Shown here piece after piece: positions 1-64,000 of a stretch of DNA of 64,000 bases. Positions within the stretch are counted from its first letter, which is position 1. Each line of letters opens with the position of its first letter. Position numbers and translations under genes: made by a program. The stretch comes from Pseudorhodoplanes sinuspersici. Its GTDB lineage: Bacteria; Pseudomonadota; Alphaproteobacteria; Rhizobiales; Xanthobacteraceae. Under the pieces are notes generated by a model. It was not told the DNA's origin, searched no databases, and was given only the letters and a program-made list of their open reading frames with translations. Location: the NCBI RefSeq assembly GCF_002119765.1, contig NZ_CP021112.1:372001-436000 (forward strand), written 5' to 3'.

Positions 1-2586
1 CGCTTTCGCGTCGGCCCCGATAGTGCCGGCGCCAATCCCGGCCCCGCCTGCTATCGCCGCGGCGGGCCGCTCGCCGTCACCGATGCCAATGTCATGGTCG
101 GCAAGCTGTTGCCCGACTATTTTCCGAAAATCTTCGGCCCGCAGCAGGATCAGCCGCTCGATGCCGACACCGTGCGCGATGACTTTTCCGCACTCGCCAA
201 AGAGGTTGGCGACCGCAAGCCGGAAGATATCGCCGACGGCTTCATCAAGATCGCGGTCGAGAACATGGCCAATGCGATCAAGAAGATTTCCGTGCAGCGC
301 GGCTATGACGTCACGCGCTATGCGCTCAACTGTTTCGGCGGCGCCGGCGGCCAGCACGCCTGTCTCGTCGCCGATGCGCTCGGCATGACCAGCGTGCTGA
401 TCCACCCGTTCTCGTCGTTGCTCTCTGCCTACGGCATGGGCCTTGCCGACATTCGCGCAACGCGTCAGCAGGCGATCGAGGAGCCGCTCGGCAACAAAGC
501 GCTGGCCGCGCTGAAACGGATGGCCAAAAAACTCGGCAAGGACGTGAAGGATGAAGTCGCCGGCCAGGGCGTTGTCGCCAAAGCCATCGATGTGATCGTA
601 CGTGCTCATATCCGCTACGCCGGAACCGATACGGCCTTGGTGGTGAAAGCCGGGACCATACCGGAGATGACCCGCGCCTTCGAAAAAGCCCACAAGGCAC
701 AATTCGGCTTCATCGACCGGTCCAAACAACTCGTGATCGAAGCGGTTTCGGTCGAAGCCATCGGCGGCGGCGCGAAGTTCAAAGAGAAGGTGACGAAAAC
801 AACGCGCGGCAAACTCCCCTCGCCCGCACGCCGCACGACATTCTTTTCCGCGGGCAAATGGCACAAGGCCGCGGTCTATACGCGCGACCAGTTGAAGCCG
901 GGCCACAAGGTCAAAGGCCCCGCCATCGTCATCGAGCCGCACCAGACCATCGTGGTCGAGTCGGGCTGGCAGGCGGCGCTGACCGCCAAAAATCATCTCG
1001 TTCTCACGCGCATCGCAAAATTGAAGCGCCAGAGCGCGGTCGGCACCAAGGCCGATCCGGTGATGCTGGAAGTGTTCAACAATCTCTTCATGTCGATCGC
1101 CGAACAGATGGGTGTCGCGTTGCAGAACACCGCCTATTCGGTGAACATCAAGGAGCGGCTGGATTTCTCCTGCGCGGTGTTTTCCGGCGACGGCGCGCTG
1201 GTGGCGAACGCGCCGCATATGCCGGTGCATCTCGGTTCGATGGACCGCGCGGTCGAAACGATCATCCGCGAGAACAAGGGCAAAATCAAACCGGGCGATG
1301 TCTATGCCATCAACGCGCCCTATAATGGCGGCACGCATCTGCCGGATATCACAGTCTGCACGCCGGTGTTTGACAAAGGAAAGCGCAAGATCCTCTTCTG
1401 GGTCGCCTCCCGTGGCCACCATGCCGATGTCGGCGGCATCTCGCCGGGTTCGATGTCGCCCAACGCAACCACCATCGAGGAAGAAGGCGTCTATCTCGAC
1501 AATTTCAAGCTGGTCGATCGCGGCCGCTTCCGCGAGAAGGAAATCAGCACCGCGCTGACCGGTGCAAAATATCCCGCCCGCAATCCCACGCAGAATATCA
1601 ACGACCTGAAAGCGCAGATCGCCGCCAATGAGAAAGGCGTGCAGGAGCTCGCCAAGATGGTGGCGCAATTCTCGCTGCCGGTCGTGCAAGCTTACATGAA
1701 GCATGTGCAGGACAACGCCGCCGAAAGCGTGCGGCGCGTGATCGACAGGCTGCACGATGCAGAACTTTCCTACGAGATGGATCAGGGCACTGTGATCCGC
1801 GTGAGGATCACGGTCGACAAGAAGAAACGCGAGGCCACCGTCGATTTCACCGGCACCTCGCCACAGCAGCCGACAAACTTCAACGCACCCGAGCCGGTGA
1901 CGCGCGCTGCCGTGCTCTATGTCTTCCGCGTCATGGTCGACGACGACATTCCGATGAATGCAGGATGCCTGCGGCCGATCAACATCGTCATTCCGAAACA
2001 AACGATGCTGACGCCGGAATATCCGGCCGCCGTTGTCGCCGGCAATGTCGAAGTTTCGCAAGCCGTCACCAATTGCCTGTTTGGCGCTTTGGGGGCGCTT
2101 GCGGCGGCGCAGGGCACGATGAACAATCTCAATTTCGGCAATGCCCGCTATCAATATTACGAGACGATCTGCTCCGGCTCGCCGGCGGGGCCGGGCTTCA
2201 ACGGCACCGATGCCGTGCACACGCACATGACCAACACCCGCCTCACCGATCCGGAAATTCTGGAATTCCGCTATCCAGTGCTGCTGGAGGATTTCCACAT
2301 CCGCAAAGGCTCGGGCGGCCGCGGCCAATGGCATGCGGGCGACGGCATCCGCCGCACCATCCGTTTCCTTGAAGAGATGGAATGCACGATCCTGTCCGGC
2401 CATCGCCGCGTGCGACCATTCGGTCTCGCCGGCGGCGAAGCCGGTCAGGTCGGCGAGAATGCGGTTCGGCGGAAGGATGGACGCGTCGAAATTTTGAAAG
2501 GCTGCGACGCCACCACGATCGATGCCGATGAGGCGATCATCATCCAGACGCCGACGGCTGGTGGATACGGGAAAACGTCGGCATAA
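1..2586 (+). CDS. Fused hydantoinase/5-oxoprolinase (HyuA-HyuB), 5' end outside window
   Basis: The reading frame is open from the first base of the window, so the N-terminal actin-like part of HyuA is cut off. The first visible residues ([15 protein letters not shown]) match the conserved HyuA segment. HyuA continues to about nt 1030. From about nt 1046 the same polypeptide becomes HyuB ([17 protein letters not shown], then [11 protein letters not shown] and [11 protein letters not shown]), running to the stop at 2584-2586. A and B halves on one chain are typical of ATP-dependent 5-oxoprolinase. Related hydantoinase or acetone-carboxylase-like enzymes are usually split, so cleavage of 5-oxoproline or another cyclic amide is the likely reaction. 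The substrate cannot be read from sequence. A perfect hairpin terminator follows the stop. Confidence 0.9.
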
Positions 2587-2589
2587 GTT

Positions 2590-2625
2590 TGTGCGATCGC
2601 CAGACGGCGATCGCACATTGTTTCA
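2590..2625 (+). terminator. Intrinsic terminator after the hydantoinase gene
   Basis: A perfect 12-bp stem (TGTGCGATCGCC at 2590-2601 with its complement at 2606-2617) closes a 4-nt loop and is followed by a T-rich tract. It begins 3 nt after the stop codon. The next gene lies on the opposite strand, so the hairpin may serve both directions. Confidence 0.8.
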
Positions 2626-2650
2626 GTTTCACGAGAGTGAGCGGATCAGA

Positions 2651-2959
2651 TCAATAGCCGCGGTACGGCTTGCAGAGTCCGGACTGCACAGTAAAGCCCT
2701 TCGGGCAAGTTCCGCGCGGTCCCGGATAATATTGCGGCTTGCCCCAGCGATCAGGCCCGGCATAAGCGAAGCTGCGCGGCGCATAACGCGGCGGTGGAGC
2801 CATATAACGCGGCGCAACCACGACTGGCGGGGCCGCGCGCGCCGGCACACAGCGATATCCATTGTAGTACCAGCCGCGACCACAGCCGTCGCGCGCCTCG
2901 GCCACGCCGGCAAATGCCGCGACCGCTGCGAGTGCAAGCAATAGCTTTCGCATATCCAT
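2651..2959 (-). CDS. Small secreted protein of the GCG-CRPN type
   Basis: This 102-residue protein has a clear signal peptide (MDMRKLLLALAAVAAFAGVAEA) with cleavage expected after AEA. The mature part starts DGCGRGWYYNGYRC, then has a Pro/Tyr/Arg-rich middle and a C-terminal CPKGFTVQSGLCKPY segment. Four cysteines in two pairs suggest disulfides in the periplasm. The GCG...C start matches small exported proteins common in Rhizobiales. No function is established. Confidence 0.75.
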   Translation of the reverse strand: MDMRKLLLALAAVAAFAGVAEARDGCGRGWYYNGYRCVPARAAPPVVVAPRYMAPPPRYAPRSFAYAGPDRWGKPQYYPGPRGTCPKGFTVQSGLCKPYRGY

Positions 2960-3069
2960 TCGAGTCCTTTATTCCAATCGCTCTGGGTGCATTAGCCAGA
3001 CACGGATGAATGCCACCTAAATGCGACTGCGGCAGAATGCAGCAGCCGCGATGGAATTCGCAACCTCGA

Positions 3070-3984
3070 TCAGTGCGACTCGTCGTCGGCTCCTTCGCCC
3101 GTCTCGATCTGCAGCGTCGGATGCGCGATGCCGAAGCGTTCGCGCAGTTCATGCGCGGCCTCTTTGAAAAACGTATTGCCGGGATGACCGCCCGGCATCA
3201 CGAGGTGCGCGGTCAGCGCGACCTCGTTAGTGCTCATGCCCCAGACATGAACATGATGCGCACGCGTGACGCCGGGCAATTGCTCAAGGCAGGCTTTCAC
3301 CTTTGACAGCTCGATATGCGCAGGCACACCCGCCAGCGCGAGATTGATCGAGTCGCGCAGCAATCCCCATGTCGACCACAATACGATGGCGACGATGACA
3401 AGACTGGTCACCGGATCGAGCCACAGCCATCCGGTCAGCATCATCGCCGCGCCGGCGATGACGACACCGAGCGATACGCCGGCATCGGCCACCATGTGCA
3501 GATAGGCGCCGCGGATATTGAGATCGGTCTTGCGTCCCGACACGAACAGCCAGGCGGTGAAGCCGTTCACCAGGATGCCGATCCCAGCAACGACGATCAC
3601 GGTCATGCCTTCGATCGGCTTGGGCTCCGAAAAGCGCCCAATCGCTTCCCACGCAATGGCTCCGCACGCAAAGATCAGCAGCAGGGCATTGCCGAGTGCG
3701 GCGAGGATCGACGAACTGCGCAAGCCGTACGTGAAGCGCTCGGTCGGCGGACGCTTGGCCAGCACCGCCGCGCCCCATGCGACCAGCAGGCCGATCACAT
3801 CGCCGAGGTTGTGCCCGGCATCCGCCAACAGAGCTGTGGAGTTGGAGATGACGCCGAAGATCGCCTCGATAACAACGAAGCCAAGATTGAGCGCGGTGCC
3901 GAGCGCAAAGGCAAAGCCGAAATCCTTCGGCGCATGCGAATGGCTGTGCGAATGGTCGCCGGCGGCGTGGGTGTGATCGTGCAT
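3070..3984 (-). CDS. Cation diffusion facilitator (CzcD/ZitB-type metal/H+ antiporter)
   Basis: A 304-residue inner-membrane protein with the CDF architecture: a His-rich N-terminus (HDHTHAAGDHSHSHSH), six predicted membrane segments and a cytoplasmic C-terminal domain. The metal-site motif DAGHNLGD lies in TM2 and HMVADAG in TM5, giving the expected HxxxD/DxxxD-like ligands. The HVWGMSTNEVALTAHLV region is the conserved start of the C-terminal dimerisation domain. Members export Zn2+, Co2+ or Cd2+. Specificity cannot be assigned here. A palindromic repeat lies immediately upstream of the start codon. Confidence 0.9.
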   Translation of the reverse strand: MHDHTHAAGDHSHSHSHAPKDFGFAFALGTALNLGFVVIEAIFGVISNSTALLADAGHNLGDVIGLLVAWGAAVLAKRPPTERFTYGLRSSSILAALGNALLLIFACGAIAWEAIGRFSEPKPIEGMTVIVVAGIGILVNGFTAWLFVSGRKTDLNIRGAYLHMVADAGVSLGVVIAGAAMMLTGWLWLDPVTSLVIVAIVLWSTWGLLRDSINLALAGVPAHIELSKVKACLEQLPGVTRAHHVHVWGMSTNEVALTAHLVMPGGHPGNTFFKEAAHELRERFGIAHPTLQIETGEGADDESH

Positions 3985-3997
3985 GCTAAATCTCCGC

Positions 3998-4093
3998 CCT
4001 CATCCTGAGGAGCATTGCGGAGCAATGCGTCTCGAAGGACAAGGACGACCACATCCTTCGAGACGGCAGCTTCGCAGCCTCCTCAGGATAAGG
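3998..4093. repeat. Palindromic intergenic repeat (CATCCTGAGGAG family)
   Basis: The outer arms CATCCTGAGGAG (from 4001) and CTCCTCAGGAT (to about 4089) are inverted. Inside them CGTCTCGAAGGA pairs with TCCTTCGAGACG. Similar elements are very common between genes in Bradyrhizobium-like genomes. It fills the gap between the CDF and extensin genes. Confidence 0.7.
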
Positions 4094-4119
4094 CCGAACA
4101 AAGGTCGGCGAGTATAACA

Positions 4120-5559
4120 TCAATGCGCCGGCCGTGGCCCGTCGTCCTCGATCCAATCGTCGTCATCCGCCGACAGGATGTTGCGGACCTTCGACTTTTT
4201 CTTCGGACCGCCATTGAGCGAGGCGCGGCGCGTTTTGCCGACCGAGCCGGTGACGCCGGGATCGGGCCGCCAGGCATAACCCCGCTCCTTGGCCACACGC
4301 GCCGCAACTACATCGCCTGGAATCTGATCGGGATTGCAGATCTTGTGACCGCTGGCGCGCCGCATCAGATCGACGTGGATGTGGTCGTAGTGAAAGCGGT
4401 TGGAGCCCGGCGCCAGCACGGTGTTGAACTGATCGCAGGCTGCACCCTGCACGTCGCGCAGGAAGCCCTGCTCTTCCGGCGATCCTTTCCAGCCGTTCTT
4501 CACGGTGATGCGCCGCCCGTCCGCCAAGACGAAAGACGCGATATCGAGCGCATTGCCGAAGGCATGCTCGGAAATGCGCGCCCCGCGCTGACCGTTCATG
4601 CCGCGGCAGGAATAGGCGGAAATCTGCCGGATCTCCGTGACCGGCTGGCGAAACCAGCGCTGCGCCGCCGGCTGCACCGAATCCAGAATCCAGCGATCGA
4701 GCGCGGAAACGATCGGACAGGCGAGCGTCGCCGCCGGCTTGATCTCGACAGGACCAACAGCAGCGACGGCGCCGCCGAGCGGCACAGACATCGGTGCCGA
4801 TGCTTGCGACGGCATGCCACGGAATGGCGGTTGCGCAGGCTGCCGCGGCATTGCGGATGCAGTCGCACGCCTTGTCCGCACGGGCTCATGATCGAGCGGC
4901 GGTGGCGCATCGTAGACCGATGAACGGCGTGAACCGGTCGACGGCACGCGGCCGTAGTCCGGCTGCGCATCCGGCGAGCCCGCGCGCATATAATCGTCCT
5001 GCAGGCTTGCCGACCCTGAGCGCGTATGATCGCTCTGCGCATCGGGCGGACCGGCGCGATCGTAGATGCCGCCGCCGGATGGCGGCGTGATCGGCATCGG
5101 TGCGCCCGCATTGGATGAAAGCGGCTGACGTTGCACCGGCGCCGGCCGCATCGGATTCGAATATTGCTGCTCGCCGGGATAAACCTGCTGCGGCGATGGC
5201 GGCGGTGTGTAGCGCGGCTCGTTCGTGACCGGCCAGCGCTGCGCCCCCCCATTCGATGAACCGGCATTGGGAACATCGCCAGGCGGACGCAAGTCGCCGG
5301 AATAGCTCAGCATCGGGCTGTCGCCGAGCGCCGCCACCTTCATCGGGAAATCGGCGCCGCACATGCCCGGTCCATTGATCGGTTCGATCCGGACGATGGT
5401 GCCGCTCTCCTTCACAGCACCCGATTTCAGGCAGGCTAGCTCGGCCTCCTTCCGCCACGGGTCGCGCTGCATAAGATAATGGCCGGCGCACCCCGCCAGC
5501 GCGAGCACGCACGACAATCCAACGCACAAACGCCAATGATTACGCAATACCCGCCACAT
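4120..5559 (-). CDS. Extensin-like C-terminal domain lipoprotein
   Basis: A 479-residue exported protein. The N-terminus has a hydrophobic segment ending in the lipobox LAGC, so it is probably an outer-envelope lipoprotein. Residues about 30-80 (ELACLKSGAVKES, GPGMCGADFP) start the family region. A long Pro/Arg/Ser-rich low-complexity linker follows (about 90-260). The extensin-like C domain (about 280-440) carries SAYSCRGMNGQRGARISEHA and HYDHIHVDLMRR. The SEHAFGNALD and H-x-D-H-x-H pattern resembles D-Ala-D-Ala/endopeptidase metal sites, so a murein-related role is an inference. The short basic C-terminus is probably disordered. Confidence 0.85.
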   Translation of the reverse strand: MWRVLRNHWRLCVGLSCVLALAGCAGHYLMQRDPWRKEAELACLKSGAVKESGTIVRIEPINGPGMCGADFPMKVAALGDSPMLSYSGDLRPPGDVPNAGSSNGGAQRWPVTNEPRYTPPPSPQQVYPGEQQYSNPMRPAPVQRQPLSSNAGAPMPITPPSGGGIYDRAGPPDAQSDHTRSGSASLQDDYMRAGSPDAQPDYGRVPSTGSRRSSVYDAPPPLDHEPVRTRRATASAMPRQPAQPPFRGMPSQASAPMSVPLGGAVAAVGPVEIKPAATLACPIVSALDRWILDSVQPAAQRWFRQPVTEIRQISAYSCRGMNGQRGARISEHAFGNALDIASFVLADGRRITVKNGWKGSPEEQGFLRDVQGAACDQFNTVLAPGSNRFHYDHIHVDLMRRASGHKICNPDQIPGDVVAARVAKERGYAWRPDPGVTGSVGKTRRASLNGGPKKKSKVRNILSADDDDWIEDDGPRPAH

Positions 5560-5699
5560 GAAGCGGACAATGCGAAGCTGACCGTTAACGGGTCATCAAC
5601 CGCGTCGGAACGGTATTTCTTATCGTTACCAAAATATCACTGTCCCTTGACCTCGCCGCCCGCTTGCGATCACGTCCGCCCGCAAAAGGGGAAACTGGA

Positions 5700-5924
5700 A
5701 TGGATTGGCGGGTTCGGGCACTGACCGCGATGTTCATGACCGCCGTGATGGTGGCGATGGTGACGCTGATCGTCACCTGGCTGAATCTCGGGTTCGATCC
5801 GGACTTCATGCGGCAATGGGGCAAAGCCTTTCTCATCGCCTGGCCGATCGCGGCGATGACCGGGTTTTTCGTGATGCCGGGGGCACGCGGGTTGGCCGAA
5901 CGGATGGTCCAAAAAAGAAATTAG
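5700..5924 (+). CDS. DUF2798 small membrane protein
   Basis: A 74-residue protein with two hydrophobic segments (LTAMFMTAVMVAMVTLIVTW and AFLIAWPIAAMTGFFVM), the layout of the DUF2798 family. The ATG at 5700 is preferred over an in-frame TTG at 5664 because AAGGGG lies at a good distance before it. No function is known for the family. An AT-rich gap of about 260 nt follows in which no gene is seen. Confidence 0.7.
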   Translation: MDWRVRALTAMFMTAVMVAMVTLIVTWLNLGFDPDFMRQWGKAFLIAWPIAAMTGFFVMPGARGLAERMVQKRN

Positions 5925-6188
5925 ATCTGCCGCCAGTCGTTAAACCGAAAATTTACAATTTTTGATTGCAATCTATTGCGGTGCGTTAACGAGTAAAATC
6001 AATGACTTAGCGGCGCTGATCACAGGCCCGTGAATTTTTTTTACATAGAAATTTCAGCGACTTAGCACGAATTCACGCATCATTTCGAAGTGTTACGCTG
6101 GCACTTTTGCGCAACTCGCGCGTTGGGGGCTTCGAGTTCTTCTGACCATCTGTTAACCTTTGTTCCAATGACAGCGAAGGGAGGCCTT

Positions 6189-6272
6189 ATGGACCTTACC
6201 TTGAAACTCAACGTCCTGGCTGTCTTCGCCGTGTTCGCCTTCGTGGGCGCGGTGTTGCTGGGAGCGTTCTGA
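6189..6272 (+). CDS. 27-residue single-pass membrane peptide
   Basis: The reading frame encodes MDLTLKLNVLAVFAVFAFVG plus seven residues, almost entirely hydrophobic. A near-perfect Shine-Dalgarno (GGGAGG, 6179-6184) precedes the ATG, and a terminator-like hairpin follows about 70 nt downstream. It thus has ribosome-binding site, start, stop and terminator of its own. A very short membrane peptide is the likely product. Its function is unknown. Confidence 0.5.
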   Translation: MDLTLKLNVLAVFAVFAFVGAVLLGAF

Positions 6273-6338
6273 TTTCGGGTGTGACCCTATAAGACCAACA
6301 AACGCCGCGCGCGTATCTTGGCGGCGAGAGTTCACCGG

Positions 6339-6378
6339 ACACCGGAGCGGGATTCATCCCCTCCGGTGTTCGTGTTTT
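6339..6378 (+). terminator. Intrinsic terminator after the small membrane peptide
   Basis: ACACCGGAG (6339-6347) pairs perfectly with CTCCGGTGT (6361-6369). An inner GGG/CCC extends the stem, and TTCGTGTTTTT follows. Confidence 0.65.
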
Positions 6379-6492
6379 TGGGCTTTGACATTTCGGTCGA
6401 GAGGCAAGCATGCGAGCCGGAATCAGGGAAAACAGGCACTCGCGCCACCGATTCCGGGGCCGATCCGCCGTAAACTCCCGAAATGGCCGCTT

Positions 6493-9400
6493 CTACGCCG
6501 CCTTCGACTTATCCGTGACCTTGGCCTGCGCCAGCGGATCGTAGTTCAGCACCGGCGCCAGCCAGCGTTCGCATTCGGCGACACTCCAGCCCTTGCGGCG
6601 GGCATAGTCTTCCACCTGATCGCGCTCGATCTTGCCCACACCGAAATAGTGGCTCTGCGGGTGGCTGAAATAGAGCCCGCAAACCGAAGCGCCCGGCCAC
6701 ATGGCGAAGCTCTCGGTCAGCGAGATGCCGATACGCTCACCATCGATCAGCTTGAACAGCGTGTCCTTCTCGGTGTGGTCAGGCTGCGCCGGATAGCCCG
6801 GCGCCGGACGGATGCCCTGGTAGCTCTCCGCGATCAGCTCGGCCGGCGTGAATTTCTCGTCCGGCGCATAACCCCAGAATTCCTTACGCACGCGCTCGTG
6901 CAGATGCTCGGCAAAGGCTTCGGCGAGGCGATCGGCCAAAGCCGACATCATGATCGCCGAATAATCGTCATTCGCGCGCTTGAAACGGTTGGCGATGACA
7001 TCTTCGCCAATGCCCGCGGTGACGGCGAAGGCACCGACGTGATCCAGCACGCTGCCTGACTTCGGTGCGACGAAATCGGCAATCGAGACATTCGGCCGCC
7101 CGTCGCGCCGCGCAATCTGCTGACGCAGGCCATGCAGCGTGGCGATCTGTGATCGCCCTGCTTCGTCATACACGCGAATGTCGTCGCCATCCCGTGCCGC
7201 CGGCCAGAAGCCGATCACCGCCGAAGCCTGCACCCATTGCTCGTCGACGATCTGCTTCAGCATCGCCTGCGCATCGTTGAACAGCGAGCGCGCAGCCTCA
7301 CCGTATTTCTCGTCATTGAGAATGGTCGGATAGCGGCCGGTCAATTCCCATGTCGAGAAGAATGGAGTCCAGTCGATATAATCGACCAGCTCTGCCAGCG
7401 GATAATTCTGCAGCACCTTGGTGCCGAGGAATTGCGGTTTCGGCGCCAGCGCCTGCGCCGGATCGAGCTTCAGCGCATTGCCTTTTGCTTCGGCGAACGA
7501 CAGCCGCTTCTTGTCCTCCTGCCCGCGCGCATGCGCGGCTGCGATCTGCGCATATTCCGCCCGCGTGCTCTCGACATAGGCCGCCCGGCCGTCTTTCGAC
7601 ATCAGCGCTTGCGCCACGCCGACCGCACGGCTGGCATCGGTGACATAGACGGCCTGGCCGTTGCGATAATTCGGATGGATCTTCACCGCCGTATGCACGC
7701 GGCTGGTGGTCGCGCCGCCGATCAGCAGCGGCAGATCGAAATTCTGCCGTTCCATCTCCGCCGCGACATGGCACATCTCGTCGAGCGAGGGCGTGATCAG
7801 CCCTGACAATCCGATCAGGTCGACCTGCAGCTCGCGCGCGGTCTCCAGGATCTTGGCCGCCGGCACCATGACGCCGAGATCGATCACCTCGTAATTGTTG
7901 CACTGGAGCACGACGCCGACGATGTTCTTGCCGATGTCATGCACATCGCCTTTCACCGTCGCCATCAGGATCTTGCCGTTGGAATTGCTCTGGCCTTTGT
8001 CGTTCGCGGCCTTCTCCGCTTCCATGAACGGCATGAGATAGGCGACCGCCTGTTTCATCACGCGCGCGGATTTAACCACCTGCGGCAGGAACATCTTGCC
8101 AGAGCCGAACAGGTCGCCGACAACGTTCATGCCGTCCATCAGCGGGCCTTCGATCACGTCGAGCGGACGATTCGCCTCCAGCCGCGCCGCTTCGGTATCT
8201 TCAGTGATGAAATCGGTGATACCGTGCACCAATGCATGCGACAGCCGCTTGCCCACAGGCCATTCGCGCCAGGCGAGATCGGCTTCCGCTTTCTCGCGGG
8301 TCTGTCCGAAGAAACGCTTGGCAATGTCGAGCAGCCGTTCCGCAGCGTCCTCGCGGCGATTGAGCACCACGTCCTCGCAGGCCTCGCGCAGTTCCGCATC
8401 GAGGTCGTCATACACTGCCATCTGCGCCGCATTGACGATGCCCATATCCATGCCGGCCTTGATGGCGTGATACAGGAACACCGAATGCATCGCCTCGCGC
8501 ACCGGCTCGTTGCCGCGGAACGAGAACGACAAATTCGAGACGCCGCCCGACACGTGCGCATGCGGCAGGTTCTCACGGACGAACCGCGCCCCCTCGATGA
8601 AGGCGACGCCGTAATTGTTGTGTTCCTCGATGCCGGTCGCCACCGCGAAGATATTCGGGTCGAAAATGATGTCTTCCGGCGGAAAGCCGACCTCGTTGAC
8701 AAGGATGTCATAGGCGCGGGCGCAGATCTCGGTCTTGCGCTCGATGGTATCGGCCTGTCCCTTTTCATCGAACGCCATCACCACCACCGCAGCACCATAG
8801 CGGCGCACGATCTTCGCATGATGGATGAAGGCGTCGACACCTTCTTTCATCGAGATCGAATTGACGATGCACTTGCCCTGAACGCATTTCAGGCCGGCCT
8901 CGATCACCTGGAATTTCGATGAATCGATCATGATCGGCACGCGCGCGATGTCCGGCTCGGCGGCGATCAGATTGAGGAAGGTCACCATCGCCTGTTCGGA
9001 ATCGAGCAGGCCTTCGTCCATGTTAACGTCGATGATCTGCGCGCCGTTTTCCACCTGATCGCGGGCGATGGCGAGACCGGCATTGTAGTCGCCATTGGTG
9101 ATCAATTTCCGGAATTTCGCCGAGCCGGTGACATTGGTGCGCTCGCCGACATTCACGAACGGGATTTCCGGCGTCAGCGTGAATGGCTCGAGTCCGGAAA
9201 GCCGCAACCGCCGTTCGGTCACCGGGATCGCGCGCGGCTTCTTGTCGGCCACCGCTTGCGCGATGGCGCGCATATGATCCGGTGTCGTACCGCAGCAGCC
9301 GCCGACGATATTCACAAGACCCGACGCTGCAAACTCCGCAAGGAGCCCGGCCATGTGCGCGGGGCTCTCGTCATACATCCCGAATTCGTTCGGCAGGCCG

Positions 9401-10236
9401 GCATTCGGATAGGCACAGGTGAGCGTATCGGCGACCTGACTGAGCTCGTCCATGTGCGCGCGCATTTCCTTGGCACCGAGCGCGCAGTTCAGACCGACCG
9501 AGAGCGGCGCGGCATGACGGACCGAATTCCAGAACGCTTCCGGCGTCTGCCCCGCAAGCATGCGGCCCGACAGATCGGTGATGGTTCCGGAGATCATCAC
9601 CGGGATCTTTTCACCGCGCGCTTCTTCCAGCTCGGCAATCGCGTACAGCGCAGCTTTAGCATTGAGCGTGTCGAAAATGGTCTCTAGCAGAAGCAGATCG
9701 ACGCCGCCTTCCAGCAGAGCCTTCGCCTGTTGGGCATAGGCATCCTTCAATTCGTCGAAGGTGACCGCACGAAAGCCCGGATTGTTGACGTCGGGCGACA
9801 GCGAGGCGGTGCGATTGGTCGGGCCCATCGCGCCGGCGACAAAACGCTGTTTGCCGTCCTCCTTCCGCGCGATCGCCGCGGCCTCGCGCACAAGAACGGC
9901 AGAGGCGCGGTTCAGCTCCGGCACCAGCCCTTCCATGCCGTAATCGGCCTGCGCGATCACGGTCGATGAAAAGGTGTTGGTGGAAACGATGTCGGCGCCG
10001 GCCCGAAAATAGGCGAGATGGATGTCGCGCACGGCATCGCCCTGCGTCAACGTCAATAGATCGTTGTTGCCGCGCACGTCGCGATGCCAGAGCTTGAAGC
10101 GGCTGTTCCGGAATGCCGCCTCGTCGAACTTGTGCTGCTGCAGCATCGTGCCCATGCCGCCATCGAGCAGCAGAATGCGCTCGGATGCGAGGGAGCGGAG
10201 GGCGGTTTCGGCGGGGGATGATTTCAGAGAGGTCAC
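6493..10236 (-). CDS. metH: Cobalamin-dependent methionine synthase MetH
   Basis: About 1,247 residues, full length for MetH. It transfers the methyl group from 5-methyltetrahydrofolate to homocysteine via cobalamin. Domains in order: homocysteine-binding barrel (LLDGGMGTM near the start, zinc cysteine motif [10 protein letters not shown] near residue 320), pterin-binding domain ([12 protein letters not shown]), B12 cap and Rossmann domain with the cobalt-ligating DVHDIGKNI, and a C-terminal reactivation domain ([15 protein letters not shown]). A GTG at 10236 with GGGAG upstream is the likely start. An in-frame ATG lies five codons earlier at 10251. It is the last gene of the ArsR-metF-metH operon, separated from metF by a palindromic repeat. 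No B12 riboswitch is seen ahead of it. Confidence 0.97.
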
Positions 10237-10255
10237 TATCGACTCCCACATACTC

Positions 10256-10342
10256 TGTCATGCCCGGCCTTGTGCCGAGCATCCACGTCTTTCTTGAAAG
10301 CAAAATCGCGGATGGCCGGGCCAAGCCCGGCCATGACGACAA
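10256..10342. repeat. Palindromic repeat between metF and metH
   Basis: TCATGCCCGGCCTTG at the left and AAGCCCGGCCATGA at the right are inverted arms around CATCCACGTCTTTCTTGAAAG. This repeat type is widespread between genes in Bradyrhizobium relatives and often gives false ORFs. It sits inside the metF-metH operon. Confidence 0.75.
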
Positions 10343-10354
10343 AGCGGCGACAAA

Positions 10355-11269
10355 TCACGCGGCCTCCTTCAAGGCCGGACGCAGGCCAAGCAGATGGCAA
10401 ACCGCGTAGACGAGATCGGCCCGGTTCATCGTGTAGAAATGGAAATCGGTGACACCGCGATCGACGAGATCGAGTACCTGTTCGGCGGCCACCGCAGCGG
10501 CGACCAACTTGCGCGTCGCCACGTCATCGTCGAGGCCATCAAATCGCTGTGCGAGCCAGCGCGGGATCGAAGTGCCGCAGCGCTCGGCAAAATTGCGCAC
10601 CTGCTTGAAATTCTGCACCGGCACAATGCCCGGCACGATCGGGATATTAATGCCGCGGGCGCGCACGCGATCGAGATAGCTGAAGTAAAGGTCGTTATCG
10701 AAGAAGAATTGCGTGATCGCGCGTGTTGCGCCGGCATCGACCTTCGCCTTCAACATGTCGAGATCGACTTCGGTGTCACGCGAATCGGGATGCTTTTCGG
10801 GATAGGCCGAAACCGACACCTCGAAATCGCCAATGCGCCTGATGCCGGCGACGAGATCCGCCGCATTCTGGTAGCCGCCCGGATGCGGAGCATAATGCGC
10901 ACCGACGCCGCTCGTCGGATCGCCGCGCAAGGCGACGATATGGCGGACGCCGATCTCGCGATAATTTTGGACCACCGCATCGACATCGTCACGCGTGGCA
11001 TCGACACAAGTCAGATGCGCAGCCGGCGTCAGCGCCGTCTCATCCAGCATCCGCTTCACCGTCGCATGCGTGCGCTCGCGGGTCGAACCGCCCGCGCCAT
11101 AGGTCACCGACACGAAATGCGGGGAGATCGGCGCAAGCCGCTCGATCGCCTCCCACAGCGAACGCTCCATCTCTTCGGTCTTCGGCGGAAAGAATTCGAA
11201 CGACACCCGCAGCTTTTGACCGCGTCCGTTCATCAAACGGCTGGCGCGTGGAGCAATGGCCTTCATCAT
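10355..11269 (-). CDS. metF: Methylenetetrahydrofolate reductase MetF
   Basis: About 304 residues. Reduces 5,10-methylene-THF to 5-methyl-THF, the methyl donor for MetH encoded next. Family hallmarks are FEFFPPKTEEM at the start (catalytic Glu), HLTCVDATRDDVD, HIVALRGDP and the ITQFFFDND flavin-site segment. Two adjacent ATGs are possible (11269 and 11266) behind AGGAGG. The second has better spacing. The first overlaps the upstream stop as ATGA, showing translational coupling to the ArsR-methyltransferase gene. The frame stays open further upstream, but that part overlaps the preceding gene and has no homology. Confidence 0.96.
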   Translation of the reverse strand: MMKAIAPRASRLMNGRGQKLRVSFEFFPPKTEEMERSLWEAIERLAPISPHFVSVTYGAGGSTRERTHATVKRMLDETALTPAAHLTCVDATRDDVDAVVQNYREIGVRHIVALRGDPTSGVGAHYAPHPGGYQNAADLVAGIRRIGDFEVSVSAYPEKHPDSRDTEVDLDMLKAKVDAGATRAITQFFFDNDLYFSYLDRVRARGINIPIVPGIVPVQNFKQVRNFAERCGTSIPRWLAQRFDGLDDDVATRKLVAAAVAAEQVLDLVDRGVTDFHFYTMNRADLVYAVCHLLGLRPALKEAA

Positions 11270-12258
11270 GCGACCTCCTGCCGGCTGGCGATCCGCACAC
11301 GTTTGTCGCGTGCGAGCCACAATGAGACGGCGACCTTGCCGTCGGAATCCTTGTCGGGTGCGATATTTCTCTGCAGCGTCACGTCGAGATCGGCCGCCGT
11401 GAGCCATTGCGAGACAATCTCCGGCGCAAAGCCAAGGCGGCGATGCGCGTGTTCCTCGCGCAGGAATTCGAGATCGTGGGGAGCGAAATCAATCACCAGC
11501 AGACGGCCGCCCGGCACCAGCGCACGCGATGCTTCCTTGATCGCGCGGGCGCCATCATCGAGATAATGCAGCACCTGATGGATGATCACGACATCGAAGG
11601 AATCGCGCGGCACCGACAGATCGTAGATGTCGCCCTGCCGCACGCTGCAGTGGCGCAGGCCGGCGCGTTCGAGATGCGCGCGCGCCAACAGCAGCATGTC
11701 GAGCGAAAGATCGATGCCGAGGCCGCGGTCGATTTGTGGGCCGAACAATTCCAGCATGCGACCGGTGCCGGTACCGAGATCGAGCAGCGAACGAAACGGC
11801 TTGTCGCCGAGCGCCTTCTGAATGGCCTGTTCCACCGCATCGTCGGCGGCATGCAGCTTGCGCAAGCGATCCCATTCCGCCGCATGCTCGCGGAAGTAAT
11901 TCTGCGCGGCATCTGCCCGCGCCTCGCGCACGGCGGTCAGGCGTTCGCGGTCGCGGGCGATGACCGGATCATTGATGTCGAGGCGCTCGACCAGCATCCG
12001 CGCGATCACAGCACTGTCGCCGTGATTGGCCAGATGGAAGAAGGCCCAGGCGCCCTCGCGATGCCGCTCGATCAGGCCGGCTTCCGCGAGCAGCTTGAGG
12101 TGGCGCGAGATACGTGGCTGCGACTGGCGCAGGATCTCGGTGAGATCGGACACGGTCAGCTCGGCCTCAGCCAAGAGCGCAAGAATGCGCAAGCGCGTGC
12201 CTTCGGCCACCGCCCGCAGTGCATCGTGCATCGTGTCGAAAGCCAGCGAGCCGGCCAT
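11266..12258 (-). CDS. ArsR-family regulator fused to a SAM-dependent methyltransferase
   Basis: A 330-residue fusion. Residues about 10-90 form an ArsR winged helix (ALLAEAELTVSDLTEILRQS, QPRISRHLKLLAEAGLI). Residues about 140-290 form a class I methyltransferase (LLDLGTGTGRMLELFG, GIDLSLDMLLLAR, FDVVIIHQVLHYLDDGA). It is first in an operon with metF and metH. ArsR-type control of methionine and SAH-cycle genes is known in Proteobacteria (SahR). This fusion probably senses SAM or SAH through its methyltransferase fold, which is inference. A near-perfect palindrome centred on GATATC lies about 28 nt upstream of its start, so autoregulation is likely. Confidence 0.9.
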   Translation of the reverse strand: MAGSLAFDTMHDALRAVAEGTRLRILALLAEAELTVSDLTEILRQSQPRISRHLKLLAEAGLIERHREGAWAFFHLANHGDSAVIARMLVERLDINDPVIARDRERLTAVREARADAAQNYFREHAAEWDRLRKLHAADDAVEQAIQKALGDKPFRSLLDLGTGTGRMLELFGPQIDRGLGIDLSLDMLLLARAHLERAGLRHCSVRQGDIYDLSVPRDSFDVVIIHQVLHYLDDGARAIKEASRALVPGGRLLVIDFAPHDLEFLREEHAHRRLGFAPEIVSQWLTAADLDVTLQRNIAPDKDSDGKVAVSLWLARDKRVRIASRQEVA

Positions 12259-12286
12259 ATGCCTCTCCAGGGCGGCGCCAATCGAT

Positions 12287-12304
12287 ATAAGGATATCTTT
12301 ATAC
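12287..12304. promoter_or_regulatory. Putative ArsR-type operator of the metF-metH operon
   Basis: TATAAGGATATCTTTATA is an 18-bp palindrome with one mismatched pair, centred on GATATC. It lies between the start of the ArsR-methyltransferase gene and the next upstream gene. AT-rich dyads of this form are typical ArsR-family sites. Confidence 0.6.
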
Positions 12305-12481
12305 GTTAATTCGTTGGGCGCAAGCCCACAATTTGGCCCTTTTGGAGAAATCTGCCCCCCTGGAAACCTTACCTCTTAAGGTGAATGCCGGGTTTCACTC
12401 GACAAATCTGTGAATAAAGGCTGTTTCCGCCCGGGCGACACAAAAGGGCGAGTGCACATCGCCCAAACAGGGAGGGCGACC

Positions 12482-12601
12482 ATGAAAATCATGGTGATTG
12501 TTCTCGTCGTTGCGGCGTCGCTGCTCAGCATCGCCGCCGTGTCCCTGATCAGTTCTGCCGCTTTTGCGGAGAGCAGACAGGTCCAGCAGCCAAATCGCTG
12601 A
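12482..12601 (+). CDS. 39-residue secreted or membrane peptide
   Basis: Encodes MKIMVIVLVVAASLLSIAAV followed by SLISSAAFAESRQVQQPNR, a signal-peptide-like segment with an AFA-E cleavage site and only a short tail. GGGAGGG precedes the ATG. A GGGCGA/TCGCCC hairpin lies just before the ribosome-binding site (12447-12465). It may be an exported micropeptide or a signal-peptide remnant. Confidence 0.4.
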   Translation: MKIMVIVLVVAASLLSIAAVSLISSAAFAESRQVQQPNR

Positions 12602-12767
12602 CGACGAAACACGGACGCCAAGTGCGTCCGGTTGCAAAAAGACGATCTTGCGGGTCCTGCGGGCGGCGCCAATGCCGCCTGCTTTGTTATTCGCCGTTAT
12701 TCTCCCCGCGCTCGGCATGCATTGCACACGTGGCAAGCCTTCGCCTTTTGGCGTAAAGCATCGGCCG

Positions 12768-13283
12768 ATGTCTGACACCACGACCCCGCCCAAAGATCCG
12801 TTCGGCATTCGCGACGGCGAAATCGCAACCGATCTGCCATCCACATTCGATGCCGGCCTCTATTTCATCGGCCGCATTCATACGCCGTGGACGCGGCGCG
12901 AGGACTGCCCGAAGAATGCCGGCGAATCCGACGCCGTCTGCACCATCGAACTCGATCCACGCTATGCCAGGGCGCTCGACAAGGTCGAGACCTGTTCGCA
13001 CCTGATCGTGCTGTACTGGATGGATCGGGCCCGCCGCGATCTCGTGGTGCAGACCCCGCGCCATTATGGCGAGGGGCGCGGCACCTTTGCGTTGCGCTCG
13101 CCCGTGCGGCCCAACCCGATCGCGCTCAGCGTGGTGAAGCTGCTCAAAGTCGAGCGTACCACGCTGTCGATTCAGAATATCGATTGCCTCGACAACACGC
13201 CGGTGCTCGATATCAAGCCCTATTTCGCATCCGTCGATTCAAAGCCTGACGCCACCGTCGGCTGGCATCGCGACAAAGATTGA
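12768..13283 (+). CDS. trmO: tRNA (N6-threonylcarbamoyladenosine37-N6)-methyltransferase TrmO
   Basis: A 171-residue cytoplasmic protein of the TsaA/YaeB family, which methylates t6A37 in tRNA-Thr using SAM. Diagnostic segments are IGRIHTPWTRREDCPKNA, HLIVLYWMDRARRD and the RSPVRPNPIALSVVKL loop, then LDNTPVLDIKPYF. The ATG at 12768 (MSDTTTPPKD) is chosen because upstream in-frame codons give an unrelated basic and hydrophobic extension. The next gene starts 41 nt after the stop. Confidence 0.9.
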   Translation: MSDTTTPPKDPFGIRDGEIATDLPSTFDAGLYFIGRIHTPWTRREDCPKNAGESDAVCTIELDPRYARALDKVETCSHLIVLYWMDRARRDLVVQTPRHYGEGRGTFALRSPVRPNPIALSVVKLLKVERTTLSIQNIDCLDNTPVLDIKPYFASVDSKPDATVGWHRDKD

Positions 13284-13324
13284 AATTCTGGACTGATCTC
13301 AAGGACATTAGGAGACTTCGTAAC

Positions 13325-15013
13325 ATGCGCCTGCGCTCGGATATCACGCGCAACGGACTGGATCGCACCGCCCACCGCGCCTTCATGCGCGGCATGGGCC
13401 TCGACGACGAAGCGATCGCCAAGCCGATGATCGGCGTCGCCTCGATGAAAGGCACCACCACGCCCTGCAACATGACGCATTTCCCGCAGGTCGAATCCGC
13501 CAAGGAAGGCATCGCGGCAGCCGGCGGCACGCCGCGCGAATTCACCACCATCTCGGTGTCGGACGGCATCGGCATGAATCACGAGGGCATGAAGTTCTCG
13601 CTCGTTAGCCGCGAGGTGATCGCCGATTCCATCGAAGCCGTGGTGCAGGGTCATGCCTATGACGGGCTCGTCGCGTTCGGCGGCTGCGACAAGACCTTGC
13701 CCGGCGCGATGATGGGGATCGTTCGCTGCAATGTGCCATCGGTGTTCGTCTATGGCGGTTCGGCGCTGCCCGGCCGTCTGCGCGGCAAGGATGTCACCAT
13801 CCTCGATGCCTATGAGGGCGTCGGCGCGGTGCAGACCGGACAGATGAAGGAAGAGGCGCTCGCGGAAATGGAGCGCATCGCCCTTCCCTCCATCGGCGCC
13901 TGCCCGGGACAATTCACAGCCAACACCATGGCCATGGTATCGGAGGCGCTCGGCCTCACCGTGCCGAATTCGGCGATGGTGCCGGGCGTCTATGCACAAC
14001 GTTCGGCGATCGCCCAGCGCGCCGGCGAGATCGTGATGGATATTCTGAAACGCGGCGGGCCGCTGCCGCGCGAACTCGTCACCCGCAAGTCGCTCGAGAA
14101 TGCCGCCGCCATCGTCGCCGCGACCGGCGGCTCAACCAACGCGGCCCTGCATCTGCCGGCCATCGCCAACGAAGCCGGCATCTCATTCACGGTGGACGAC
14201 GTGGAGCAGGTCTTCGCGCGCACACCGCTGATCGGCGATCTGAAGCCGGGTGGCCGTTTCCTCGCCAAAGACGTACACGATATTGGCGGCGTCTCGATCA
14301 TCATTCGCGAATTGATCCGCGCCGGTCACATGCACGGCGACTGCCTCACCGTCACCGGCCGTACGCTCGCCGAGGAACATGCCGCTGCGCCCGAGGCCGA
14401 CGGCGAGGTCGTGCGCAAAACCGAAAACGCCATCCGTCCTGATGGCGGGCTTGCCGTACTGAAGGGCAATCTGGCGCCGGACGGCGCCTTGCTGAAAGTC
14501 GCCGGCCTGAAGTCACTGGTGTTCGAGGGCACGGCACGCGTATTCGATGGCGAGGATGCCTGCACCGCGGCCGTGCAGAAGCGCGACTACAAGGAAGGCG
14601 AAGTGCTGATCATCCGCTATGAGGGACCGAAGGGCGGTCCCGGCATGCGCGAGATGCTCGGCACCACCGCAATCATCTATGGCCAGCAGATGGGCGAGAA
14701 AGTCGCGCTGCTCACCGACGGCCGGTTCTCTGGCGCCACACGCGGTCTTTGCATTGGTCACATTGCGCCGGAAGCCGCTGTCGGCGGACCGCTCGCACTC
14801 GTTCAGAATGGCGATCGCATCCGCATCGACGGCCATGCCCGCCGGATCGACCTGCTGATCGACGACGCCGAAATGGCCCGCCGCAAGGCGGCCTGGGTGG
14901 CTCCGGCGCCGCGGCATCCTGCGGGTCTGTTGGCGAAATATGCCGCGCTGGTGGGGCAAGCCGACAAGGGCGCGGTGACCCATGCGGGCAATGCGGAATG
15001 GCCGGAAGTGTAA
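13325..15013 (+). CDS. ilvD: Dihydroxy-acid dehydratase (IlvD family)
   Basis: A 562-residue IlvD/Edd-family dehydratase. It converts 2,3-dihydroxy-acids to 2-keto acids in valine, leucine and isoleucine synthesis. The Fe-S cluster cysteines are in TTTPCNMTH, GGCDKTLPGAMMG and IGACPGQFTANTM. The C-terminal domain has LLTDGRFSGATRG and GHIAPEAAVGGP. The length fits the shorter [2Fe-2S] DHAD type rather than the 616-residue E. coli enzyme. AGGAG precedes the ATG at 13325. A sugar-acid dehydratase function is possible but less likely given the motifs. Confidence 0.9.
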   Translation: MRLRSDITRNGLDRTAHRAFMRGMGLDDEAIAKPMIGVASMKGTTTPCNMTHFPQVESAKEGIAAAGGTPREFTTISVSDGIGMNHEGMKFSLVSREVIADSIEAVVQGHAYDGLVAFGGCDKTLPGAMMGIVRCNVPSVFVYGGSALPGRLRGKDVTILDAYEGVGAVQTGQMKEEALAEMERIALPSIGACPGQFTANTMAMVSEALGLTVPNSAMVPGVYAQRSAIAQRAGEIVMDILKRGGPLPRELVTRKSLENAAAIVAATGGSTNAALHLPAIANEAGISFTVDDVEQVFARTPLIGDLKPGGRFLAKDVHDIGGVSIIIRELIRAGHMHGDCLTVTGRTLAEEHAAAPEADGEVVRKTENAIRPDGGLAVLKGNLAPDGALLKVAGLKSLVFEGTARVFDGEDACTAAVQKRDYKEGEVLIIRYEGPKGGPGMREMLGTTAIIYGQQMGEKVALLTDGRFSGATRGLCIGHIAPEAAVGGPLALVQNGDRIRIDGHARRIDLLIDDAEMARRKAAWVAPAPRHPAGLLAKYAALVGQADKGAVTHAGNAEWPEV

Positions 15014-15037
15014 GCAACACCGTCGCCGCAATGTCGG

Positions 15038-15235
15038 TCGGCTCCCTCTCCCTTTGGGAGAGGGTCGGGGTGAGGGGTTAAACTCTCACTATGGAAATAA
15101 CCCCTCACCCGATTTGCTTCGCTACACTCGCAAATCGACCTCTCCCAGCGCAAGTCGGATGTTTCCGACTTGCGCCGTTTCAATACTGACCGAAGTCGGG
15201 AACACCCGACTTCGGTCGGGAGAGGTGAAGAAAAG
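15038..15235. repeat. Composite palindromic repeat region
   Basis: About 200 nt of nested inverted repeats: CCCTCTCCC with GGGAGAGGG, AAGTCGGA with TCCGACTT around TGTT, and ACCGAAGTCGGG with CCCGACTTCGGT. The AAGTCGGATGTTTCCGAC core recurs in inverted orientation near 37.4 kb. It lies between convergent ilvD and binding-protein genes. Confidence 0.7.
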
Positions 15236-15252
15236 CAAATGGCGATCGCGCC

Positions 15253-16236
15253 TTACTGCATCGGCGCGACGATCTTCGGATGCTTCAGCGTCGAGGCATC
15301 GAGCTTCTTCGGCAGCATCTTGGCGTCGGTATAGACATCGAACATCGCCTGGATGCCTTCGAAATTCGGCGCAGCGCCCGGCTCACGCGCGAAGTCGTTC
15401 GGCTTCAGGAGATAGGTGTCGAGCACCGGGATCGGCGCCTTCATTACTTCCGACACGACCTTCATCGTCTCGTCGCGATTTTCGACCGCCATCTTCATGG
15501 CCGCGGTGATATCCTTCACATAGGCGCTTGCCAGTTCCGGGTTCTTGTTGACGAAATCCTTCCGGCAGGCTTCGAGGATGTGCACGATATTCGGCACCAC
15601 TTCCGACAGCGAGAACAGCTTGCGCAGGCCGCCCTTGGCTTCCGAGCGCGCGGCAAAAGGCTGGTTCATATTGGACGAGTCGACGCGGCCGGACCGAATG
15701 GCGTCTTCAGACAGGGCAAAGCCGACCTCGACCAGCTTGATATCCTTTTCCGGATCGATGCCGTGCTTGCGCAGCATCATCTGGAACGGGCCATAGGTAC
15801 CACCGCCGATAACGCTGATCGCCACGGTCTTGCCCTTGAGGTCCGCAACGGTCTTGATCGGCGAGTCTTCCTTCACCGCCCAATAGACCGAAAAACTGCC
15901 CGGCCGCTCGCCGACATGCTGGGCCACGACATAAAGGTCGAGGTTGCCCGTCGCCATGCCCTGCGCGATCGGCAGCACGCCCTGCGTCGCGCAATCGAGC
16001 GCGCCGGCCTGCATCGCCGCCGCCATCGGCGAGGTGCCGTTAAACTGCGACCATTCGATATTGTAGACCTTGCCCAGATTCGGGAATTTATCCGGACGCT
16101 TCATCATCCAGTATTTGGCTTCCTCAGCCGGGATGGTCCACCCGACCCGAATGGTGGGAATAGCCTGCGCAAAAGCCGCTGTTGATGTGGCGACAGCGCC
16201 AAGAGCCAGACCCAGAATTGCAGCACGGCGAAACAT
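15253..16236 (-). CDS. Periplasmic substrate-binding protein, nitrate/sulfonate/taurine type
   Basis: A 327-residue exported protein with a signal peptide (MFRRAAILGLALGAVATSTA, cleavage near AFAQ). The mature protein begins IPTIRVGWTIPAEEAKYWMM and carries IEWSQFNGTSPMAAAMQAGALD and GKTVAISVIGGGTYGPFQ, the pattern of the SsuA/TauA/NMT1-like family of ABC uptake systems. The ATG at 16236 follows GAGAGGAAT. No permease or ATPase gene is adjacent, so the ligand is unknown and it appears to be an orphan component. Confidence 0.8.
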   Translation of the reverse strand: MFRRAAILGLALGAVATSTAAFAQAIPTIRVGWTIPAEEAKYWMMKRPDKFPNLGKVYNIEWSQFNGTSPMAAAMQAGALDCATQGVLPIAQGMATGNLDLYVVAQHVGERPGSFSVYWAVKEDSPIKTVADLKGKTVAISVIGGGTYGPFQMMLRKHGIDPEKDIKLVEVGFALSEDAIRSGRVDSSNMNQPFAARSEAKGGLRKLFSLSEVVPNIVHILEACRKDFVNKNPELASAYVKDITAAMKMAVENRDETMKVVSEVMKAPIPVLDTYLLKPNDFAREPGAAPNFEGIQAMFDVYTDAKMLPKKLDASTLKHPKIVAPMQ

Positions 16237-16666
16237 AGTGAATTCCTCTCTACAAGTACGAGCGGCCACCGGACATGCCGTCCGGCGGTACCGTCGACCC
16301 CGGCCGGCATGGAACAATGCCTAGCGCCGCTCCGCAAGCTCAGATGTGCATCTGCGGCCGTTCAAAGCTTGGGCGGGCACAGCCCGTGCGCAGTGACCGG
16401 CAGGAACGGAGCGTCTGACGCAGACGCGGCCAGCGGCCCCGAGTGAAGCTGATGGCGCGTCCTCGGGGGCAGGGAAACGCAGATCCGCTCAAATTTTACC
16501 GTTCGGGATAAACGGGCTGAAATGCCCATGTCCTAAAGGTGTTCCTGACGCGGCCCAAATTATCGTGAAGGAACCGGTCCGCGGTTCCCCACTTAGCTTT
16601 GTCGATGAGGCCATGTCCCAGGGGCCGGTCCCGCACAGCGAGCCCGGCAGAGGTGAGGGAATTGCC
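16237..16666. other. 430-nt gap between divergent genes; no gene seen
   Basis: This gap lies between the binding-protein gene (minus) and the L,D-transpeptidase gene (plus) and must hold both promoters. A small hairpin (CCGGAC/GTCCGG, 16269-16285) lies near the first start. No convincing coding frame, RNA gene or sigma-70 promoter could be picked out. Confidence 0.5.
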
Positions 16667-17566
16667 ATGAGGACGACTAGGCCAGCGTTTGCGACAGGTG
16701 CGTTCTGCATCGCATTGCTTGCACTCCAGAACCCAGCTTCCGCACAATCATCCTATTATTCCGACCCGGCCGCCCGCTATTACGCCGATCCCGGCACCCG
16801 GTATCAGACGTCGATTTTCCGCAGCGCCGCCCCGCGCCAGGATGCGATCGAGGAAGAAGAGACTGTTTCTGAATTGCCCGCGCATCTGCGCCGACAGATC
16901 GTGTCTTATCGGACCTCCGAAGCGCCCGGCACGATCGTGATCGATACGCCGAATACGTATCTTTATTACGTTCTCGGCGGCGGCCGTGCGATCCGTTACG
17001 GCATCGGCGTTGGCCGCGATGGCTTCCGCTGGTCGGGCACGCAGACTATCGGCCGCAAGGCCGAATGGCCGGACTGGAATCCGCCTCCGGAGATGATCGC
17101 ACGCCAGCCCTATCTGCCGCGCTTCATGGCTGGCGGTCCGACCAATCCGCTCGGCGCACGCGCGATGTATCTCGGCAATACGATCTATCGCATCCACGGT
17201 ACCAACGCGCCATCGACGATCGGCACGCGCGTCTCGTCGGGCTGCATCCGCCTGACCAACGAAGATGTGACCGACCTTTACAAGCGCGTGAAGATCGGCG
17301 CCAAGGTCGTGGTGCTGCCGGATCACGGCCGCGCACCGGCGATGGTCAAGCGGACCAGTCCGCAAAACGCAGCCCAAAGCGAGCAGCGTCCGGCCGCGCA
17401 GAGCGACCGGCGTCAAAGCGTGGTGATCGACGTATCGTCGGCACACCGGGCGCATGCCACGCCAATGCCAGCCACGCCTTCGGCACCATCAGCCAATTCC
17501 GTTGCGGTCACGCAACCTGCTCCTGCCGCGAAGAAACCGCATCCCATCGATGCCCTGCGGATTTGA
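16667..17566 (+). CDS. L,D-transpeptidase (YkuD domain), exported
   Basis: A 299-residue periplasmic protein. The signal peptide (about 1-27, ending PASAQ) is followed by a Tyr-rich spacer. The YkuD catalytic domain spans about 85-225: HGTNAPSTIG supplies the histidine and VSSGCIRLTNEDVTDLY the catalytic cysteine. Such enzymes make 3-3 peptidoglycan cross-links or attach proteins to murein. The C-terminal 70 residues are Ala/Pro/Ser-rich and probably disordered. GAGGGA lies before the ATG at 16667. An intrinsic terminator follows at 17661. Confidence 0.9.
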   Translation: MRTTRPAFATGAFCIALLALQNPASAQSSYYSDPAARYYADPGTRYQTSIFRSAAPRQDAIEEEETVSELPAHLRRQIVSYRTSEAPGTIVIDTPNTYLYYVLGGGRAIRYGIGVGRDGFRWSGTQTIGRKAEWPDWNPPPEMIARQPYLPRFMAGGPTNPLGARAMYLGNTIYRIHGTNAPSTIGTRVSSGCIRLTNEDVTDLYKRVKIGAKVVVLPDHGRAPAMVKRTSPQNAAQSEQRPAAQSDRRQSVVIDVSSAHRAHATPMPATPSAPSANSVAVTQPAPAAKKPHPIDALRI

Positions 17567-17660
17567 TGAAACAGCGGAAGCGCATGCGAAGACCGTAACA
17601 CACCGATAGAGAAATTTCTTTCGTCTCGATACTGGACTTCTCTCTCCGTCGACTGAATGA

Positions 17661-17691
17661 TCCGTCCGCCAGAAAAGCGGACGGATTTTTT
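17661..17691 (+). terminator. Strong intrinsic terminator abutting the panE start codon
   Basis: TCCGTCCGC (17661-17669), a 7-nt loop and GCGGACGGA (17677-17685) form a perfect 9-bp stem followed directly by six T (17686-17691). The panE ATG is at 17693, one base later. It can end the L,D-transpeptidase transcript and must also lie within or at the edge of any panE leader. Confidence 0.85.
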
Positions 17692-17692
17692 C

Positions 17693-18616
17693 ATGCGCAT
17701 TGCAGTGATGGCGGCCGGAGCGGTCGGCGGATATTTCGGCGCCCGCATGGCCGCAGCCGGTCATGACGTGGCCTTCGTCGCCCGTGGCGCACATCGCGAT
17801 GCCATCCGCACCAAAGGCCTTATCGTCGAGAGCCCGCTTGGCAATCTGCATCTGAAGGATGTCAACGCCACCGACGACCCACGCGCGGTCGGTCCCGTCG
17901 ATGTGGTTCTCTTTGCGGTCAAACTGTGGGACACCGAAGCTGCCGCCGAACAGACGCGTCCGATGGTCGGGCCAAATACGCGCGTCATCACCTTGCAGAA
18001 TGGTGTCGACAGCGTCGAACACATCGCCCCGATCCTCGGCGATGATCATGTGATCGGCGGTTCGACCTATATCGTCACCACCATCGCAGAGCCGGGCGTG
18101 ATCCGCCACAGCGGCCCAGGCGCGCGCATCGTCTGCGGCCGGCTCGACGGCCGCGATGACGGCACGCTCAACCGCTATGCCGCAGAATTCAAAGCCGCCG
18201 GCATCGACTTCAATGTCACCACGACGATGAAGACCGACATGTGGAAAAAGTTCGTGCTGCTGTCCGGCACCTCCGGCATCACCGCCAGCACCCGCCGGAC
18301 CATCGGCGACATTCTCGCCGATCCCGACATGAAAAATCTCTTTCACAAGCTGATGTCGGAAGCGGTCGCGGTCGGGCGCGCGTCCGGGGTCGACCTGCCG
18401 GCGAATTATGCCGATGAGCAGATGAAGACGGCGCAAGGCTTTCCGCCCAGCATGCGCGCCTCCATGGCCAACGATCTCAACAACGGCAACCGGCTTGAAC
18501 TCGACTGGCTCGCCGGCAAGGTGGTCGAATTGGGCCACAAGTTCAGCGTGCCGGTGCCGGCCAGCGAAGTGATTTACGCGGTGCTCAAACCGTACCGGAT
18601 GGGCCGTCCGGATTAA
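17693..18616 (+). CDS. panE: 2-dehydropantoate 2-reductase family protein
   Basis: A 307-residue NADPH-dependent reductase of the PanE/ApbA family, which makes pantoate for CoA synthesis. The N-terminal Rossmann motif is MAAGAVGGYFGARMAAAGHD. The motif LFAVKLWD follows, and the catalytic Lys lies near DMWKKFVLLSG, with NGNRLELDWLAGK near the C-terminus. Family alignment favours ATG 17693. An in-frame ATG at 17657 would add 12 residues encoded by the terminator hairpin. No Shine-Dalgarno can exist after the hairpin, so initiation is leaderless, coupled or from 17657. Many genomes hold several paralogs, so a pantothenate role is not certain. Confidence 0.85.
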   Translation: MRIAVMAAGAVGGYFGARMAAAGHDVAFVARGAHRDAIRTKGLIVESPLGNLHLKDVNATDDPRAVGPVDVVLFAVKLWDTEAAAEQTRPMVGPNTRVITLQNGVDSVEHIAPILGDDHVIGGSTYIVTTIAEPGVIRHSGPGARIVCGRLDGRDDGTLNRYAAEFKAAGIDFNVTTTMKTDMWKKFVLLSGTSGITASTRRTIGDILADPDMKNLFHKLMSEAVAVGRASGVDLPANYADEQMKTAQGFPPSMRASMANDLNNGNRLELDWLAGKVVELGHKFSVPVPASEVIYAVLKPYRMGRPD

Positions 18617-18722
18617 CGTGTGGCGCCGTATTTTGGCGCCGCACTTTCGCCGGTATGCGAGGCTGGACTCGCCGGGCAGACCGTTCTCGCACTGAAACGG
18701 ATCCGCCGGGGGCCGTGACATC

Positions 18723-20267
18723 ATGTACAAGCTGATCGGCGGTGGCATCGCGATTGCGGTGGCGTTCTTCTTCGGGACGCTCTGGGCGATGGACCGCTTA
18801 TCGTCACCCGAGCCGCAAAAGCCGATCATCGCGGAAAAGCCACCATTGCCGCCGGCGACACGGTCGTCGGTCATCGTCGCGCCGGTCTCGATCGCGCTTC
18901 CGGCCATCCGGCAGGCGATGGAACAGGCCACGCCGCGCAATCTGACGGGCAAACCGGACACGCAGCTCGGCAAATTGATGGCGCAGGCAGAGATCGGCTA
19001 TACGCTGGACCGCGAGCCGCTGACGCTGACGGGGCGCGCCGATGGCCTCACCGTCGCAACAACGCTCAATGGTTCGCTGCGCGTCAGCGGCAAGGCGGCC
19101 GAGCAACTAAGCAACATCACCGGTGCGCTTGCCGGACTGCTCGGCGAAAAGGCCGGACGTGCCACGAAGGATACAAGCGGCCGCGTGCTCGATCAGCGCG
19201 CCGACATCAAGGGCCATGTCGCCGTCACGTCGCGTCCGACCATCACAACCGGTTGGCGGCTTGAGCCGAATCTCAATGCGCAAGTGAAAATCAGCGACGC
19301 CAACATCCAGCTTGCCGGCCTGAAGCTGAACGGCGGGAAAGAGGTCAAGCCACTGGTCGATCGCGCCGTCTCCGAACAGATGGCCGTCCTGCAGAGCCGG
19401 TTGCGCAACGATGCCTTCATCGAACATGCGGCGCGGCGCGAATGGGCCAAGATCTGCCGCTCGATCTCGCTCGGCGCCGCCGATGTGGGACGCCCTGCTC
19501 TGTTTCTTGAAATGCGCCCGACGCGCGCCTTCGCCGCGCAACCCATCGTCGATGCCAACAACGTCACCCTGACGCTCGGCATCGAGGCCGATACGCGCAT
19601 TGTCGCGCAGGAAACCAAGCCGGACTGTCCCTTTCCCGGCAAGCTCGAACTCGTTGCGCCCAAGGATCAGGGCCGTCTCGCCATTGGTCTGCCGATCGAC
19701 GTGCCGTTCTCCGAGATCAACCGGCTGCTGGACGCGCAGATCAAGGGCCGGACTTTTCCTGAAGAAAAAAATGCAGCAGCCAAAGTCACGGTTCAGCGCG
19801 CCACGGCGGCGGCAATGGGCGACCGTATGCTGGTGTCTCTTCTGGTGAAGGCGGTGGAGCAGAAAAGCTGGCTCGGCCTTGGCGCCCAAGCGACCGTGCA
19901 CGTGTCGGGAAAACCCATGCTCGATCAGACCCAGCAGACCCTGCGGCTTGAGGATGTCCAGCTCGCAGTGGAATCGGATGCTGCTTTCGGACTGCTCGGC
20001 GCAGCGGCGAAAGCGGCGATGCCGCAATTGCAGGCCGCGCTGTCGAAGAACACGGTGATCGATCTGCGCCCCGCTCTTGCCAATGCGCGCCGAAACATCG
20101 ACAAGGCGCTTGCCGATTTCCGTCAGCAGGCCGATGGCGTGAAGGCGGATGCGACCATCACCGGACTGCGGCTTGTCGGCATCGCGTTCGATTCCAGGAT
20201 CGTGCGGATCACCGCTGAGATCGATGGCGTCGCGCGCGTAGCCGTGACGAAGCTGCCGCAGAAATAA
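18723..20267 (+). CDS. DUF4403 family envelope protein
   Basis: A 514-residue protein with one N-terminal membrane anchor (about 5-23) and a long soluble periplasmic part. The repeated pattern (DIKGHVAVTSRPTITTGWRL, ICRSISLGAADVGRPALFLE, FSEINRLLDAQIKGRTF) is that of DUF4403. The repeated beta-rich modules resemble lipid-binding tubular domains, which is inference. Molecular function is unknown. It stands alone between panE and a binding-protein gene. Confidence 0.8.
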   Translation: MYKLIGGGIAIAVAFFFGTLWAMDRLSSPEPQKPIIAEKPPLPPATRSSVIVAPVSIALPAIRQAMEQATPRNLTGKPDTQLGKLMAQAEIGYTLDREPLTLTGRADGLTVATTLNGSLRVSGKAAEQLSNITGALAGLLGEKAGRATKDTSGRVLDQRADIKGHVAVTSRPTITTGWRLEPNLNAQVKISDANIQLAGLKLNGGKEVKPLVDRAVSEQMAVLQSRLRNDAFIEHAARREWAKICRSISLGAADVGRPALFLEMRPTRAFAAQPIVDANNVTLTLGIEADTRIVAQETKPDCPFPGKLELVAPKDQGRLAIGLPIDVPFSEINRLLDAQIKGRTFPEEKNAAAKVTVQRATAAAMGDRMLVSLLVKAVEQKSWLGLGAQATVHVSGKPMLDQTQQTLRLEDVQLAVESDAAFGLLGAAAKAAMPQLQAALSKNTVIDLRPALANARRNIDKALADFRQQADGVKADATITGLRLVGIAFDSRIVRITAEIDGVARVAVTKLPQK

Positions 20268-20306
20268 CGACACTGAACAAAAACGATTTTTTGGGGAGAG
20301 ACGCCT

Positions 20307-21113
20307 ATGATTGCGACGCGAAGAGCGGTCATCGCGTTATTGACGCTCGTTGTATTGTCCGTCGCCGGCTTCCCGGCAACAGCGCAACAGGCTGCACCTG
20401 AACTTCAAAAGCTCCTTGCCCCAAGCGGCAAGCTGCGGGTCGGCCTTTATCCCGGCACGCCGACATCGATCCTTGATGCGACATCGGAACAGCCGCGCGG
20501 CGTCGGCTATGAACTTGGCAAGGCGCTCGCTGCCAGGCTCGGCGTGCCTTACGAGCCGGTCGTCTTCGCCAAGAATGCCGAAGTGCTCGAAGCTGTGAAG
20601 ACCGGCGCAACCGATATCGCCTTCACCAATGCCTCGGCCGCCCGCGCGAAGATCATGGATTTCAGCCAGCCCTATCTCGAGATCGAGCTTGGCTATCTCG
20701 TATCGAAAGACTCAAAGATCGCCGATGTACCGGACATCGACACCAAAGGCGTGCGCGTTGGCGTCACGCAAGGTTCGTCATCCGATGGCGTGCTGTCGCG
20801 CGACCTGAAGAATGCCGAAGTCGTCCGCGTCGTCACGCTGAAGCAAGGCATCGAGATGATGGGAGAAGGCAAGATCGACGCCTATGCCACCAACAAGGCA
20901 ACGCTGTTCGAAATGTCCGATGCCGTGCCCGGCTCGAAAGTGCTGGATGGCCGCTGGGGCTTCGAGCGCCACGCCATCGCGATTCCGAAGGGACGTGACC
21001 AGGGCCTGCCCTTCCTCCGCACCTTCGCCAATGAAGCGATGACGCAAGGCCTTGTGAAGGCAGCCGTCTCCCGCGCCGGCTTGCGCGGTGCCAACGTTGC
21101 TGCCGCACAATAG
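20307..21113 (+). CDS. Periplasmic binding protein, polar amino acid type (SBP_bac_3)
   Basis: A 268-residue exported protein with a signal peptide ending TAQQ. The mature part shows LRVGLYPGTPTS, the family segment RGVGYELGKALAARLGVPYE, and TGATDIAFTNASAARAKIMD. GGGGAGAG precedes the ATG. Members bind amino acids or related small solutes for ABC importers. No permease or ATPase lies nearby, so partner and ligand are unknown. Confidence 0.85.
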   Translation: MIATRRAVIALLTLVVLSVAGFPATAQQAAPELQKLLAPSGKLRVGLYPGTPTSILDATSEQPRGVGYELGKALAARLGVPYEPVVFAKNAEVLEAVKTGATDIAFTNASAARAKIMDFSQPYLEIELGYLVSKDSKIADVPDIDTKGVRVGVTQGSSSDGVLSRDLKNAEVVRVVTLKQGIEMMGEGKIDAYATNKATLFEMSDAVPGSKVLDGRWGFERHAIAIPKGRDQGLPFLRTFANEAMTQGLVKAAVSRAGLRGANVAAAQ

Positions 21114-21205
21114 CTCGAGGCCGGCGCTGACGGACGGACGCAGAGACCTGCATTGTTTAGTGCAACGACAGCGGGCTCCTGCGACCGTATTGAAATCGGC
21201 CGCGG

Positions 21206-22183
21206 CTAGTTCTCCGGCGTGAACCCCGACGCCTTCACCGCCGGTGCCCAAAAGGCAGAGTCGCGCTTCATGATCACTGCGAGCTCGGCTGCAGACGTCC
21301 CGGTCGGTTGCAAACCGAAGGCAAGCAGGCGCTCGCGCACGTCGGGCGCCTTGACCGCCTCAACGATCACCTTGTTGAGCTTTTCGATGACATCCGGCGG
21401 CGTTTTGGCCGGCGCAAAAACTCCGTACCAGCCGGTCGCCTGCAGATCATAGCCAGCCTCGCGGAAGGTCGGAATGTCGGGCAGAAATTGCGAGCGTTGT
21501 GCGTCCGAGGTGGCGAGCACGCGGATGCGGCCGCCCTTATGCATCTCGACGAGATCGGAATTGGTGGTCACCACGATCGGAATTTGCCCGCCGATCATGT
21601 CCGTGAGAGCCGCTGCCGATCCTTTATAGGCGATGTGCCGGAAATCGAGCCCGGCACGCTGGCCGAACAGCGCGCCGAGAAAATGCGGCAGTGTTCCGGC
21701 CGCGGGCGTTCCGTAATTGGCCTCCTTCGGGTTGGCCTTGGCCCAGGCGACCAACTCCTTCAACGTCTTGGCTGGCACATGCGGACCGACCGCGATGCCG
21801 AAATCGAACGTGCCGAGCTGCGCCACCGGCTGGAGGTCGGTGAACGGATCATAATCGAGCGACTTGTAGACATGCTGATAGACCGCGACCGGCGCAATCG
21901 GCACGAGCAACAAGGTCATGCCATCAGGCGCGGCATTCTTCACCGCTTGCACACCCAGCCGCCCGCCCGCCCCGGTCCGGTTCTCGACGATCACCGGAGC
22001 CTTGAGCCCGGCACGCATTTTGTCCGCGATCAGCCGCGAGAGCGCATCGCCTGATCCGCCCGCAGTGAAAGGAAACACGATGCGGATCGGCTGCTCCCCG
22101 ACCTGCGCGAGCGCGGGCATCCCATGTGTGGCGGCGAGAGCGCCCGTGAGCGCGATCGACAACACGAATTTGCGGCGATGCAT
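21206..22183 (-). CDS. Bug-family tripartite tricarboxylate transporter binding protein
   Basis: A 325-residue TctC/Bug protein. A signal peptide (MHRRKFVLSIALTGALAA, cleaved near ALAQ) precedes the family start PIRIVFPFTAGGSGDALSR. RTGAGGRLGVQAVK, AGTLPHFLGALFGQRAG and HIAYKGSAAALTDMIGG are typical pocket segments. Bug proteins usually bind carboxylates. No TctA/TctB membrane genes are near. ATG 22183 follows GGGAGGG, and the codons upstream are a non-coding extension. Confidence 0.88.
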   Translation of the reverse strand: MHRRKFVLSIALTGALAATHGMPALAQVGEQPIRIVFPFTAGGSGDALSRLIADKMRAGLKAPVIVENRTGAGGRLGVQAVKNAAPDGMTLLLVPIAPVAVYQHVYKSLDYDPFTDLQPVAQLGTFDFGIAVGPHVPAKTLKELVAWAKANPKEANYGTPAAGTLPHFLGALFGQRAGLDFRHIAYKGSAAALTDMIGGQIPIVVTTNSDLVEMHKGGRIRVLATSDAQRSQFLPDIPTFREAGYDLQATGWYGVFAPAKTPPDVIEKLNKVIVEAVKAPDVRERLLAFGLQPTGTSAAELAVIMKRDSAFWAPAVKASGFTPEN

Positions 22184-22254
22184 GATGCCCTCCCAATCGG
22201 CCTTGATTCTCGGTTTTGGCTTTTTCGCAATGCTACGTCGGCGACACCGGCAAA

Positions 22255-23901
22255 TCATCCGCCACCGCGATATGAACTCCATAAGTCCTGCGGAGTCTCA
22301 CTTTCGTCCCAGACTCCGATCAGGATGCCGCGTCGCTGCGACTTTCCTCGCCCGGCGAGAATCTGGCGCTCGGAGATCGTCGTGCGTTGCGATTGCCGCA
22401 ACGCCCAGTCCGACAAAGCCGCCGCCAGCCGCTCGCGCTCATGCGCATAAGCGGGGTTGGCGCCAAGATCGCGGTACTCGCAAGGATCGGATTCCATATC
22501 GAACAGCATCGGACGGAAGCCGACCGCGTGGACGTATTTCCAGCGCCGGTCGGCAGCCATGAACAGCCGTGCATCGCGCGGTGCCACGCCGAGCTTCATA
22601 GCGGCAGGCAGCATGGAATAATCGTATTCGCTGAAAACGATGTCGCGCCAGTCTTTCGGATGTTCGCCTCGCAGCCATGGATGCAGCGAGCGCCCCTCCA
22701 GCCGGTGCGACTGCTCCTGCGGATCGGCGCCAAAGCTGTCGAGGAAAGTCGGCAACAGATCGATCGATTCCACCAGCACATCGCAGACTGATCCGCGCGT
22801 CGCGTCGGCAGACCGCGAAGGATCGTAGACGATCAGCGGAATTTTCACCGACGGCTCGTGAAACAGGTCCTTCTCGCCGAGCCAATGGTCGCCGAGATAA
22901 TCGCCGTGATCGGAGGTGAAAACGATCAGCGTGTTGTCCATCAGCCCACGCTCGCGCATGAAGCCGAACAGAAGGCCGAGCTGATCATCGATCTGCCGGA
23001 TCAAGCCCATATAGACCGGGATCACCTCGCGCCGCACCTCCTCGCGCGCAAAATTCCGTCCGACCAGATGATTCATGAATTCGCGATAGACGGGGTGCGG
23101 ATCGGCGCGCTCCTCCTCGTTCTTCACCGCCGGAATGACATCGTCGGCGCTGTACATGTCGTTATACGGCGGTGGCGCGATATAGGGCCAGTGCGGCTTG
23201 ATGTATGACAGGTGCAGGCACCACGGCGCGTCTCCCGCCTCGGTGATGAAGTCCATGGCGCGGCGCGTCATATAGGGCGTCTCGGAATCCTCCTCGGCGA
23301 CGCGCGCGGGCTTGCGCGCATGCCGCATCGCCCAGCCGGATGCGAGTTCATTATCGCTGCCCTGCGCCGCGTTGGCGTAGTCGTGCCAGGGATTGTCGCC
23401 GGGATAGCCTTTGTCGTTGAGATAGGAATTGTAGCGCGGCAGCCGCGGGTCATAGCGACCATCGGGACCGATACCGTGCAATCCGTCGTCGCGCTCGTAA
23501 GGATCGAAGCCGCATTCGGACACCCGCACACCGATGATCGACTGCGGGTCGATGCCGAGCCGCTCCATGCCTTCGGCGTCCGGCTGCATATGCGTCTTGC
23601 CGACCAGCACCGTCTGAACGCCGAGCGGGCGGAGATAATCGCCCATGGTCATCTCGCCGACCTTCAGCGGAAATCCGTTCCAGGCGGCGCCATGCGACTG
23701 CACGTAGCGGCCGGTATAGAAGCTCATGCGCGAGGCTCCACACACGGGCGATTGCACATAGGCGCGGGTAAAACGCACGCCGCGCGCCGCCAATGCATCG
23801 ATGTTCGGGGTGCGGAGCGTCGGATGGCCGGCGCAGGACAGATAGTCGAAGCGCAACTGATCGCACATGATGAACAGGATGTTTTTGACGTGACGTGTCA
23901 A
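22255..23901 (-). CDS. Sulfatase / phosphonate monoester hydrolase-like enzyme
   Basis: About 548 residues of the alkaline phosphatase superfamily. The N-terminal metal motif NILFIMCDQLRFDY is followed by VCGASRMSFYTGR. The Cys there matches the site converted to formylglycine in sulfatases, although Ala replaces the usual Pro (CxPxR). The second metal site is TSDHGDYLGDHWLGEKD. No signal peptide is visible, which favours a cytoplasmic hydrolase of a sulfate or phosphonate ester. The likely start is TTG 23901 behind GGAAGGG. An in-frame ATG at 23994 adds 31 residues without similarity. No activating enzyme gene is nearby. Confidence 0.85.
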   Translation of the reverse strand: MTRHVKNILFIMCDQLRFDYLSCAGHPTLRTPNIDALAARGVRFTRAYVQSPVCGASRMSFYTGRYVQSHGAAWNGFPLKVGEMTMGDYLRPLGVQTVLVGKTHMQPDAEGMERLGIDPQSIIGVRVSECGFDPYERDDGLHGIGPDGRYDPRLPRYNSYLNDKGYPGDNPWHDYANAAQGSDNELASGWAMRHARKPARVAEEDSETPYMTRRAMDFITEAGDAPWCLHLSYIKPHWPYIAPPPYNDMYSADDVIPAVKNEEERADPHPVYREFMNHLVGRNFAREEVRREVIPVYMGLIRQIDDQLGLLFGFMRERGLMDNTLIVFTSDHGDYLGDHWLGEKDLFHEPSVKIPLIVYDPSRSADATRGSVCDVLVESIDLLPTFLDSFGADPQEQSHRLEGRSLHPWLRGEHPKDWRDIVFSEYDYSMLPAAMKLGVAPRDARLFMAADRRWKYVHAVGFRPMLFDMESDPCEYRDLGANPAYAHERERLAAALSDWALRQSQRTTISERQILAGRGKSQRRGILIGVWDESETPQDLWSSYRGGG

Positions 23902-24021
23902 GCGGCGGCCCTTCCCCGTGTCTCGCGGAACTTGCCCATGGAATGCGGGAGCCGCGGCGAAATGGCAATGGCTAACGTCCCCACGCGTTGACACCCGCGC
24001 CTATACGCTTACATTAGCCTC

Positions 24022-24112
24022 GTTCCGAGGGGAGTCCCGAAGAGGGGCTGAGATTCCGCATAATGCGGTAACCCTTTGAACCTGATCCGGGTCATGCCGG
24101 CGAAGGGACAGG
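24022..24112 (+). ncRNA. TPP riboswitch (THI element)
   Basis: The conserved core is present in order: GGGGAGTC, GGGGCTGAGAT (pyrimidine-sensor helix), a variable hairpin (CCGCATAATGCGG) and ACCCTTTGAACCTGATC with GGGTCATGCCGGCGAAGGGA (pyrophosphate-sensor part). It directly precedes thiO, with the closing strand GAAGGGACAGGG ending 2 nt before the ATG. The P1 strand therefore overlaps the ribosome-binding region, which points to translational control by thiamine pyrophosphate. Confidence 0.96.
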
Positions 24113-24115
24113 GAT

Positions 24116-25198
24116 ATGCAGTCAAAGTTCGATTCGTCGCGCCAACAGGCGCAATATCCGTCATCACATCCGATGGCGCGATCCTCCACCCCATCCGAAA
24201 CGCCTGTCAGCATCGTCGGTGCCGGCATTGGCGGCACATGGCAGGCGCTGCTGTTCGCCAAGGCGGGCCATCCGGTCACCGTGTACGAGCGCAGCGGCCG
24301 CGACCTTACCCAATCCACCAGCGTGCATGCCGGCGGCATGCTGGCGCCGTGGTGCGAACAGGAAGCGGCGGAACCTATCATCACGCGGCTGGGGGCCCGC
24401 TCGCTCAGCCTGTGGCGCGAGCACGTGCCGGACACCGTCTTTAACGGTTCATTAGTCATCGCCCATCCGCGCGACCGGACCGATTTCGAGCGCTTCGCGC
24501 GCATGACCGCCCATCACGAGCGCATCCACGACAATCGCATCGGCGAACTCGAGCCGGCGCTCGGCGGCCGCTTCCGCGAAGCGCTGTTCTTTGCAGAGGA
24601 AGGCCATGTCGAGCCGCGCCGCGTGCTGCCTTCACTGCATGAACAGCTCACCGCGCATGGCGTCGCGATCCGGTTCGACAGCACCTGCGAGCCGCGCGAT
24701 CTCGACGGCCTCGTGATCGATTGCCGTGGGCTTGCCGCGCGCGAAGACGTGGCAACCGAAGCGGCGGGCAACCTGCGCGGCGTGAAGGGCGAAACCATCA
24801 TAGTCGAGACCAATGAAATCTCGCTGTCGCGCCCGGTGCGGCTGATGCATCCGCGCTGGCCGCTTTATGTCGTGCCGCGCGCCGACAATCGCATCATGAT
24901 CGGCGCGACCTCGCTTGAAAGCGAAGACAACGGCATGAGCGTGCGCTCGGCGCTGGAATTGCTCAGCATGGCCTATGCCGTACATCCGGCCTTTGCCGAA
25001 GCCCGCATCGTCGAATTCGACAGCGGTTTGCGGCCGGCCTATCCCGACAATCTGCCGCGCATCACGATCGAAGGATCGCAGATCGCGGTGAACGGGCTTT
25101 ACCGCCACGGCTTCCTCATCGCGCCGGCGCTTGCCGAAATGACGCTGGCCTATGTCGCGCGGGGCGCAATCGATAACGAGGTTATACGATGCAATTGA
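24116..25198 (+). CDS. thiO: Glycine oxidase ThiO (FAD-dependent)
   Basis: A 360-residue D-amino-acid-oxidase-like flavoprotein. It oxidises glycine to iminoglycine, a thiazole precursor used by ThiG. The FAD motif VSIVGAGIGGTWQALLFAKAG starts near residue 31. THVHAGGMLAPW-type residues (SVHAGGMLAPW) and LRPAYPDNLPRI with GLYRHGFLIAPAL near the C-terminus fit the family. It is the first gene after the TPP riboswitch. A later ATG at 24173 is possible but lacks a ribosome-binding site. It overlaps thiS by 10 nt. Confidence 0.92.
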   Translation: MQSKFDSSRQQAQYPSSHPMARSSTPSETPVSIVGAGIGGTWQALLFAKAGHPVTVYERSGRDLTQSTSVHAGGMLAPWCEQEAAEPIITRLGARSLSLWREHVPDTVFNGSLVIAHPRDRTDFERFARMTAHHERIHDNRIGELEPALGGRFREALFFAEEGHVEPRRVLPSLHEQLTAHGVAIRFDSTCEPRDLDGLVIDCRGLAAREDVATEAAGNLRGVKGETIIVETNEISLSRPVRLMHPRWPLYVVPRADNRIMIGATSLESEDNGMSVRSALELLSMAYAVHPAFAEARIVEFDSGLRPAYPDNLPRITIEGSQIAVNGLYRHGFLIAPALAEMTLAYVARGAIDNEVIRCN

Positions 25199-25386
25199 TC
25201 GTCAATGGCGAACGCAGGGATATCGCAGCCGCGCATGTCGATGCCCTGCTGCGTGAACTGGAATTCGAGGGCACGCATTTCGTCGTCGCCGTGAATTACG
25301 AGGTCGTGCAACGCGCCCGCTGGGGCGAAACCGCGCTGAAGGATGGCGACGAGGTCGAAATCCTCACGCCACGGCAAGGGGGATGA
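25189..25386 (+). CDS. thiS: Sulfur carrier protein ThiS
   Basis: A 65-residue ubiquitin-like protein starting MQLIVNGERRDI and ending in the essential GG. The C-terminal glycine is thiocarboxylated and donates sulfur for thiazole formation by ThiG. The length is usual for the family. It overlaps thiO, indicating coupling. A palindromic repeat separates it from thiG. Confidence 0.93.
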   Translation: MQLIVNGERRDIAAAHVDALLRELEFEGTHFVVAVNYEVVQRARWGETALKDGDEVEILTPRQGG

Positions 25387-25396
25387 TGATGTTTCC

Positions 25397-25474
25397 TCTT
25401 CACCCGCTCATTCCCGCGAAGGCGGGAATCCAGCGTGAAACCCTGGGCCCCCGCCTGCGCGGGGACGAGCGGAA
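25397..25474. repeat. Palindromic repeat inside the thi operon
   Basis: ATTCCCGCGAAGGCGGGAAT is a perfect hairpin, followed by CCCCCGCCTGCGCGGGGACGAG. The same consensus (CCCGC...GCGGGGACGAGCGG) occurs near 36.5 kb and partly near 28.9 kb. It occupies most of the thiS-thiG gap. Confidence 0.75.
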
Positions 25475-25498
25475 AGTTGGCAGCATGCGAGGACCATT

Positions 25499-26267
25499 AT
25501 GCTGACCCTCTACGGCAAAACCTTCTCCTCTCGCCTCCTGATCGGCACGGCGCTCTATCCCTCGCCCGCGATCATGCAAGAGGCGATCCGCGCCTCGGGC
25601 GCGCAGATTGCCACTGTCGCCCTGCGCCGCGAAACCGCGGGCGGCAAATCCGGCAACAACTTCTGGTCGCTGATCCGCGAACTCGAGGTCGCCGTGCTGC
25701 CGAACACCGCCGGTTGCCGCTCGGTGCGCGAAGCCGTCACCACCGCGCAGATGGCGCGCGAATTGTTCGGCACATCGTGGATCAAGCTGGAAGTCATCGC
25801 CGACGACGAAACGCTGCAGCCCGATGTCGTCGGACTGGTCGAAGCTGCAAACATTCTCGTTAAGGATGGCTTCGAGGTCTTCCCCTACACGACCGAGGAT
25901 CTTGGCGTCGCGCAGCGCCTGGTCGATGCCGGCTGCCGCGTGGTGATGCCATGGGCGGCGCCGATCGGCAGCGCCCGCGGGCTGATCAATCGCGACGCGC
26001 TGAAGCTCATGCGGGCACGGCTGCCCGACATCACGCTCGTTGTCGATGCCGGGCTCGGCGCGCCGTCGCATGCCGCCGATGCGATGGAGCTTGGCTATGA
26101 CGCCGTGCTGCTCAACACCGCCGTCGCGAAAGCGGCCGATCCGGTCAACATGGCGAGCGCGTTCAAACTCGGCGTCGAAAGCGGCCGCATCGCCTATGAA
26201 GCGGGCCTGATGGGCGCGCGCGATTTCGCCTCTCCATCCACTCCTGTCATCGGGACCCCGTTCTGGC

Positions 26268-26281
<14 letters not shown>
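25499..26281 (+). CDS. thiG: Thiazole synthase ThiG
   Basis: A 260-residue TIM barrel that forms the thiazole phosphate from deoxyxylulose phosphate, iminoglycine and ThiS thiocarboxylate. Visible hallmarks are [23 protein letters not shown], the active-site lysine in [24 protein letters not shown] and [19 protein letters not shown]. The gene overlaps thiE by 14 nt. Confidence 0.96.
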
Positions 26282-28861
<2,580 letters not shown>

Positions 28862-28869
28862 GCCACTCC

Positions 28870-28945
28870 GTCGTCCCCGCGAAAGCGGGGACCTAGACAC
28901 GCATGGTGGGCTAAGGCGCGTAGCGCCAAGCCCACCATTTTCTTT
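28870..28945 (+). terminator. Repeat-derived terminator after thiC
   Basis: GTCCCCGCGAAAGCGGGGAC forms one hairpin. Then ATGGTGGGCT (28903-28912) pairs with AGCCCACCAT (28929-28938) around an inner GGCGC/GCGCC, followed by TTTTCTTT. The second structure is a good intrinsic terminator built from a widespread intergenic repeat. Confidence 0.75.
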
Positions 28946-28982
28946 GAGTGGCTTTTTATAATTGCGACGCAGGACTTTTCAT

Positions 28983-29492
28983 ATGGAACGGCTTGGAACG
29001 AAACTACTTCCTGCCATTATCTTCTCGTTTTCGATTGCAGTTTCTGGCTGTGCGACGAAATACCAGGAGACGGGTCTTACGGGTGGCTTCACGGACAAGA
29101 TGATTGATCAGAACACTGGTATCATCGTGATATCGGGAAATGGATTCACATCCGAAGAGAAGGTCAGATCGATGCTAATGTTACGGGCGTCCGAGATGAC
29201 CGTTCAGAACGGACATCAACGATTTTCGTTGCTTACAATCGAAGATCAGGCCGCTTTGGATGCACAAAAAGCCGGGAAGCTTCCCGCGTACTTGCGCGAG
29301 AAGGCAGCTCGCGAAAATTTCGGACCCAAACTTACGACGACGACCACAACAGTTTTTAGCACCTATGCCACTCTGCCAATCAACAAATCGGGGGGAGGAT
29401 TCTTTGTGGTCATGTACAAGGGGAACCAAGGCGGCGCGTACGAAGCTGGCCAACTGATAGCAGAACTGAAGCCGAAGCTTGCGAACAACTGA
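28983..29492 (+). CDS. CC0125/CC1285-type lipoprotein
   Basis: A 169-residue lipoprotein with lipobox VSGC near residue 23. The following segment (ATKYQETGLTGGFTDKMID) and the ISGNGFTSEEKVRSMLMLRASEMTVQNG stretch match the CC0125/CC1285 family of alphaproteobacteria, whose function is unknown. ATG 28983 is preferred to a TTG seven codons upstream. Codon use is visibly less GC-rich than in the neighbouring thi genes. Confidence 0.75.
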   Translation: MERLGTKLLPAIIFSFSIAVSGCATKYQETGLTGGFTDKMIDQNTGIIVISGNGFTSEEKVRSMLMLRASEMTVQNGHQRFSLLTIEDQAALDAQKAGKLPAYLREKAARENFGPKLTTTTTTVFSTYATLPINKSGGGFFVVMYKGNQGGAYEAGQLIAELKPKLANN

Positions 29493-29701
29493 GCGATCAG
29501 GAAAGAACGCAACGATTCACGGTAGGTGACGGGCTGCTTCGACGGGAGGGCCGATAGCGAGGCGCAATCGCGCATCCCTCACAGACTGGACATAGAGACG
29601 CGATCATATCACAACGCCTCTTCGCACTCCCAGAAGTCACGCGCTTGAAGTTACCGTATGATGCGCAGCGAAATCTGGGACGGTGTTTCGCGCCATAAAA
29701 A

Positions 29702-30115
29702 TTATCGTTTTAACCTTCGCATCCTCACCGCATCCCGCACAATCTCATTGTGATCGAACGCGAGTTCAAGCTCGCGCCAGTCAACGCGGAATTGCGCTTC
29801 TGTCGCGTCATCGCCGGCTGTCGGCGCGCCGTCCTCGATCACCACAAGATAGGCAATGCTGATGGTGTGGCCGCGCGGATCGCGCTTCGGGTCCGAATAA
29901 ACGCCGATCAGCCGCAGGTCTTTGGCCGTGAGGCCGGTTTCCTCCAAAAGCTCGCGGCGCGCCGCCGCCTCGGTGGTCTCGCCGTAATCGACAAAGCCGC
30001 CAGGCAAAGCGAACTGCCCCGCGAACGGCGGATTGCGCCGCCGGATCAGCAGCAGGCGGTCGCGGTCGTCGAATACGACGCAGTCGACGGTGATGCTGGG
30101 GTTCTTGTATGTCAT
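29702..30115 (-). CDS. Nudix hydrolase, ADP-ribose pyrophosphatase type
   Basis: A 137-residue protein with an intact Nudix box (GGFVDYGETTEAAARRELLEE with TGL). It hydrolyses nucleoside diphosphates linked to another moiety. NPSITVDCVVFDD at the start and LIGVYSDPKRDPRGH after the box resemble ADP-ribose/NADH pyrophosphatase-like members. ATG 30115 follows AGGAGAG. Confidence 0.87.
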   Translation of the reverse strand: MTYKNPSITVDCVVFDDRDRLLLIRRRNPPFAGQFALPGGFVDYGETTEAAARRELLEETGLTAKDLRLIGVYSDPKRDPRGHTISIAYLVVIEDGAPTAGDDATEAQFRVDWRELELAFDHNEIVRDAVRMRRLKR

Positions 30116-30221
30116 CGCAGCTGCTCTCCTGACTTGACCTGAACGCGTCTCCGGTTGCCATGATGGCATCATTCATTGGCCGCCGCGTGAACCACAACGC
30201 TGCGACGAGCGACCATCAGTC

Positions 30222-30620
30222 ATGACGTCCGACCTGGCCCACGCCCGCGCCATTCTCGCCGCCAATAATGTCGCGGCCGAAGGCTCGTTCATGCACGCCA
30301 TCCATGAGCGCGAATTCTTCGACAAGGAAGCATTCTGGCGCCTCTACGACGCGATGGCCGTGATCGCGGCAACGCCGCCGCGCCGGCGCGGCCGCAACAC
30401 CCGGAAGAACGCCGCGCGCGTGCAGCGAGAAATCCTCCTGCACGTCATCTATCATCTCAACCCGCGCGACGGAGGCCGCATCGCCGGATTTCCAACCGGC
30501 GACCTGCATCTGTGGCTGGAGCGTGTGGGATGGGTTTTCGATCCGGTGGTGCTTGGCGTGACGGGTTATGGCCCGGCCCGCTTCGACGATGATCTTCGGC
30601 CTTCGGCCGACGAGTCATGA
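30222..30620 (+). CDS. Conserved-looking hypothetical protein
   Basis: A 132-residue soluble protein with no motif that I recognise. Features are an acidic/aromatic helix (EREFFDKEAFWRLYDAMAVI), a strongly basic patch (PPRRRGRNTRKNAARVQ) and a C-terminal GDLHLWLERVGWVFDP segment. Its coding frame shows regular GC-rich third positions. It is followed closely by the DUF3829 gene. Confidence 0.5.
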   Translation: MTSDLAHARAILAANNVAAEGSFMHAIHEREFFDKEAFWRLYDAMAVIAATPPRRRGRNTRKNAARVQREILLHVIYHLNPRDGGRIAGFPTGDLHLWLERVGWVFDPVVLGVTGYGPARFDDDLRPSADES

Positions 30621-30648
30621 TATGGTTCGGCATTCAAGGAGGCCCTCT

Positions 30649-31599
30649 ATGAATCCGCTTCGTGCTGCTGCCTTCGCCGTCCCGTTTCTCGCGACTTTGC
30701 TGGCCATCGACGGCGCGGCCGCGCAGGCCCCCTCATCCACGTCCTCCGCTCCCTCGCTCACCGAAAAACTCAATGCCTATGTCGGCTGCATCAACCGGCT
30801 GTCGGAGCGCTCCTATTCGTCGCGCTCGCGCTATTTCAGCTGGGCCAAAAAAAATAGCGGCCCGACTGGCAAGGAGCGGATCATCTACGGCACCTACACC
30901 ATCTACGACACGTCGGATTGCCGGAAGACGATCGAGAAAGCCAATGCGCTGGAGCCGCGCGATGCCGAACTCGAAGCCGCCGCGTCAGCTTATGCGGATG
31001 CAGTCGGCAAACTCGAGCCGCTGCTGAAAGAGGCCGACGACTATTACGCGCAGGAGAATTACAAGGACGACAAGATGGCCAAGGGCAAGGCCCTGCATCC
31101 CCGCCTCGTCGCCGCCTGGGATGCGTTCGCCAGCGCCGACAAGGCGCTGCGCAGCGGCGTCGAGGCCATCAACGACAAACGCGCGGCCGAAAAGCTCGCC
31201 GCGATCGAGCAGAAGGAAGGCCGCAAGACGCGCTATCATGTCGAGGCGCTGATGATCAACGCCAAGCGCGTGCTGCGCGCGCAGGATGCGGAGAAGCCCG
31301 ATCTTGCCGCGATCACGCAGGCGCTCAACGACTATGAAAGTATCGTCAAGGCCACCGAGCAGCTATCCGGAGCGGACGGCAATCCCAAGATCGGCTCGTT
31401 CTTCATCGGCAATGCCAAGTCATTCCTCACCACATCGAAGCAGCTGATGCGCCGCGTTCGCGACAAGGTGCCCTACAGCTCCGGCGACAGGATGATGCTG
31501 AATGCCGGCAGCGGCTGGATGGTCGAAGGCTCACCGCAGCGCCTGTTGCGCGACTACAACCAGTTGATCGACAGTTATAATCGCGGCGTCGGGATTTAA
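30649..31599 (+). CDS. DUF3829 (YiiG-like) exported protein
   Basis: A 316-residue protein with a signal peptide (about 1-25, cleavage near AAAQA). The mature part is mostly helical, with KLNAYVGCINRLSERSYSS, YSSGDRMMLNAG and the closing LLRDYNQLIDSYN matching DUF3829. AAGGAGG lies at a good distance before ATG 30649. Function is unknown. It is probably periplasmic or lipid-linked in relatives. Confidence 0.75.
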   Translation: MNPLRAAAFAVPFLATLLAIDGAAAQAPSSTSSAPSLTEKLNAYVGCINRLSERSYSSRSRYFSWAKKNSGPTGKERIIYGTYTIYDTSDCRKTIEKANALEPRDAELEAAASAYADAVGKLEPLLKEADDYYAQENYKDDKMAKGKALHPRLVAAWDAFASADKALRSGVEAINDKRAAEKLAAIEQKEGRKTRYHVEALMINAKRVLRAQDAEKPDLAAITQALNDYESIVKATEQLSGADGNPKIGSFFIGNAKSFLTTSKQLMRRVRDKVPYSSGDRMMLNAGSGWMVEGSPQRLLRDYNQLIDSYNRGVGI

Positions 31600-31616
31600 A
31601 CACGCTCGGCCCGCCG

Positions 31617-32033
31617 CTACCCCCTGCCCCGCCGCACCGGCGGAGTGAGCCGGCCGGCCCCCGCGAGCCGCAGCATGCGCTGGAATGTCGGGCATTCCAT
31701 ATGGCTTGGCGCCGGACAGACCGCGGCATGGCGAAGTCCGTCGCGCATCGCTGTCAGTTTGCGGATCATGCGATCAAGATCGTCCGCCTTCGCCGTCAGT
31801 TGATCACGCCGGATCCGCGGCTTGCCGTCAGGCGCAAACATGGCCGCGATCTCTTCGAGCGAAAACCCCGCGGCGCGCCCCAGCGCAATAAGCGCAAGCT
31901 GCTGCATGACGCCCGGCGCGAACAGGCGCCGCAGGCCGCGCCGTCCGATCGACGTGATGAGTCCCTTCTCCTCATAGAAGCGAAGTGTGGAGGCGGGCGT
32001 TCCGGAGCGCCGGGCGACCTCGGCGATATCCAT
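31617..32033 (-). CDS. MerR-family transcriptional regulator
   Basis: A 138-residue regulator. The N-terminal MerR helix-turn-helix (DIAEVARRSGTPASTLRFYE, then GRRGLRRLFAPGV) is complete, followed by a coiled coil (about 80-105) and a short effector tail with two cysteines (AVCPAPSHMECPTF). A CX7C pair could bind metal or form a redox disulfide. ATG 32033 is the family start. An in-frame TTG at 32042 has better-placed GAGGT. It is divergent from the DUF2938 gene across a MerR-type promoter. Confidence 0.88.
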   Translation of the reverse strand: MDIAEVARRSGTPASTLRFYEEKGLITSIGRRGLRRLFAPGVMQQLALIALGRAAGFSLEEIAAMFAPDGKPRIRRDQLTAKADDLDRMIRKLTAMRDGLRHAAVCPAPSHMECPTFQRMLRLAGAGRLTPPVRRGRG

Positions 32034-32046
32034 GCTTTTCAAGAGC

Positions 32047-32077
32047 TTGACCTCAAGTTCACTTGAACTTGTATAGT
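32047..32077 (+). promoter_or_regulatory. MerR-type promoter with perfect operator dyad
   Basis: A -35 TTGACC (32047-32052) and -10 TATAGT (32072-32077) are separated by 19 bp. The spacer contains the perfect palindrome CAAGTTCACTTGAACTTG (32054-32071). An overlong spacer with the dyad between the boxes is the hallmark of MerR activation. It drives the DUF2938 gene on the plus strand and abuts the regulator gene. Confidence 0.85.
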
Positions 32078-32138
32078 GGCGCTGCCGGTCGCCGAACACA
32101 AGCGGCCGAACCGGGCCGGGGGCCGAAGAGAGGCTGAG

Positions 32139-32630
32139 ATGGAGTTTGTTCTCCGCGCGGTACTGATGGGCGTTGGGGCGACGGTCCTGATGGATCTGTG
32201 GGCGGTGTTTCTGAAAAGGGCCTTCGCCATCTCGTCGCTCGACTACGCCATGGTCGGACGCTGGCTTGGACACATGGCCGCCGGCCGCTTTACGCATGCG
32301 CGCATCGCGGCGTCTCCGGCCATTCGCGGCGAGCGCGCGATCGGCTGGGCGGCGCATTACGCGATCGGGATCATCTTTGCCGGCCTGCTCCTGATCGCCT
32401 GTGGACCCGGCTGGGCTCGCAGCCCGACGCTCGGGCCGGCCCTCGCAGCCGGCATTCTGACAGTGGCTGCGCCCTTCTTTATCCTGCAACCCGGTCTGGG
32501 GCTTGGCATCGCTGCATCACGGACGCCGAAGCCGAACCTCGCTCGCATTCGCAGCCTTGTTACGCATACCATCTTCGGCTTTGGGCTTTATGGTTCAGCC
32601 GAGATCCTTGCGAAAGTCATGCCGCCATAA
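32139..32630 (+). CDS. DUF2938 membrane protein
   Basis: A 163-residue inner-membrane protein with four hydrophobic stretches. The family pattern is clear: MGVGATVLMDLWAVFLKR, SLDYAMVGRWLGHM, GWAAHYAIGIIFAGLLLI and ILQPGLGLGIAASRTP. Function is unknown. AGAGAGG precedes ATG 32139. It is the sole evident target of the divergent MerR regulator, so its synthesis is probably induced by that regulator's signal. Confidence 0.82.
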   Translation: MEFVLRAVLMGVGATVLMDLWAVFLKRAFAISSLDYAMVGRWLGHMAAGRFTHARIAASPAIRGERAIGWAAHYAIGIIFAGLLLIACGPGWARSPTLGPALAAGILTVAAPFFILQPGLGLGIAASRTPKPNLARIRSLVTHTIFGFGLYGSAEILAKVMPP

Positions 32631-32696
32631 CGAAGACGATCCGAAGGCGCGCACACGATCTGATCACAGACACCGAAAATCTGCAGGGCAACCATC

Positions 32697-33314
32697 ATGA
32701 CCAACACTTCAGAACTCCAGCACTGGCAGGACCGCTATTCGACGCCGGATTATCGCTTCGGCAAGGAGCCCAACGAATTTCTGGTCCGCTGCAAGCCGCT
32801 CTTGCCGCGCAGCGGAAAAGTTCTGGCGGTTGCCGATGGCGAAGGCCGCAACGGTGTCTGGCTGGCCAAACAGGGGCTCGACGTCCTGTCGATCGATTTC
32901 TCGCCGGCCGCGCTGGCGAAAGCCCGCGCGCTCGCGGCCGAGAACAAGGTTGCCGTCACTTTCGAGGAAGCCGACGTGCACGCCTGGCCTTATCCGGAAG
33001 AGACATTCGATGTCGTCGCCGAGATCTTCACGCAATTCTCGACGCCAGCACAGCGCGAACAAAAATGGACCGGCATGCGGCGCGCGCTGAAACGCGGCGG
33101 CCTCTTGATCGTGCAAGGCTATACACCCAAGCAACTGCAATATGGCACCGGCGGCCCGAAGCAGATCGAGCACCTGTATACGCGCGATATGCTGGAACGC
33201 GCCTTCGGCGATCTCGCGGATGTCAGCATCGTCGAGGAAGAGCGCGAGATGCACGAGGGCGCCGGACATTCCGGCATGTCGGCAATCATCGGGCTGACCG
33301 CGCGAAAACCGTAA
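32697..33314 (+). CDS. Class I SAM-dependent methyltransferase (TehB-like)
   Basis: A 205-residue methyltransferase. Motif I is VLAVADGEGRNGVWLAKQG, followed by LSIDFSPAALAKA and FDVVAEIFTQFS. The start (HWQDRYSTPDYRFGKEPNEF) resembles TehB/thiopurine-type small-molecule methyltransferases. The substrate is unknown. It lies 66 nt downstream of the DUF2938 gene and may share its transcript. Confidence 0.85.
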   Translation: MTNTSELQHWQDRYSTPDYRFGKEPNEFLVRCKPLLPRSGKVLAVADGEGRNGVWLAKQGLDVLSIDFSPAALAKARALAAENKVAVTFEEADVHAWPYPEETFDVVAEIFTQFSTPAQREQKWTGMRRALKRGGLLIVQGYTPKQLQYGTGGPKQIEHLYTRDMLERAFGDLADVSIVEEEREMHEGAGHSGMSAIIGLTARKP

Positions 33315-33335
33315 CGACACGCATGCCGTAACGAA

Positions 33336-33362
33336 AAGGGCCGGGCTTTCACCCGGCCTTCC
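33336..33362 (+). terminator. GC-rich hairpin after the methyltransferase gene
   Basis: GGCCGGG (33339-33345) pairs with CCCGGCC (33352-33358) around CTTTCA. The T tract is weak (TTCCC), so termination is likely but not certain. Confidence 0.5.
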
Positions 33363-33436
33363 CATGATCGCAACACATACCGCCCCCTCATCATCGATGC
33401 ATAAAAATTTTACGGCTCGCGCCGATAGATGCCGGC

Positions 33437-33952
33437 ATGAATCTCTTCGATGCCGCCATCGTCGCCGCCGCTCTCGTCGCAATCGTCATGGGTTACCGCT
33501 CCGGGCTGCTCCGCAGCCTGGCGACGATCTTCGGTTATGTCGCCGCTGCGCCCGTCGCCATCATGCTGACGCCGAAGCTCGCGCCCTATCTTCCCGCGAT
33601 GATCCCGTCCGCCGGAGAATCGAATGGCATTTTGTTTTTTGTCATCTTCCTCGTCGTCGGCATCGTCATGGCGGCCTTGCTTCGCAGTTCCGTCAGCGCG
33701 GCGGTCGGGGAGCATGTCAGCACGCCGGACCGCATCGCCGGTGCCGCGCTCGGCGCCATCCGCATCCTGCTCCTGGCGGTGCTGATGGTGCTGGTCTTCG
33801 ACCGGCTGGTCTCGCCGAAGCGTCAGCCGGGCTGGCTCTCGCAATCGCAATTGCGTCCGGCTTTGTCTTATCTCGGTCAGCAGGGCGTGCGGAGCCTGCC
33901 GCGCGAGGTCACGGCGCAGCTCGACCGATTGAAGAAAGAGCGCGGCTTATAG
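33437..33952 (+). CDS. CvpA family membrane protein
   Basis: A 171-residue protein with four hydrophobic segments and the CvpA start MNLFDAAIVAAALVAIVMGY, then RSGLLRSLATIFGYV and DRIAGAALGAIRILLLAVL. CvpA relatives support envelope integrity or, in enterics, colicin V production. The C-terminal 50 residues are cytoplasmic and basic. It is not next to purF here. Confidence 0.8.
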   Translation: MNLFDAAIVAAALVAIVMGYRSGLLRSLATIFGYVAAAPVAIMLTPKLAPYLPAMIPSAGESNGILFFVIFLVVGIVMAALLRSSVSAAVGEHVSTPDRIAGAALGAIRILLLAVLMVLVFDRLVSPKRQPGWLSQSQLRPALSYLGQQGVRSLPREVTAQLDRLKKERGL

Positions 33953-34082
33953 TCCCAGGACCTCGTCCGCTGCGAGAATTGGCAACAGGCCACACCCGGC
34001 CATGCGCCGGTTTCCCCTTGCGTGTGCGGAAGCGGATTTGCAAATCTCCACCAGAGACAACGCAATTCCAGAGGCTGGTTCC

Positions 34083-34331
34083 ATGACCCATCTGACATAT
34101 CGCATCGTCCAGCATGACGGCGGCTGGGCTTACAAGGTCGGCGATGTGTTCTCGGAGAGCTTCCCGAGCCACGCCGCCGCCCTCAAGGCCGCAAAGAAGG
34201 CCGCGCAGGAGCAGCGCGTGCCCGGCCGCACCGAAGTCATCGAGTGGGAGGACGCGGACGGCAAGTGGCATACCGAAACGGCCCCGGGAGGCGACCGACC
34301 GGAAACGGACGTAGACGACACCAGAGGCTGA
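34083..34331 (+). CDS. DUF2188-like small protein
   Basis: An 82-residue protein: TYRIVQHDGGWAYKVGDVFS followed by SFPSHAAALKAAKKAAQEQ and IEWEDADGKWHTE. This is the DUF2188 pattern of small cytoplasmic proteins of unknown function. ATG 34083 sits behind CAGAGG. Confidence 0.7.
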   Translation: MTHLTYRIVQHDGGWAYKVGDVFSESFPSHAAALKAAKKAAQEQRVPGRTEVIEWEDADGKWHTETAPGGDRPETDVDDTRG

Positions 34332-34370
34332 GCGTCCGTCCCGTTTTTGCGCCCGCTGCCTTGTTTCTTT

Positions 34371-34441
34371 TTTATAAGCGGTAGCGCGACTTTATAAGCG
34401 TTAGCGCGACGCATCGCATGCTATCCGGGCGCGATAGCATG
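34371..34441. repeat. Tandem 20-bp repeat followed by an inverted repeat
   Basis: TTTATAAGCGGTAGCGCGAC (34371-34390) is repeated at 34391-34410 with one change. Next comes CATGCTATC (34417-34425), a 7-nt spacer and its exact complement GATAGCATG (34433-34441). The block lies immediately upstream of the conserved two-block promoter element. Confidence 0.75.
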
Positions 34442-34445
34442 ATAT

Positions 34446-34519
34446 GTTCTCGTTTGTTCTCGAAGAACGAATCGCGTCCCTTGTTTTTCGTCGATTGCGA
34501 ATCTTAAGAAAGTGCTGCG
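34446..34519 (+). promoter_or_regulatory. Two-block conserved promoter-like element, copy 1 (cupin gene)
   Basis: Block A (34446-34475) holds two GTTC repeats and the dyad GTTCTCGAAGAAC. Block B (34498-34519) contains CGAATCTTAAG. Both blocks and the 22-nt spacing between them match a second copy at 45030-45103 on the minus strand. Block B ends 40 nt before the cupin ATG. Confidence 0.6.
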
Positions 34520-34559
34520 ACGCGTGAAGACGACAGCAGCGTTCACGAGGAACACGCTT

Positions 34560-35024
34560 ATGGTTGATCGTTTCCTAATCGCCGCGTCCGCGGCGCTTGC
34601 GTTTGTGTTCGTTCCACATGCCGTCATCGCGCAGGATGCGCAGCCCGCAGTCAAGACAGAAGGCGGCACGGAGACGAAGGGTTATCCCGCCGTGCCGCTG
34701 CTCTCGACCGGCACCACAGTTGTCGGCGAAACGATCCACTATCCATCCGGCACCGCGCATGTGACGGCCTCGATCGTCACGCTCGCGCCCGGCGCGCGCA
34801 CGCTCGTTCACAAACACGGCGTGCCGATGTTCGCCTATATCCTTGAAGGCGAGATCACCGTCGATTACGGCGCCAAAGGCAAGCGCACCTATCGCCAGGG
34901 CGACGCACTGATGGAAGCGATGAACGTCGCGCATTTCGGCGAGAATACGGGCACGCAACCGATGCGCCTGATCGCCGTCTATATGGGCGCGGACAACGCC
35001 AAGGATGTCATTCCGGTGAAGTAG
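34560..35024 (+). CDS. Secreted cupin-domain protein
   Basis: A 154-residue exported protein. A signal peptide (about 1-25, AVIAQ) precedes a cupin barrel: GARTLVHKHGVPMFAYILEG gives motif 1 with His and Glu ligands, and the second motif region is EAMNVAHFGEN. Metal binding in the periplasm is likely. Substrate or enzymatic activity is unknown. ATG 34560 follows GAGGAAC, and a conserved promoter-like element lies upstream. Confidence 0.82.
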   Translation: MVDRFLIAASAALAFVFVPHAVIAQDAQPAVKTEGGTETKGYPAVPLLSTGTTVVGETIHYPSGTAHVTASIVTLAPGARTLVHKHGVPMFAYILEGEITVDYGAKGKRTYRQGDALMEAMNVAHFGENTGTQPMRLIAVYMGADNAKDVIPVK

Positions 35025-35165
35025 ACGGATTGTTCTTTTTGCAGATCCGGCGACGCTCAATTCGCCGAGAGTTTGCATCGGACTTTAGCGACTGCACAGA
35101 CACAAAGAATACGGATAGCAAGCACACTCATCCCGCATTTTATAACCATTGCGGGAAACGTGATC

Positions 35166-35588
35166 ATGGACGTCGTCGCATCCAACAAGCTTGAACGAAC
35201 CAAGGTGTGGGGACAGGACGATCCTTCGGTCCAATGGGCCGGTGCTTTCGCCGCCTGCGGCGGCAAAGGCGCGACCCAGTCGTCGACGATCGTCTACGAG
35301 ATCGAGCCGGGCGCACGTCTCGGCTGGCACACCGATGCCACTGAGGAGACTCAGTACATCATCGCCGGGACCGGTGAACTGCATATGGAAGACGGCACCG
35401 TCCACCCGGTCGGGCCAGGCAGCATTTTCGTTCTGCCAACACCGATCCGGCATGACCTCGCCAATACCGGCAAGGAAACGCTGCGTGCAGTCGCCTTCTT
35501 TGCAGCGGCAATGTTTACGCAGACTTTCGACAATGTGATGATGCCGCCGAAGACGCATGTTCTCGGCACGCCCAATCGCGAAGGCTGA
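35166..35588 (+). CDS. Cupin-domain protein, cytoplasmic
   Basis: A 140-residue single-domain cupin. Motif 1 is PGARLGWHTDATEETQYIIAG with His/Glu ligands, and motif 2 is VLPTPIRHDLAN. No signal peptide is seen with ATG 35166. The C-terminal tail (NVMMPPKTHVLGTPNREG) is shared by some sugar- or oxygenase-like cupins. No function can be assigned. It is not an evident paralog of the preceding cupin beyond the fold. Confidence 0.8.
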   Translation: MDVVASNKLERTKVWGQDDPSVQWAGAFAACGGKGATQSSTIVYEIEPGARLGWHTDATEETQYIIAGTGELHMEDGTVHPVGPGSIFVLPTPIRHDLANTGKETLRAVAFFAAAMFTQTFDNVMMPPKTHVLGTPNREG

Positions 35589-36419
35589 GGAAGACGCCAG
35601 CCGCGACAATCATCCCGCTCGACCTCGCGCAGGTGGAGACAGGCGCATCATTCTCCCCAACTTTTCGAATGACGCGCGCCCGATTCGGCAAAAGAACAGG
35701 GCCAGCAGAGTTTTGTCTATTCGCGCGGCCGCCCAAGCCGGCGCAGATTGGCGAGCCGCTGCATAGCGGAGCGTTGCAGTTCACCGCGGCGCACGTCTTC
35801 GACCAGCGTGCGACCGACAAACGTTGCCGCCTGTTTTACGTCGGCGGCGTTCCCCCGCATCGCCGCGGCGGCACCTTGGCGCATCGCACCGCGACGTTCA
35901 TTGCAACGGCATCCCATGACACAAGCTCCAGACAATGATTTCAAACCAAAAATCAACAGATCAAAATCGGCGAGGTCAGATCGCTATGGCGTCATCATCT
36001 ACGATCTTCGAGACAAAAAGCAACACGCCGGCGCTATCTCGCTGCCTCACCACACAAGTCCATCAACGGTTTCCAAATGCTGTGGTGATGTGCCAACACT
36101 TGCTTTCGCATGAAGGACACATCATCCCGCTGCGGTTCGGCAAGAAACACTTTGTTTCACCGGCTTTTTTGCATGCCCCGTCCGCTAGCGATAGACGCCC
36201 CGCGTTGTCACGCGCAGCCGCGACGGCGGTAAAGGATTCGTTTCGATCGGCGCACCGTTTTGCACGATGGCAGGGCCGCACCGCCGTTGCATAGGGTGAG
36301 CCAAGCGCAGCAAAGCCCATCATCTTCATGCCGCCTGACATATGCGATGAATTTCGCGGATCAGCGCGCCGGACAAGGTACGGCTCGTTGCGCGCCGTTG
36401 TTTTTGCGCAGTCCTACCC

Positions 36420-36552
36420 CAGCCGCCGCTCATTCCCGCCAACGGGCCGCGCTCGCGCGCGCCCGATAACAAGCTCTGGCGGGAATCCAGAATGCATCCG
36501 AACGAACAGTGCTCGTGGCTCTGGATCCCCGCCTTCGCGGGGACGAGCGGTT
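36420..36552. repeat. Palindromic repeat, second copy of the thi-operon family
   Basis: TCATTCCCGCC and GGCGGGAATCCAG flank an inner region, followed by CTGGATCCCCGCC and GCGGGGACGAGCGG. The right-hand part matches the repeat between thiS and thiG. Confidence 0.65.
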
Positions 36553-36779
36553 GTGGGGACATTTTGCCGAGACAACCAACCAAGCGACGACCCGCCAAAC
36601 ATCCCGCTTGACATCCTCCCCGAGTTATGATTTTTTTCCTATATCCCGTCCCGCTGAAGGGGCGTTTCATGAGCGTCGTGAGACGCGGGGCGGGGAGCGG
36701 TGGCCGTGCGGCGGGCAGACGTAACCCGCTGTGCGGTCGGTTCAAGCCGCGTCCCGCCAGGCTAGCTGCCCGGCGTTTC

Positions 36780-36945
36780 GGTGGAGGAACGTCCACTGGG
36801 GACGATGGAGCAGACCGTCAAACACCGCGCGCGGAACGCCGGAGTCTTTTCGGCGGTTCGTGGTGCTACCAATCTCATGCGCTTACTCACATCGCGCATG
36901 GGGCCATGGGCTGGCCAGAAAGCCCGGCGTTCCGCGCGCCCTTGC
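36780..36945. other. Structured non-coding element with a 16-bp perfect inverted repeat
   Basis: GCGCGCGGAACGCCGG (36827-36842) and its exact reverse complement (36924-36939) are 81 nt apart. A GTGGA/TCCAC hairpin precedes them (36781-36796) and TTGCGCAAGCAAGGG follows. The frames across it are open in several phases, as expected for GC-rich non-coding DNA. It may be a structured RNA or a mobile repeat. Confidence 0.45.
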
Positions 36946-37140
36946 GCAAGCAAGGGAAGAAGCTGCGGTTTGGAAGACGGGCGCGCCCGCGCCGCTAAAC
37001 AACAGGGGCGTCTCGCCATGCCCGACGCCCGCCCGTCTCTCGCAATCGCTGTTCAACCCGCAAGCACAGGCGTAAAATGCACCACCGGCCGACAGACCGG
37101 ACATCCGACGCAGATCGTTCAACCGTCACAGGAGGAACTG

Positions 37141-37353
37141 ATGCGGAAATTCATCGATTGCCGCGCCTTCCCGAGCGAAATGAATTGCACGGTCGCGCTC
37201 AGCGCCGACACTGAAGGCGAATTGCTGGAAGCCGCCGCGCAGCATGCGGTCGCGGTTCACGGCCACACTGACAATGCCGAATTGCGGGACATGCTTCGCA
37301 GCATCATGCAGGACGGCACGCCGCCGCTCGAAGCGCCGCAACGCGCCGCCTGA
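37141..37353 (+). CDS. DUF1059 small protein
   Basis: A 70-residue protein: RKFIDCRAFPSEMNCTVALS followed by ELLEAAAQHAVAVHGH and ELRDMLRSIMQDG, the DUF1059 pattern. Two conserved cysteines lie in the N-terminal strand. AGGAGG precedes the ATG at ideal spacing. The family is predicted cytoplasmic, of unknown function. Confidence 0.82.
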   Translation: MRKFIDCRAFPSEMNCTVALSADTEGELLEAAAQHAVAVHGHTDNAELRDMLRSIMQDGTPPLEAPQRAA

Positions 37354-37361
37354 TATGTTCA

Positions 37362-37562
37362 CCCTCCCACTGAAGTCGCATGTTTGCGACTTCAGTCCAT
37401 GCGAGGTCCCAGGTCGGAAACATCCGACTTGGGCTGGGGGAGGGTCGGCGCGTATCGAACGCAGGTGAGATACGAGCCGGGGTGGGGTGAGTTTTGAAAG
37501 CAAGTCACCCCACCCCGCTGCTCGCTTCGCTCACAGCGACCCTCCCCCTCCAGGGGAGGGTA
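37362..37562. repeat. Composite palindromic repeat region
   Basis: TGAAGTCGCA/TGCGACTTCA and AGGTCGGA/TCCGACTTG hairpins are followed by GGGGTGGGGTGA/TCACCCCACCCC and CCCTCCCCTCCAGGGGAGGG. The GTCGGAAACATCCGACTT core is the reverse complement of the one near 15.15 kb, so this is the same family in the other orientation. Confidence 0.7.
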
Positions 37563-37680
37563 AGACCCCGCCTTGCCCTTTTCCGGCTCCGCCGTTACTT
37601 AAGCCCCGCATCTCCGAAAACATCGCAAAATCCGGCGCTCCACCGCGCGGAACGCATCCGCCCAGAGGGTTCTCACCGAA

Positions 37681-39336
37681 ATGAACGGCCGCCAATTCAT
37701 CTATTTCATGCAGGGGCTGACCAAGGTCTATCCCGGCAACCGCAAGGTGCTCGAGAATATCCACCTGCAGTTCTATCCGGACGCGAAGATCGGCGTACTC
37801 GGCGTCAACGGCTCGGGCAAATCGACGCTGCTGCGGATCATGGCCGGCATCGATACCGACTATTCCGGCGAAGCCTGGGTCGCGGACGGCGCACGCGTCG
37901 GCTACCTGCCGCAGGAGCCGCAGCTCGATCCCGACAAGACCGTCCGCGAGAACGTGATGGAAGGCGTCGCCAAGCAGAAGGCGATCCTCGACCGCTACAA
38001 CGAACTGGCGATGAACTACTCGGACGAGACCGCGGACGAGATGACCAAGCTGCAGGACGAGATCGAGGCGCAGGGCCTGTGGGATCTCGATTCCAAGGTC
38101 GACCAGGCGATGGATGCGTTGCGCTGCCCACCGGATGATGCCGACGTGACATCGCTCTCCGGCGGCGAGCGGCGGCGGGTCGCGCTCTGCAAGCTGCTGC
38201 TCGATGCCCCGGAATTGCTGCTGCTCGACGAACCGACCAACCATCTCGATGCCGAAAGCGTCGCCTGGCTGGAAGGTCACTTACGCAACTATCCTGGCGC
38301 GATCCTGATCGTCACCCACGATCGCTACTTCCTCGACAATGTCACCGGCTGGATTCTCGAGCTCGACCGCGGCAAGGGCATTCCCTATCAGGGCAATTAC
38401 ACCTCATGGCTCGGCCAGAAGCAGAAGCGCCTTGCGCAGGAGGGCCGCGAGGAAGAATCGCGCCAGCGCACACTCGCCGCCGAACAGGAATGGATTTCGG
38501 CGTCCCCCAAGGCCCGGCAGGCCAAGTCCAAGGCACGCTTCCAGCGCTATGAGGATCTGCTCAAGAAGGCCGGCGAAAAGCAGACGACGACGGCGCAGAT
38601 CATTATCCCCGTTGCCGAACGGCTGGGGCAGAATGTCGTCGACTTCGAGGGTCTCACCAAAGGCTTTGGCGACAACCTCTTGATCGACAATCTCACCTTC
38701 AAGCTTCCGCCCGGCGGCATCGTCGGTGTTATCGGGCCGAACGGCGCCGGCAAGACCACGCTGTTTCGCATGATCACCGGCCAGGAGCAGCCGGATGGCG
38801 GCACAATCAAGATCGGCGAGTCCGTCCATCTTGGTTACGTCGATCAGTCGCGCGATGCACTGGATGGCTCCAAGACCGTCTGGGAAGAAATTTCCGGCGG
38901 CGTCGATCAGATCCTGCTCGGCAAGAAGGAAGTGAACTCGCGCGGCTATTGCTCGGCGTTCAACTTCAAGGGCGCCGACCAGCAGAAGAAGGTCGGGCAG
39001 CTCTCCGGCGGCGAGCGCAACCGCGTGCATCTTGCCAAGATGCTGAAATCCGGCGCCAACCTGCTACTGCTCGACGAACCGACCAACGATCTCGACGTCG
39101 ATACGCTGCGTGCGCTGGAAGAGGCGCTGGAGGATTTCGCCGGTTGCGCCGTGATCATCAGCCATGATCGCTGGTTTCTCGACCGCATCGCGACCCACAT
39201 GCTCGCCTTCGAGGGCGATTCACATGTTGAATGGTTCGAGGGCAACTTCCAGGAATACGAGGCCGACAAGATGCGTCGGCTCGGCACCGATTCCACCATC
39301 CCGCATCGGCTCAAGTACAAGAAATTTGCGCGCTGA
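37681..39336 (+). CDS. ettA: Energy-dependent translational throttle protein EttA (ABC-F)
   Basis: A 551-residue ABC-F ATPase with two nucleotide-binding domains on one chain and no membrane part. NBD1: [41 protein letters not shown]2: [39 protein letters not shown]. The linker between them is basic and helical ([17 protein letters not shown]). EttA binds the ribosomal E site and gates early elongation according to ATP level. Its stop overlaps the tam start as TGATG. Confidence 0.95.
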
Positions 39337-40106
39337 TGGCAGACTGGAACGCGCAGCAATATCTCAAATTCGAAGATGAGCGGTCGCGCCCGGCGCGCGA
39401 CCTGCTGGCGCAGGTTCCACTCACTCAAGCCGGGAAGATCTTCGATCTCGGCTGCGGGCCCGGCAATTCGACGCAATTGCTGGCGGAGCGTTTCCCGGAT
39501 GCGGCGATCACCGGCGTCGATTCATCGCCGGACATGCTGCGGCAGGCGCGCGAGCGTCTGCCGCATTGTTCTTTCGTTCAGGCCGACCTGAACGACTGGT
39601 CGGCACCGGACGACACCGACCTTCTTTTTTCCAATGCCACTTTCCAATGGTTGCCGGACCATGTCGCCGTACTGCAGCGGCTTCTGAAGACGCTGAAATC
39701 CGGCGCCATCCTGGCGATGCAGGTCCCGGATAATTGGGACGAACCGAACCATGTCTGGATGCGCGAACTGGCCAGGGAAGAGCCGTGGGTGAAATTGCTG
39801 CCGCCCAATCCGCGCGACCGCATGAGCCTGCCATCGGTACACGACTATTACGATCGCATCCGCCCGCATTGTGCGCGCATCGATATCTGGCATTGCATCT
39901 ATGAACATGTGTTGGATGGTCCCGAAGCGATCGTCGAACTGGTGAAAGGCACTGGCCTTCGTCCCTTCATCGATCCGCTGCCGCCGGAGCAGCGTCAGAC
40001 CTTCATCGAGGCCTATACGGCGCGGATCGCGGCCGCCTACCCGCTTCAGATGGATGGCAAAGTGCTGCTCCGGTTTCCCCGTCTGTTCATGGTCATGGCG
40101 CGTTAG
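39336..40106 (+). CDS. tam: Trans-aconitate 2-methyltransferase
   Basis: A 256-residue class I SAM methyltransferase of the Tam family, the usual length. [20 protein letters not shown] at the N-terminus, motif I FDLGCGPGNSTQLLAERFP, and LLFSNATFQWLPDH are family hallmarks. It methylates trans-aconitate, a by-product that inhibits aconitase. The ATG overlaps the ettA stop, indicating coupling. Confidence 0.92.
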   Translation: MADWNAQQYLKFEDERSRPARDLLAQVPLTQAGKIFDLGCGPGNSTQLLAERFPDAAITGVDSSPDMLRQARERLPHCSFVQADLNDWSAPDDTDLLFSNATFQWLPDHVAVLQRLLKTLKSGAILAMQVPDNWDEPNHVWMRELAREEPWVKLLPPNPRDRMSLPSVHDYYDRIRPHCARIDIWHCIYEHVLDGPEAIVELVKGTGLRPFIDPLPPEQRQTFIEAYTARIAAAYPLQMDGKVLLRFPRLFMVMAR

Positions 40107-40121
40107 GGAGACGGCTTACCA

Positions 40122-41357
40122 ATGATAATCCAGATCGTTGTTCGCCTGTGTCTGGTGCTGTCGGTGGTCGCCGCGGGTGGTTTGCCGGCGCACGCGCAGA
40201 GCGATGCCAACTTTCAGAAATTCCTGCAATCGCTGTGGCCGGATGCGCAAGCGATGGGCGTCTCGCGCAGGACGTTCGATGAGGCAACCCGCGGGCTGAA
40301 GTTCAACCAATCGCTGCCCGACCTCGTCATTCCGGGGAAGCCGAAGGAGGCGCCGCGCGGACAGGCGGAATTCGAGCGCACGCCGGCGCAATATCTGTCG
40401 GAATCATCGCTCGCCCGATTGACGGCACAGGGACAGAAGCTCGCCACCGAGCACAAGGCCACATTGGCTGCGATCCAAAAGCGCTTCGGTGTGCCGCCGC
40501 CCGTTGTGCTCGCGATCTGGGGACGCGAAACCAATTACGGCAACGTCAAGCTGCCCTACAACACGATCGAGGTGCTGGCCGCTCAAGCCTATATGGGCCG
40601 GCGCAAGGAGATGTTCCGGCGCGAATTGCTGCTGGCGATGAAAATCCTGGAGGAGCAGCATGTCGCCTTCAAAGACATGAAGGCATCATGGGCGGGCGCG
40701 ATGGGACACACGCAATTCCTGCCGACCGATTTTCTCAAGTATGCGGTGGATCAGGACGGCGACGGCCATCGCGATATCTGGACCTCGGTCCCGGATTCGC
40801 TCGGATCGGCGGCGAGCCAGCTTCTCGCCAAGGGCTGGGATCGCGGCAAGCGCTGGGGCTTCGAAGTGCGCCTGCCTGCAAATGTCGATTGCTCCATTGC
40901 CGAGCCCGATACCAAGATGACGGTCGCCGAATGGATCAAGCGCGGCTATGCGCCCCTGACCCACAAGCCGACTCGCGAGGAACTTGGCGAGGAAGCTTCA
41001 TTGTTTCTGCCAGCCGGCCTGAAAGGGCCGGCGTTCCTGACGCTGAAGAATTTCTACGTGTTCAAGGGTTATAACTTCGCCGATCTCTATGCGCTGTTCG
41101 TCGGCCACCTCTCCGATCGCATTGCCGGCGGCAAAAACTTCGCAACGCCATGGGGCAAGATCGAACAGGCGCGATCCGACTATATCGAGACAATCCAGCG
41201 GCACCTGACCAAGGCCGGTTTCTACAGCGACAAGATCGACGGCAAGGCCGGGATGAAAACGCGCTCCGCGCTCGGCGCCTGGCAGAAGGCGGCGGGCCTG
41301 CCGCTGGATTGCTGGCCCTCGCGTGCTCTGGCCGAGCAGATGCAGGCGGCTCGATAG
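40122..41357 (+). CDS. Lytic murein transglycosylase (MltB/SLT_2) with C-terminal peptidoglycan-binding domain
   Basis: A 411-residue exported enzyme. A signal peptide (about 1-26, AHAQS) precedes the SLT_2 domain, where the catalytic Glu lies in AIWGRETNYGN and MGHTQFLPTDFLKYA and DIWTSVPDSLGSAASQL follow. The last 70 residues (IQRHLTKAGFYSDKIDGKAG, SALGAWQKAAGLP) form a PG-binding-1 domain. It cleaves murein glycan to 1,6-anhydro-MurNAc. It starts 15 nt after tam, and a bidirectional terminator follows. Confidence 0.93.
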   Translation: MIIQIVVRLCLVLSVVAAGGLPAHAQSDANFQKFLQSLWPDAQAMGVSRRTFDEATRGLKFNQSLPDLVIPGKPKEAPRGQAEFERTPAQYLSESSLARLTAQGQKLATEHKATLAAIQKRFGVPPPVVLAIWGRETNYGNVKLPYNTIEVLAAQAYMGRRKEMFRRELLLAMKILEEQHVAFKDMKASWAGAMGHTQFLPTDFLKYAVDQDGDGHRDIWTSVPDSLGSAASQLLAKGWDRGKRWGFEVRLPANVDCSIAEPDTKMTVAEWIKRGYAPLTHKPTREELGEEASLFLPAGLKGPAFLTLKNFYVFKGYNFADLYALFVGHLSDRIAGGKNFATPWGKIEQARSDYIETIQRHLTKAGFYSDKIDGKAGMKTRSALGAWQKAAGLPLDCWPSRALAEQMQAAR

Positions 41358-41401
41358 CACCATGCCCGAACACGCATTGCTCACAGCGCATCTTTCAAAT
41401 G

Positions 41402-41436
41402 AAAAATCCGGCGAGCTTTCACCCGCCGGATTTTTT
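41402..41436. terminator. Bidirectional intrinsic terminator
   Basis: AAAAATCCGGCG (41402-41413) pairs exactly with CGCCGGATTTTT (41424-41435), giving T runs on both strands. It separates the convergent transglycosylase and glycine-zipper genes. Confidence 0.9.
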
Positions 41437-41457
41437 GAAGATCAGGTTTGGTGTGGA

Positions 41458-41763
41458 TCAGTTACACACCTGGACGCGACGCACCTGCCAGTAATAACCA
41501 TCCCAGTAGCGCTGCTTCACCCAGCGGCAAGCCGGTCCATAATAGACCGGGGCCGGAGCGTAATAGACCGGAGGCGGCGGTGGCGGGGGAGCGTAGTAAT
41601 AGGGAGCCGCTGCCGCGCCGATGATCGCGCCGGCGGCAAGACCGCCAAGCACACCGGCGGCGACTGCGCCGCCACGGTTGCGAGCATCCGCCTCGCTTGT
41701 CACCGCGACCATCGAGCCCGCGATCGTCAACGCGGCGACGAGCGCGATAAACCATTTCCTCAT
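41458..41763 (-). CDS. Exported glycine-zipper protein with Tyr/Pro-rich tail (paralog A)
   Basis: A 101-residue protein with a signal peptide (MRKWFIALVAALTIAGSMVA), a glycine zipper (GGAVAAGVLGGLAAGAIIGAA), a run of Tyr/Pro (APPPPPPPVYYAP) and a C-terminal CRWVKQRYWDGYYWQVRRVQVC. Two cysteines may form a disulfide. It is probably envelope-associated. Its architecture is repeated by the next gene. Confidence 0.75.
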   Translation of the reverse strand: MRKWFIALVAALTIAGSMVAVTSEADARNRGGAVAAGVLGGLAAGAIIGAAAAPYYYAPPPPPPPVYYAPAPVYYGPACRWVKQRYWDGYYWQVRRVQVCN

Positions 41764-41937
41764 GAACGTTCTCCTTCTGGGGTGCGGCTGGGGAACCGGT
41801 CGGATTCGCAGCCCGAGGTTGCAGCCTAGCTACAAAATCTTACCCGACCTAGGGTTCCACGCTATTTTGTCGCAAATTTGATAGTGTCACTGTCCCGCCG
41901 ATAGCGCAGGAGAGAAAAGCGCTGCGGTTGAGGGCTT

Positions 41938-42246
41938 TTAATGACAGACGCGGATATTCTGCCGACGCCATGCATATCCGTCCCATACGCGTTGCCGACG
42001 GAGCACACATCCAGGAGGCGGCCCGAAATAGGCCGGCTCGGGCACATAGACCGGTGCGGGATAACCCGGATAATAACCGTAGCCGTAATACGGATAGGCG
42101 GCGCTGCCGATAATTGCACCCGCAGCAAGACCACCGATAATTCCTGCCGCGACCGCGCCGCCACGCCGCGCTTCGGCCTGGCTGGGCGCGGCGACCGCAG
42201 CGGCAAGCGCTATGGTCGCAACTGCGGCCATCATGGATTTCTTCAT
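41938..42246 (-). CDS. Exported glycine-zipper protein with Tyr/Pro-rich tail (paralog B)
   Basis: A 102-residue paralog of the preceding gene product: signal peptide (MKKSMMAAVATIALAAAVAA), glycine zipper (GGAVAAGIIGGLAAGAIIGSA), Tyr/Pro tract and CVLRRQRVWDGYAWRRQNIRVC at the end. GGAGG precedes ATG 42246. The two genes lie in tandem and probably arose by duplication. Function is unknown. Confidence 0.75.
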   Translation of the reverse strand: MKKSMMAAVATIALAAAVAAPSQAEARRGGAVAAGIIGGLAAGAIIGSAAYPYYGYGYYPGYPAPVYVPEPAYFGPPPGCVLRRQRVWDGYAWRRQNIRVCH

Positions 42247-42354
42247 CTCTGCACCTCCGCAATTGCGGTGACGATCGCCCAAGCTGACTGTGACGGCCTT
42301 TGTTGAACTCAAGATGAACGGAGCGTGGTCATTTCGACGCTCCCCTTTGAACGA

Positions 42355-42390
42355 GCCTGCCTTACCGCCCAAGCCTGCCTTACCGCCCAA
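42355..42390. repeat. Two perfect 18-bp tandem copies
   Basis: GCCTGCCTTACCGCCCAA occurs twice without interruption. The Nudix stop codon (42380-42382) lies in the second copy, so the duplication adds only downstream sequence. Confidence 0.85.
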
Positions 42391-43006
42391 GCCAGCGCCA
42401 GAGCGCCTGCACGAATTCCCTCGGGGTCGCCCCGGCTTTGACCCTTAGGCCCCCGGTCTCGTCCGAATGTCGCCGTAGCCCAGGGCCACCATTCACGGGC
42501 TTCACCACAGGTTTGCTAGGCGCAGGCGGTGCAGCCCGCTGCTTTCTGCGCCTGTCCTTTGCCTCTCGCAGTTGCTCGCGCGTTTGCGGACCAACCCTGG
42601 TCAGAAATTCCCGCTCCCGCTCGTGGGTCAGTTTCTTGATCGCCTGATCCAGCGGCAGCCAGCGAACCGCGCTGACGTCCTTCATGAGCTTGGCGACAGG
42701 CTTGCGGCTCGCCTCCATGCGCCAAAATTTTACAACTTTCGGACGGCCAGACGTCACATAGGCGAGTGAGCCGAGATATTCCTGGATGGCGACGTCATGG
42801 CCGGTCTCCTCGATCACCTCGCGCCTTGCCGCCGCGATAGCCGTCTCGTCCTTGTTGAGCTTGCCCTTTGGCAGCACCCAGCTCTTCTGGCGACGCAACC
42901 GCACGACGGCAAAAACCGGTTTGGCGCGGCCGCGCGTAACAATGCCGCCTGCCGCCAGGATCGGATCACGATTTGTGCTTTTCGTTTTCGTCTTCTTCTT
43001 CGCCAT
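42380..43006 (-). CDS. Nudix hydrolase with basic C-terminal extension
   Basis: A 208-residue protein with a Lys-rich start (MAKKKTKTKSTNRD). The Nudix box lies at about 48-70 (GKLNKDETAIAAARREVIEE with TGH). WVLPKGKLN before the box is typical of diphosphoinositol- and Ap4A-type Nudix enzymes. Residues beyond 130 are Lys/Arg/Pro-rich and probably disordered, ending FVQALWRWLGR. The substrate is unknown. Confidence 0.83.
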   Translation of the reverse strand: MAKKKTKTKSTNRDPILAAGGIVTRGRAKPVFAVVRLRRQKSWVLPKGKLNKDETAIAAARREVIEETGHDVAIQEYLGSLAYVTSGRPKVVKFWRMEASRKPVAKLMKDVSAVRWLPLDQAIKKLTHEREREFLTRVGPQTREQLREAKDRRRKQRAAPPAPSKPVVKPVNGGPGLRRHSDETGGLRVKAGATPREFVQALWRWLGR

Positions 43007-43206
43007 GGCTCATCGTCTCGCCGAATCTCAAACGGCGACACGATCATATCGTGCATTGAAGCCGTCGATAGAAGAATGAGGCACCATATCGGCACCTCAA
43101 TCACCTGATGAGAGAGCCGCCATCCCAGCCACACTCACCATGTCCGGGTGTCGGTTTGGTGACAAGCGTCAGCACATACCCAGACATACTCGATCTCACA
43201 GACATC

Positions 43207-43638
43207 CTAGACCGCATCGTCTGGATTGAGGCCATAACGTTTGCACAGAGCGCGCACAACATGGGCATCGGCACCGCCATGAATGGCACCGACCACAGCA
43301 GATTTGACCCGTCCGTTCTCGGCGCCGAGGACAGCGATATAGAGCTGATTGCCGCTATAGCCCGGCAAATCGCTCCTCGCATTCACCCATGCGCAATAAT
43401 TGACGTCACCGGAGCCGGCATTGCCGGGAAACTTGGCCCAATGGAACTTGGCTGAAGCCGGGTCCTTGATGACCCGGCCGACGGCCTCCGCAACCACCTT
43501 CTTCTCATCGGAGGCAAGGTCGCGATAGCTCAGAGTCGAAGGCGAATTGCCCGATTGTGTCACACATCCCGCGAGGGCCGCCGCGGTTATCAGGAGTGCA
43601 GAGAAAATGGCGGGCTTTGAAAACATCCGGAGCCTCAC
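43207..43638 (-). CDS. Small lipoprotein, hypothetical
   Basis: A 143-residue protein with a lipobox LAGC near residue 24. The mature part has VVAEAVGRVIKDPASAKFHW, VNYCAWVNARSDLPGYSG and a final LCKRYGLNPDDAV. The D-P-x-S-A-x-F plus C...VN...GY.G pattern recurs in many proteobacterial small lipoproteins of unknown function. The start could also be the ATG four codons later. Confidence 0.7.
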   Translation of the reverse strand: MRLRMFSKPAIFSALLITAAALAGCVTQSGNSPSTLSYRDLASDEKKVVAEAVGRVIKDPASAKFHWAKFPGNAGSGDVNYCAWVNARSDLPGYSGNQLYIAVLGAENGRVKSAVVGAIHGGADAHVVRALCKRYGLNPDDAV

Positions 43639-43659
43639 TCACGCAAGGAATTCTGGCGC

Positions 43660-43832
43660 TCATTGTGGTTTGATCCCCGCTTCCTTGATGATCGGCCACC
43701 ATTTGTCAATTTTCGCTTTGCTGAGCCGGCTGAGGATGTCCGGATCGGCCAGCGTCTTCGCCATCGCCCTGTTGAGCCTGGTCACGATGCCCTTGGGCGC
43801 CTCCCCCCTTCGGCACCCAGAAAGGTATGTCG
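43660..43832 (-). pseudogene. Remnant of a Bug/TctC binding-protein gene
   Basis: The minus strand encodes a typical Bug C-terminus, GIVTRLNRAMAKTLADPDIL then SRLSKAKIDKWWPIIKEAG, ending in a stop at 43660-43662. Upstream the family segment RDIPFWVPKG is present but in another frame, with a G-rich frameshift between (near 43810). An in-frame stop precedes it, and no N-terminal two-thirds can be found. Confidence 0.7.
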
Positions 43833-43869
43833 CGCTAGGCGTGATGCAACGACAGTATCGTGAAGATCA

Positions 43870-44076
43870 TCACGACGCCAATTGCGCCCACCACAACGCT
43901 ATAAGACCAATCGCAACCACGATGAGGGCCGGCGCCGTGCGGTTCATCCAGATGTTTCCGAATGGATGATGCTGGCCGCAATAATAGCAGCGCTGGAATT
44001 TCACGAGGATCGGCTCTGAAAGTGGAATGCTGGTGCCACAGCCTTTGCAGTCGCGATGGGTGTCCCCTTCCGACAT
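43870..44076 (-). CDS. Small zinc-ribbon protein with one membrane segment
   Basis: A 68-residue protein. Two CxxC knuckles (DCKGCG and CYYCG) about 18 residues apart form a likely zinc ribbon, followed by a C-terminal hydrophobic segment (APALIVVAIGLIALWWA). ATG 44076 (MSEGDTHRDC) is chosen, although in-frame ATGs lie upstream. Function is unknown. Confidence 0.6.
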   Translation of the reverse strand: MSEGDTHRDCKGCGTSIPLSEPILVKFQRCYYCGQHHPFGNIWMNRTAPALIVVAIGLIALWWAQLAS

Positions 44077-44210
44077 GCTGGCGGTACTCGAACGCAACAT
44101 ACAAAACCCCACCACTCGCTGCCCTTAAGCAGGCGTCATCTCACGGGAGTTCACTACGGAGTGTAGGGATACGGTTTTGACAATATGTTAACCGTGCTTG
44201 CTGCACGGCA

Positions 44211-44948
44211 TCATTTGCCATTCGCATTAGGGCTTTCGATCTGGCCACGGCTTTGCAGCCAGGTGGCGAGCAACCAGCAGCCCATCGCCCATGCTGCGCC
44301 GGCGCACCAACCGGCAAGCACGTCGGTCGGCCAATGCACTCCGAGATAGAGCCGGCTGAGGCCGACCAGAATCGTGAGGAAAATCGCGAGCGACAGCAGA
44401 TAGGCTTTCAACCGCCTGCGGCCTTGAATACGCGTCAACAACGCGCCGAGTGTGAGAAATGTCACCGCCGACAGCATGGCATGGCCACTGGGAAAACTCA
44501 TTGTTTTCACGTCGACGAGATGCGCCACCAACTCCGGCCGCGGCCGCGCAAAAACATGTTTCAGCAATTCGCTGAGAATACCGCCTCCGGCAATCGCAAG
44601 GAAAACAAATGCCGCGGCAGCCCGTTTTCCGTCGATCAGAAGATAGATAATGACGCTCAGCGTCACGATTGTGAGCACCGAGAAACTGCCGAGGCTGGTG
44701 ATATCGCGAACGGCACCTTCGAGCCAATCGGGGCCGATCGGGTCGGCAAGATCGTTCGGATTGCGCAACATGCGCAGCACGCGTTCATCGAAAGAACGCG
44801 TATCGCCGTCGAGCACTTCACCGGCTAATTTGCCGAAGCCGAACAGCAGCGCCGCAATAACTGCAAGGCTCGCATAGGGCACGAGTTCTTCGAGCGTGCG
44901 CCCGCGAATGGAAGACCACCAGATGGCGATACGGGAATTCACATTCAT
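44211..44948 (-). CDS. PAP2-family phosphatase
   Basis: A 245-residue integral membrane phosphatase. The three PAP2 motifs are present: KHVFARPRPE, SFPSGHAML and SRLYLGVHWPTD. Members dephosphorylate lipid phosphates such as undecaprenyl pyrophosphate or phosphatidic acid. The start may be ATG 44948 (MNVNSRIAIWW) or 45011. The conserved two-block promoter element at 45030-45103 lies directly upstream, and its position would leave only an 18-nt leader for the 45011 start. Confidence 0.9.
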   Translation of the reverse strand: MNVNSRIAIWWSSIRGRTLEELVPYASLAVIAALLFGFGKLAGEVLDGDTRSFDERVLRMLRNPNDLADPIGPDWLEGAVRDITSLGSFSVLTIVTLSVIIYLLIDGKRAAAAFVFLAIAGGGILSELLKHVFARPRPELVAHLVDVKTMSFPSGHAMLSAVTFLTLGALLTRIQGRRRLKAYLLSLAIFLTILVGLSRLYLGVHWPTDVLAGWCAGAAWAMGCWLLATWLQSRGQIESPNANGK

Positions 44949-45029
44949 CCTGTCGTTATCACTCCGCCCTTTGATGCGACCGCCAGACAGCAATGCTGAC
45001 TGACTGCCCATCTTTCCGATTTTTGCATA

Positions 45030-45103
45030 CGCAACACTCTCTTAAGATTCGAATCGTGACGCAAAACACGTCTGCGATTCGTTCTCCGCGAACAAACGTG
45101 AAC
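45030..45103 (-). promoter_or_regulatory. Two-block conserved promoter-like element, copy 2 (PAP2 gene)
   Basis: Read on the minus strand, block A (45103-45074) matches the cupin-gene copy at 27 of 30 positions and block B (45051-45030) at 20 of 22. The intervening 22 nt are not conserved but have identical length. It points towards the PAP2 gene. Confidence 0.6.
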
Positions 45104-45123
45104 CTTGTTTCAATTTAGGACGA

Positions 45124-45164
45124 AACGGCTTGGAGACAACGGCTTGGAGACAACGGCTCGAGAC
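45124..45164. repeat. Three tandem copies of a 14-bp unit
   Basis: AACGGCTTGGAGAC occurs twice exactly and a third time with a one-base deletion (AACGGCTCGAGAC). It lies just upstream of the conserved promoter element of the PAP2 gene. Confidence 0.85.
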
Positions 45165-45235
45165 AATGCAACACGGCGCATACAATCGCGTGCCGCGCAG
45201 GAGATACGGCCAACTCAGGACATCTTTGTTAGAAT

Positions 45236-45805
45236 CTAGCTGACCTTGGGCCTCTGCACGGGCCGCGGCGGGCAGCCTGCATAGACAGCGTCAATCGCCT
45301 TCTGCGCACCTTCAACCTTGAAATCCGCCGTGCTCAGAAACTCCGTCAGGGAAAAGACCTGCACGATGAGATTGCTCGCCGTCCGCATCTCGTCGACGAA
45401 ACGCACAACCTCGTCCTGATCCTCGATGACGATGGTTTTGGAATCGCGCAGGATGCGGACATTGACGTTATGTCCGGGATTTTGGTCAAAACGATAGGAC
45501 AGACGAGAATTGCGATTCGAGCCGACCTTGGTCAGGAACTTGAAATAGACCACCGGCGCATTATCGAAACACAGCAATTGCAGATCTGCCAATTCAAGTT
45601 GGAAAGGCTCCGCTTTGTAACTCCGAGAGCGGGTCAGCACGCTGGCTTGATAACTTGGCTTGTCCGAAACGCGATCAATCTTGCCTTCGATGATCCACTC
45701 GCCGGATTTGTAACGCGTCAGCGTCGGATCGCCACTGCAGGCACCAAGGGCCGAAATCAGATACAACGAAGCACTCGTCATGAAGCGCTGAAAATACTGA
45801 CGCAC
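45236..45805 (-). CDS. Hypothetical lipoprotein
   Basis: A 189-residue protein with an N-terminal hydrophobic segment ending LGAC, a probable lipobox. No motif is recognised in the mature part, which mixes beta-strand-like stretches (WIIEGKIDRVSDKPSYQASV, NVNVRILRDSKTIVIEDQDE) with a C-terminal helix and CPPRPVQRPK. A single internal Cys and a C-terminal Cys remain. Less GC-rich than neighbours. Confidence 0.6.
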   Translation of the reverse strand: MRQYFQRFMTSASLYLISALGACSGDPTLTRYKSGEWIIEGKIDRVSDKPSYQASVLTRSRSYKAEPFQLELADLQLLCFDNAPVVYFKFLTKVGSNRNSRLSYRFDQNPGHNVNVRILRDSKTIVIEDQDEVVRFVDEMRTASNLIVQVFSLTEFLSTADFKVEGAQKAIDAVYAGCPPRPVQRPKVS

Positions 45806-45894
45806 AACACGCCCCCAAGTAATACCTCCAGTTTGACTCGGCGAAGCGCCGCACGCAATGGGCGTCGATCAGGAAATTTAAATCAAAACGGGAG

Positions 45895-46242
45895 CTAGCC
45901 CCATCCGGTCCTGCCGCTGGATGCCGTGATCGCCAGAATCTGCACGGTCTTCGGCAATTCGATCAGGAATTCCGGATCGCGCGGAAGGTGGTGGATACGG
46001 GTCGGGTCGTCACCGGCGAAGCGCGACATCGCCTCTATACTCTCCCAGTAGGAGATCGTGATGAATTCGCTGTCGGCCTCCCGATCCTCGCGGAAAAGCT
46101 GGACGCCAAGGGCTTTTTCCTCCAGCGGCCGGATGCCGTGTTCGTAAAGATAGTCCGCATACTCGTCGGCTCGATCGGCAGCGACCCGTCCGCGCCAAAT
46201 TCGTGCGACCACAGGTTTAACGTTCTTTTTTCCATCGTGCAT
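45895..46242 (-). CDS. ABM-like ferredoxin-fold protein
   Basis: A 115-residue protein: VVARIWRGRVAADRADEYAD at the start, then FREDREADSEFITISYWESI and MSRFAGDDPTRIHHLPRD. This is the antibiotic-biosynthesis-monooxygenase (dimeric alpha-beta barrel) pattern. Such small proteins range from quinol oxygenases to heme-degrading enzymes, so activity is unassigned. ATG 46242 follows AGGAG. Confidence 0.65.
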   Translation of the reverse strand: MHDGKKNVKPVVARIWRGRVAADRADEYADYLYEHGIRPLEEKALGVQLFREDREADSEFITISYWESIEAMSRFAGDDPTRIHHLPRDPEFLIELPKTVQILAITASSGRTGWG

Positions 46243-46409
46243 GGCAGCTCCTCTCCTCCGCGGAACCAGCGCGGCGTCACCTTTGTTTTCGGAAATGGTC
46301 ACGGGCTTTCATACGGTATCTAAACACCATGAAGTGAGAGCCGGGTGCTTTGGCTCGTGGCTTGCTTGTCCATCGCGTTGCCGGGTTACTCCAGCAAAGA
46401 AGAAAAGCC

Positions 46410-46877
46410 ATGTCACATCCGCTGACCAACTGTAACGAGTCGCCGGAGCCTTCTCTTCCGGTGTCGAAATCCAAAGTCTCTGTTCAGAGAATGGAGTCCA
46501 AGCGACGGTCTCGCGTCGCTCAAGCTGCCGGGCTTGCGGCTCTTGCCGCACTAATGATCGTGGGCGTCGCAATCGCTGGCGAGCACCATTCCAACCCCTG
46601 GCTGCTTTCTTGGATTCCTGCGACCTGTTGCGTCACCAACGATTGCTGCTGGGAAGTCAGCGAGCGAGAATTGCGGTCCCTGCCGGACGATGAGTGGGAA
46701 GTCCGTTCGACCGGCCAGATTCGCAAGCGCACCGCCTATTCGCCCGACGGCAAATTCTATCGTTGTGCGTGCGATTACGACAATGTCGATAAGCACTGGA
46801 TCAAACATCAGGGCGCCAACACGCGCTGTATCTTTGTTCCGATGCGATCGGCTGCGGCGTCTTTCTTCCGCCGCTAG
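46410..46877 (+). CDS. Cys-rich exported protein, hypothetical
   Basis: A 155-residue protein (or 128 if ATG 46491 is used). One membrane or signal segment (AAGLAALAALMIVGVAIAG) leads into a periplasmic region with many cysteines: TCCVTNDCCWEVSE, FYRCACDYDN and NTRCIF. Paired cysteines with HSNPWLLSWIP recall small Rhizobiales proteins of unknown role. Disulfide or metal binding is inference. Confidence 0.6.
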   Translation: MSHPLTNCNESPEPSLPVSKSKVSVQRMESKRRSRVAQAAGLAALAALMIVGVAIAGEHHSNPWLLSWIPATCCVTNDCCWEVSERELRSLPDDEWEVRSTGQIRKRTAYSPDGKFYRCACDYDNVDKHWIKHQGANTRCIFVPMRSAAASFFRR

Positions 46878-47051
46878 CGGGGGATTGACGACGGCCGGGG
46901 TTTCTCCCCGGCCTCGAAATGACTGCCGTTCGCAGTTTATTGCGGAACGGACACGGGGTTGTGTTTCTCCTCGTACAAACCAGTTAGACCGCCTTGACGA
47001 TTTCACCTCGGCGGAGAAGATTCATGTGCCGGTTTGAGGGGGAAGATTGCC

Positions 47052-47555
47052 ATGATCTTGGGATTGTCGCCGGAAGGATTTTTATTGCTGCATGTTGCGG
47101 TCAGTATGGTCGGCATTTTTTCCGGCTTTGTCGTGATGGGCGGAATGTATGCTTCCAACAAGCTCCCGGTCTGGACCGCGATTTTCCTTTTCACCACGAT
47201 CCTGACGAGCGTAACGGGATTCCTGTTTCCGATCACGATTTTCACACCGGCGCTGGCCGTCGGCCTCCTGTCGATGATTATTCTGCTTGTGGCGGTCTTG
47301 GCGCTTTACATCTATCGACTCGCCGGCTGGTGGCGATTTGTCTATGTCGCAAGCGCACTGGCTGCCCTCTACCTGAACCTCTTTGTCTTCATCGTGCAGA
47401 GCTTCCAGAAGGTCATGTTTCTTCAGCATCTGGCACCGAAGCAGGCCGAGCCGCCTTTTGTCATCACGCAGAGTGTGGTCTTGCTGACCTGCGTCGTTCT
47501 GGGGGTGATCGCGTTGTGGAAATTTCACCCGGAACGGCGGCTTCAGACAGTCTAG
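47052..47555 (+). CDS. Multi-pass membrane protein, hypothetical
   Basis: A 167-residue protein with about five hydrophobic segments (FLLLHVAVSMVGIFSGFVVM, ILTSVTGFLFPI, LLSMIILLVAVLALYIY, VASALAALYLNLFVFIV, VVLLTCVVLGVIALW). ATG 47052 follows GAGGGGGAAG. A short cytoplasmic His/Pro tail ends it. No family was recognised with confidence. Confidence 0.65.
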   Translation: MILGLSPEGFLLLHVAVSMVGIFSGFVVMGGMYASNKLPVWTAIFLFTTILTSVTGFLFPITIFTPALAVGLLSMIILLVAVLALYIYRLAGWWRFVYVASALAALYLNLFVFIVQSFQKVMFLQHLAPKQAEPPFVITQSVVLLTCVVLGVIALWKFHPERRLQTV

Positions 47556-47579
47556 TCCAGCAGGATTATTGCAGCGTCG

Positions 47580-48497
47580 TTACTTGCCTTTGCGCTTGCG
47601 GAATTCAGTGATGACGTCCGGCACGGCATCATCGTTGTTCGGGGCCATGATATGCGCACCGACGACGCCCGGTATTTCGGAAATCTCTAGGAGATAATCG
47701 CCAAGGATCGCCTTGCCTTCAGCGATCGGATCCGAAGCGGTGTCCATGCGTTCGATCATCGCGTCCGGCACGATCGCGCCAAACAGCTTGTTCTTGATCC
47801 AGCGCGCCGATTTTCCAGAGCGGAACGGAACCACGCCGACGATCATGGCAAGTTCGGGCAGAATGCCTTCTTCCGTCAGCCGTTCGGTGTAACGACGCAG
47901 CACACCGGCATCCATACAGAACTGGGTCTGTGCAAAACGTGCGCCGGCTTCGACCTTGCCCTTCAACGAAACAGGCTTCCAATCCGGTGCGGGATCGATC
48001 GGCGCATCGGCCGCGCCCAGAAAGAAATCCGGCTTGCCGCCGACCTTCTTGCCGGACGGCAGCTCTTGCGCATCGCGCATCCGCGCAGCCGTGAGCAGCA
48101 ATCCGCGCGCATCGATATCGAAGACCGGCTTCGTATCCGGCTGATCGCCGAACTTCGGATCGTCGCCGCGCAGCGCAAGCAGATTGCGCACACCCACGGC
48201 CGCAGCGCCCATCAGCGCCGCCTGCAGACCGAGCCGATTGCGATCGCGGCATGTGAGCTGAAGGATGGGCTCGATCCCATTCTGCAGAAGGATCGTGGCC
48301 GCCGTCAAGGAATCCATGTGGGCACGCGCACCGGCACCATCGGTGACGTTGACGGCATCGGCAAGGCCGCGGAGCGGGAGAGCCTTCTCGAGCAGGTCGT
48401 TGCTGTCGCAGGAGACCGGCGGAGTGATTTCGGCGGTAAGAACGAATTTACCGGATTTCAGCGCATCTTTGAGATGCACGATGTTATGGGATGCCAT
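47580..48497 (-). CDS. Methylenetetrahydrofolate reductase-family protein (MetF paralog)
   Basis: A 305-residue TIM-barrel protein of the MTHFR family, clearly different from the metF at 10.4 kb. FVLTAEITPPVSCDS gives the catalytic Glu region, NVTDGAGARAHMDSL, QLTCRDRNRLGLQAALMGAA, LLALRGDDPKFGD and FAQTQFCMDAG follow. It lacks the FFPPK start of classical MetF. ATG 48497 is the family start. It lies about 190 nt downstream of a luciferase-like flavoprotein on the same strand. The folate substrate is probable but unproved. Confidence 0.85.
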   Translation of the reverse strand: MASHNIVHLKDALKSGKFVLTAEITPPVSCDSNDLLEKALPLRGLADAVNVTDGAGARAHMDSLTAATILLQNGIEPILQLTCRDRNRLGLQAALMGAAAVGVRNLLALRGDDPKFGDQPDTKPVFDIDARGLLLTAARMRDAQELPSGKKVGGKPDFFLGAADAPIDPAPDWKPVSLKGKVEAGARFAQTQFCMDAGVLRRYTERLTEEGILPELAMIVGVVPFRSGKSARWIKNKLFGAIVPDAMIERMDTASDPIAEGKAILGDYLLEISEIPGVVGAHIMAPNNDDAVPDVITEFRKRKGK

Positions 48498-48690
48498 CGG
48501 AACCACACTGTGCAAGAGGAATACGCAGGAAGAGCGGCGGAACAGGCCCCAATCAAGGCTCTGCGTCAAGCATGGATGGCGCGTGGCAACGTTGCGCGAT
48601 TTGACGTGACGATGAGGGGCAAGCGTTTTGCCCATCAATCTTCTTTCATAAGCACCACCGCGACAGTCAAATCCGACGCTGCATATCCGT

Positions 48691-49719
48691 TTATGCCGAA
48701 ATCCTCTCCACGAAAGCCGGCGCGACTTCACGCGCAAACAATTGCACGGAGGTCGCAGCCTCATCATGGGACAAATCGCCAAACATCATCTGTGCCAGCA
48801 CATAATTGACGCCGCTCTCTTCATGCAGACGCGCGATATAGTTGCGGACGGTCGAGGGTGAGCCGGCGATCCCATGACCGATCGCTTCGAGTTCGTCATA
48901 GGTCGTCGGATAAACCGGTGACAGCACGAACGGCACGCCGGAGCGTTTCCACAGCATCTCGATCGCGTCACGCCAGATGGCATAAGCGCGCCTTGCCATC
49001 GCCTTGGCCTCGGCATCGGTCGGCGCGACGACGATGTGGCGGGTGATGCCCATCATCGGGATGTCCGATCCCTTGCGGCCAAGCTCGGCCCAATCCTTGC
49101 GATAGCGATCGGTGATGGCGCGCGCTCGCGCGGCCGGTCCAAGCGATACGACATTGACGGAATTCGGCGCCGCCCAACCGACCGCATCGGCATTCGGCGC
49201 GCCATACCAGATCGGCGGATGTGGACGCTGAACAGGCTTGGACTGAACGATGTAATCCTTGAAGTTATAGAACTTGCCTTCGAAATTCAGGATATCGGAC
49301 TCGCAGGCCTTCATGATCACCGCGAAGGCCTCGTGGTACATCGCCGGCGCCTGTGCCGGATCGATGCCATAGCGCTGATGTTCGACCATCGCCGCGCCCC
49401 GGCCAACCCCGAACATCATCCGGCCATTGCTCATATGATCGAGCATGCAGACTTCTTCGAATACGCGTAGCGGGTGATACATCGGCAAGACGTAAACAAG
49501 TGGACCGACCCGGAGCCGCTTCGTTCGCTGGAATGCCGCCGAGACGAATACGCTCGGTGATGGCACCCAGCCAAGCGGCGTCGAATGGTGCTCAGCCATG
49601 TGGAAGCCGTAAAAACCTTCACGGTCCATCAACTCCACCAGCTTGAGGCGCTTTTCCAGCATCTCACCAAGCGGCAATCCATCGGCATCGAGATGGTCGA
49701 AAATTCCGAATTTCAGCAC
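48691..49719 (-). CDS. LLM-class flavin-dependent oxidoreductase
   Basis: A 342-residue luciferase-like TIM barrel, probably FMN-dependent. FGIFDHLDADGLPLG at the start, FHMAEHHSTPLGWVPSPSVF, VGPLVYVLPMYHPLRVFEEV and RMMFGVGRGAAMVEHQRYG are family hallmarks. The GTG start at 49719 is supported by AAGGAG seven nt upstream. The oxidised substrate is unknown. It is followed on the same strand by the MTHFR-family gene. Confidence 0.88.
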   Translation of the reverse strand: MLKFGIFDHLDADGLPLGEMLEKRLKLVELMDREGFYGFHMAEHHSTPLGWVPSPSVFVSAAFQRTKRLRVGPLVYVLPMYHPLRVFEEVCMLDHMSNGRMMFGVGRGAAMVEHQRYGIDPAQAPAMYHEAFAVIMKACESDILNFEGKFYNFKDYIVQSKPVQRPHPPIWYGAPNADAVGWAAPNSVNVVSLGPAARARAITDRYRKDWAELGRKGSDIPMMGITRHIVVAPTDAEAKAMARRAYAIWRDAIEMLWKRSGVPFVLSPVYPTTYDELEAIGHGIAGSPSTVRNYIARLHEESGVNYVLAQMMFGDLSHDEAATSVQLFAREVAPAFVERISA

Positions 49720-50105
49720 AAAACAACTCCTTGTCGTGTCCAGGCCTGTTTTGATTTATGGCAACAAATGCCCAAAAAGGCCGTTGGAGACAATCGCAAT
49801 TCATGCCGGCATTCAAGGCAGCGACCGTTCTGTCCATGTTCGATACCGACGTAACAACGTGCAATTCACAGGCGACGACGGTTCTTGGATATCAGTCAGC
49901 CCGTCGGATTCTGTTTGAAATAGATTCGAAAAATGCAGTTCTTTCTTCGTTGTTCTAGGGGAAAACGATCCTCGATTGCGGCGGAATTGGTCCTGCATGC
50001 GGCCGAGATGGCGACGGAAATTATCCTTAAGATGACAGATGATTTCGGAATGGCAGGAGTGCCTTTGTTCACCGGAAGATCGGTGGTAAATCCACCGCAC
50101 CCGCC
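49720..50105. other. 386-nt gap between divergent genes; no gene seen
   Basis: This lies between the GTG of the LLM gene (minus) and the hydrolase ATG (plus). It is more AT-rich than the flanks (for example TTTGAAATAGATTCG near 49920) and must contain both promoters. No RNA gene or operator dyad stood out. Confidence 0.5.
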
Positions 50106-50618
50106 ATGATACGAGCTGCCCTCGCTTTCCTTGCCGTTCTGATCGCAACGCCGGCCGCCGCGCAGGTGAAGCCGACGGCCGTGCTCCTCAACGGCCTCGC
50201 GATGTATCAGCCGAATTCCATGACGCCGCTGGCCCCTCTGGCCGATGACTTGCGGCGTCAGGGCTGGCGGGTAATCATGGACACGCATTTCATGATGCGG
50301 GCCGATGACGAGGAACCGGTCGTCATTATTGGACACAGCGCCGGCGGTGGTAAGGCACTCGAATTTGCGGCACGCCAGAAAGAACGCACCCTGTTCGAGC
50401 CCACCGTCATCACGCTCGACGCAGCGCCTGCGTGGCGATGTCCGGTCAAGACCTGCATCAACCTGAAGACCCCGTTTTATCCTCCGGTTGCCGGCGCAAT
50501 GAACATCGATGCTGGCCGGCTGAGCAACCCGCTTCTTCCGCATGTCACGGTGGCGCTGAGCGAAGCCGCGCGCCGCATCATCCTGCGGGAAACCGCGCGG
50601 CTGCTGCCGAAGAAGTGA
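50106..50618 (+). CDS. Exported alpha/beta-hydrolase-like protein
   Basis: A 170-residue protein with a signal peptide (MIRAALAFLAVLIATPAAAQ). The mature part has VIIGHSAGGGKALEFAA, a GxSxG nucleophile elbow, and MMRADDEEP before it. At about 150 mature residues it is shorter than usual lipases, and only TLDAAP follows as a possible acid region. Two cysteines (WRCPVKTC) could form a disulfide. Enzymatic activity is plausible but unproved. Confidence 0.65.
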   Translation: MIRAALAFLAVLIATPAAAQVKPTAVLLNGLAMYQPNSMTPLAPLADDLRRQGWRVIMDTHFMMRADDEEPVVIIGHSAGGGKALEFAARQKERTLFEPTVITLDAAPAWRCPVKTCINLKTPFYPPVAGAMNIDAGRLSNPLLPHVTVALSEAARRIILRETARLLPKK

Positions 50619-50852
50619 GTACGGAACTTCATTCTCGTCTCTGATGCGGCTGCTCGGGGCTCAACGGGATGTCGATCCCCCGCAGAGTAAGTTGAACCGC
50701 GCTCCGTACCATAGCACCGAGGAGTTTATAAAAAACATGTTTACAACTTCAAGATGGTGAGCGCGTCCGCGGAGCGCGCAACTTAAGCTAGCACGTAGCT
50801 TTGTCGCACGGAGCAAGAAAGCCAAATCACTTTGTCTGATAGGGGCTGTGCT

Positions 50853-52007
50853 GTGAGCGGTTTTGAGGATGCGGCTTGGTTATTCACGTCCAATGTAACT
50901 AACCGCGGGATTCTCGGACAGGACTTCAACGAAGCAGCACTGCTTTGGAAGGCCACGCGCGCTTCGCAAGGACCGATCCTAGAAGTCGGCAGACGCCATG
51001 GCGGCTCAACCGTCTTACTGCTCATGGCCAGCGACAGCCGCCACATCACCAGTATCGACAGCAATCCGCGCCACTTGCCCGAGAGCGACAAATACTTTCA
51101 ACGCCCCGAAGTGGCGAAACGCCTTACTCTGCTGACTGACACTACTCATGTGCCTGTCGTGGGGACTTTCGGCTTCCTGTTTATCCAGGGTGACGACACT
51201 TATGAAGGCGTTAAAGCTGATGTGATCGCCCAATGGGACTCTTTGCAGCCTTTTGGAGTCACCCAGCCAAGCGTCGTTCTCCATGATGCCGTCCCGAGCA
51301 ACCAGGGTGAAAATGGGGGATCGCCCTCTCATTGTGGCGTAAAAGACGTCTGTAACGAACTCGTGCAATACGGAGCCGCAGAGGTCATTGAGGCGGCCGG
51401 ATCAAGTCTTTGGCTGAGAAAGCTTTCCCACCTGCCGAAAGCATTTCGTGGATCGACCCCCACCGATGTGTTCGAAAGCGCGAAAATACTCATCGCGGAA
51501 CTTCGAAATCGTCGAGAGCCTGAAAAAAACTGGAATGCATTTCGAACGCTCATAGAACTTAATTGCGATACCGTTACGACGACGTTTTCCTCACGCTGGC
51601 TTGTTTCAATCTGCGATACCTACGCCGACTACGCAGAACCAAAGCGCAGCCGTAATGCGCTCCTGATATCCTTGCTATTCAACATGATCCGGGTTTCTGA
51701 CAGTCTTTACGAATCGAAAGACATTCGCGGCGATCGCATCGATGCCATCAAGAATGATCAGCTCCCGCTATTCGACGGCTTTGTAACCCTGCACCTCGAC
51801 AAACAAGACACGTTTCTCAACCTCGCCAAACGGCTGACGAAGGCGTTGAGTGATGACAAGCTCCTGTACGGGATTTTTGTCGAACTGTTGGAGCGGGCAA
51901 AGCGTAATGACAATTTACTGAGTCGTTTCGCTGGAAACTCAGCGCGGCCGGATTTGGTACTCCCGCTCAACGCGCTAGAGATCGCCGACAATTACGGCAT
52001 CCGCTGA
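50853..52007 (+). CDS. SAM-dependent methyltransferase with long unknown C-terminal region
   Basis: About 384 residues. The N-terminal 180 residues resemble the methyltransferase-24/cephalosporin-hydroxylase-like fold: PILEVGRRHGGSTVLLLMA, HITSIDSNPRHLPE and FLFIQGDDTYEGVKADVIAQ, with VVLHDAVPS. Residues beyond about 200 are helical, with no known motif. The GTG at 50853 behind GGGG is preferred to the TTG at 50832. Codon use is less GC-rich than the surrounding core genes, hinting at transfer. The glycan-modifying role common in this family is inference. Confidence 0.7.
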   Translation: MSGFEDAAWLFTSNVTNRGILGQDFNEAALLWKATRASQGPILEVGRRHGGSTVLLLMASDSRHITSIDSNPRHLPESDKYFQRPEVAKRLTLLTDTTHVPVVGTFGFLFIQGDDTYEGVKADVIAQWDSLQPFGVTQPSVVLHDAVPSNQGENGGSPSHCGVKDVCNELVQYGAAEVIEAAGSSLWLRKLSHLPKAFRGSTPTDVFESAKILIAELRNRREPEKNWNAFRTLIELNCDTVTTTFSSRWLVSICDTYADYAEPKRSRNALLISLLFNMIRVSDSLYESKDIRGDRIDAIKNDQLPLFDGFVTLHLDKQDTFLNLAKRLTKALSDDKLLYGIFVELLERAKRNDNLLSRFAGNSARPDLVLPLNALEIADNYGIR

Positions 52008-52144
52008 ATGTGACGACGACAGCGGCCCTCAAGGCGCTCGAGATGTCCTTGAGCTTGGAAAGTAAAATCGTGTCTGGTCCAACGCTCGCCCTACACAAGC
52101 TTTTGCGCATCGTCGCTGGCCCTCGGGTGGCGTAGCTGACACGC

Positions 52145-53200
52145 TTAGTGCCTGATCCTTAGACCGTGGCCAGGCTCGTTCAGCGCCGCCATCATGCCGT
52201 GGTCATCTATACGCGGCCATCCCTCAAAGGCCTCCTCGATCAGCGGGAAGTCCTCCAGAAAGAGGCAACCACCGAACGCACCATTAAGGTGCACAAACAA
52301 CCCTGGCAGAAAATGCGGCGCAACGGTCACGCCGGCCGCCGCGGCGAAGCGCGCAGCCTCGCGGCAGGGCGTCAACCCGCCCGCCATCGCCAGGTCGGGC
52401 TGCAGATAGCTGCAATAGCCATCGGCGACGGCCACGGCGAAACGATCCAGGCCCTGTAGATGTTCGCCCGTCGCGATCGGCGCACGTCCTTGTAGCGCGC
52501 CGAGTCTTCGATAACCAAGTACGTCGCCCGCCGGCAGCGGCTCCTCGACGAAGGTGACGCCGAGATCCGCCGCGCAGGAAAGCAGTCTCGCTGCGGTTTC
52601 CATCGTGCCTTTCTCGTTGGCATCGACCATGACGGCTACATCATCGCGGACCGCTCTACGCACGGCCCCGATCACTGCCGCATCGCGTTCGTTGGCATTG
52701 ACCCGCGGTTTCACGCCCTTAAACCCCATCGCTGCATAGCGCTGCGCAAGATCGGCAGAGGCCTCGATTTCGCCATCCGGGCTGAAGCCGCCGCTGGCAT
52801 AGACCGGAACCGCGCCCGGTTCGCCGCCAAGCGCGCGAACCAGCGGGACGCCTTCGCGCCGGGCTTTCAGATCCCAGTTTGCAACATCAAGCGCTGCGAG
52901 CGCGATGACATTGGGACCGCCGCCGGTGCGGTTAAAGCTTTTGTCGATTTCCGCCCAGTGTGATGCAGGATCGGCCACCGGTTTGCCGATCAGGAAGCGG
53001 TCAGCCAGGTTTTGAGCGAGGCCGGCAATGAGGCCACCTGCTCCGCCGCCGATCACATAGCTGAACCCGAATCCCGTGGCGCCGTCGCTGTCCCCGATAT
53101 CGGCGGTGACGATATCCACCCCTGTGACTCGCGATCCCCCGCGAGGTTTGTCGAAACGCAACTCAACAAGTTTGATCTCAACCGAGGAGATTGTCGCCAT
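52145..53200 (-). CDS. Mandelate racemase / muconate lactonizing enzyme superfamily member
   Basis: A 351-residue enolase-superfamily enzyme. The capping domain (about 1-120) leads into the barrel with metal ligands in AVMVDANEKG (Asp), FVEEPLPAGD (Glu) and PIATGEHLQG (Glu). GVKPRVNANERDA contains the region of the first catalytic base. The family abstracts alpha-protons from carboxylates, most often dehydrating sugar acids. It lies just downstream of a truncated fumarylacetoacetase-family gene on the same strand, so the two probably once formed a sugar-acid operon. Confidence 0.88.
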   Translation of the reverse strand: MATISSVEIKLVELRFDKPRGGSRVTGVDIVTADIGDSDGATGFGFSYVIGGGAGGLIAGLAQNLADRFLIGKPVADPASHWAEIDKSFNRTGGGPNVIALAALDVANWDLKARREGVPLVRALGGEPGAVPVYASGGFSPDGEIEASADLAQRYAAMGFKGVKPRVNANERDAAVIGAVRRAVRDDVAVMVDANEKGTMETAARLLSCAADLGVTFVEEPLPAGDVLGYRRLGALQGRAPIATGEHLQGLDRFAVAVADGYCSYLQPDLAMAGGLTPCREAARFAAAAGVTVAPHFLPGLFVHLNGAFGGCLFLEDFPLIEEAFEGWPRIDDHGMMAALNEPGHGLRIRH

Positions 53201-53232
53201 CGTGCACCATGCTCCGGCTCAGTCAGCGGCGG

Positions 53233-53493
53233 CTACGAAACGCTGACCCGCATCGTGCCGATCCGATCGATCCAAGCCTCCATCACATCGCCGCAATTGA
53301 CCGGCGCAACTCCGTCCGGGGTTCCGGTCATGATGATGTCACCTGGGTACAGCGTGTACCAATGGGACGCCAGACTGATCAACTCCGGAATTCCGACCAA
53401 GAGATTGCGTGTGGACGATTGCTGACGTGTTTCATCATTGACCTTGATCCAGAATGGCAGGTCATTGGGATTTTCGATCTCGTTCGCCGGGGT
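53233..53493 (-). pseudogene. 5'-truncated fumarylacetoacetate hydrolase-family gene
   Basis: Only the last about 85 residues remain: PANEIENPNDLPFWIKVNDE, NLLVGIPELISLASHWYTLY, PGDIIMTGTPDGVAP and a normal end. Full family members have 220-290 residues with metal ligands upstream, which are missing. The frame continues upstream into sequence that on the other strand is an IclR gene, so homology stops abruptly near 53493. Confidence 0.8.
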
Positions 53494-54080
53494 ACGGCAT
53501 CGGTTCGCTTTCGATCGCGCTCGGCCTTGCCGGCCTGCGCGGCCTTGATCCCCTCCGCCTTGCGCTGCGCGAAATTCCCGCCTTTGCCGAGGAAGTAAAC
53601 GAAACGATCGTGGTGTCGATCTGGGGCGATGCGGGTCCAACGGTCATCGCCATTCAGGAAAGCCGGCGGCCCATCACTTTGAACGTACGTGCCGGTTCAA
53701 TCCTGCCATTGCGCCGTTCGGCCGCGGGACAGATCTTCGAAGCCTTCATGCCCGAACAACTGACCGCACCTGTTCTTGAACGTGAACTGAAGGCAACCCA
53801 GCAGCAGACACGTTCGTCAAAACATCTGCTACCGCTGGCCGAAATCCGCCGCCGACAGATGGCCTCCGTCAAAGGCGATCTGATCCCCGGCATTCACGTG
53901 CTTGCCGCACCGGTATTCAATCACATGGGTAAGCTTTCCCTTGTGGTAGGCATATTGGGTCGTCAGGAAATGCTCGATGTCGACTGGACGTGCATGCCTG
54001 CTCTGATGCTCAAGACATTCACTGAGCGGCTGTTATCTGAACTCGGCTTCAAGCCGGCAGCGCTCTCGACAGAGAAGTAG
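53490..54080 (+). pseudogene. 5'-truncated IclR-family regulator (effector domain only)
   Basis: The frame encodes an IclR effector-binding domain: YGIGSLSIALGLAGLRGLDP, NETIVVSIWGDAGPTVIAIQ, NVRAGSILPLRRSAAGQIFE and FNHMGKLSLVVGILGRQE. The N-terminal winged helix (about 70 residues) and start region are absent. An ATG at 53454 exists but lies in DNA belonging to the fumarylacetoacetase remnant. Without DNA-binding domain it cannot act as a normal IclR regulator. Confidence 0.78.
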
Positions 54081-55152
54081 AACGGCAACTTTCGATTCCG
54101 TCGCGCGGTGCGCAAACCACGCTAGGATGCCGGCAATCGTTTCGATAGCGACTGGATCGTCGCTGGATAGCATCCTGAGCCGAGACACCTATTCTTCGAC
54201 CGAAAGCCAGAACACATATTTAATAAAGCGTGGCGCTTGTTTATGAGCGGCGCCGGCACATAACACTCCGAGCGAGGATTCCAGTTCAACCTATTGAGTC
54301 AGAACGTCGCATCGTCCTCCGCCAATTCTACGTTGTAGCTTTCCTCCTGCTGCTTCCACGAGCGGAATTTCGGTGCCGTGGAACGGCAAACAAAAAGCCC
54401 CCAAAAACATCATGTTTTCAGGGGCTTGATGATTGGTTGCGGGGACCCACAACGCCCGGCCGTTGCAAAATAGAGTTCAAAACGCGAAAGGCGACCCTTC
54501 CGGGTCGCCTTCTGCGCAGTCGCAAGTATCGGTGGTTGCGGGGGCTCGCAACACCCGATTCTTGCGATTGATTGAGAAGGCCGTCCCAAGGCTGGCAGCA
54601 TAGTCCAAGCGTTGCTGCATCAGCTTTGAAAAAGCCAGTCAGCGTACCCAGCCTCTCCAGGGTACGGATGCCGCGAACGGGTGCGAACCGTGCCGTGTGT
54701 CATTGAACGGTAAGAGGGTTGATCTTAAAAGAGTTCTACTTAATCGGCGGCGCGCTCGGGTGATAAAGAACGAGGTCGGCGAAGCGACTGTTGTCCAAGG
54801 GGGATCTACTTTTCTTATATGCCTCTGAAACGGCGTGACTTTTCGGGCGGCAACTTCTAGTATACGTGGCAGCGTACCCGGCGTTTAGCGCGGCAGGCGA
54901 CCTCTACGCGTTAGCATCGGAGAGGATTTCTGCTTTTGCTTGAATCTCAGGCCGGGCCGAAAGACAGCCGCTAAATACCAAAATTTAGACACTCGTGATT
55001 TCTTCCATTCATAGCCGGTGAATGTGGCGGACTCCTCGCTGGAGCGCGCGCGCGCCGGCTTCATTGCTTTACGACCAAATCCAGAGAAGGTGTTGGCGCT
55101 TGCGTGCCGGAGCAGTCTCCTTCCGGAGATTGGTATTTCCGACCAGTAATTA
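54081..55152. other. 1.07-kb stretch without an intact gene
   Basis: No frame longer than about 110 codons with recognisable features exists. A minus-strand frame ending near 54735 (NSRFADLVLYHPSAPPIK) looks like the C-terminus of a lost gene but could not be identified. Three hairpins cluster at 54395-54567. A low-GC stretch around 54820-54860 and 54970-55010 suggests old intergenic or decayed DNA. Confidence 0.55.
54395..54567. other. Cluster of three long hairpins
   Basis: Hairpin 1 pairs AAGCCCC and AAAACAT (54395-54410) with ATGTTTT and GGGGCTT (54412-54427). Hairpin 2 is a perfect 10-bp stem, AAGGCGACCC/GGGTCGCCTT (54488-54511), with a 4-nt loop. Hairpin 3 (54520-54567) nests TCGCAAG/CTTGCGA, ATCGG/CCGAT and GTTGCG/CGCAAC. 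GGTTGCGGGG occurs both after hairpin 1 and inside hairpin 3. Confidence 0.7.
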
Positions 55153-56121
55153 TCACTCCGAAATCGTCGCCCCCGAAATTCGGATCACATCAGCCCATTT
55201 CTCAGTTTCCTTTTTGAGAAATTTCGCAAAGTCATCGCCTGTTAGATCGCCAACTGGCGATCCCATTCCCTCAAATTTCTTCTGTACATCCGGACGAGCG
55301 AGGGTCTTCTTCACATCGGCTATGACCTTGGCAACCACGTCGGTGGGTGTACCAGCCGGAGCAAATAACCCGAACCATGACGAAGCCTCGAAGTCCGGCA
55401 TGCCGGCTTCAGCAAAGGTCGGCACGTCCGGCAGTGATGGCAGCCGCTGCGGACTCGCAACGGCAAGCGCACGCACGGTGCCAGATTGCACATGCGGAAT
55501 AACGGTCGGCAGATTGTCGAACAGGATCGGCACATGCCCTGCAATCAGATCATTCATCGCGGGCGCTGCACCACGGTAAGGTATGTGCGACAGCCGCACA
55601 TTCGTCATCTTCTTGAACAGCTCGGCGGCCAAGTGGTGCGTGGAGCCGACGCCCGAAGAAGCGAAATTCATTTGGCCATTCTTTTCCTTCGCGAGCGCAA
55701 TCAGCTCGCGGACGTTTGTCGCTGGCACCTTCGGATTGACGAGCAAGACGATCGGCACTGTCGCGACCAGCGCGATCGGGCTGAAGTCTTTCGTCGGCGC
55801 AAACGGCAGCTTCTTGTACAGAGATGGGTTAATGGTCAACGGCCCAGGCGAGGTCAGTAGAAAGGTGTAACCGTCGGCGGCAGACGTCGCCGCAGCCTGC
55901 GTGCCGATGTTGCCGCCTCCCCCGGCCCTGTTCTCAACCACCACACCATGCGGCCAAATCTCCGCCAGCGCTTGCCCCAGCGTGCGCGCCGCGCCGTCAT
56001 TCGAGCCCCCAGCCGGGTTCGGCACAATGAAACGGACTGGTCTGTCCGGAAAAGTCTGCGCCTGCACCGTCGTTGCGGCCAGCATAAGCGCCAGCACGCA
56101 TAGCGTGACAGCCTTCTTCAT
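55153..56121 (-). CDS. Bug-family binding protein of the dioxygenase cluster
   Basis: A 322-residue TctC/Bug protein with a signal peptide (MKKAVTLCVLALMLAATTVQ, then AQTFPDRPVRFIVP). PAGGSNDGAARTLGQALAE, NRAGGGGNIGTQAAAT and HIPYRGAAPAMNDLIAGHVP are family pocket segments. ATG 56121 has GGGAGG at proper spacing, while the ATG two codons earlier abuts it. As last gene of the cluster it could bind the aromatic acid degraded by the dioxygenase, as TphC does for terephthalate. This is inference. Confidence 0.87.
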   Translation of the reverse strand: MKKAVTLCVLALMLAATTVQAQTFPDRPVRFIVPNPAGGSNDGAARTLGQALAEIWPHGVVVENRAGGGGNIGTQAAATSAADGYTFLLTSPGPLTINPSLYKKLPFAPTKDFSPIALVATVPIVLLVNPKVPATNVRELIALAKEKNGQMNFASSGVGSTHHLAAELFKKMTNVRLSHIPYRGAAPAMNDLIAGHVPILFDNLPTVIPHVQSGTVRALAVASPQRLPSLPDVPTFAEAGMPDFEASSWFGLFAPAGTPTDVVAKVIADVKKTLARPDVQKKFEGMGSPVGDLTGDDFAKFLKKETEKWADVIRISGATISE

Positions 56122-56181
56122 CCTCATCCTCCCTATCGCGCGCCGGTTTGGCCCGGCTTCTGCGTATTGTGAATGCTTCAG

Positions 56182-56592
56182 TCAGGGCTGTTTCCAGGGC
56201 AGCCCCGCAAATTTCCAACCCTCACGCGTACTCCGATGGCCCCGCTCATCGACGGGACCTTCGAACCCACCCGCGATAGAATAGGCGTGTCGATACCCGG
56301 CAGCGGCCGCTGCACGTGCCGCAGCAAGACTGCGCCCGCCGCTGCGGCACAGGAAAAGCAGCATGTCATCCGGTGACGCCGATGCTCTCAGCTGATCGAT
56401 GAAGCCTTCATTGACCGTCATTGTCGGAAAGACGTGCCAGCAGATTTTCAGGAGCGGCTTGCTGGTGCCGGCGATGTCGGGCTCCCCAACATAAAGCCAT
56501 TCGGGCTCGGTCCGAACATCCACAAGCCTGGCTGACGGTCGATCGACCAGCGCATGCCAAGCCTGTTCCGGTGTCAATTCATCCGCGTGCAT
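56182..56592 (-). CDS. Rhodanese-like domain protein
   Basis: A 136-residue single rhodanese domain. ARLVDVRTEPEWLYVGEPDI is the typical N-terminal motif, and the active-site loop LFLCRSGGRSLAAA has the catalytic Cys. AGGFEGPVDERGHRS follows. It transfers sulfur or senses sulfane species. Its place between a dioxygenase and a binding protein is unusual. It may protect or build the Fe-S cluster, which is speculation. Confidence 0.85.
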   Translation of the reverse strand: MHADELTPEQAWHALVDRPSARLVDVRTEPEWLYVGEPDIAGTSKPLLKICWHVFPTMTVNEGFIDQLRASASPDDMLLFLCRSGGRSLAAARAAAAAGYRHAYSIAGGFEGPVDERGHRSTREGWKFAGLPWKQP

Positions 56593-56615
56593 CGCGCGCC
56601 ATGCTCCGCGGTTTG

Positions 56616-57122
56616 CTAGATCGGAACAACCATCAGGATGTCGATCTGCCGCGAATCCAGCACGACGATGCGCTCCTGAAATTTGGCAACACCTTTCTCG
56701 ACGACGATGACATCGAGATATCGGCCCGTCGCGAATGGCTCGGCTCGTCCGTCCTGCATGATACGGGCGACCTGAAAGTTGCAGCGCGCATTATAAGTGC
56801 CTTGCGTCGCGCCCATCGCGAACAGCGGTCGATTGACCATATGATTGTAGCTGTGCGGTTCGAATATATTCGCGGTATGGAACGCCTTCACGCGATCCGC
56901 CATCATACCGCGACCGACACAGCGGATGATTCCGATTGGAAGGCCGGCGTCGTAATTCTCCTTGGTCGTGAGATGATACATCCCTGACTCGGTGAAGAAT
57001 TGCGGCCAGCGCTCGATGTCCTCGTCATCGAGCGCGTAGGCATAGTCGAAGATGAGATCCTCAAGAATTTCCCGAAGGGCCGGATCGAACTGCTCTGCGC
57101 CGCGGCTTGCAATCTTGTTCAT
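56616..57122 (-). CDS. Ring-hydroxylating dioxygenase beta subunit
   Basis: A 168-residue protein of the SnoaL-like/RHD beta family. DLIFDYAYALDDEDIERWPQ (with FFTESGMYHL), HSYNHMVNRPLFAMGATQGT and ARCNFQVARIMQDG fit small subunits of aromatic dioxygenases. It forms the trimeric base of an alpha3beta3 hexamer. GAGGAG precedes ATG 57122. It lies 10 nt after the alpha gene stop. Confidence 0.88.
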   Translation of the reverse strand: MNKIASRGAEQFDPALREILEDLIFDYAYALDDEDIERWPQFFTESGMYHLTTKENYDAGLPIGIIRCVGRGMMADRVKAFHTANIFEPHSYNHMVNRPLFAMGATQGTYNARCNFQVARIMQDGRAEPFATGRYLDVIVVEKGVAKFQERIVVLDSRQIDILMVVPI

Positions 57123-57132
57123 CTGCCGCTCC

Positions 57133-58416
57133 TCAGAATCCCATAATTCCGCGATAGCCCTGCCAGAAGCCGCGAACCGCGGTCTCCGTGGCGCGTGACT
57201 GCTTTTCCGACGCGACCTGCCGTCCGCCCATCTCCATGAACGAGGCCGATTGCGGACTTGTCCGCGTTCCACGTTGAACGAACTCATTGATGCAGCCATC
57301 TTCGAGCGAGACGAGGCCAGCGGCGCCGGTCAGATTGCTCTGCATGACACGCATATTCGACTGCTCTTCGGAATCGCGCTCGTAGCCGAGGTAAATCCAG
57401 AACAACTCGGTCTTGTCGACACCGCGCGGAGCAAAAAATCGGATCGCCAGCGAGTTCAGCGTGAATTGCACGCACAGATTGGGGAAGATGGTCTGGATGC
57501 TGTGCGTGATGCCGTCGTCGAATTCCTCCCATGCCTCCAGCAAGCCCGGCCCCTCCAATGCCGAGTCGTAGTTGGCAGAATGCACCTTCGACTGAGCGTA
57601 TTCTTCCGCCTCGGTCATCTTGGCGCGACGTGCAAAACTGATGTGGTGCCACTTGCGATCCGACAAGATGATGCCGCCGTCCATATCGAGCCGGTTGACC
57701 TTGAAGGTCGTGTAGAACGTGTGCAGCAGCGTCGCGTGATAGGAATCGCGCAGATTTTCGGCGTAGAGCTTCCAATTGTTATGGATGATCTGGCTATGGG
57801 TGCCGAGGACGCGCAACGGGCGACCGAGGTTGCGCTTGATGAAGTTCGCCATTTCGTCACCGAGATAGCTTTCCACCCCGCCGATATCGTCGGCGAAGGT
57901 GCCAAACACCATGCCGCAAAAGATCTCCACTTTGAGCGGCTGCAGGCGATGGTTCTCAACCTTGAAATCGGCGGGCATCCCGCCATGGCCGCGAATACCG
58001 TTGCGAAATGCAACGCCTTTCAGGCGGCCATCGAGTTCATAGTTCCAGGCGTGATATACACAATTGAGAGTGGCGACATTGTCCTTCTTCTTCAGGCAAA
58101 CCAGCGCACCCTTATGTGCGCAACGGTTGACCAACGCGTGTATCTTGCCCTCGCGGTGGCGCGTGACAACGACCGGGATTTCGCCAACCGTTGTCGTGCG
58201 ATAATCGCCCGGATTGGGAATCTCCACTTCGAGGCAGAGAAAGCTCCAGACCGGACCGCGGAAAATCCGTGCCTGCTCCAGTGCATAAATCTCCGGATCG
58301 GAAAACAAGCGATACGGCGCCCTTGTGACGCCCTCGGCAGGCCATTCAAACGGTTCGGACAGGGGCGCGGTCGGGTTTGCCGAAGCTGTGGCAGATTGCG
58401 GCGAAGCAGCAGACAT
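57133..58416 (-). CDS. Rieske-type ring-hydroxylating dioxygenase alpha subunit
   Basis: A 427-residue oxygenase. The Rieske centre is intact: RCAHKGALVC and LNCVYHAWNYELDG give CxH and CxxH. The mononuclear iron site is in ENLRDSYHATLLHTFY with a later Asp (about 370). Substrates of close family types are benzoate, anthranilate or terephthalate. The exact one cannot be told. AAGGA precedes ATG 58416. No ferredoxin or reductase gene is present in the cluster, so electrons must come from elsewhere. A perfect LysR-type palindrome lies about 100 nt upstream. Confidence 0.93.
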   Translation of the reverse strand: MSAASPQSATASANPTAPLSEPFEWPAEGVTRAPYRLFSDPEIYALEQARIFRGPVWSFLCLEVEIPNPGDYRTTTVGEIPVVVTRHREGKIHALVNRCAHKGALVCLKKKDNVATLNCVYHAWNYELDGRLKGVAFRNGIRGHGGMPADFKVENHRLQPLKVEIFCGMVFGTFADDIGGVESYLGDEMANFIKRNLGRPLRVLGTHSQIIHNNWKLYAENLRDSYHATLLHTFYTTFKVNRLDMDGGIILSDRKWHHISFARRAKMTEAEEYAQSKVHSANYDSALEGPGLLEAWEEFDDGITHSIQTIFPNLCVQFTLNSLAIRFFAPRGVDKTELFWIYLGYERDSEEQSNMRVMQSNLTGAAGLVSLEDGCINEFVQRGTRTSPQSASFMEMGGRQVASEKQSRATETAVRGFWQGYRGIMGF

Positions 58417-58512
58417 AGCGTTTCCTTCTAATCGCCGGCGTGATGCCGCCCGGCTCTTTAGAAACGCTATCAACGGGGGATTGAGTGAGCCAATAACGGC
58501 TCAAGGCAAATA

Positions 58513-58529
58513 AATAAGTTTTACTTATT
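58513..58529. promoter_or_regulatory. LysR-type operator palindrome upstream of the dioxygenase genes
   Basis: AATAAGTTTTACTTATT is a perfect 7-3-7 palindrome containing a T-N11-A box. It lies in the short gap between the LysR stop (58545) and the alpha-subunit start (58416), in DNA much more AT-rich than its surroundings. Confidence 0.7.
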
Positions 58530-58544
58530 ACCAATTCCCGCCGG

Positions 58545-59441
58545 TTAGCGCCCACGCAATGTCCGCCTGACTTTTTCGACGAATGAAACGACGGCTGGCG
58601 CGGGCTCCGATTTGCGAAAAACGAGAGCGAGATTAGACATCTCCTGGATGTTGGCCAGCGGCCGGTAAACGATGTCCGGGATCGGCAACGTGCCGAGCGA
58701 CTTTGGTACAAAGGCAACGCCGAGACCGGCACCGACAAGACTTGCGATCGCCGCAAATTGTTGTGCGCGTTGGGTGATACGCGGCACGAACTGGTTCTTG
58801 CGACAGATATCCTCGACCTGCGCATGGAAGCCGACGCCTTCCATGTAACGCATCGCGATGAAGGATTCCTCCGCCAGCTCTGCGATCGGAATGGCGCGCC
58901 GCTTGGCAAGCCGATGCTCCGCCGGTATCGCGACGATGATCGGCTCGCTGAGTAATGTGAGCGACGTCAGGCCGACGGGCCATTGTTTCACCGGGAGCCG
59001 CAGGAAGCCGATATCGAGGTGCCCGCTTTGCAGATCATCGAGCTGCTGGCGGATGCCCAGCTCATGCAAATGAAGATCAACATTGGGATTGGTTTTGCGA
59101 TAGGCCGAGATCGTGCGGCTGAGAATTCCCGAGAACGCGGCCGACCCGACATAGCCGATTTCGATCAGCCCCTTCTCGCCGCGACCGGCTTGGCGAGCGA
59201 TCAGTTCGGTTCGCTCGGCCTGTTGCAAAGTCCGAAGCGCCTGTTCGAGGGTCAATCGCCCCGCGACCGTCAGTTGGACCGACCGCTTGGTGCGGTGGAA
59301 CAGGCGTACGCCGAGCTCACGCTCGAGGTGCTGAATGTGCTGAGTGAGCGCCGGTTGAGCAATGCCGAGACGCTCCGCAGCACGACTAAAGTGCAGTTCC
59401 TCAGCCAGAACCGCCAAGCATCTAAGATGACGAAGTTCCAC
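58545..59441 (-). CDS. LysR-family regulator of the dioxygenase cluster
   Basis: A 298-residue LTTR. The N-terminal helix-turn-helix is typical (LAEELHFSRAAERLGIAQPA, LTQHIQHLERELGVRLFHRT). The effector domain starts GLIEIGYVGSAAFSGILSRT and fits the CatR/BenM-like subgroup that senses aromatic metabolites. It starts at GTG 59441. Unusually, it is transcribed in the same direction as the alpha gene rather than divergently, with the operator after its stop. Confidence 0.92.
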   Translation of the reverse strand: MELRHLRCLAVLAEELHFSRAAERLGIAQPALTQHIQHLERELGVRLFHRTKRSVQLTVAGRLTLEQALRTLQQAERTELIARQAGRGEKGLIEIGYVGSAAFSGILSRTISAYRKTNPNVDLHLHELGIRQQLDDLQSGHLDIGFLRLPVKQWPVGLTSLTLLSEPIIVAIPAEHRLAKRRAIPIAELAEESFIAMRYMEGVGFHAQVEDICRKNQFVPRITQRAQQFAAIASLVGAGLGVAFVPKSLGTLPIPDIVYRPLANIQEMSNLALVFRKSEPAPAVVSFVEKVRRTLRGR

Positions 59442-59774
59442 AATGGCTATCTATTACACTTTCGCACTAACAATCCAAGGAAAGCCTTACGCGTGGTGAA
59501 GAAAACATTTGATATGCAAATTTATACGCACTCACGATGCTGATGGAATTTTATCAGATATCCGTTCAGTGATCATAACTCGTGGAAGGTCAGTATTCGC
59601 ACGCGGGAGTGACGGCATCAACGACGCCTCACATATGAGAAGAGAGACTTTTCTCAGAAATCGCGCTACCAACTCTCCTAAGCTGGCGATTGCATTGAAC
59701 CAAGGCGCGACATAGGGACCACACCATTTCGAGCATTTGACATGCTGGCGTCTTCCCTCCTCTGCAGCCTGCAT
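59442..59774. other. 333-nt gap; no gene seen
   Basis: AT-richer DNA between the LysR start and the decayed monooxygenase gene. It must include the LysR promoter. No frame or structure could be supported. Confidence 0.5.
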
Positions 59775-60588
59775 TTACTCGATCAAGTCTTCTATTTCGG
59801 CTTTGATCAGCAGCGCTGTTGCTTTTGAGTAAAAGCGACACATCGTAAAAGTGCCGCCCGCGATATAGAGCCCCGGCTGCGCGGTGTGCACCCACATGTT
59901 GCGGAGTCCATTGTCCGTGCCCAATCCCCAGAGCGGTCCTACACTTTCAGCCATTTCAGTGCCAAACAGGCTTTCGACAGCTTGTTGAAGGGCCGATAAC
60001 TGGTGCCAAGAACTATGAGGTCGGTCTTTAGTTCTTCCCGTCAGTGAAGACCACCCCACTCTACAAGCCTTTCAATTTCGACCCCGGGGTTGAGTTTTTA
60101 TCTTGCCTTCAATGATAAGCTCGGATGCCCCACATCGACGTAGCACCCTCCAAGATAGCGGACGAGTTTCAAGAAGAAGCCTGTTTCATCCTCTCCGTTG
60201 TCGAGCTTGACTCCTACGTTTTCTAGTCCCTGTAACAACTCCCGGTCGGCCTCCGCCATCTTCTTGCTGAGCGGGCCACGCAGTCTTCGCAAAAGATCGT
60301 GTGGCACGGATGCCACCATCAGATCCATGTCTCCGACTGGACGAACCCCTCATTATTTCGATAGGCAGGACACGCGATCGCTGACTGATCAACTGACGAC
60401 CGTAGTAAAGAACGCTGAATCATAGTGACGTCCGCGCCTCGCAAGTAGGCCTCCTGCGCAATATCGTGAGCACTGGTACCTGATCCAACTACCAGGACAG
60501 TTTTTCCTGCAACGTCAACGTCGCTACCGTGCTCGCGAAAAGTAATAAAATAGGCTAACATAAGCGTACAATTGCCGAATACACGCAT
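59775..60588 (-). pseudogene. Decayed flavin-containing / Baeyer-Villiger-type monooxygenase
   Basis: Three consecutive minus-strand pieces in different frames together cover the C-terminal half of a FAD/NADPH monooxygenase. They are VAGKTVLVVGSGTSAHDIAQ (NADPH site, about 60500), SVPHDLLRRLRGPLSKKMAE with FLKLVRYLGGCYVDVG (about 60320-60130), and SVGPLWGLGTDNGLRNMWVH then AGGTFTMCRFYSKA (about 59960-59800). Frameshifts occur near 60320, 60120 and between 60060 and 60110. The FAD-binding N-terminus is absent, and upstream DNA has no homology. Confidence 0.8.
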
Positions 60589-60757
60589 CTCAACTGCTAT
60601 GAGATAGTGGTCTCAATCGCCACACAAAAACCGTGCCACCTTTGCAAGAGGACGCACGGTTCTGCAGTGCAGATCACGATTGACACTTCTTTGCTTCTGT
60701 CAATCAACTCCAATAACGTCATTCTATTCGAGCGCCGAGCCACGATGAGCCCCGCTT

Positions 60758-61441
60758 CTAGGGAACGTAGTTGTTGTGACCAACCCTGCGCATGTATTGA
60801 ATTGTCTCCTCCAACGAGACGACATCGGCATACTTCGCGTTGAGATCGAACAGGCTTTGATCATGAGCTTTCTTTGAACGATCTCCTACCGCTTCGCTCA
60901 CCACCATTGGACGAAAGCCGCTTTGGACAGAGTCAACGGCCGTCGCCCGAACACAACCACTTGTCGAGCAACCGGCAATAATTAGAGTGTCCACTCCCTG
61001 GCTGGTCAGCCGCGGAGCAAGATCTGTTCCGAAAAAGCAAGACGAGTATTTCTTTAGGAGCATGCCATCCGATGCACGCACATCTAGACGTTCGTCAATT
61101 TCGTGCCCATTGGTACCTGCAGCCAAGTCGGCTATTCCCCTCATTTTTAGGCGCCAAATACCGGCATCGCGATTGTCCGTCTCGTCATATCGGACAGTAG
61201 AGAAAATCACAGGAAACTTTCGATCGTGAGCGACCGCCAACAACTTCTGCGTCGCAACGATTTGCTCACTAAGATCAGATCCTAGCGGCCTACCCGGATC
61301 AGTGAACGCTCTAATAATGTCGATAACAATCAGCGCCGGATGAGATCCAAACCCAATTCTCATACCGAAGCCCCGTCTGGCGAAGATTTCCTCCTCGTTA
61401 TCTGTGCTCAAGCGAATCTCCTCCGTCGTCGATCGGCTCAT
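60758..61441 (-). CDS. Isochorismatase-family amidohydrolase
   Basis: A 227-residue cysteine hydrolase. EEIFARRGFGMRIGFGSHPA and IVIDIIRAFTDPGRPLG give the catalytic Asp. LLKKYSSCFFGTDL has the Lys, and IIAGCSTSGCVRATAVDSV holds the nucleophile Cys. The N-terminal extension and SEAVGDRSKKAHDQSLFDLN resemble N-carbamoylsarcosine amidase and maleamate amidase relatives rather than true isochorismatases. It lies at the end of the lower-GC catabolic cluster. A later ATG at 61363 is less likely. Confidence 0.87.
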   Translation of the reverse strand: MSRSTTEEIRLSTDNEEEIFARRGFGMRIGFGSHPALIVIDIIRAFTDPGRPLGSDLSEQIVATQKLLAVAHDRKFPVIFSTVRYDETDNRDAGIWRLKMRGIADLAAGTNGHEIDERLDVRASDGMLLKKYSSCFFGTDLAPRLTSQGVDTLIIAGCSTSGCVRATAVDSVQSGFRPMVVSEAVGDRSKKAHDQSLFDLNAKYADVVSLEETIQYMRRVGHNNYVP

Positions 61442-61663
61442 TTTATGCGAACACCATAACTTCTCTAATGCGCCCCCGCGCAATGGCTGAAATCAATGCC
61501 AAGAGCGCGCATTGAACCTATACCCTCTCATGGAGAGCCGATCGACTTTAACGTTGTCGATCACACGGCTCTACTATGTCCTCTTTCTTGCTCCGGCAAC
61601 AATCGCTCAGTTCTGCGCTCTTACGCGCAGAACCTCCAAGGAACTCACTCGGTTCTACAAGCA

Positions 61664-62284
61664 TCAGGCAGCGGCCGCCGACCTCCTTAGCGTAGCAAAA
61701 TCGACGACTTGTCGTCCGACAATATGAAGTTGAGCTTCAATCGTCGAGTCTACGCACCGCCCATTGAAATCGAACGGCGCATTAACGGTGTTTATGACCA
61801 CACCCATGGGAGTCGGCCAACCGCGCAGCGAATGCACAATTGAACGCATGGCGGCCAGCGTCTGACCGCCAGCTTGCCAACCTGCGCAAGTCACGACACA
61901 GCCAACTGCAATCCCATCAAGATAAGTGCGCTCGGCTTGGCGAAGATCTTCTGTGTAATCAATCGCGTTCTTCACGAGACCCGAAATTGACCCGTGATAA
62001 GCGGGCGACGCTAGTATTAGCCCATCACACCGCTTTAATGCCTCAACCAGCCTTAGTGAGGCATCGCTTCGCTCGCCTTTCTCCGGCGCATAGATTGGCA
62101 CATCGAGAGCAGGGCCTGCGAAAATCTCAGTATCGGCACCCTGCTTGCTTGCCGCCTCAAGCGCTAAGCGCAGCGCGTTCTCGGTGCTTGAGCCAGGCCG
62201 CGCTGTCCCTCCAAGTCCAACTATCAGCGGCCGAGCACTGCTATTAGACCGTCCGCCCAGGTATAGGGTATTATCGGAGTTCAT
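61664..62284 (-). CDS. NADPH-dependent FMN reductase
   Basis: A 206-residue flavodoxin-fold protein. PLIVGLGGTARPGSSTENAL is the FMN phosphate loop, ILASPAYHGSISGLVKNAID the second flavin loop. Such enzymes reduce FMN to supply two-component monooxygenases. Its start lies 16 nt after the end of the luciferase-like gene, so it very likely feeds that enzyme. Confidence 0.88.
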   Translation of the reverse strand: MNSDNTLYLGGRSNSSARPLIVGLGGTARPGSSTENALRLALEAASKQGADTEIFAGPALDVPIYAPEKGERSDASLRLVEALKRCDGLILASPAYHGSISGLVKNAIDYTEDLRQAERTYLDGIAVGCVVTCAGWQAGGQTLAAMRSIVHSLRGWPTPMGVVINTVNAPFDFNGRCVDSTIEAQLHIVGRQVVDFATLRRSAAAA

Positions 62285-62300
62285 TGCTGCTCCACAGTAT

Positions 62301-63536
62301 CTAGGTTTGGGCAACCAAGGCTGATTCCTCGAAGCGCTTTACCAATTCCTCTGTCTGGCCGCCCTTGTCGAGTTCAGCCAGGCGCGGAAGCACTTCTTTA
62401 CTGAAGAGAGTCATGCTTTTCGTCGTGTCCTCATGACTCAGCACTCCTCCGTGCATCATTGCGAGCAGATGACCAAATCCGCCAACATAGTCATACAACT
62501 CGCGTATCTGCTCGAACACTTGGTCGGGCGTTCCCGCAAACACTGCACCTGCCTTTATCAGTTCAGGTATCGACGCCGTCGAATATCGAACAGGATTTCC
62601 GTCTCGGTCTGTCTGGAATGCAGATCCTGTGATCCCTTGTTGTCCGCGCCTCACCTCCGCCACCCTTGCCGCGACAGGCTGATAACCAGGCGGGTTTCCG
62701 AAAGATGGATGAACAATTCCAGTTGTATCCAAGTAGCCCTTTACCTGTCGCGCAAAGCGCTGACCCTCTTCCTCAGTGTCGCCAACGCCAACTAAAACCA
62801 TGTACCCGAACCGATCCAGCGCTGGAGCCGGTCGACCAAGATCGGCGAGATGTGCACGGTAGGCGCCGAAAATGCTTCTGCCACTTCTCGCATTAATGCC
62901 TGCGGCGACGACATACCCGCGGTCCGCAATGGGTCGCACACTGTGAGGAGAGAACGCCGTAATCCAAATAGGCGGACACGGCTGCTGGAAGGGCCGTGGC
63001 CAGATATTGACGTGCCGGAAATGAAAGTGATTACCCTCCCAATTGAAAGCACCATCATGTGTCGTCAGCGCCTTGACGATTAGGTCGTGCGCCTCCCAGA
63101 ACCGCTCTCCGATGCTGGCAGGATTAACATTTGCAGGCGCAATCTCGGTTGGATATCCCTTTACGAGACCAAGTTCGAGACGCCCCCGCGACACGAGGTC
63201 CACATAGGCGGCCTCTTCCGCAACGAGCACAGGATCATGCCGGACGCCGATCGGCACACCCAACGTAAGCAATCTTGCTCGCTTTGTTTCTCGTGCCAAC
63301 ATTGCCATAGGCAACATTGTTGAGGCAGTAACGCATGTAGGCGTGCTGTGGTGCTCGTTGACCCAGATGTTGAGGCCAAGCTCGTCACACAGCGCCCACT
63401 CATCAATGTACCGATTGATCAGTTCGGCACCGACATTCGGATCAAAATGCTTGTTCGGAAGCGTCACTCGGAGCGACCGTTGGTCCGCGTCCCACGCTTG
63501 TGGGTAGGGGTTCTCGGAAAAATGATAAACTTGCAT
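62301..63536 (-). CDS. Luciferase-like (LLM) flavin-dependent monooxygenase
   Basis: A 411-residue bacterial luciferase-family enzyme. LNIWVNEHHSTPTCVTASTM, LLTLGVPIGVRHDPVLVAEE and GRLELGLVKGYPTEI are the family segments. PIWITAFSPHSVRPIADRG follows. Oxygen and reduced FMN, supplied by the adjacent reductase, would oxidise an unknown substrate. It ends SALVAQT and starts 22 nt downstream of the alpha/beta hydrolase gene. Confidence 0.9.
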   Translation of the reverse strand: MQVYHFSENPYPQAWDADQRSLRVTLPNKHFDPNVGAELINRYIDEWALCDELGLNIWVNEHHSTPTCVTASTMLPMAMLARETKRARLLTLGVPIGVRHDPVLVAEEAAYVDLVSRGRLELGLVKGYPTEIAPANVNPASIGERFWEAHDLIVKALTTHDGAFNWEGNHFHFRHVNIWPRPFQQPCPPIWITAFSPHSVRPIADRGYVVAAGINARSGRSIFGAYRAHLADLGRPAPALDRFGYMVLVGVGDTEEEGQRFARQVKGYLDTTGIVHPSFGNPPGYQPVAARVAEVRRGQQGITGSAFQTDRDGNPVRYSTASIPELIKAGAVFAGTPDQVFEQIRELYDYVGGFGHLLAMMHGGVLSHEDTTKSMTLFSKEVLPRLAELDKGGQTEELVKRFEESALVAQT

Positions 63537-63557
63537 TATTCACCCTCAATCGCACCG

Positions 63558-64000
63558 TTAAACAACACTTGCAGTCGGCGCGACACGTACATTGTAGTGG
63601 TCACGCAGAATGCGGACGAACTCTTCCGTTTGCTCTACGTGTGGAAAGTGGCCGGCACCATCCAATGTGTGATGAGTACAGAGAGGAAGATAGCTACTAT
63701 ACGCTGTGTAGTAGCCGTCAAAGACAACGCGATCTTTAGCGCCTGACACCAGAAGTGTCGGTATCTTAATTCGATGCAGCCAGTTCTTTAACTGTGGGTT
63801 GTGCATGTAGGGTTTCCAACAGAAGAACGCGAGGGATTCACGACTCCGGAAATACCCCGTCAGATCTTCGTCGCTCAATGATGCTAAATCCTGATACCCT
63901 TGGCTCGGATCCGCATAGGCAATCGCTCTGAACTCTTCATCTGTAAGAGCGAAGACGTCTTCTATGTCACGCGATTCTCGATCCCGCACTTTGATTCCAA
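63558..64000 (-). CDS. Alpha/beta hydrolase, 5' end outside window
   Basis: The visible C-terminal 147 residues carry a lid region (YADPSQGYQDLASLSDEDLT), then KIPTLLVSGAKDRVVFDGYY with the catalytic Asp and DGAGHFPHVEQTEEF with the catalytic His of the alpha/beta hydrolase fold. The nucleophile elbow must lie beyond 64000. It is the first visible gene of the catabolic operon. Ester, lactone or C-C bond hydrolysis are all possible. Confidence 0.85.
   Translation of the reverse strand, partial: GIKVRDRESRDIEDVFALTDEEFRAIAYADPSQGYQDLASLSDEDLTGYFRSRESLAFFCWKPYMHNPQLKNWLHRIKIPTLLVSGAKDRVVFDGYYTAYSSYLPLCTHHTLDGAGHFPHVEQTEEFVRILRDHYNVRVAPTASVV

Follow-up and report, generated by a model that had tools for sequence, protein, structure and literature searches.

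The window analysed here is the whole 64,000-nucleotide stretch of Pseudorhodoplanes sinuspersici DNA at positions 372,001 to 436,000 of NZ_CP021112.1, read on the forward strand. Two copies of a two-block element lie in it, one upstream of a gene for an exported cupin-domain protein and the other upstream of a PAP2-family phosphatase gene. The relevant features, in window coordinates, are as follows; dyads and block B motifs were read from the sequence, and bit scores and E values of the copies refer to the home genome.

34446..34519, + strand: element copy 1 (block A, spacer, and block B), 50.9 bits, E 4.2e-13
34453..34471, + strand: core dyad of copy 1, TTTGTTC-TCGAA-GAACGAA, followed by TC
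34504..34508, + strand: TTAAG in block B of copy 1 (family motif TTAA[C/G]-N6-TT)
34560..35024, + strand: exported cupin-domain protein gene (Pfam Cupin_2, 7e-14; start from reading frame and gene caller)
44211..44948, - strand: PAP2-family phosphatase gene (Pfam PAP2, 5e-26; start from gene caller)
45030..45103, - strand: element copy 2, 58.8 bits, E 1.4e-15
45041..45045, - strand: TTAAG in block B of copy 2
45078..45096, - strand: core dyad of copy 2, TTTGTTC-GCGGA-GAACGAA

The ATG of the cupin gene lies 41 bp past the end of copy 1, and the PAP2 gene starts approximately 80 bp past copy 2, each on the same strand as its element. Realignment of the two copies confirmed the coordinates and identities given by the sequence-only reading, namely 27 of 30 positions in block A, 6 of 22 in the spacer, and 20 of 22 in block B. 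When up to three mismatches were allowed, two matches to each block were found, compared with 0.01 (block A) and 0.46 (block B) expected per shuffled window. At the same threshold, no third block A match was detected beyond copies 1 and 2 in the 5.97-Mb single-contig home genome; the profile described below recovered four element copies there, at 406446 (+), 417031 (-), 896656 (-), and 5147503 (-). The dyad that had been noticed in block A is real, but it extends over 19 bp (TTTGTTC-N5-GAACGAA), and the GTTC direct repeat is present as GTTC-N6-GTTC, although only the home genus typically shows this arrangement. The spacer had been regarded as free sequence. Its identity is indeed low, but TGTTTTT-CGT--CGATT matches between the copies once a 2-nt gap is allowed, a score reached in 25 of 2000 shuffles, and the spacer of relatives is weakly constrained as well (TTTT[CG]CG in the home genus, AAAATCGGCGCG in Bradyrhizobium). 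A strong hairpin, CATGCTATC...GATAGCATG, occupies window positions 34417-34441 directly 5' of copy 1 and is likely the terminator of the DUF2188 gene.

A profile based on sequence only (model R1) was built from 29 diverse element instances. At E<=1e-3, it matched 140 of the 392 family genomes, representing 19 of 47 genera, with 1-8 copies and usually 1-5 copies per genome. The scan of relatives with a gapped motif of both blocks, which the sequence-only reading had proposed, was also run; the gapped two-block pattern matched 40 of 392 family genomes, compared with 0 for the reversed-pattern control. The element is degenerate and approximately 85 bp long, with a 19-bp dyad core, TTYGTTC-N5-GAACGAA(TC), and the motif TTAA[C/G]-N6-TT about 32 bp further on. 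The right-hand arm of the dyad consensus is extended (TTYGTTC-N5-GAACGAATC(G)), and TTAA[C/G]-N6-T[TG] then follows at a nearly fixed distance. Information in the alignment was maximal at the dyad and at the TTAA[C/G] motif: GTTC-N5-GAAC was kept in essentially all aligned relatives, and both A residues of TTAA were invariant among the 29 aligned sequences. Genus g25 is Bradyrhizobium: its version of the element matched 81 named contigs, all of them from Bradyrhizobium or Bradyrhizobiaceae. With the home-type pattern, no match was obtained among named genomes in a first scan. Alignment of five Bradyrhizobium loci revealed two elements of approximately 75 bp as conserved islands, with the DNA between and after them diverging in both sequence and length. 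The loci are syntenic and common to many species. Outside the family, mainly the dyad persists; most of the genomes checked in genus g81 of family f35 have a single dyad of the CGATTCGTTC-N5-GAACGAATCG type, extra half-sites, and TTAACC further on. A literature search with the letters of the dyad returned unrelated matches only. Two protein contacts, as originally suggested, would best account for a two-block DNA site that is conserved with nearly fixed spacing in many species, and both window segments belong to a family of non-coding DNA sites not described before, which are probably landing pads for a protein. The densest array seen was that of genome G010, with at least four tandem elements within 500 bp (L037, 8733-9232). 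On a 209-kb contig of another genome (G084:C4, L139), equal-scoring copies were located at 12981 and 201496, approximately 190 kb apart; this contig also has a dif-like sequence with 2 mismatches and is possibly a secondary replicon.

The gene context of 123 element instances, including repeated loci and related genomes, was classified with a simple dicodon gene caller. The sequence-only reading had named random positions within genes as an outcome that would count against it; none of the 123 instances overlapped a gene. It had also described the element as promoter-like, and this was not supported: in most instances no gene start is faced, and elements are over-represented in convergent gaps. 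The gene adjoining the block B side was encoded on the opposite strand in 87 of the 123 instances. Convergent gaps held 38 (31%), compared with 11% of gaps by number or 15% by length in the Bradyrhizobium baseline, whereas divergent gaps were depleted among element-holding gaps (18% versus a Bradyrhizobium baseline of 30-38%). The adjacent genes encode aminotransferase, glutamine synthetase, NfeD, SIR2, and beta-lactamase-like proteins, among others, and are functionally unrelated, which speaks against the envelope regulon that had been imagined to link the cupin and PAP2 genes. Neither a shared function nor a candidate binder was found among the scanned neighbour genes. Several home-genus copies lie directly 5' of a start codon (L040, L141, and the second copy of L036), and the two window copies, which precede the cupin and PAP2 genes, represent a minority arrangement. 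A local regulatory role at these two genes is possible. A tiny conserved protein (MTVEKQREVIRLWNELRKLEGPAAEELRIQILECFSEKG...) adjoins terminus elements in Bradyrhizobium (L034, 7548-7685 and upstream), with the SOS-box-like GAACAAAATGAGAAC 5' of it.

Between a promoter and a polar nucleoprotein site that acts on the chromosome, we prefer the latter. The leading explanation, to which we assign a probability of about 0.45, is a composite double-stranded-DNA recognition site that serves the chromosome and not a particular gene. The conserved sequence, its two-block build, its location between genes and away from promoter positions, and the layout in Bradyrhizobium are direct observations; we infer a binding protein, putatively dimeric, that would occupy the dyad TTYGTTC-N5-GAACGAA, and a function exerted on the chromosome. 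A second contact would be made at TTAA[C/G]-N6-TT, approximately four helical turns off, by the same protein or by a partner that is possibly CtrA-like. The two contacts, on the dyad and at TTAA, would give the complex a direction.

The chief alternative is a drifting operator of the cell cycle, with TTAAC serving as a CtrA half-site. More generally, the element could be the operator or promoter of a small, fast-drifting regulon, possibly linked to the cell cycle, whose targets or short ncRNAs vary by clade; a regulator would sit on the dyad, and TTAAC would function either as a promoter box or as one half of a CtrA site. The window copies, 41 and approximately 80 bp 5' of gene starts on the same strand, agree with this, as do the home-genus copies directly 5' of start codons and the TTAACC[AT] that lies 3' of the dyad in family f35. 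However, placement upstream of starts in a fixed orientation was found only for the window copies and a few home-genus copies. The predominance of an opposite-strand gene on the block B side, the enrichment of convergent gaps, the divergence between species of the sequence 3' of the element, and the lack of a common function among neighbour genes all argue against it, and no sigma-70-like hexamers were found inside the element in copy 1 or copy 2. We regard an operator as a tenable but doubtful alternative. If the element is regulatory after all, it would point to an unrecognised regulator conserved across a large family of soil bacteria.

The likeness to the CtrA box (TTAA-N7-TTAA or TTAACCAT) lies in the element's TTAA[C/G] with TT 6 bases on and, in f35, in TTAACCAT near or after the dyad; TTAACCAT is the known CtrA half-site. 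The first half of the box is conserved in the element, but the second half is rarely TTAA, with T[TG] at the right spacing instead, and known CtrA sites lack the element's dyad. The cell-cycle link raised by the sequence-only reading may be real, given the resemblance of TTAAC to a CtrA half-site and the terminus layout in Bradyrhizobium described below, but any such link is not through the cupin and PAP2 genes. GANTC/CcrM sites are present in both blocks, but because GANTC is missing from block B and from some of the dyads in relatives, these sites were rejected as what defines the element. The GTTC repeats of block A resemble the alphaproteobacterial LexA box (GTTC-N7-GTTC), whereas the conserved feature of the element is the inverted GTTC-N5-GAAC. 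A LexA/SOS box was rejected: N6 separates the repeats in copy 1 and in copy 2 of the window, and the direct repeat is absent at that spacing in Bradyrhizobium. A separate GAACAAAATGAGAAC box (GAAC-N7-GAAC) was observed near a Bradyrhizobium locus.

Positions relative to dnaA first suggested a terminus bias and polarity in Bradyrhizobium. Using the alphaproteobacterial dif sequence of PMC2731167, dif was located in 47 of 47 genomes; a search with the gammaproteobacterial-type consensus gave no matches. The dif positions agreed with the strand switches of KOPS observed in 20-kb samples and, for B. japonicum USDA 110, with the published dif (PMC2731167). In 35 complete Bradyrhizobium genomes, 97 of 97 copies scoring >=35 bits faced away from dif, although these copies derive from only about 4-6 ancestral loci and the effective sample is small. 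Almost all of them (99%) lay <=510 kb from dif, where approximately 13% would be expected. In dif coordinates, the loci fall at approximately -70 to -190 kb, -290 to -380 kb, and +360 to +510 kb, plus a few others. In USDA 110, a pair of sites lies at 4.8677-4.8681 Mb (4867676-4868125, minus strand). Eleven Bradyrhizobium genomes had sites on both sides of dif in opposite orientation, and many had sites on a single side. A change of side was accompanied by a change of strand in G330, in G351, and at the third locus of G304. The away-from-dif rule was broken by two matches of low score (23 bits) in G228 and G361. The 97 copies cannot be counted as 97 independent trials, because dif-spanning inversions keep the orientation automatically and the ancestral loci are few. 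In addition, most genes around the terminus run in the direction of replication and the elements are antiparallel to them, which would produce the same polarity. The home genome (dif at 4.786 Mb) showed the Bradyrhizobium polarity in one of its four copies, and three copies lay 1.6-2.1 Mb from dif; an origin or terminus role there was not supported, given this distance. Among other non-Bradyrhizobium genomes, G038 and G094 fitted the polarity rule and G081 and G124 broke it. The single dyad of genus g81 in f35 lay roughly opposite dif in two genomes. One Bradyrhizobium genome (G318, 6.73 Mb) has dif only 1.1 Mb from dnaA, so that its chromosome is either strongly lopsided or misassembled; its elements track dif and not the distance from dnaA.

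Under the favoured chromosomal-site reading, the oppositely oriented, dif-flanking sites of Bradyrhizobium would be polar marks of the terminus region, acting either as replication-fork barriers with a function like that of Tus-Ter and RTP or in terminus handling, as sites of loading or organisation. The four home-genome copies are mostly far from the terminus and without this polarity, and under this reading two of them merely happen to precede the cupin and PAP2 genes. A bolder and rather speculative extension is that Bradyrhizobium possesses a third, independently evolved polar replication-terminus system, whose composite sites, bound by a protein, would hold or order forks in the terminus or polarise its segregation, with the home-genome copies having been relocated or repurposed. 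A site of strict direction flanking dif in 35 complete Bradyrhizobium genomes, including that of USDA 110, provides a short, searchable entry point for experiments.

The narrower claim that the element is a true polar replication-fork trap of Alphaproteobacteria, an analogue of Tus-Ter and RTP-Ter of independent origin in which the asymmetric second block sets the blocking direction, is a still less probable one. Like Tus-Ter of Escherichia coli and RTP-Ter of Bacillus subtilis, the element occurs in Bradyrhizobium as a few short asymmetric sites that flank dif with opposite orientation on the two sides, as seen from the uniform orientation of the strong Bradyrhizobium copies, their proximity to dif, and the 11 two-sided genomes. 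RTP sites are also two-part, with half-sites A and B, and their direction depends on which half-site is met first (PMC10331603). However, the element has no sequence relation to either system, its dyad-plus-TTAA layout spans approximately 85 bp, and polarity was shown only for Bradyrhizobium, the home genome lacking it. The polarity is absent in G081 and G124 as well, many genomes have one-sided sites, and a terminator-protein gene was not found among the scanned neighbours. In PMC10331603, which cites Galli 2019, fork traps are described as characterising a small group of bacteria. A fork trap, or a polar site that organises the terminus, would give the layout seen in Bradyrhizobium, a likeness short of established membership in a fork-trap family. 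Terminus-proximal binding sites are also found in the matS/MatP system of enterobacteria and the ZapT system of Caulobacter, and matS has a palindromic core. There are many copies of matS. The matS site is a 13-mer spread over an 800-kb stretch (PMC7858052), and ZapT sites have no consensus motif and lie mostly within reading frames (PMC7188993), whereas the element has few sites, which are polar and lie between genes.

A repetitive or selfish palindromic element, either REP-like or a miniature transposon remnant, is very improbable. The core is palindromic, and the copies are intergenic, several of them clustered, and often located at gene 3' ends, as are the Br-REP elements of Bradyrhizobium (PMC5082802). 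Br-REP1 and Br-REP2 are likewise intergenic palindromes that often lie near convergent gene ends, but they occupy approximately 50-200 intergenic sites and have other consensus sequences (PMC5082802). Many dispersed, non-syntenic copies, as expected of a mobile repeat, were not found; the 1-8 copies per genome are at syntenic loci common to many species, and no plasmid or phage sequence matched the element, so the transposable repeat that the sequence-only reading had considered as a refutation was not borne out. Moreover, the asymmetric two-block layout is kept while the surroundings diverge, and orientation and position are persistently conserved. The least credible alternative is a small structured RNA gene or the leader of one, which would fit the hairpin potential of GTTCTCGAAGAAC and a deeply conserved intergenic sequence, but RNAalifold found 0 compensatory pairs in 137 aligned sequences, conservation stops at block B, and there was no Rfam match; with neither compensatory pairs nor an Rfam family, the constraint therefore acts on DNA. 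A conserved small RNA or ORF 3' of the element was rejected by the five-locus Bradyrhizobium alignment.

Other structured sequences were observed in the window and in a relative. Two TPP riboswitches are present in G038 (L036, 1813-1936 and 3227-3334), one of them just 5' of thiC, and may be compared with window positions 26000-27000; no TPP riboswitch was detected at the Rfam threshold in the home stretch 398000-417900, which includes the thiC of the window. A REP-like hairpin repeat, CCCCGC-N-TTCGCGGGGA, has four copies in the window (25411-25465, 28874-28891, and 36526-36543). In addition, a 34-nt inverted pair with 91% identity (CCTCTCCCAGCGCAAGTCGGATGTTTCCGACTTG) lies at 15139-15172 and 37410-37443; each arm is itself palindromic, and the pair is probably another dispersed repeat.
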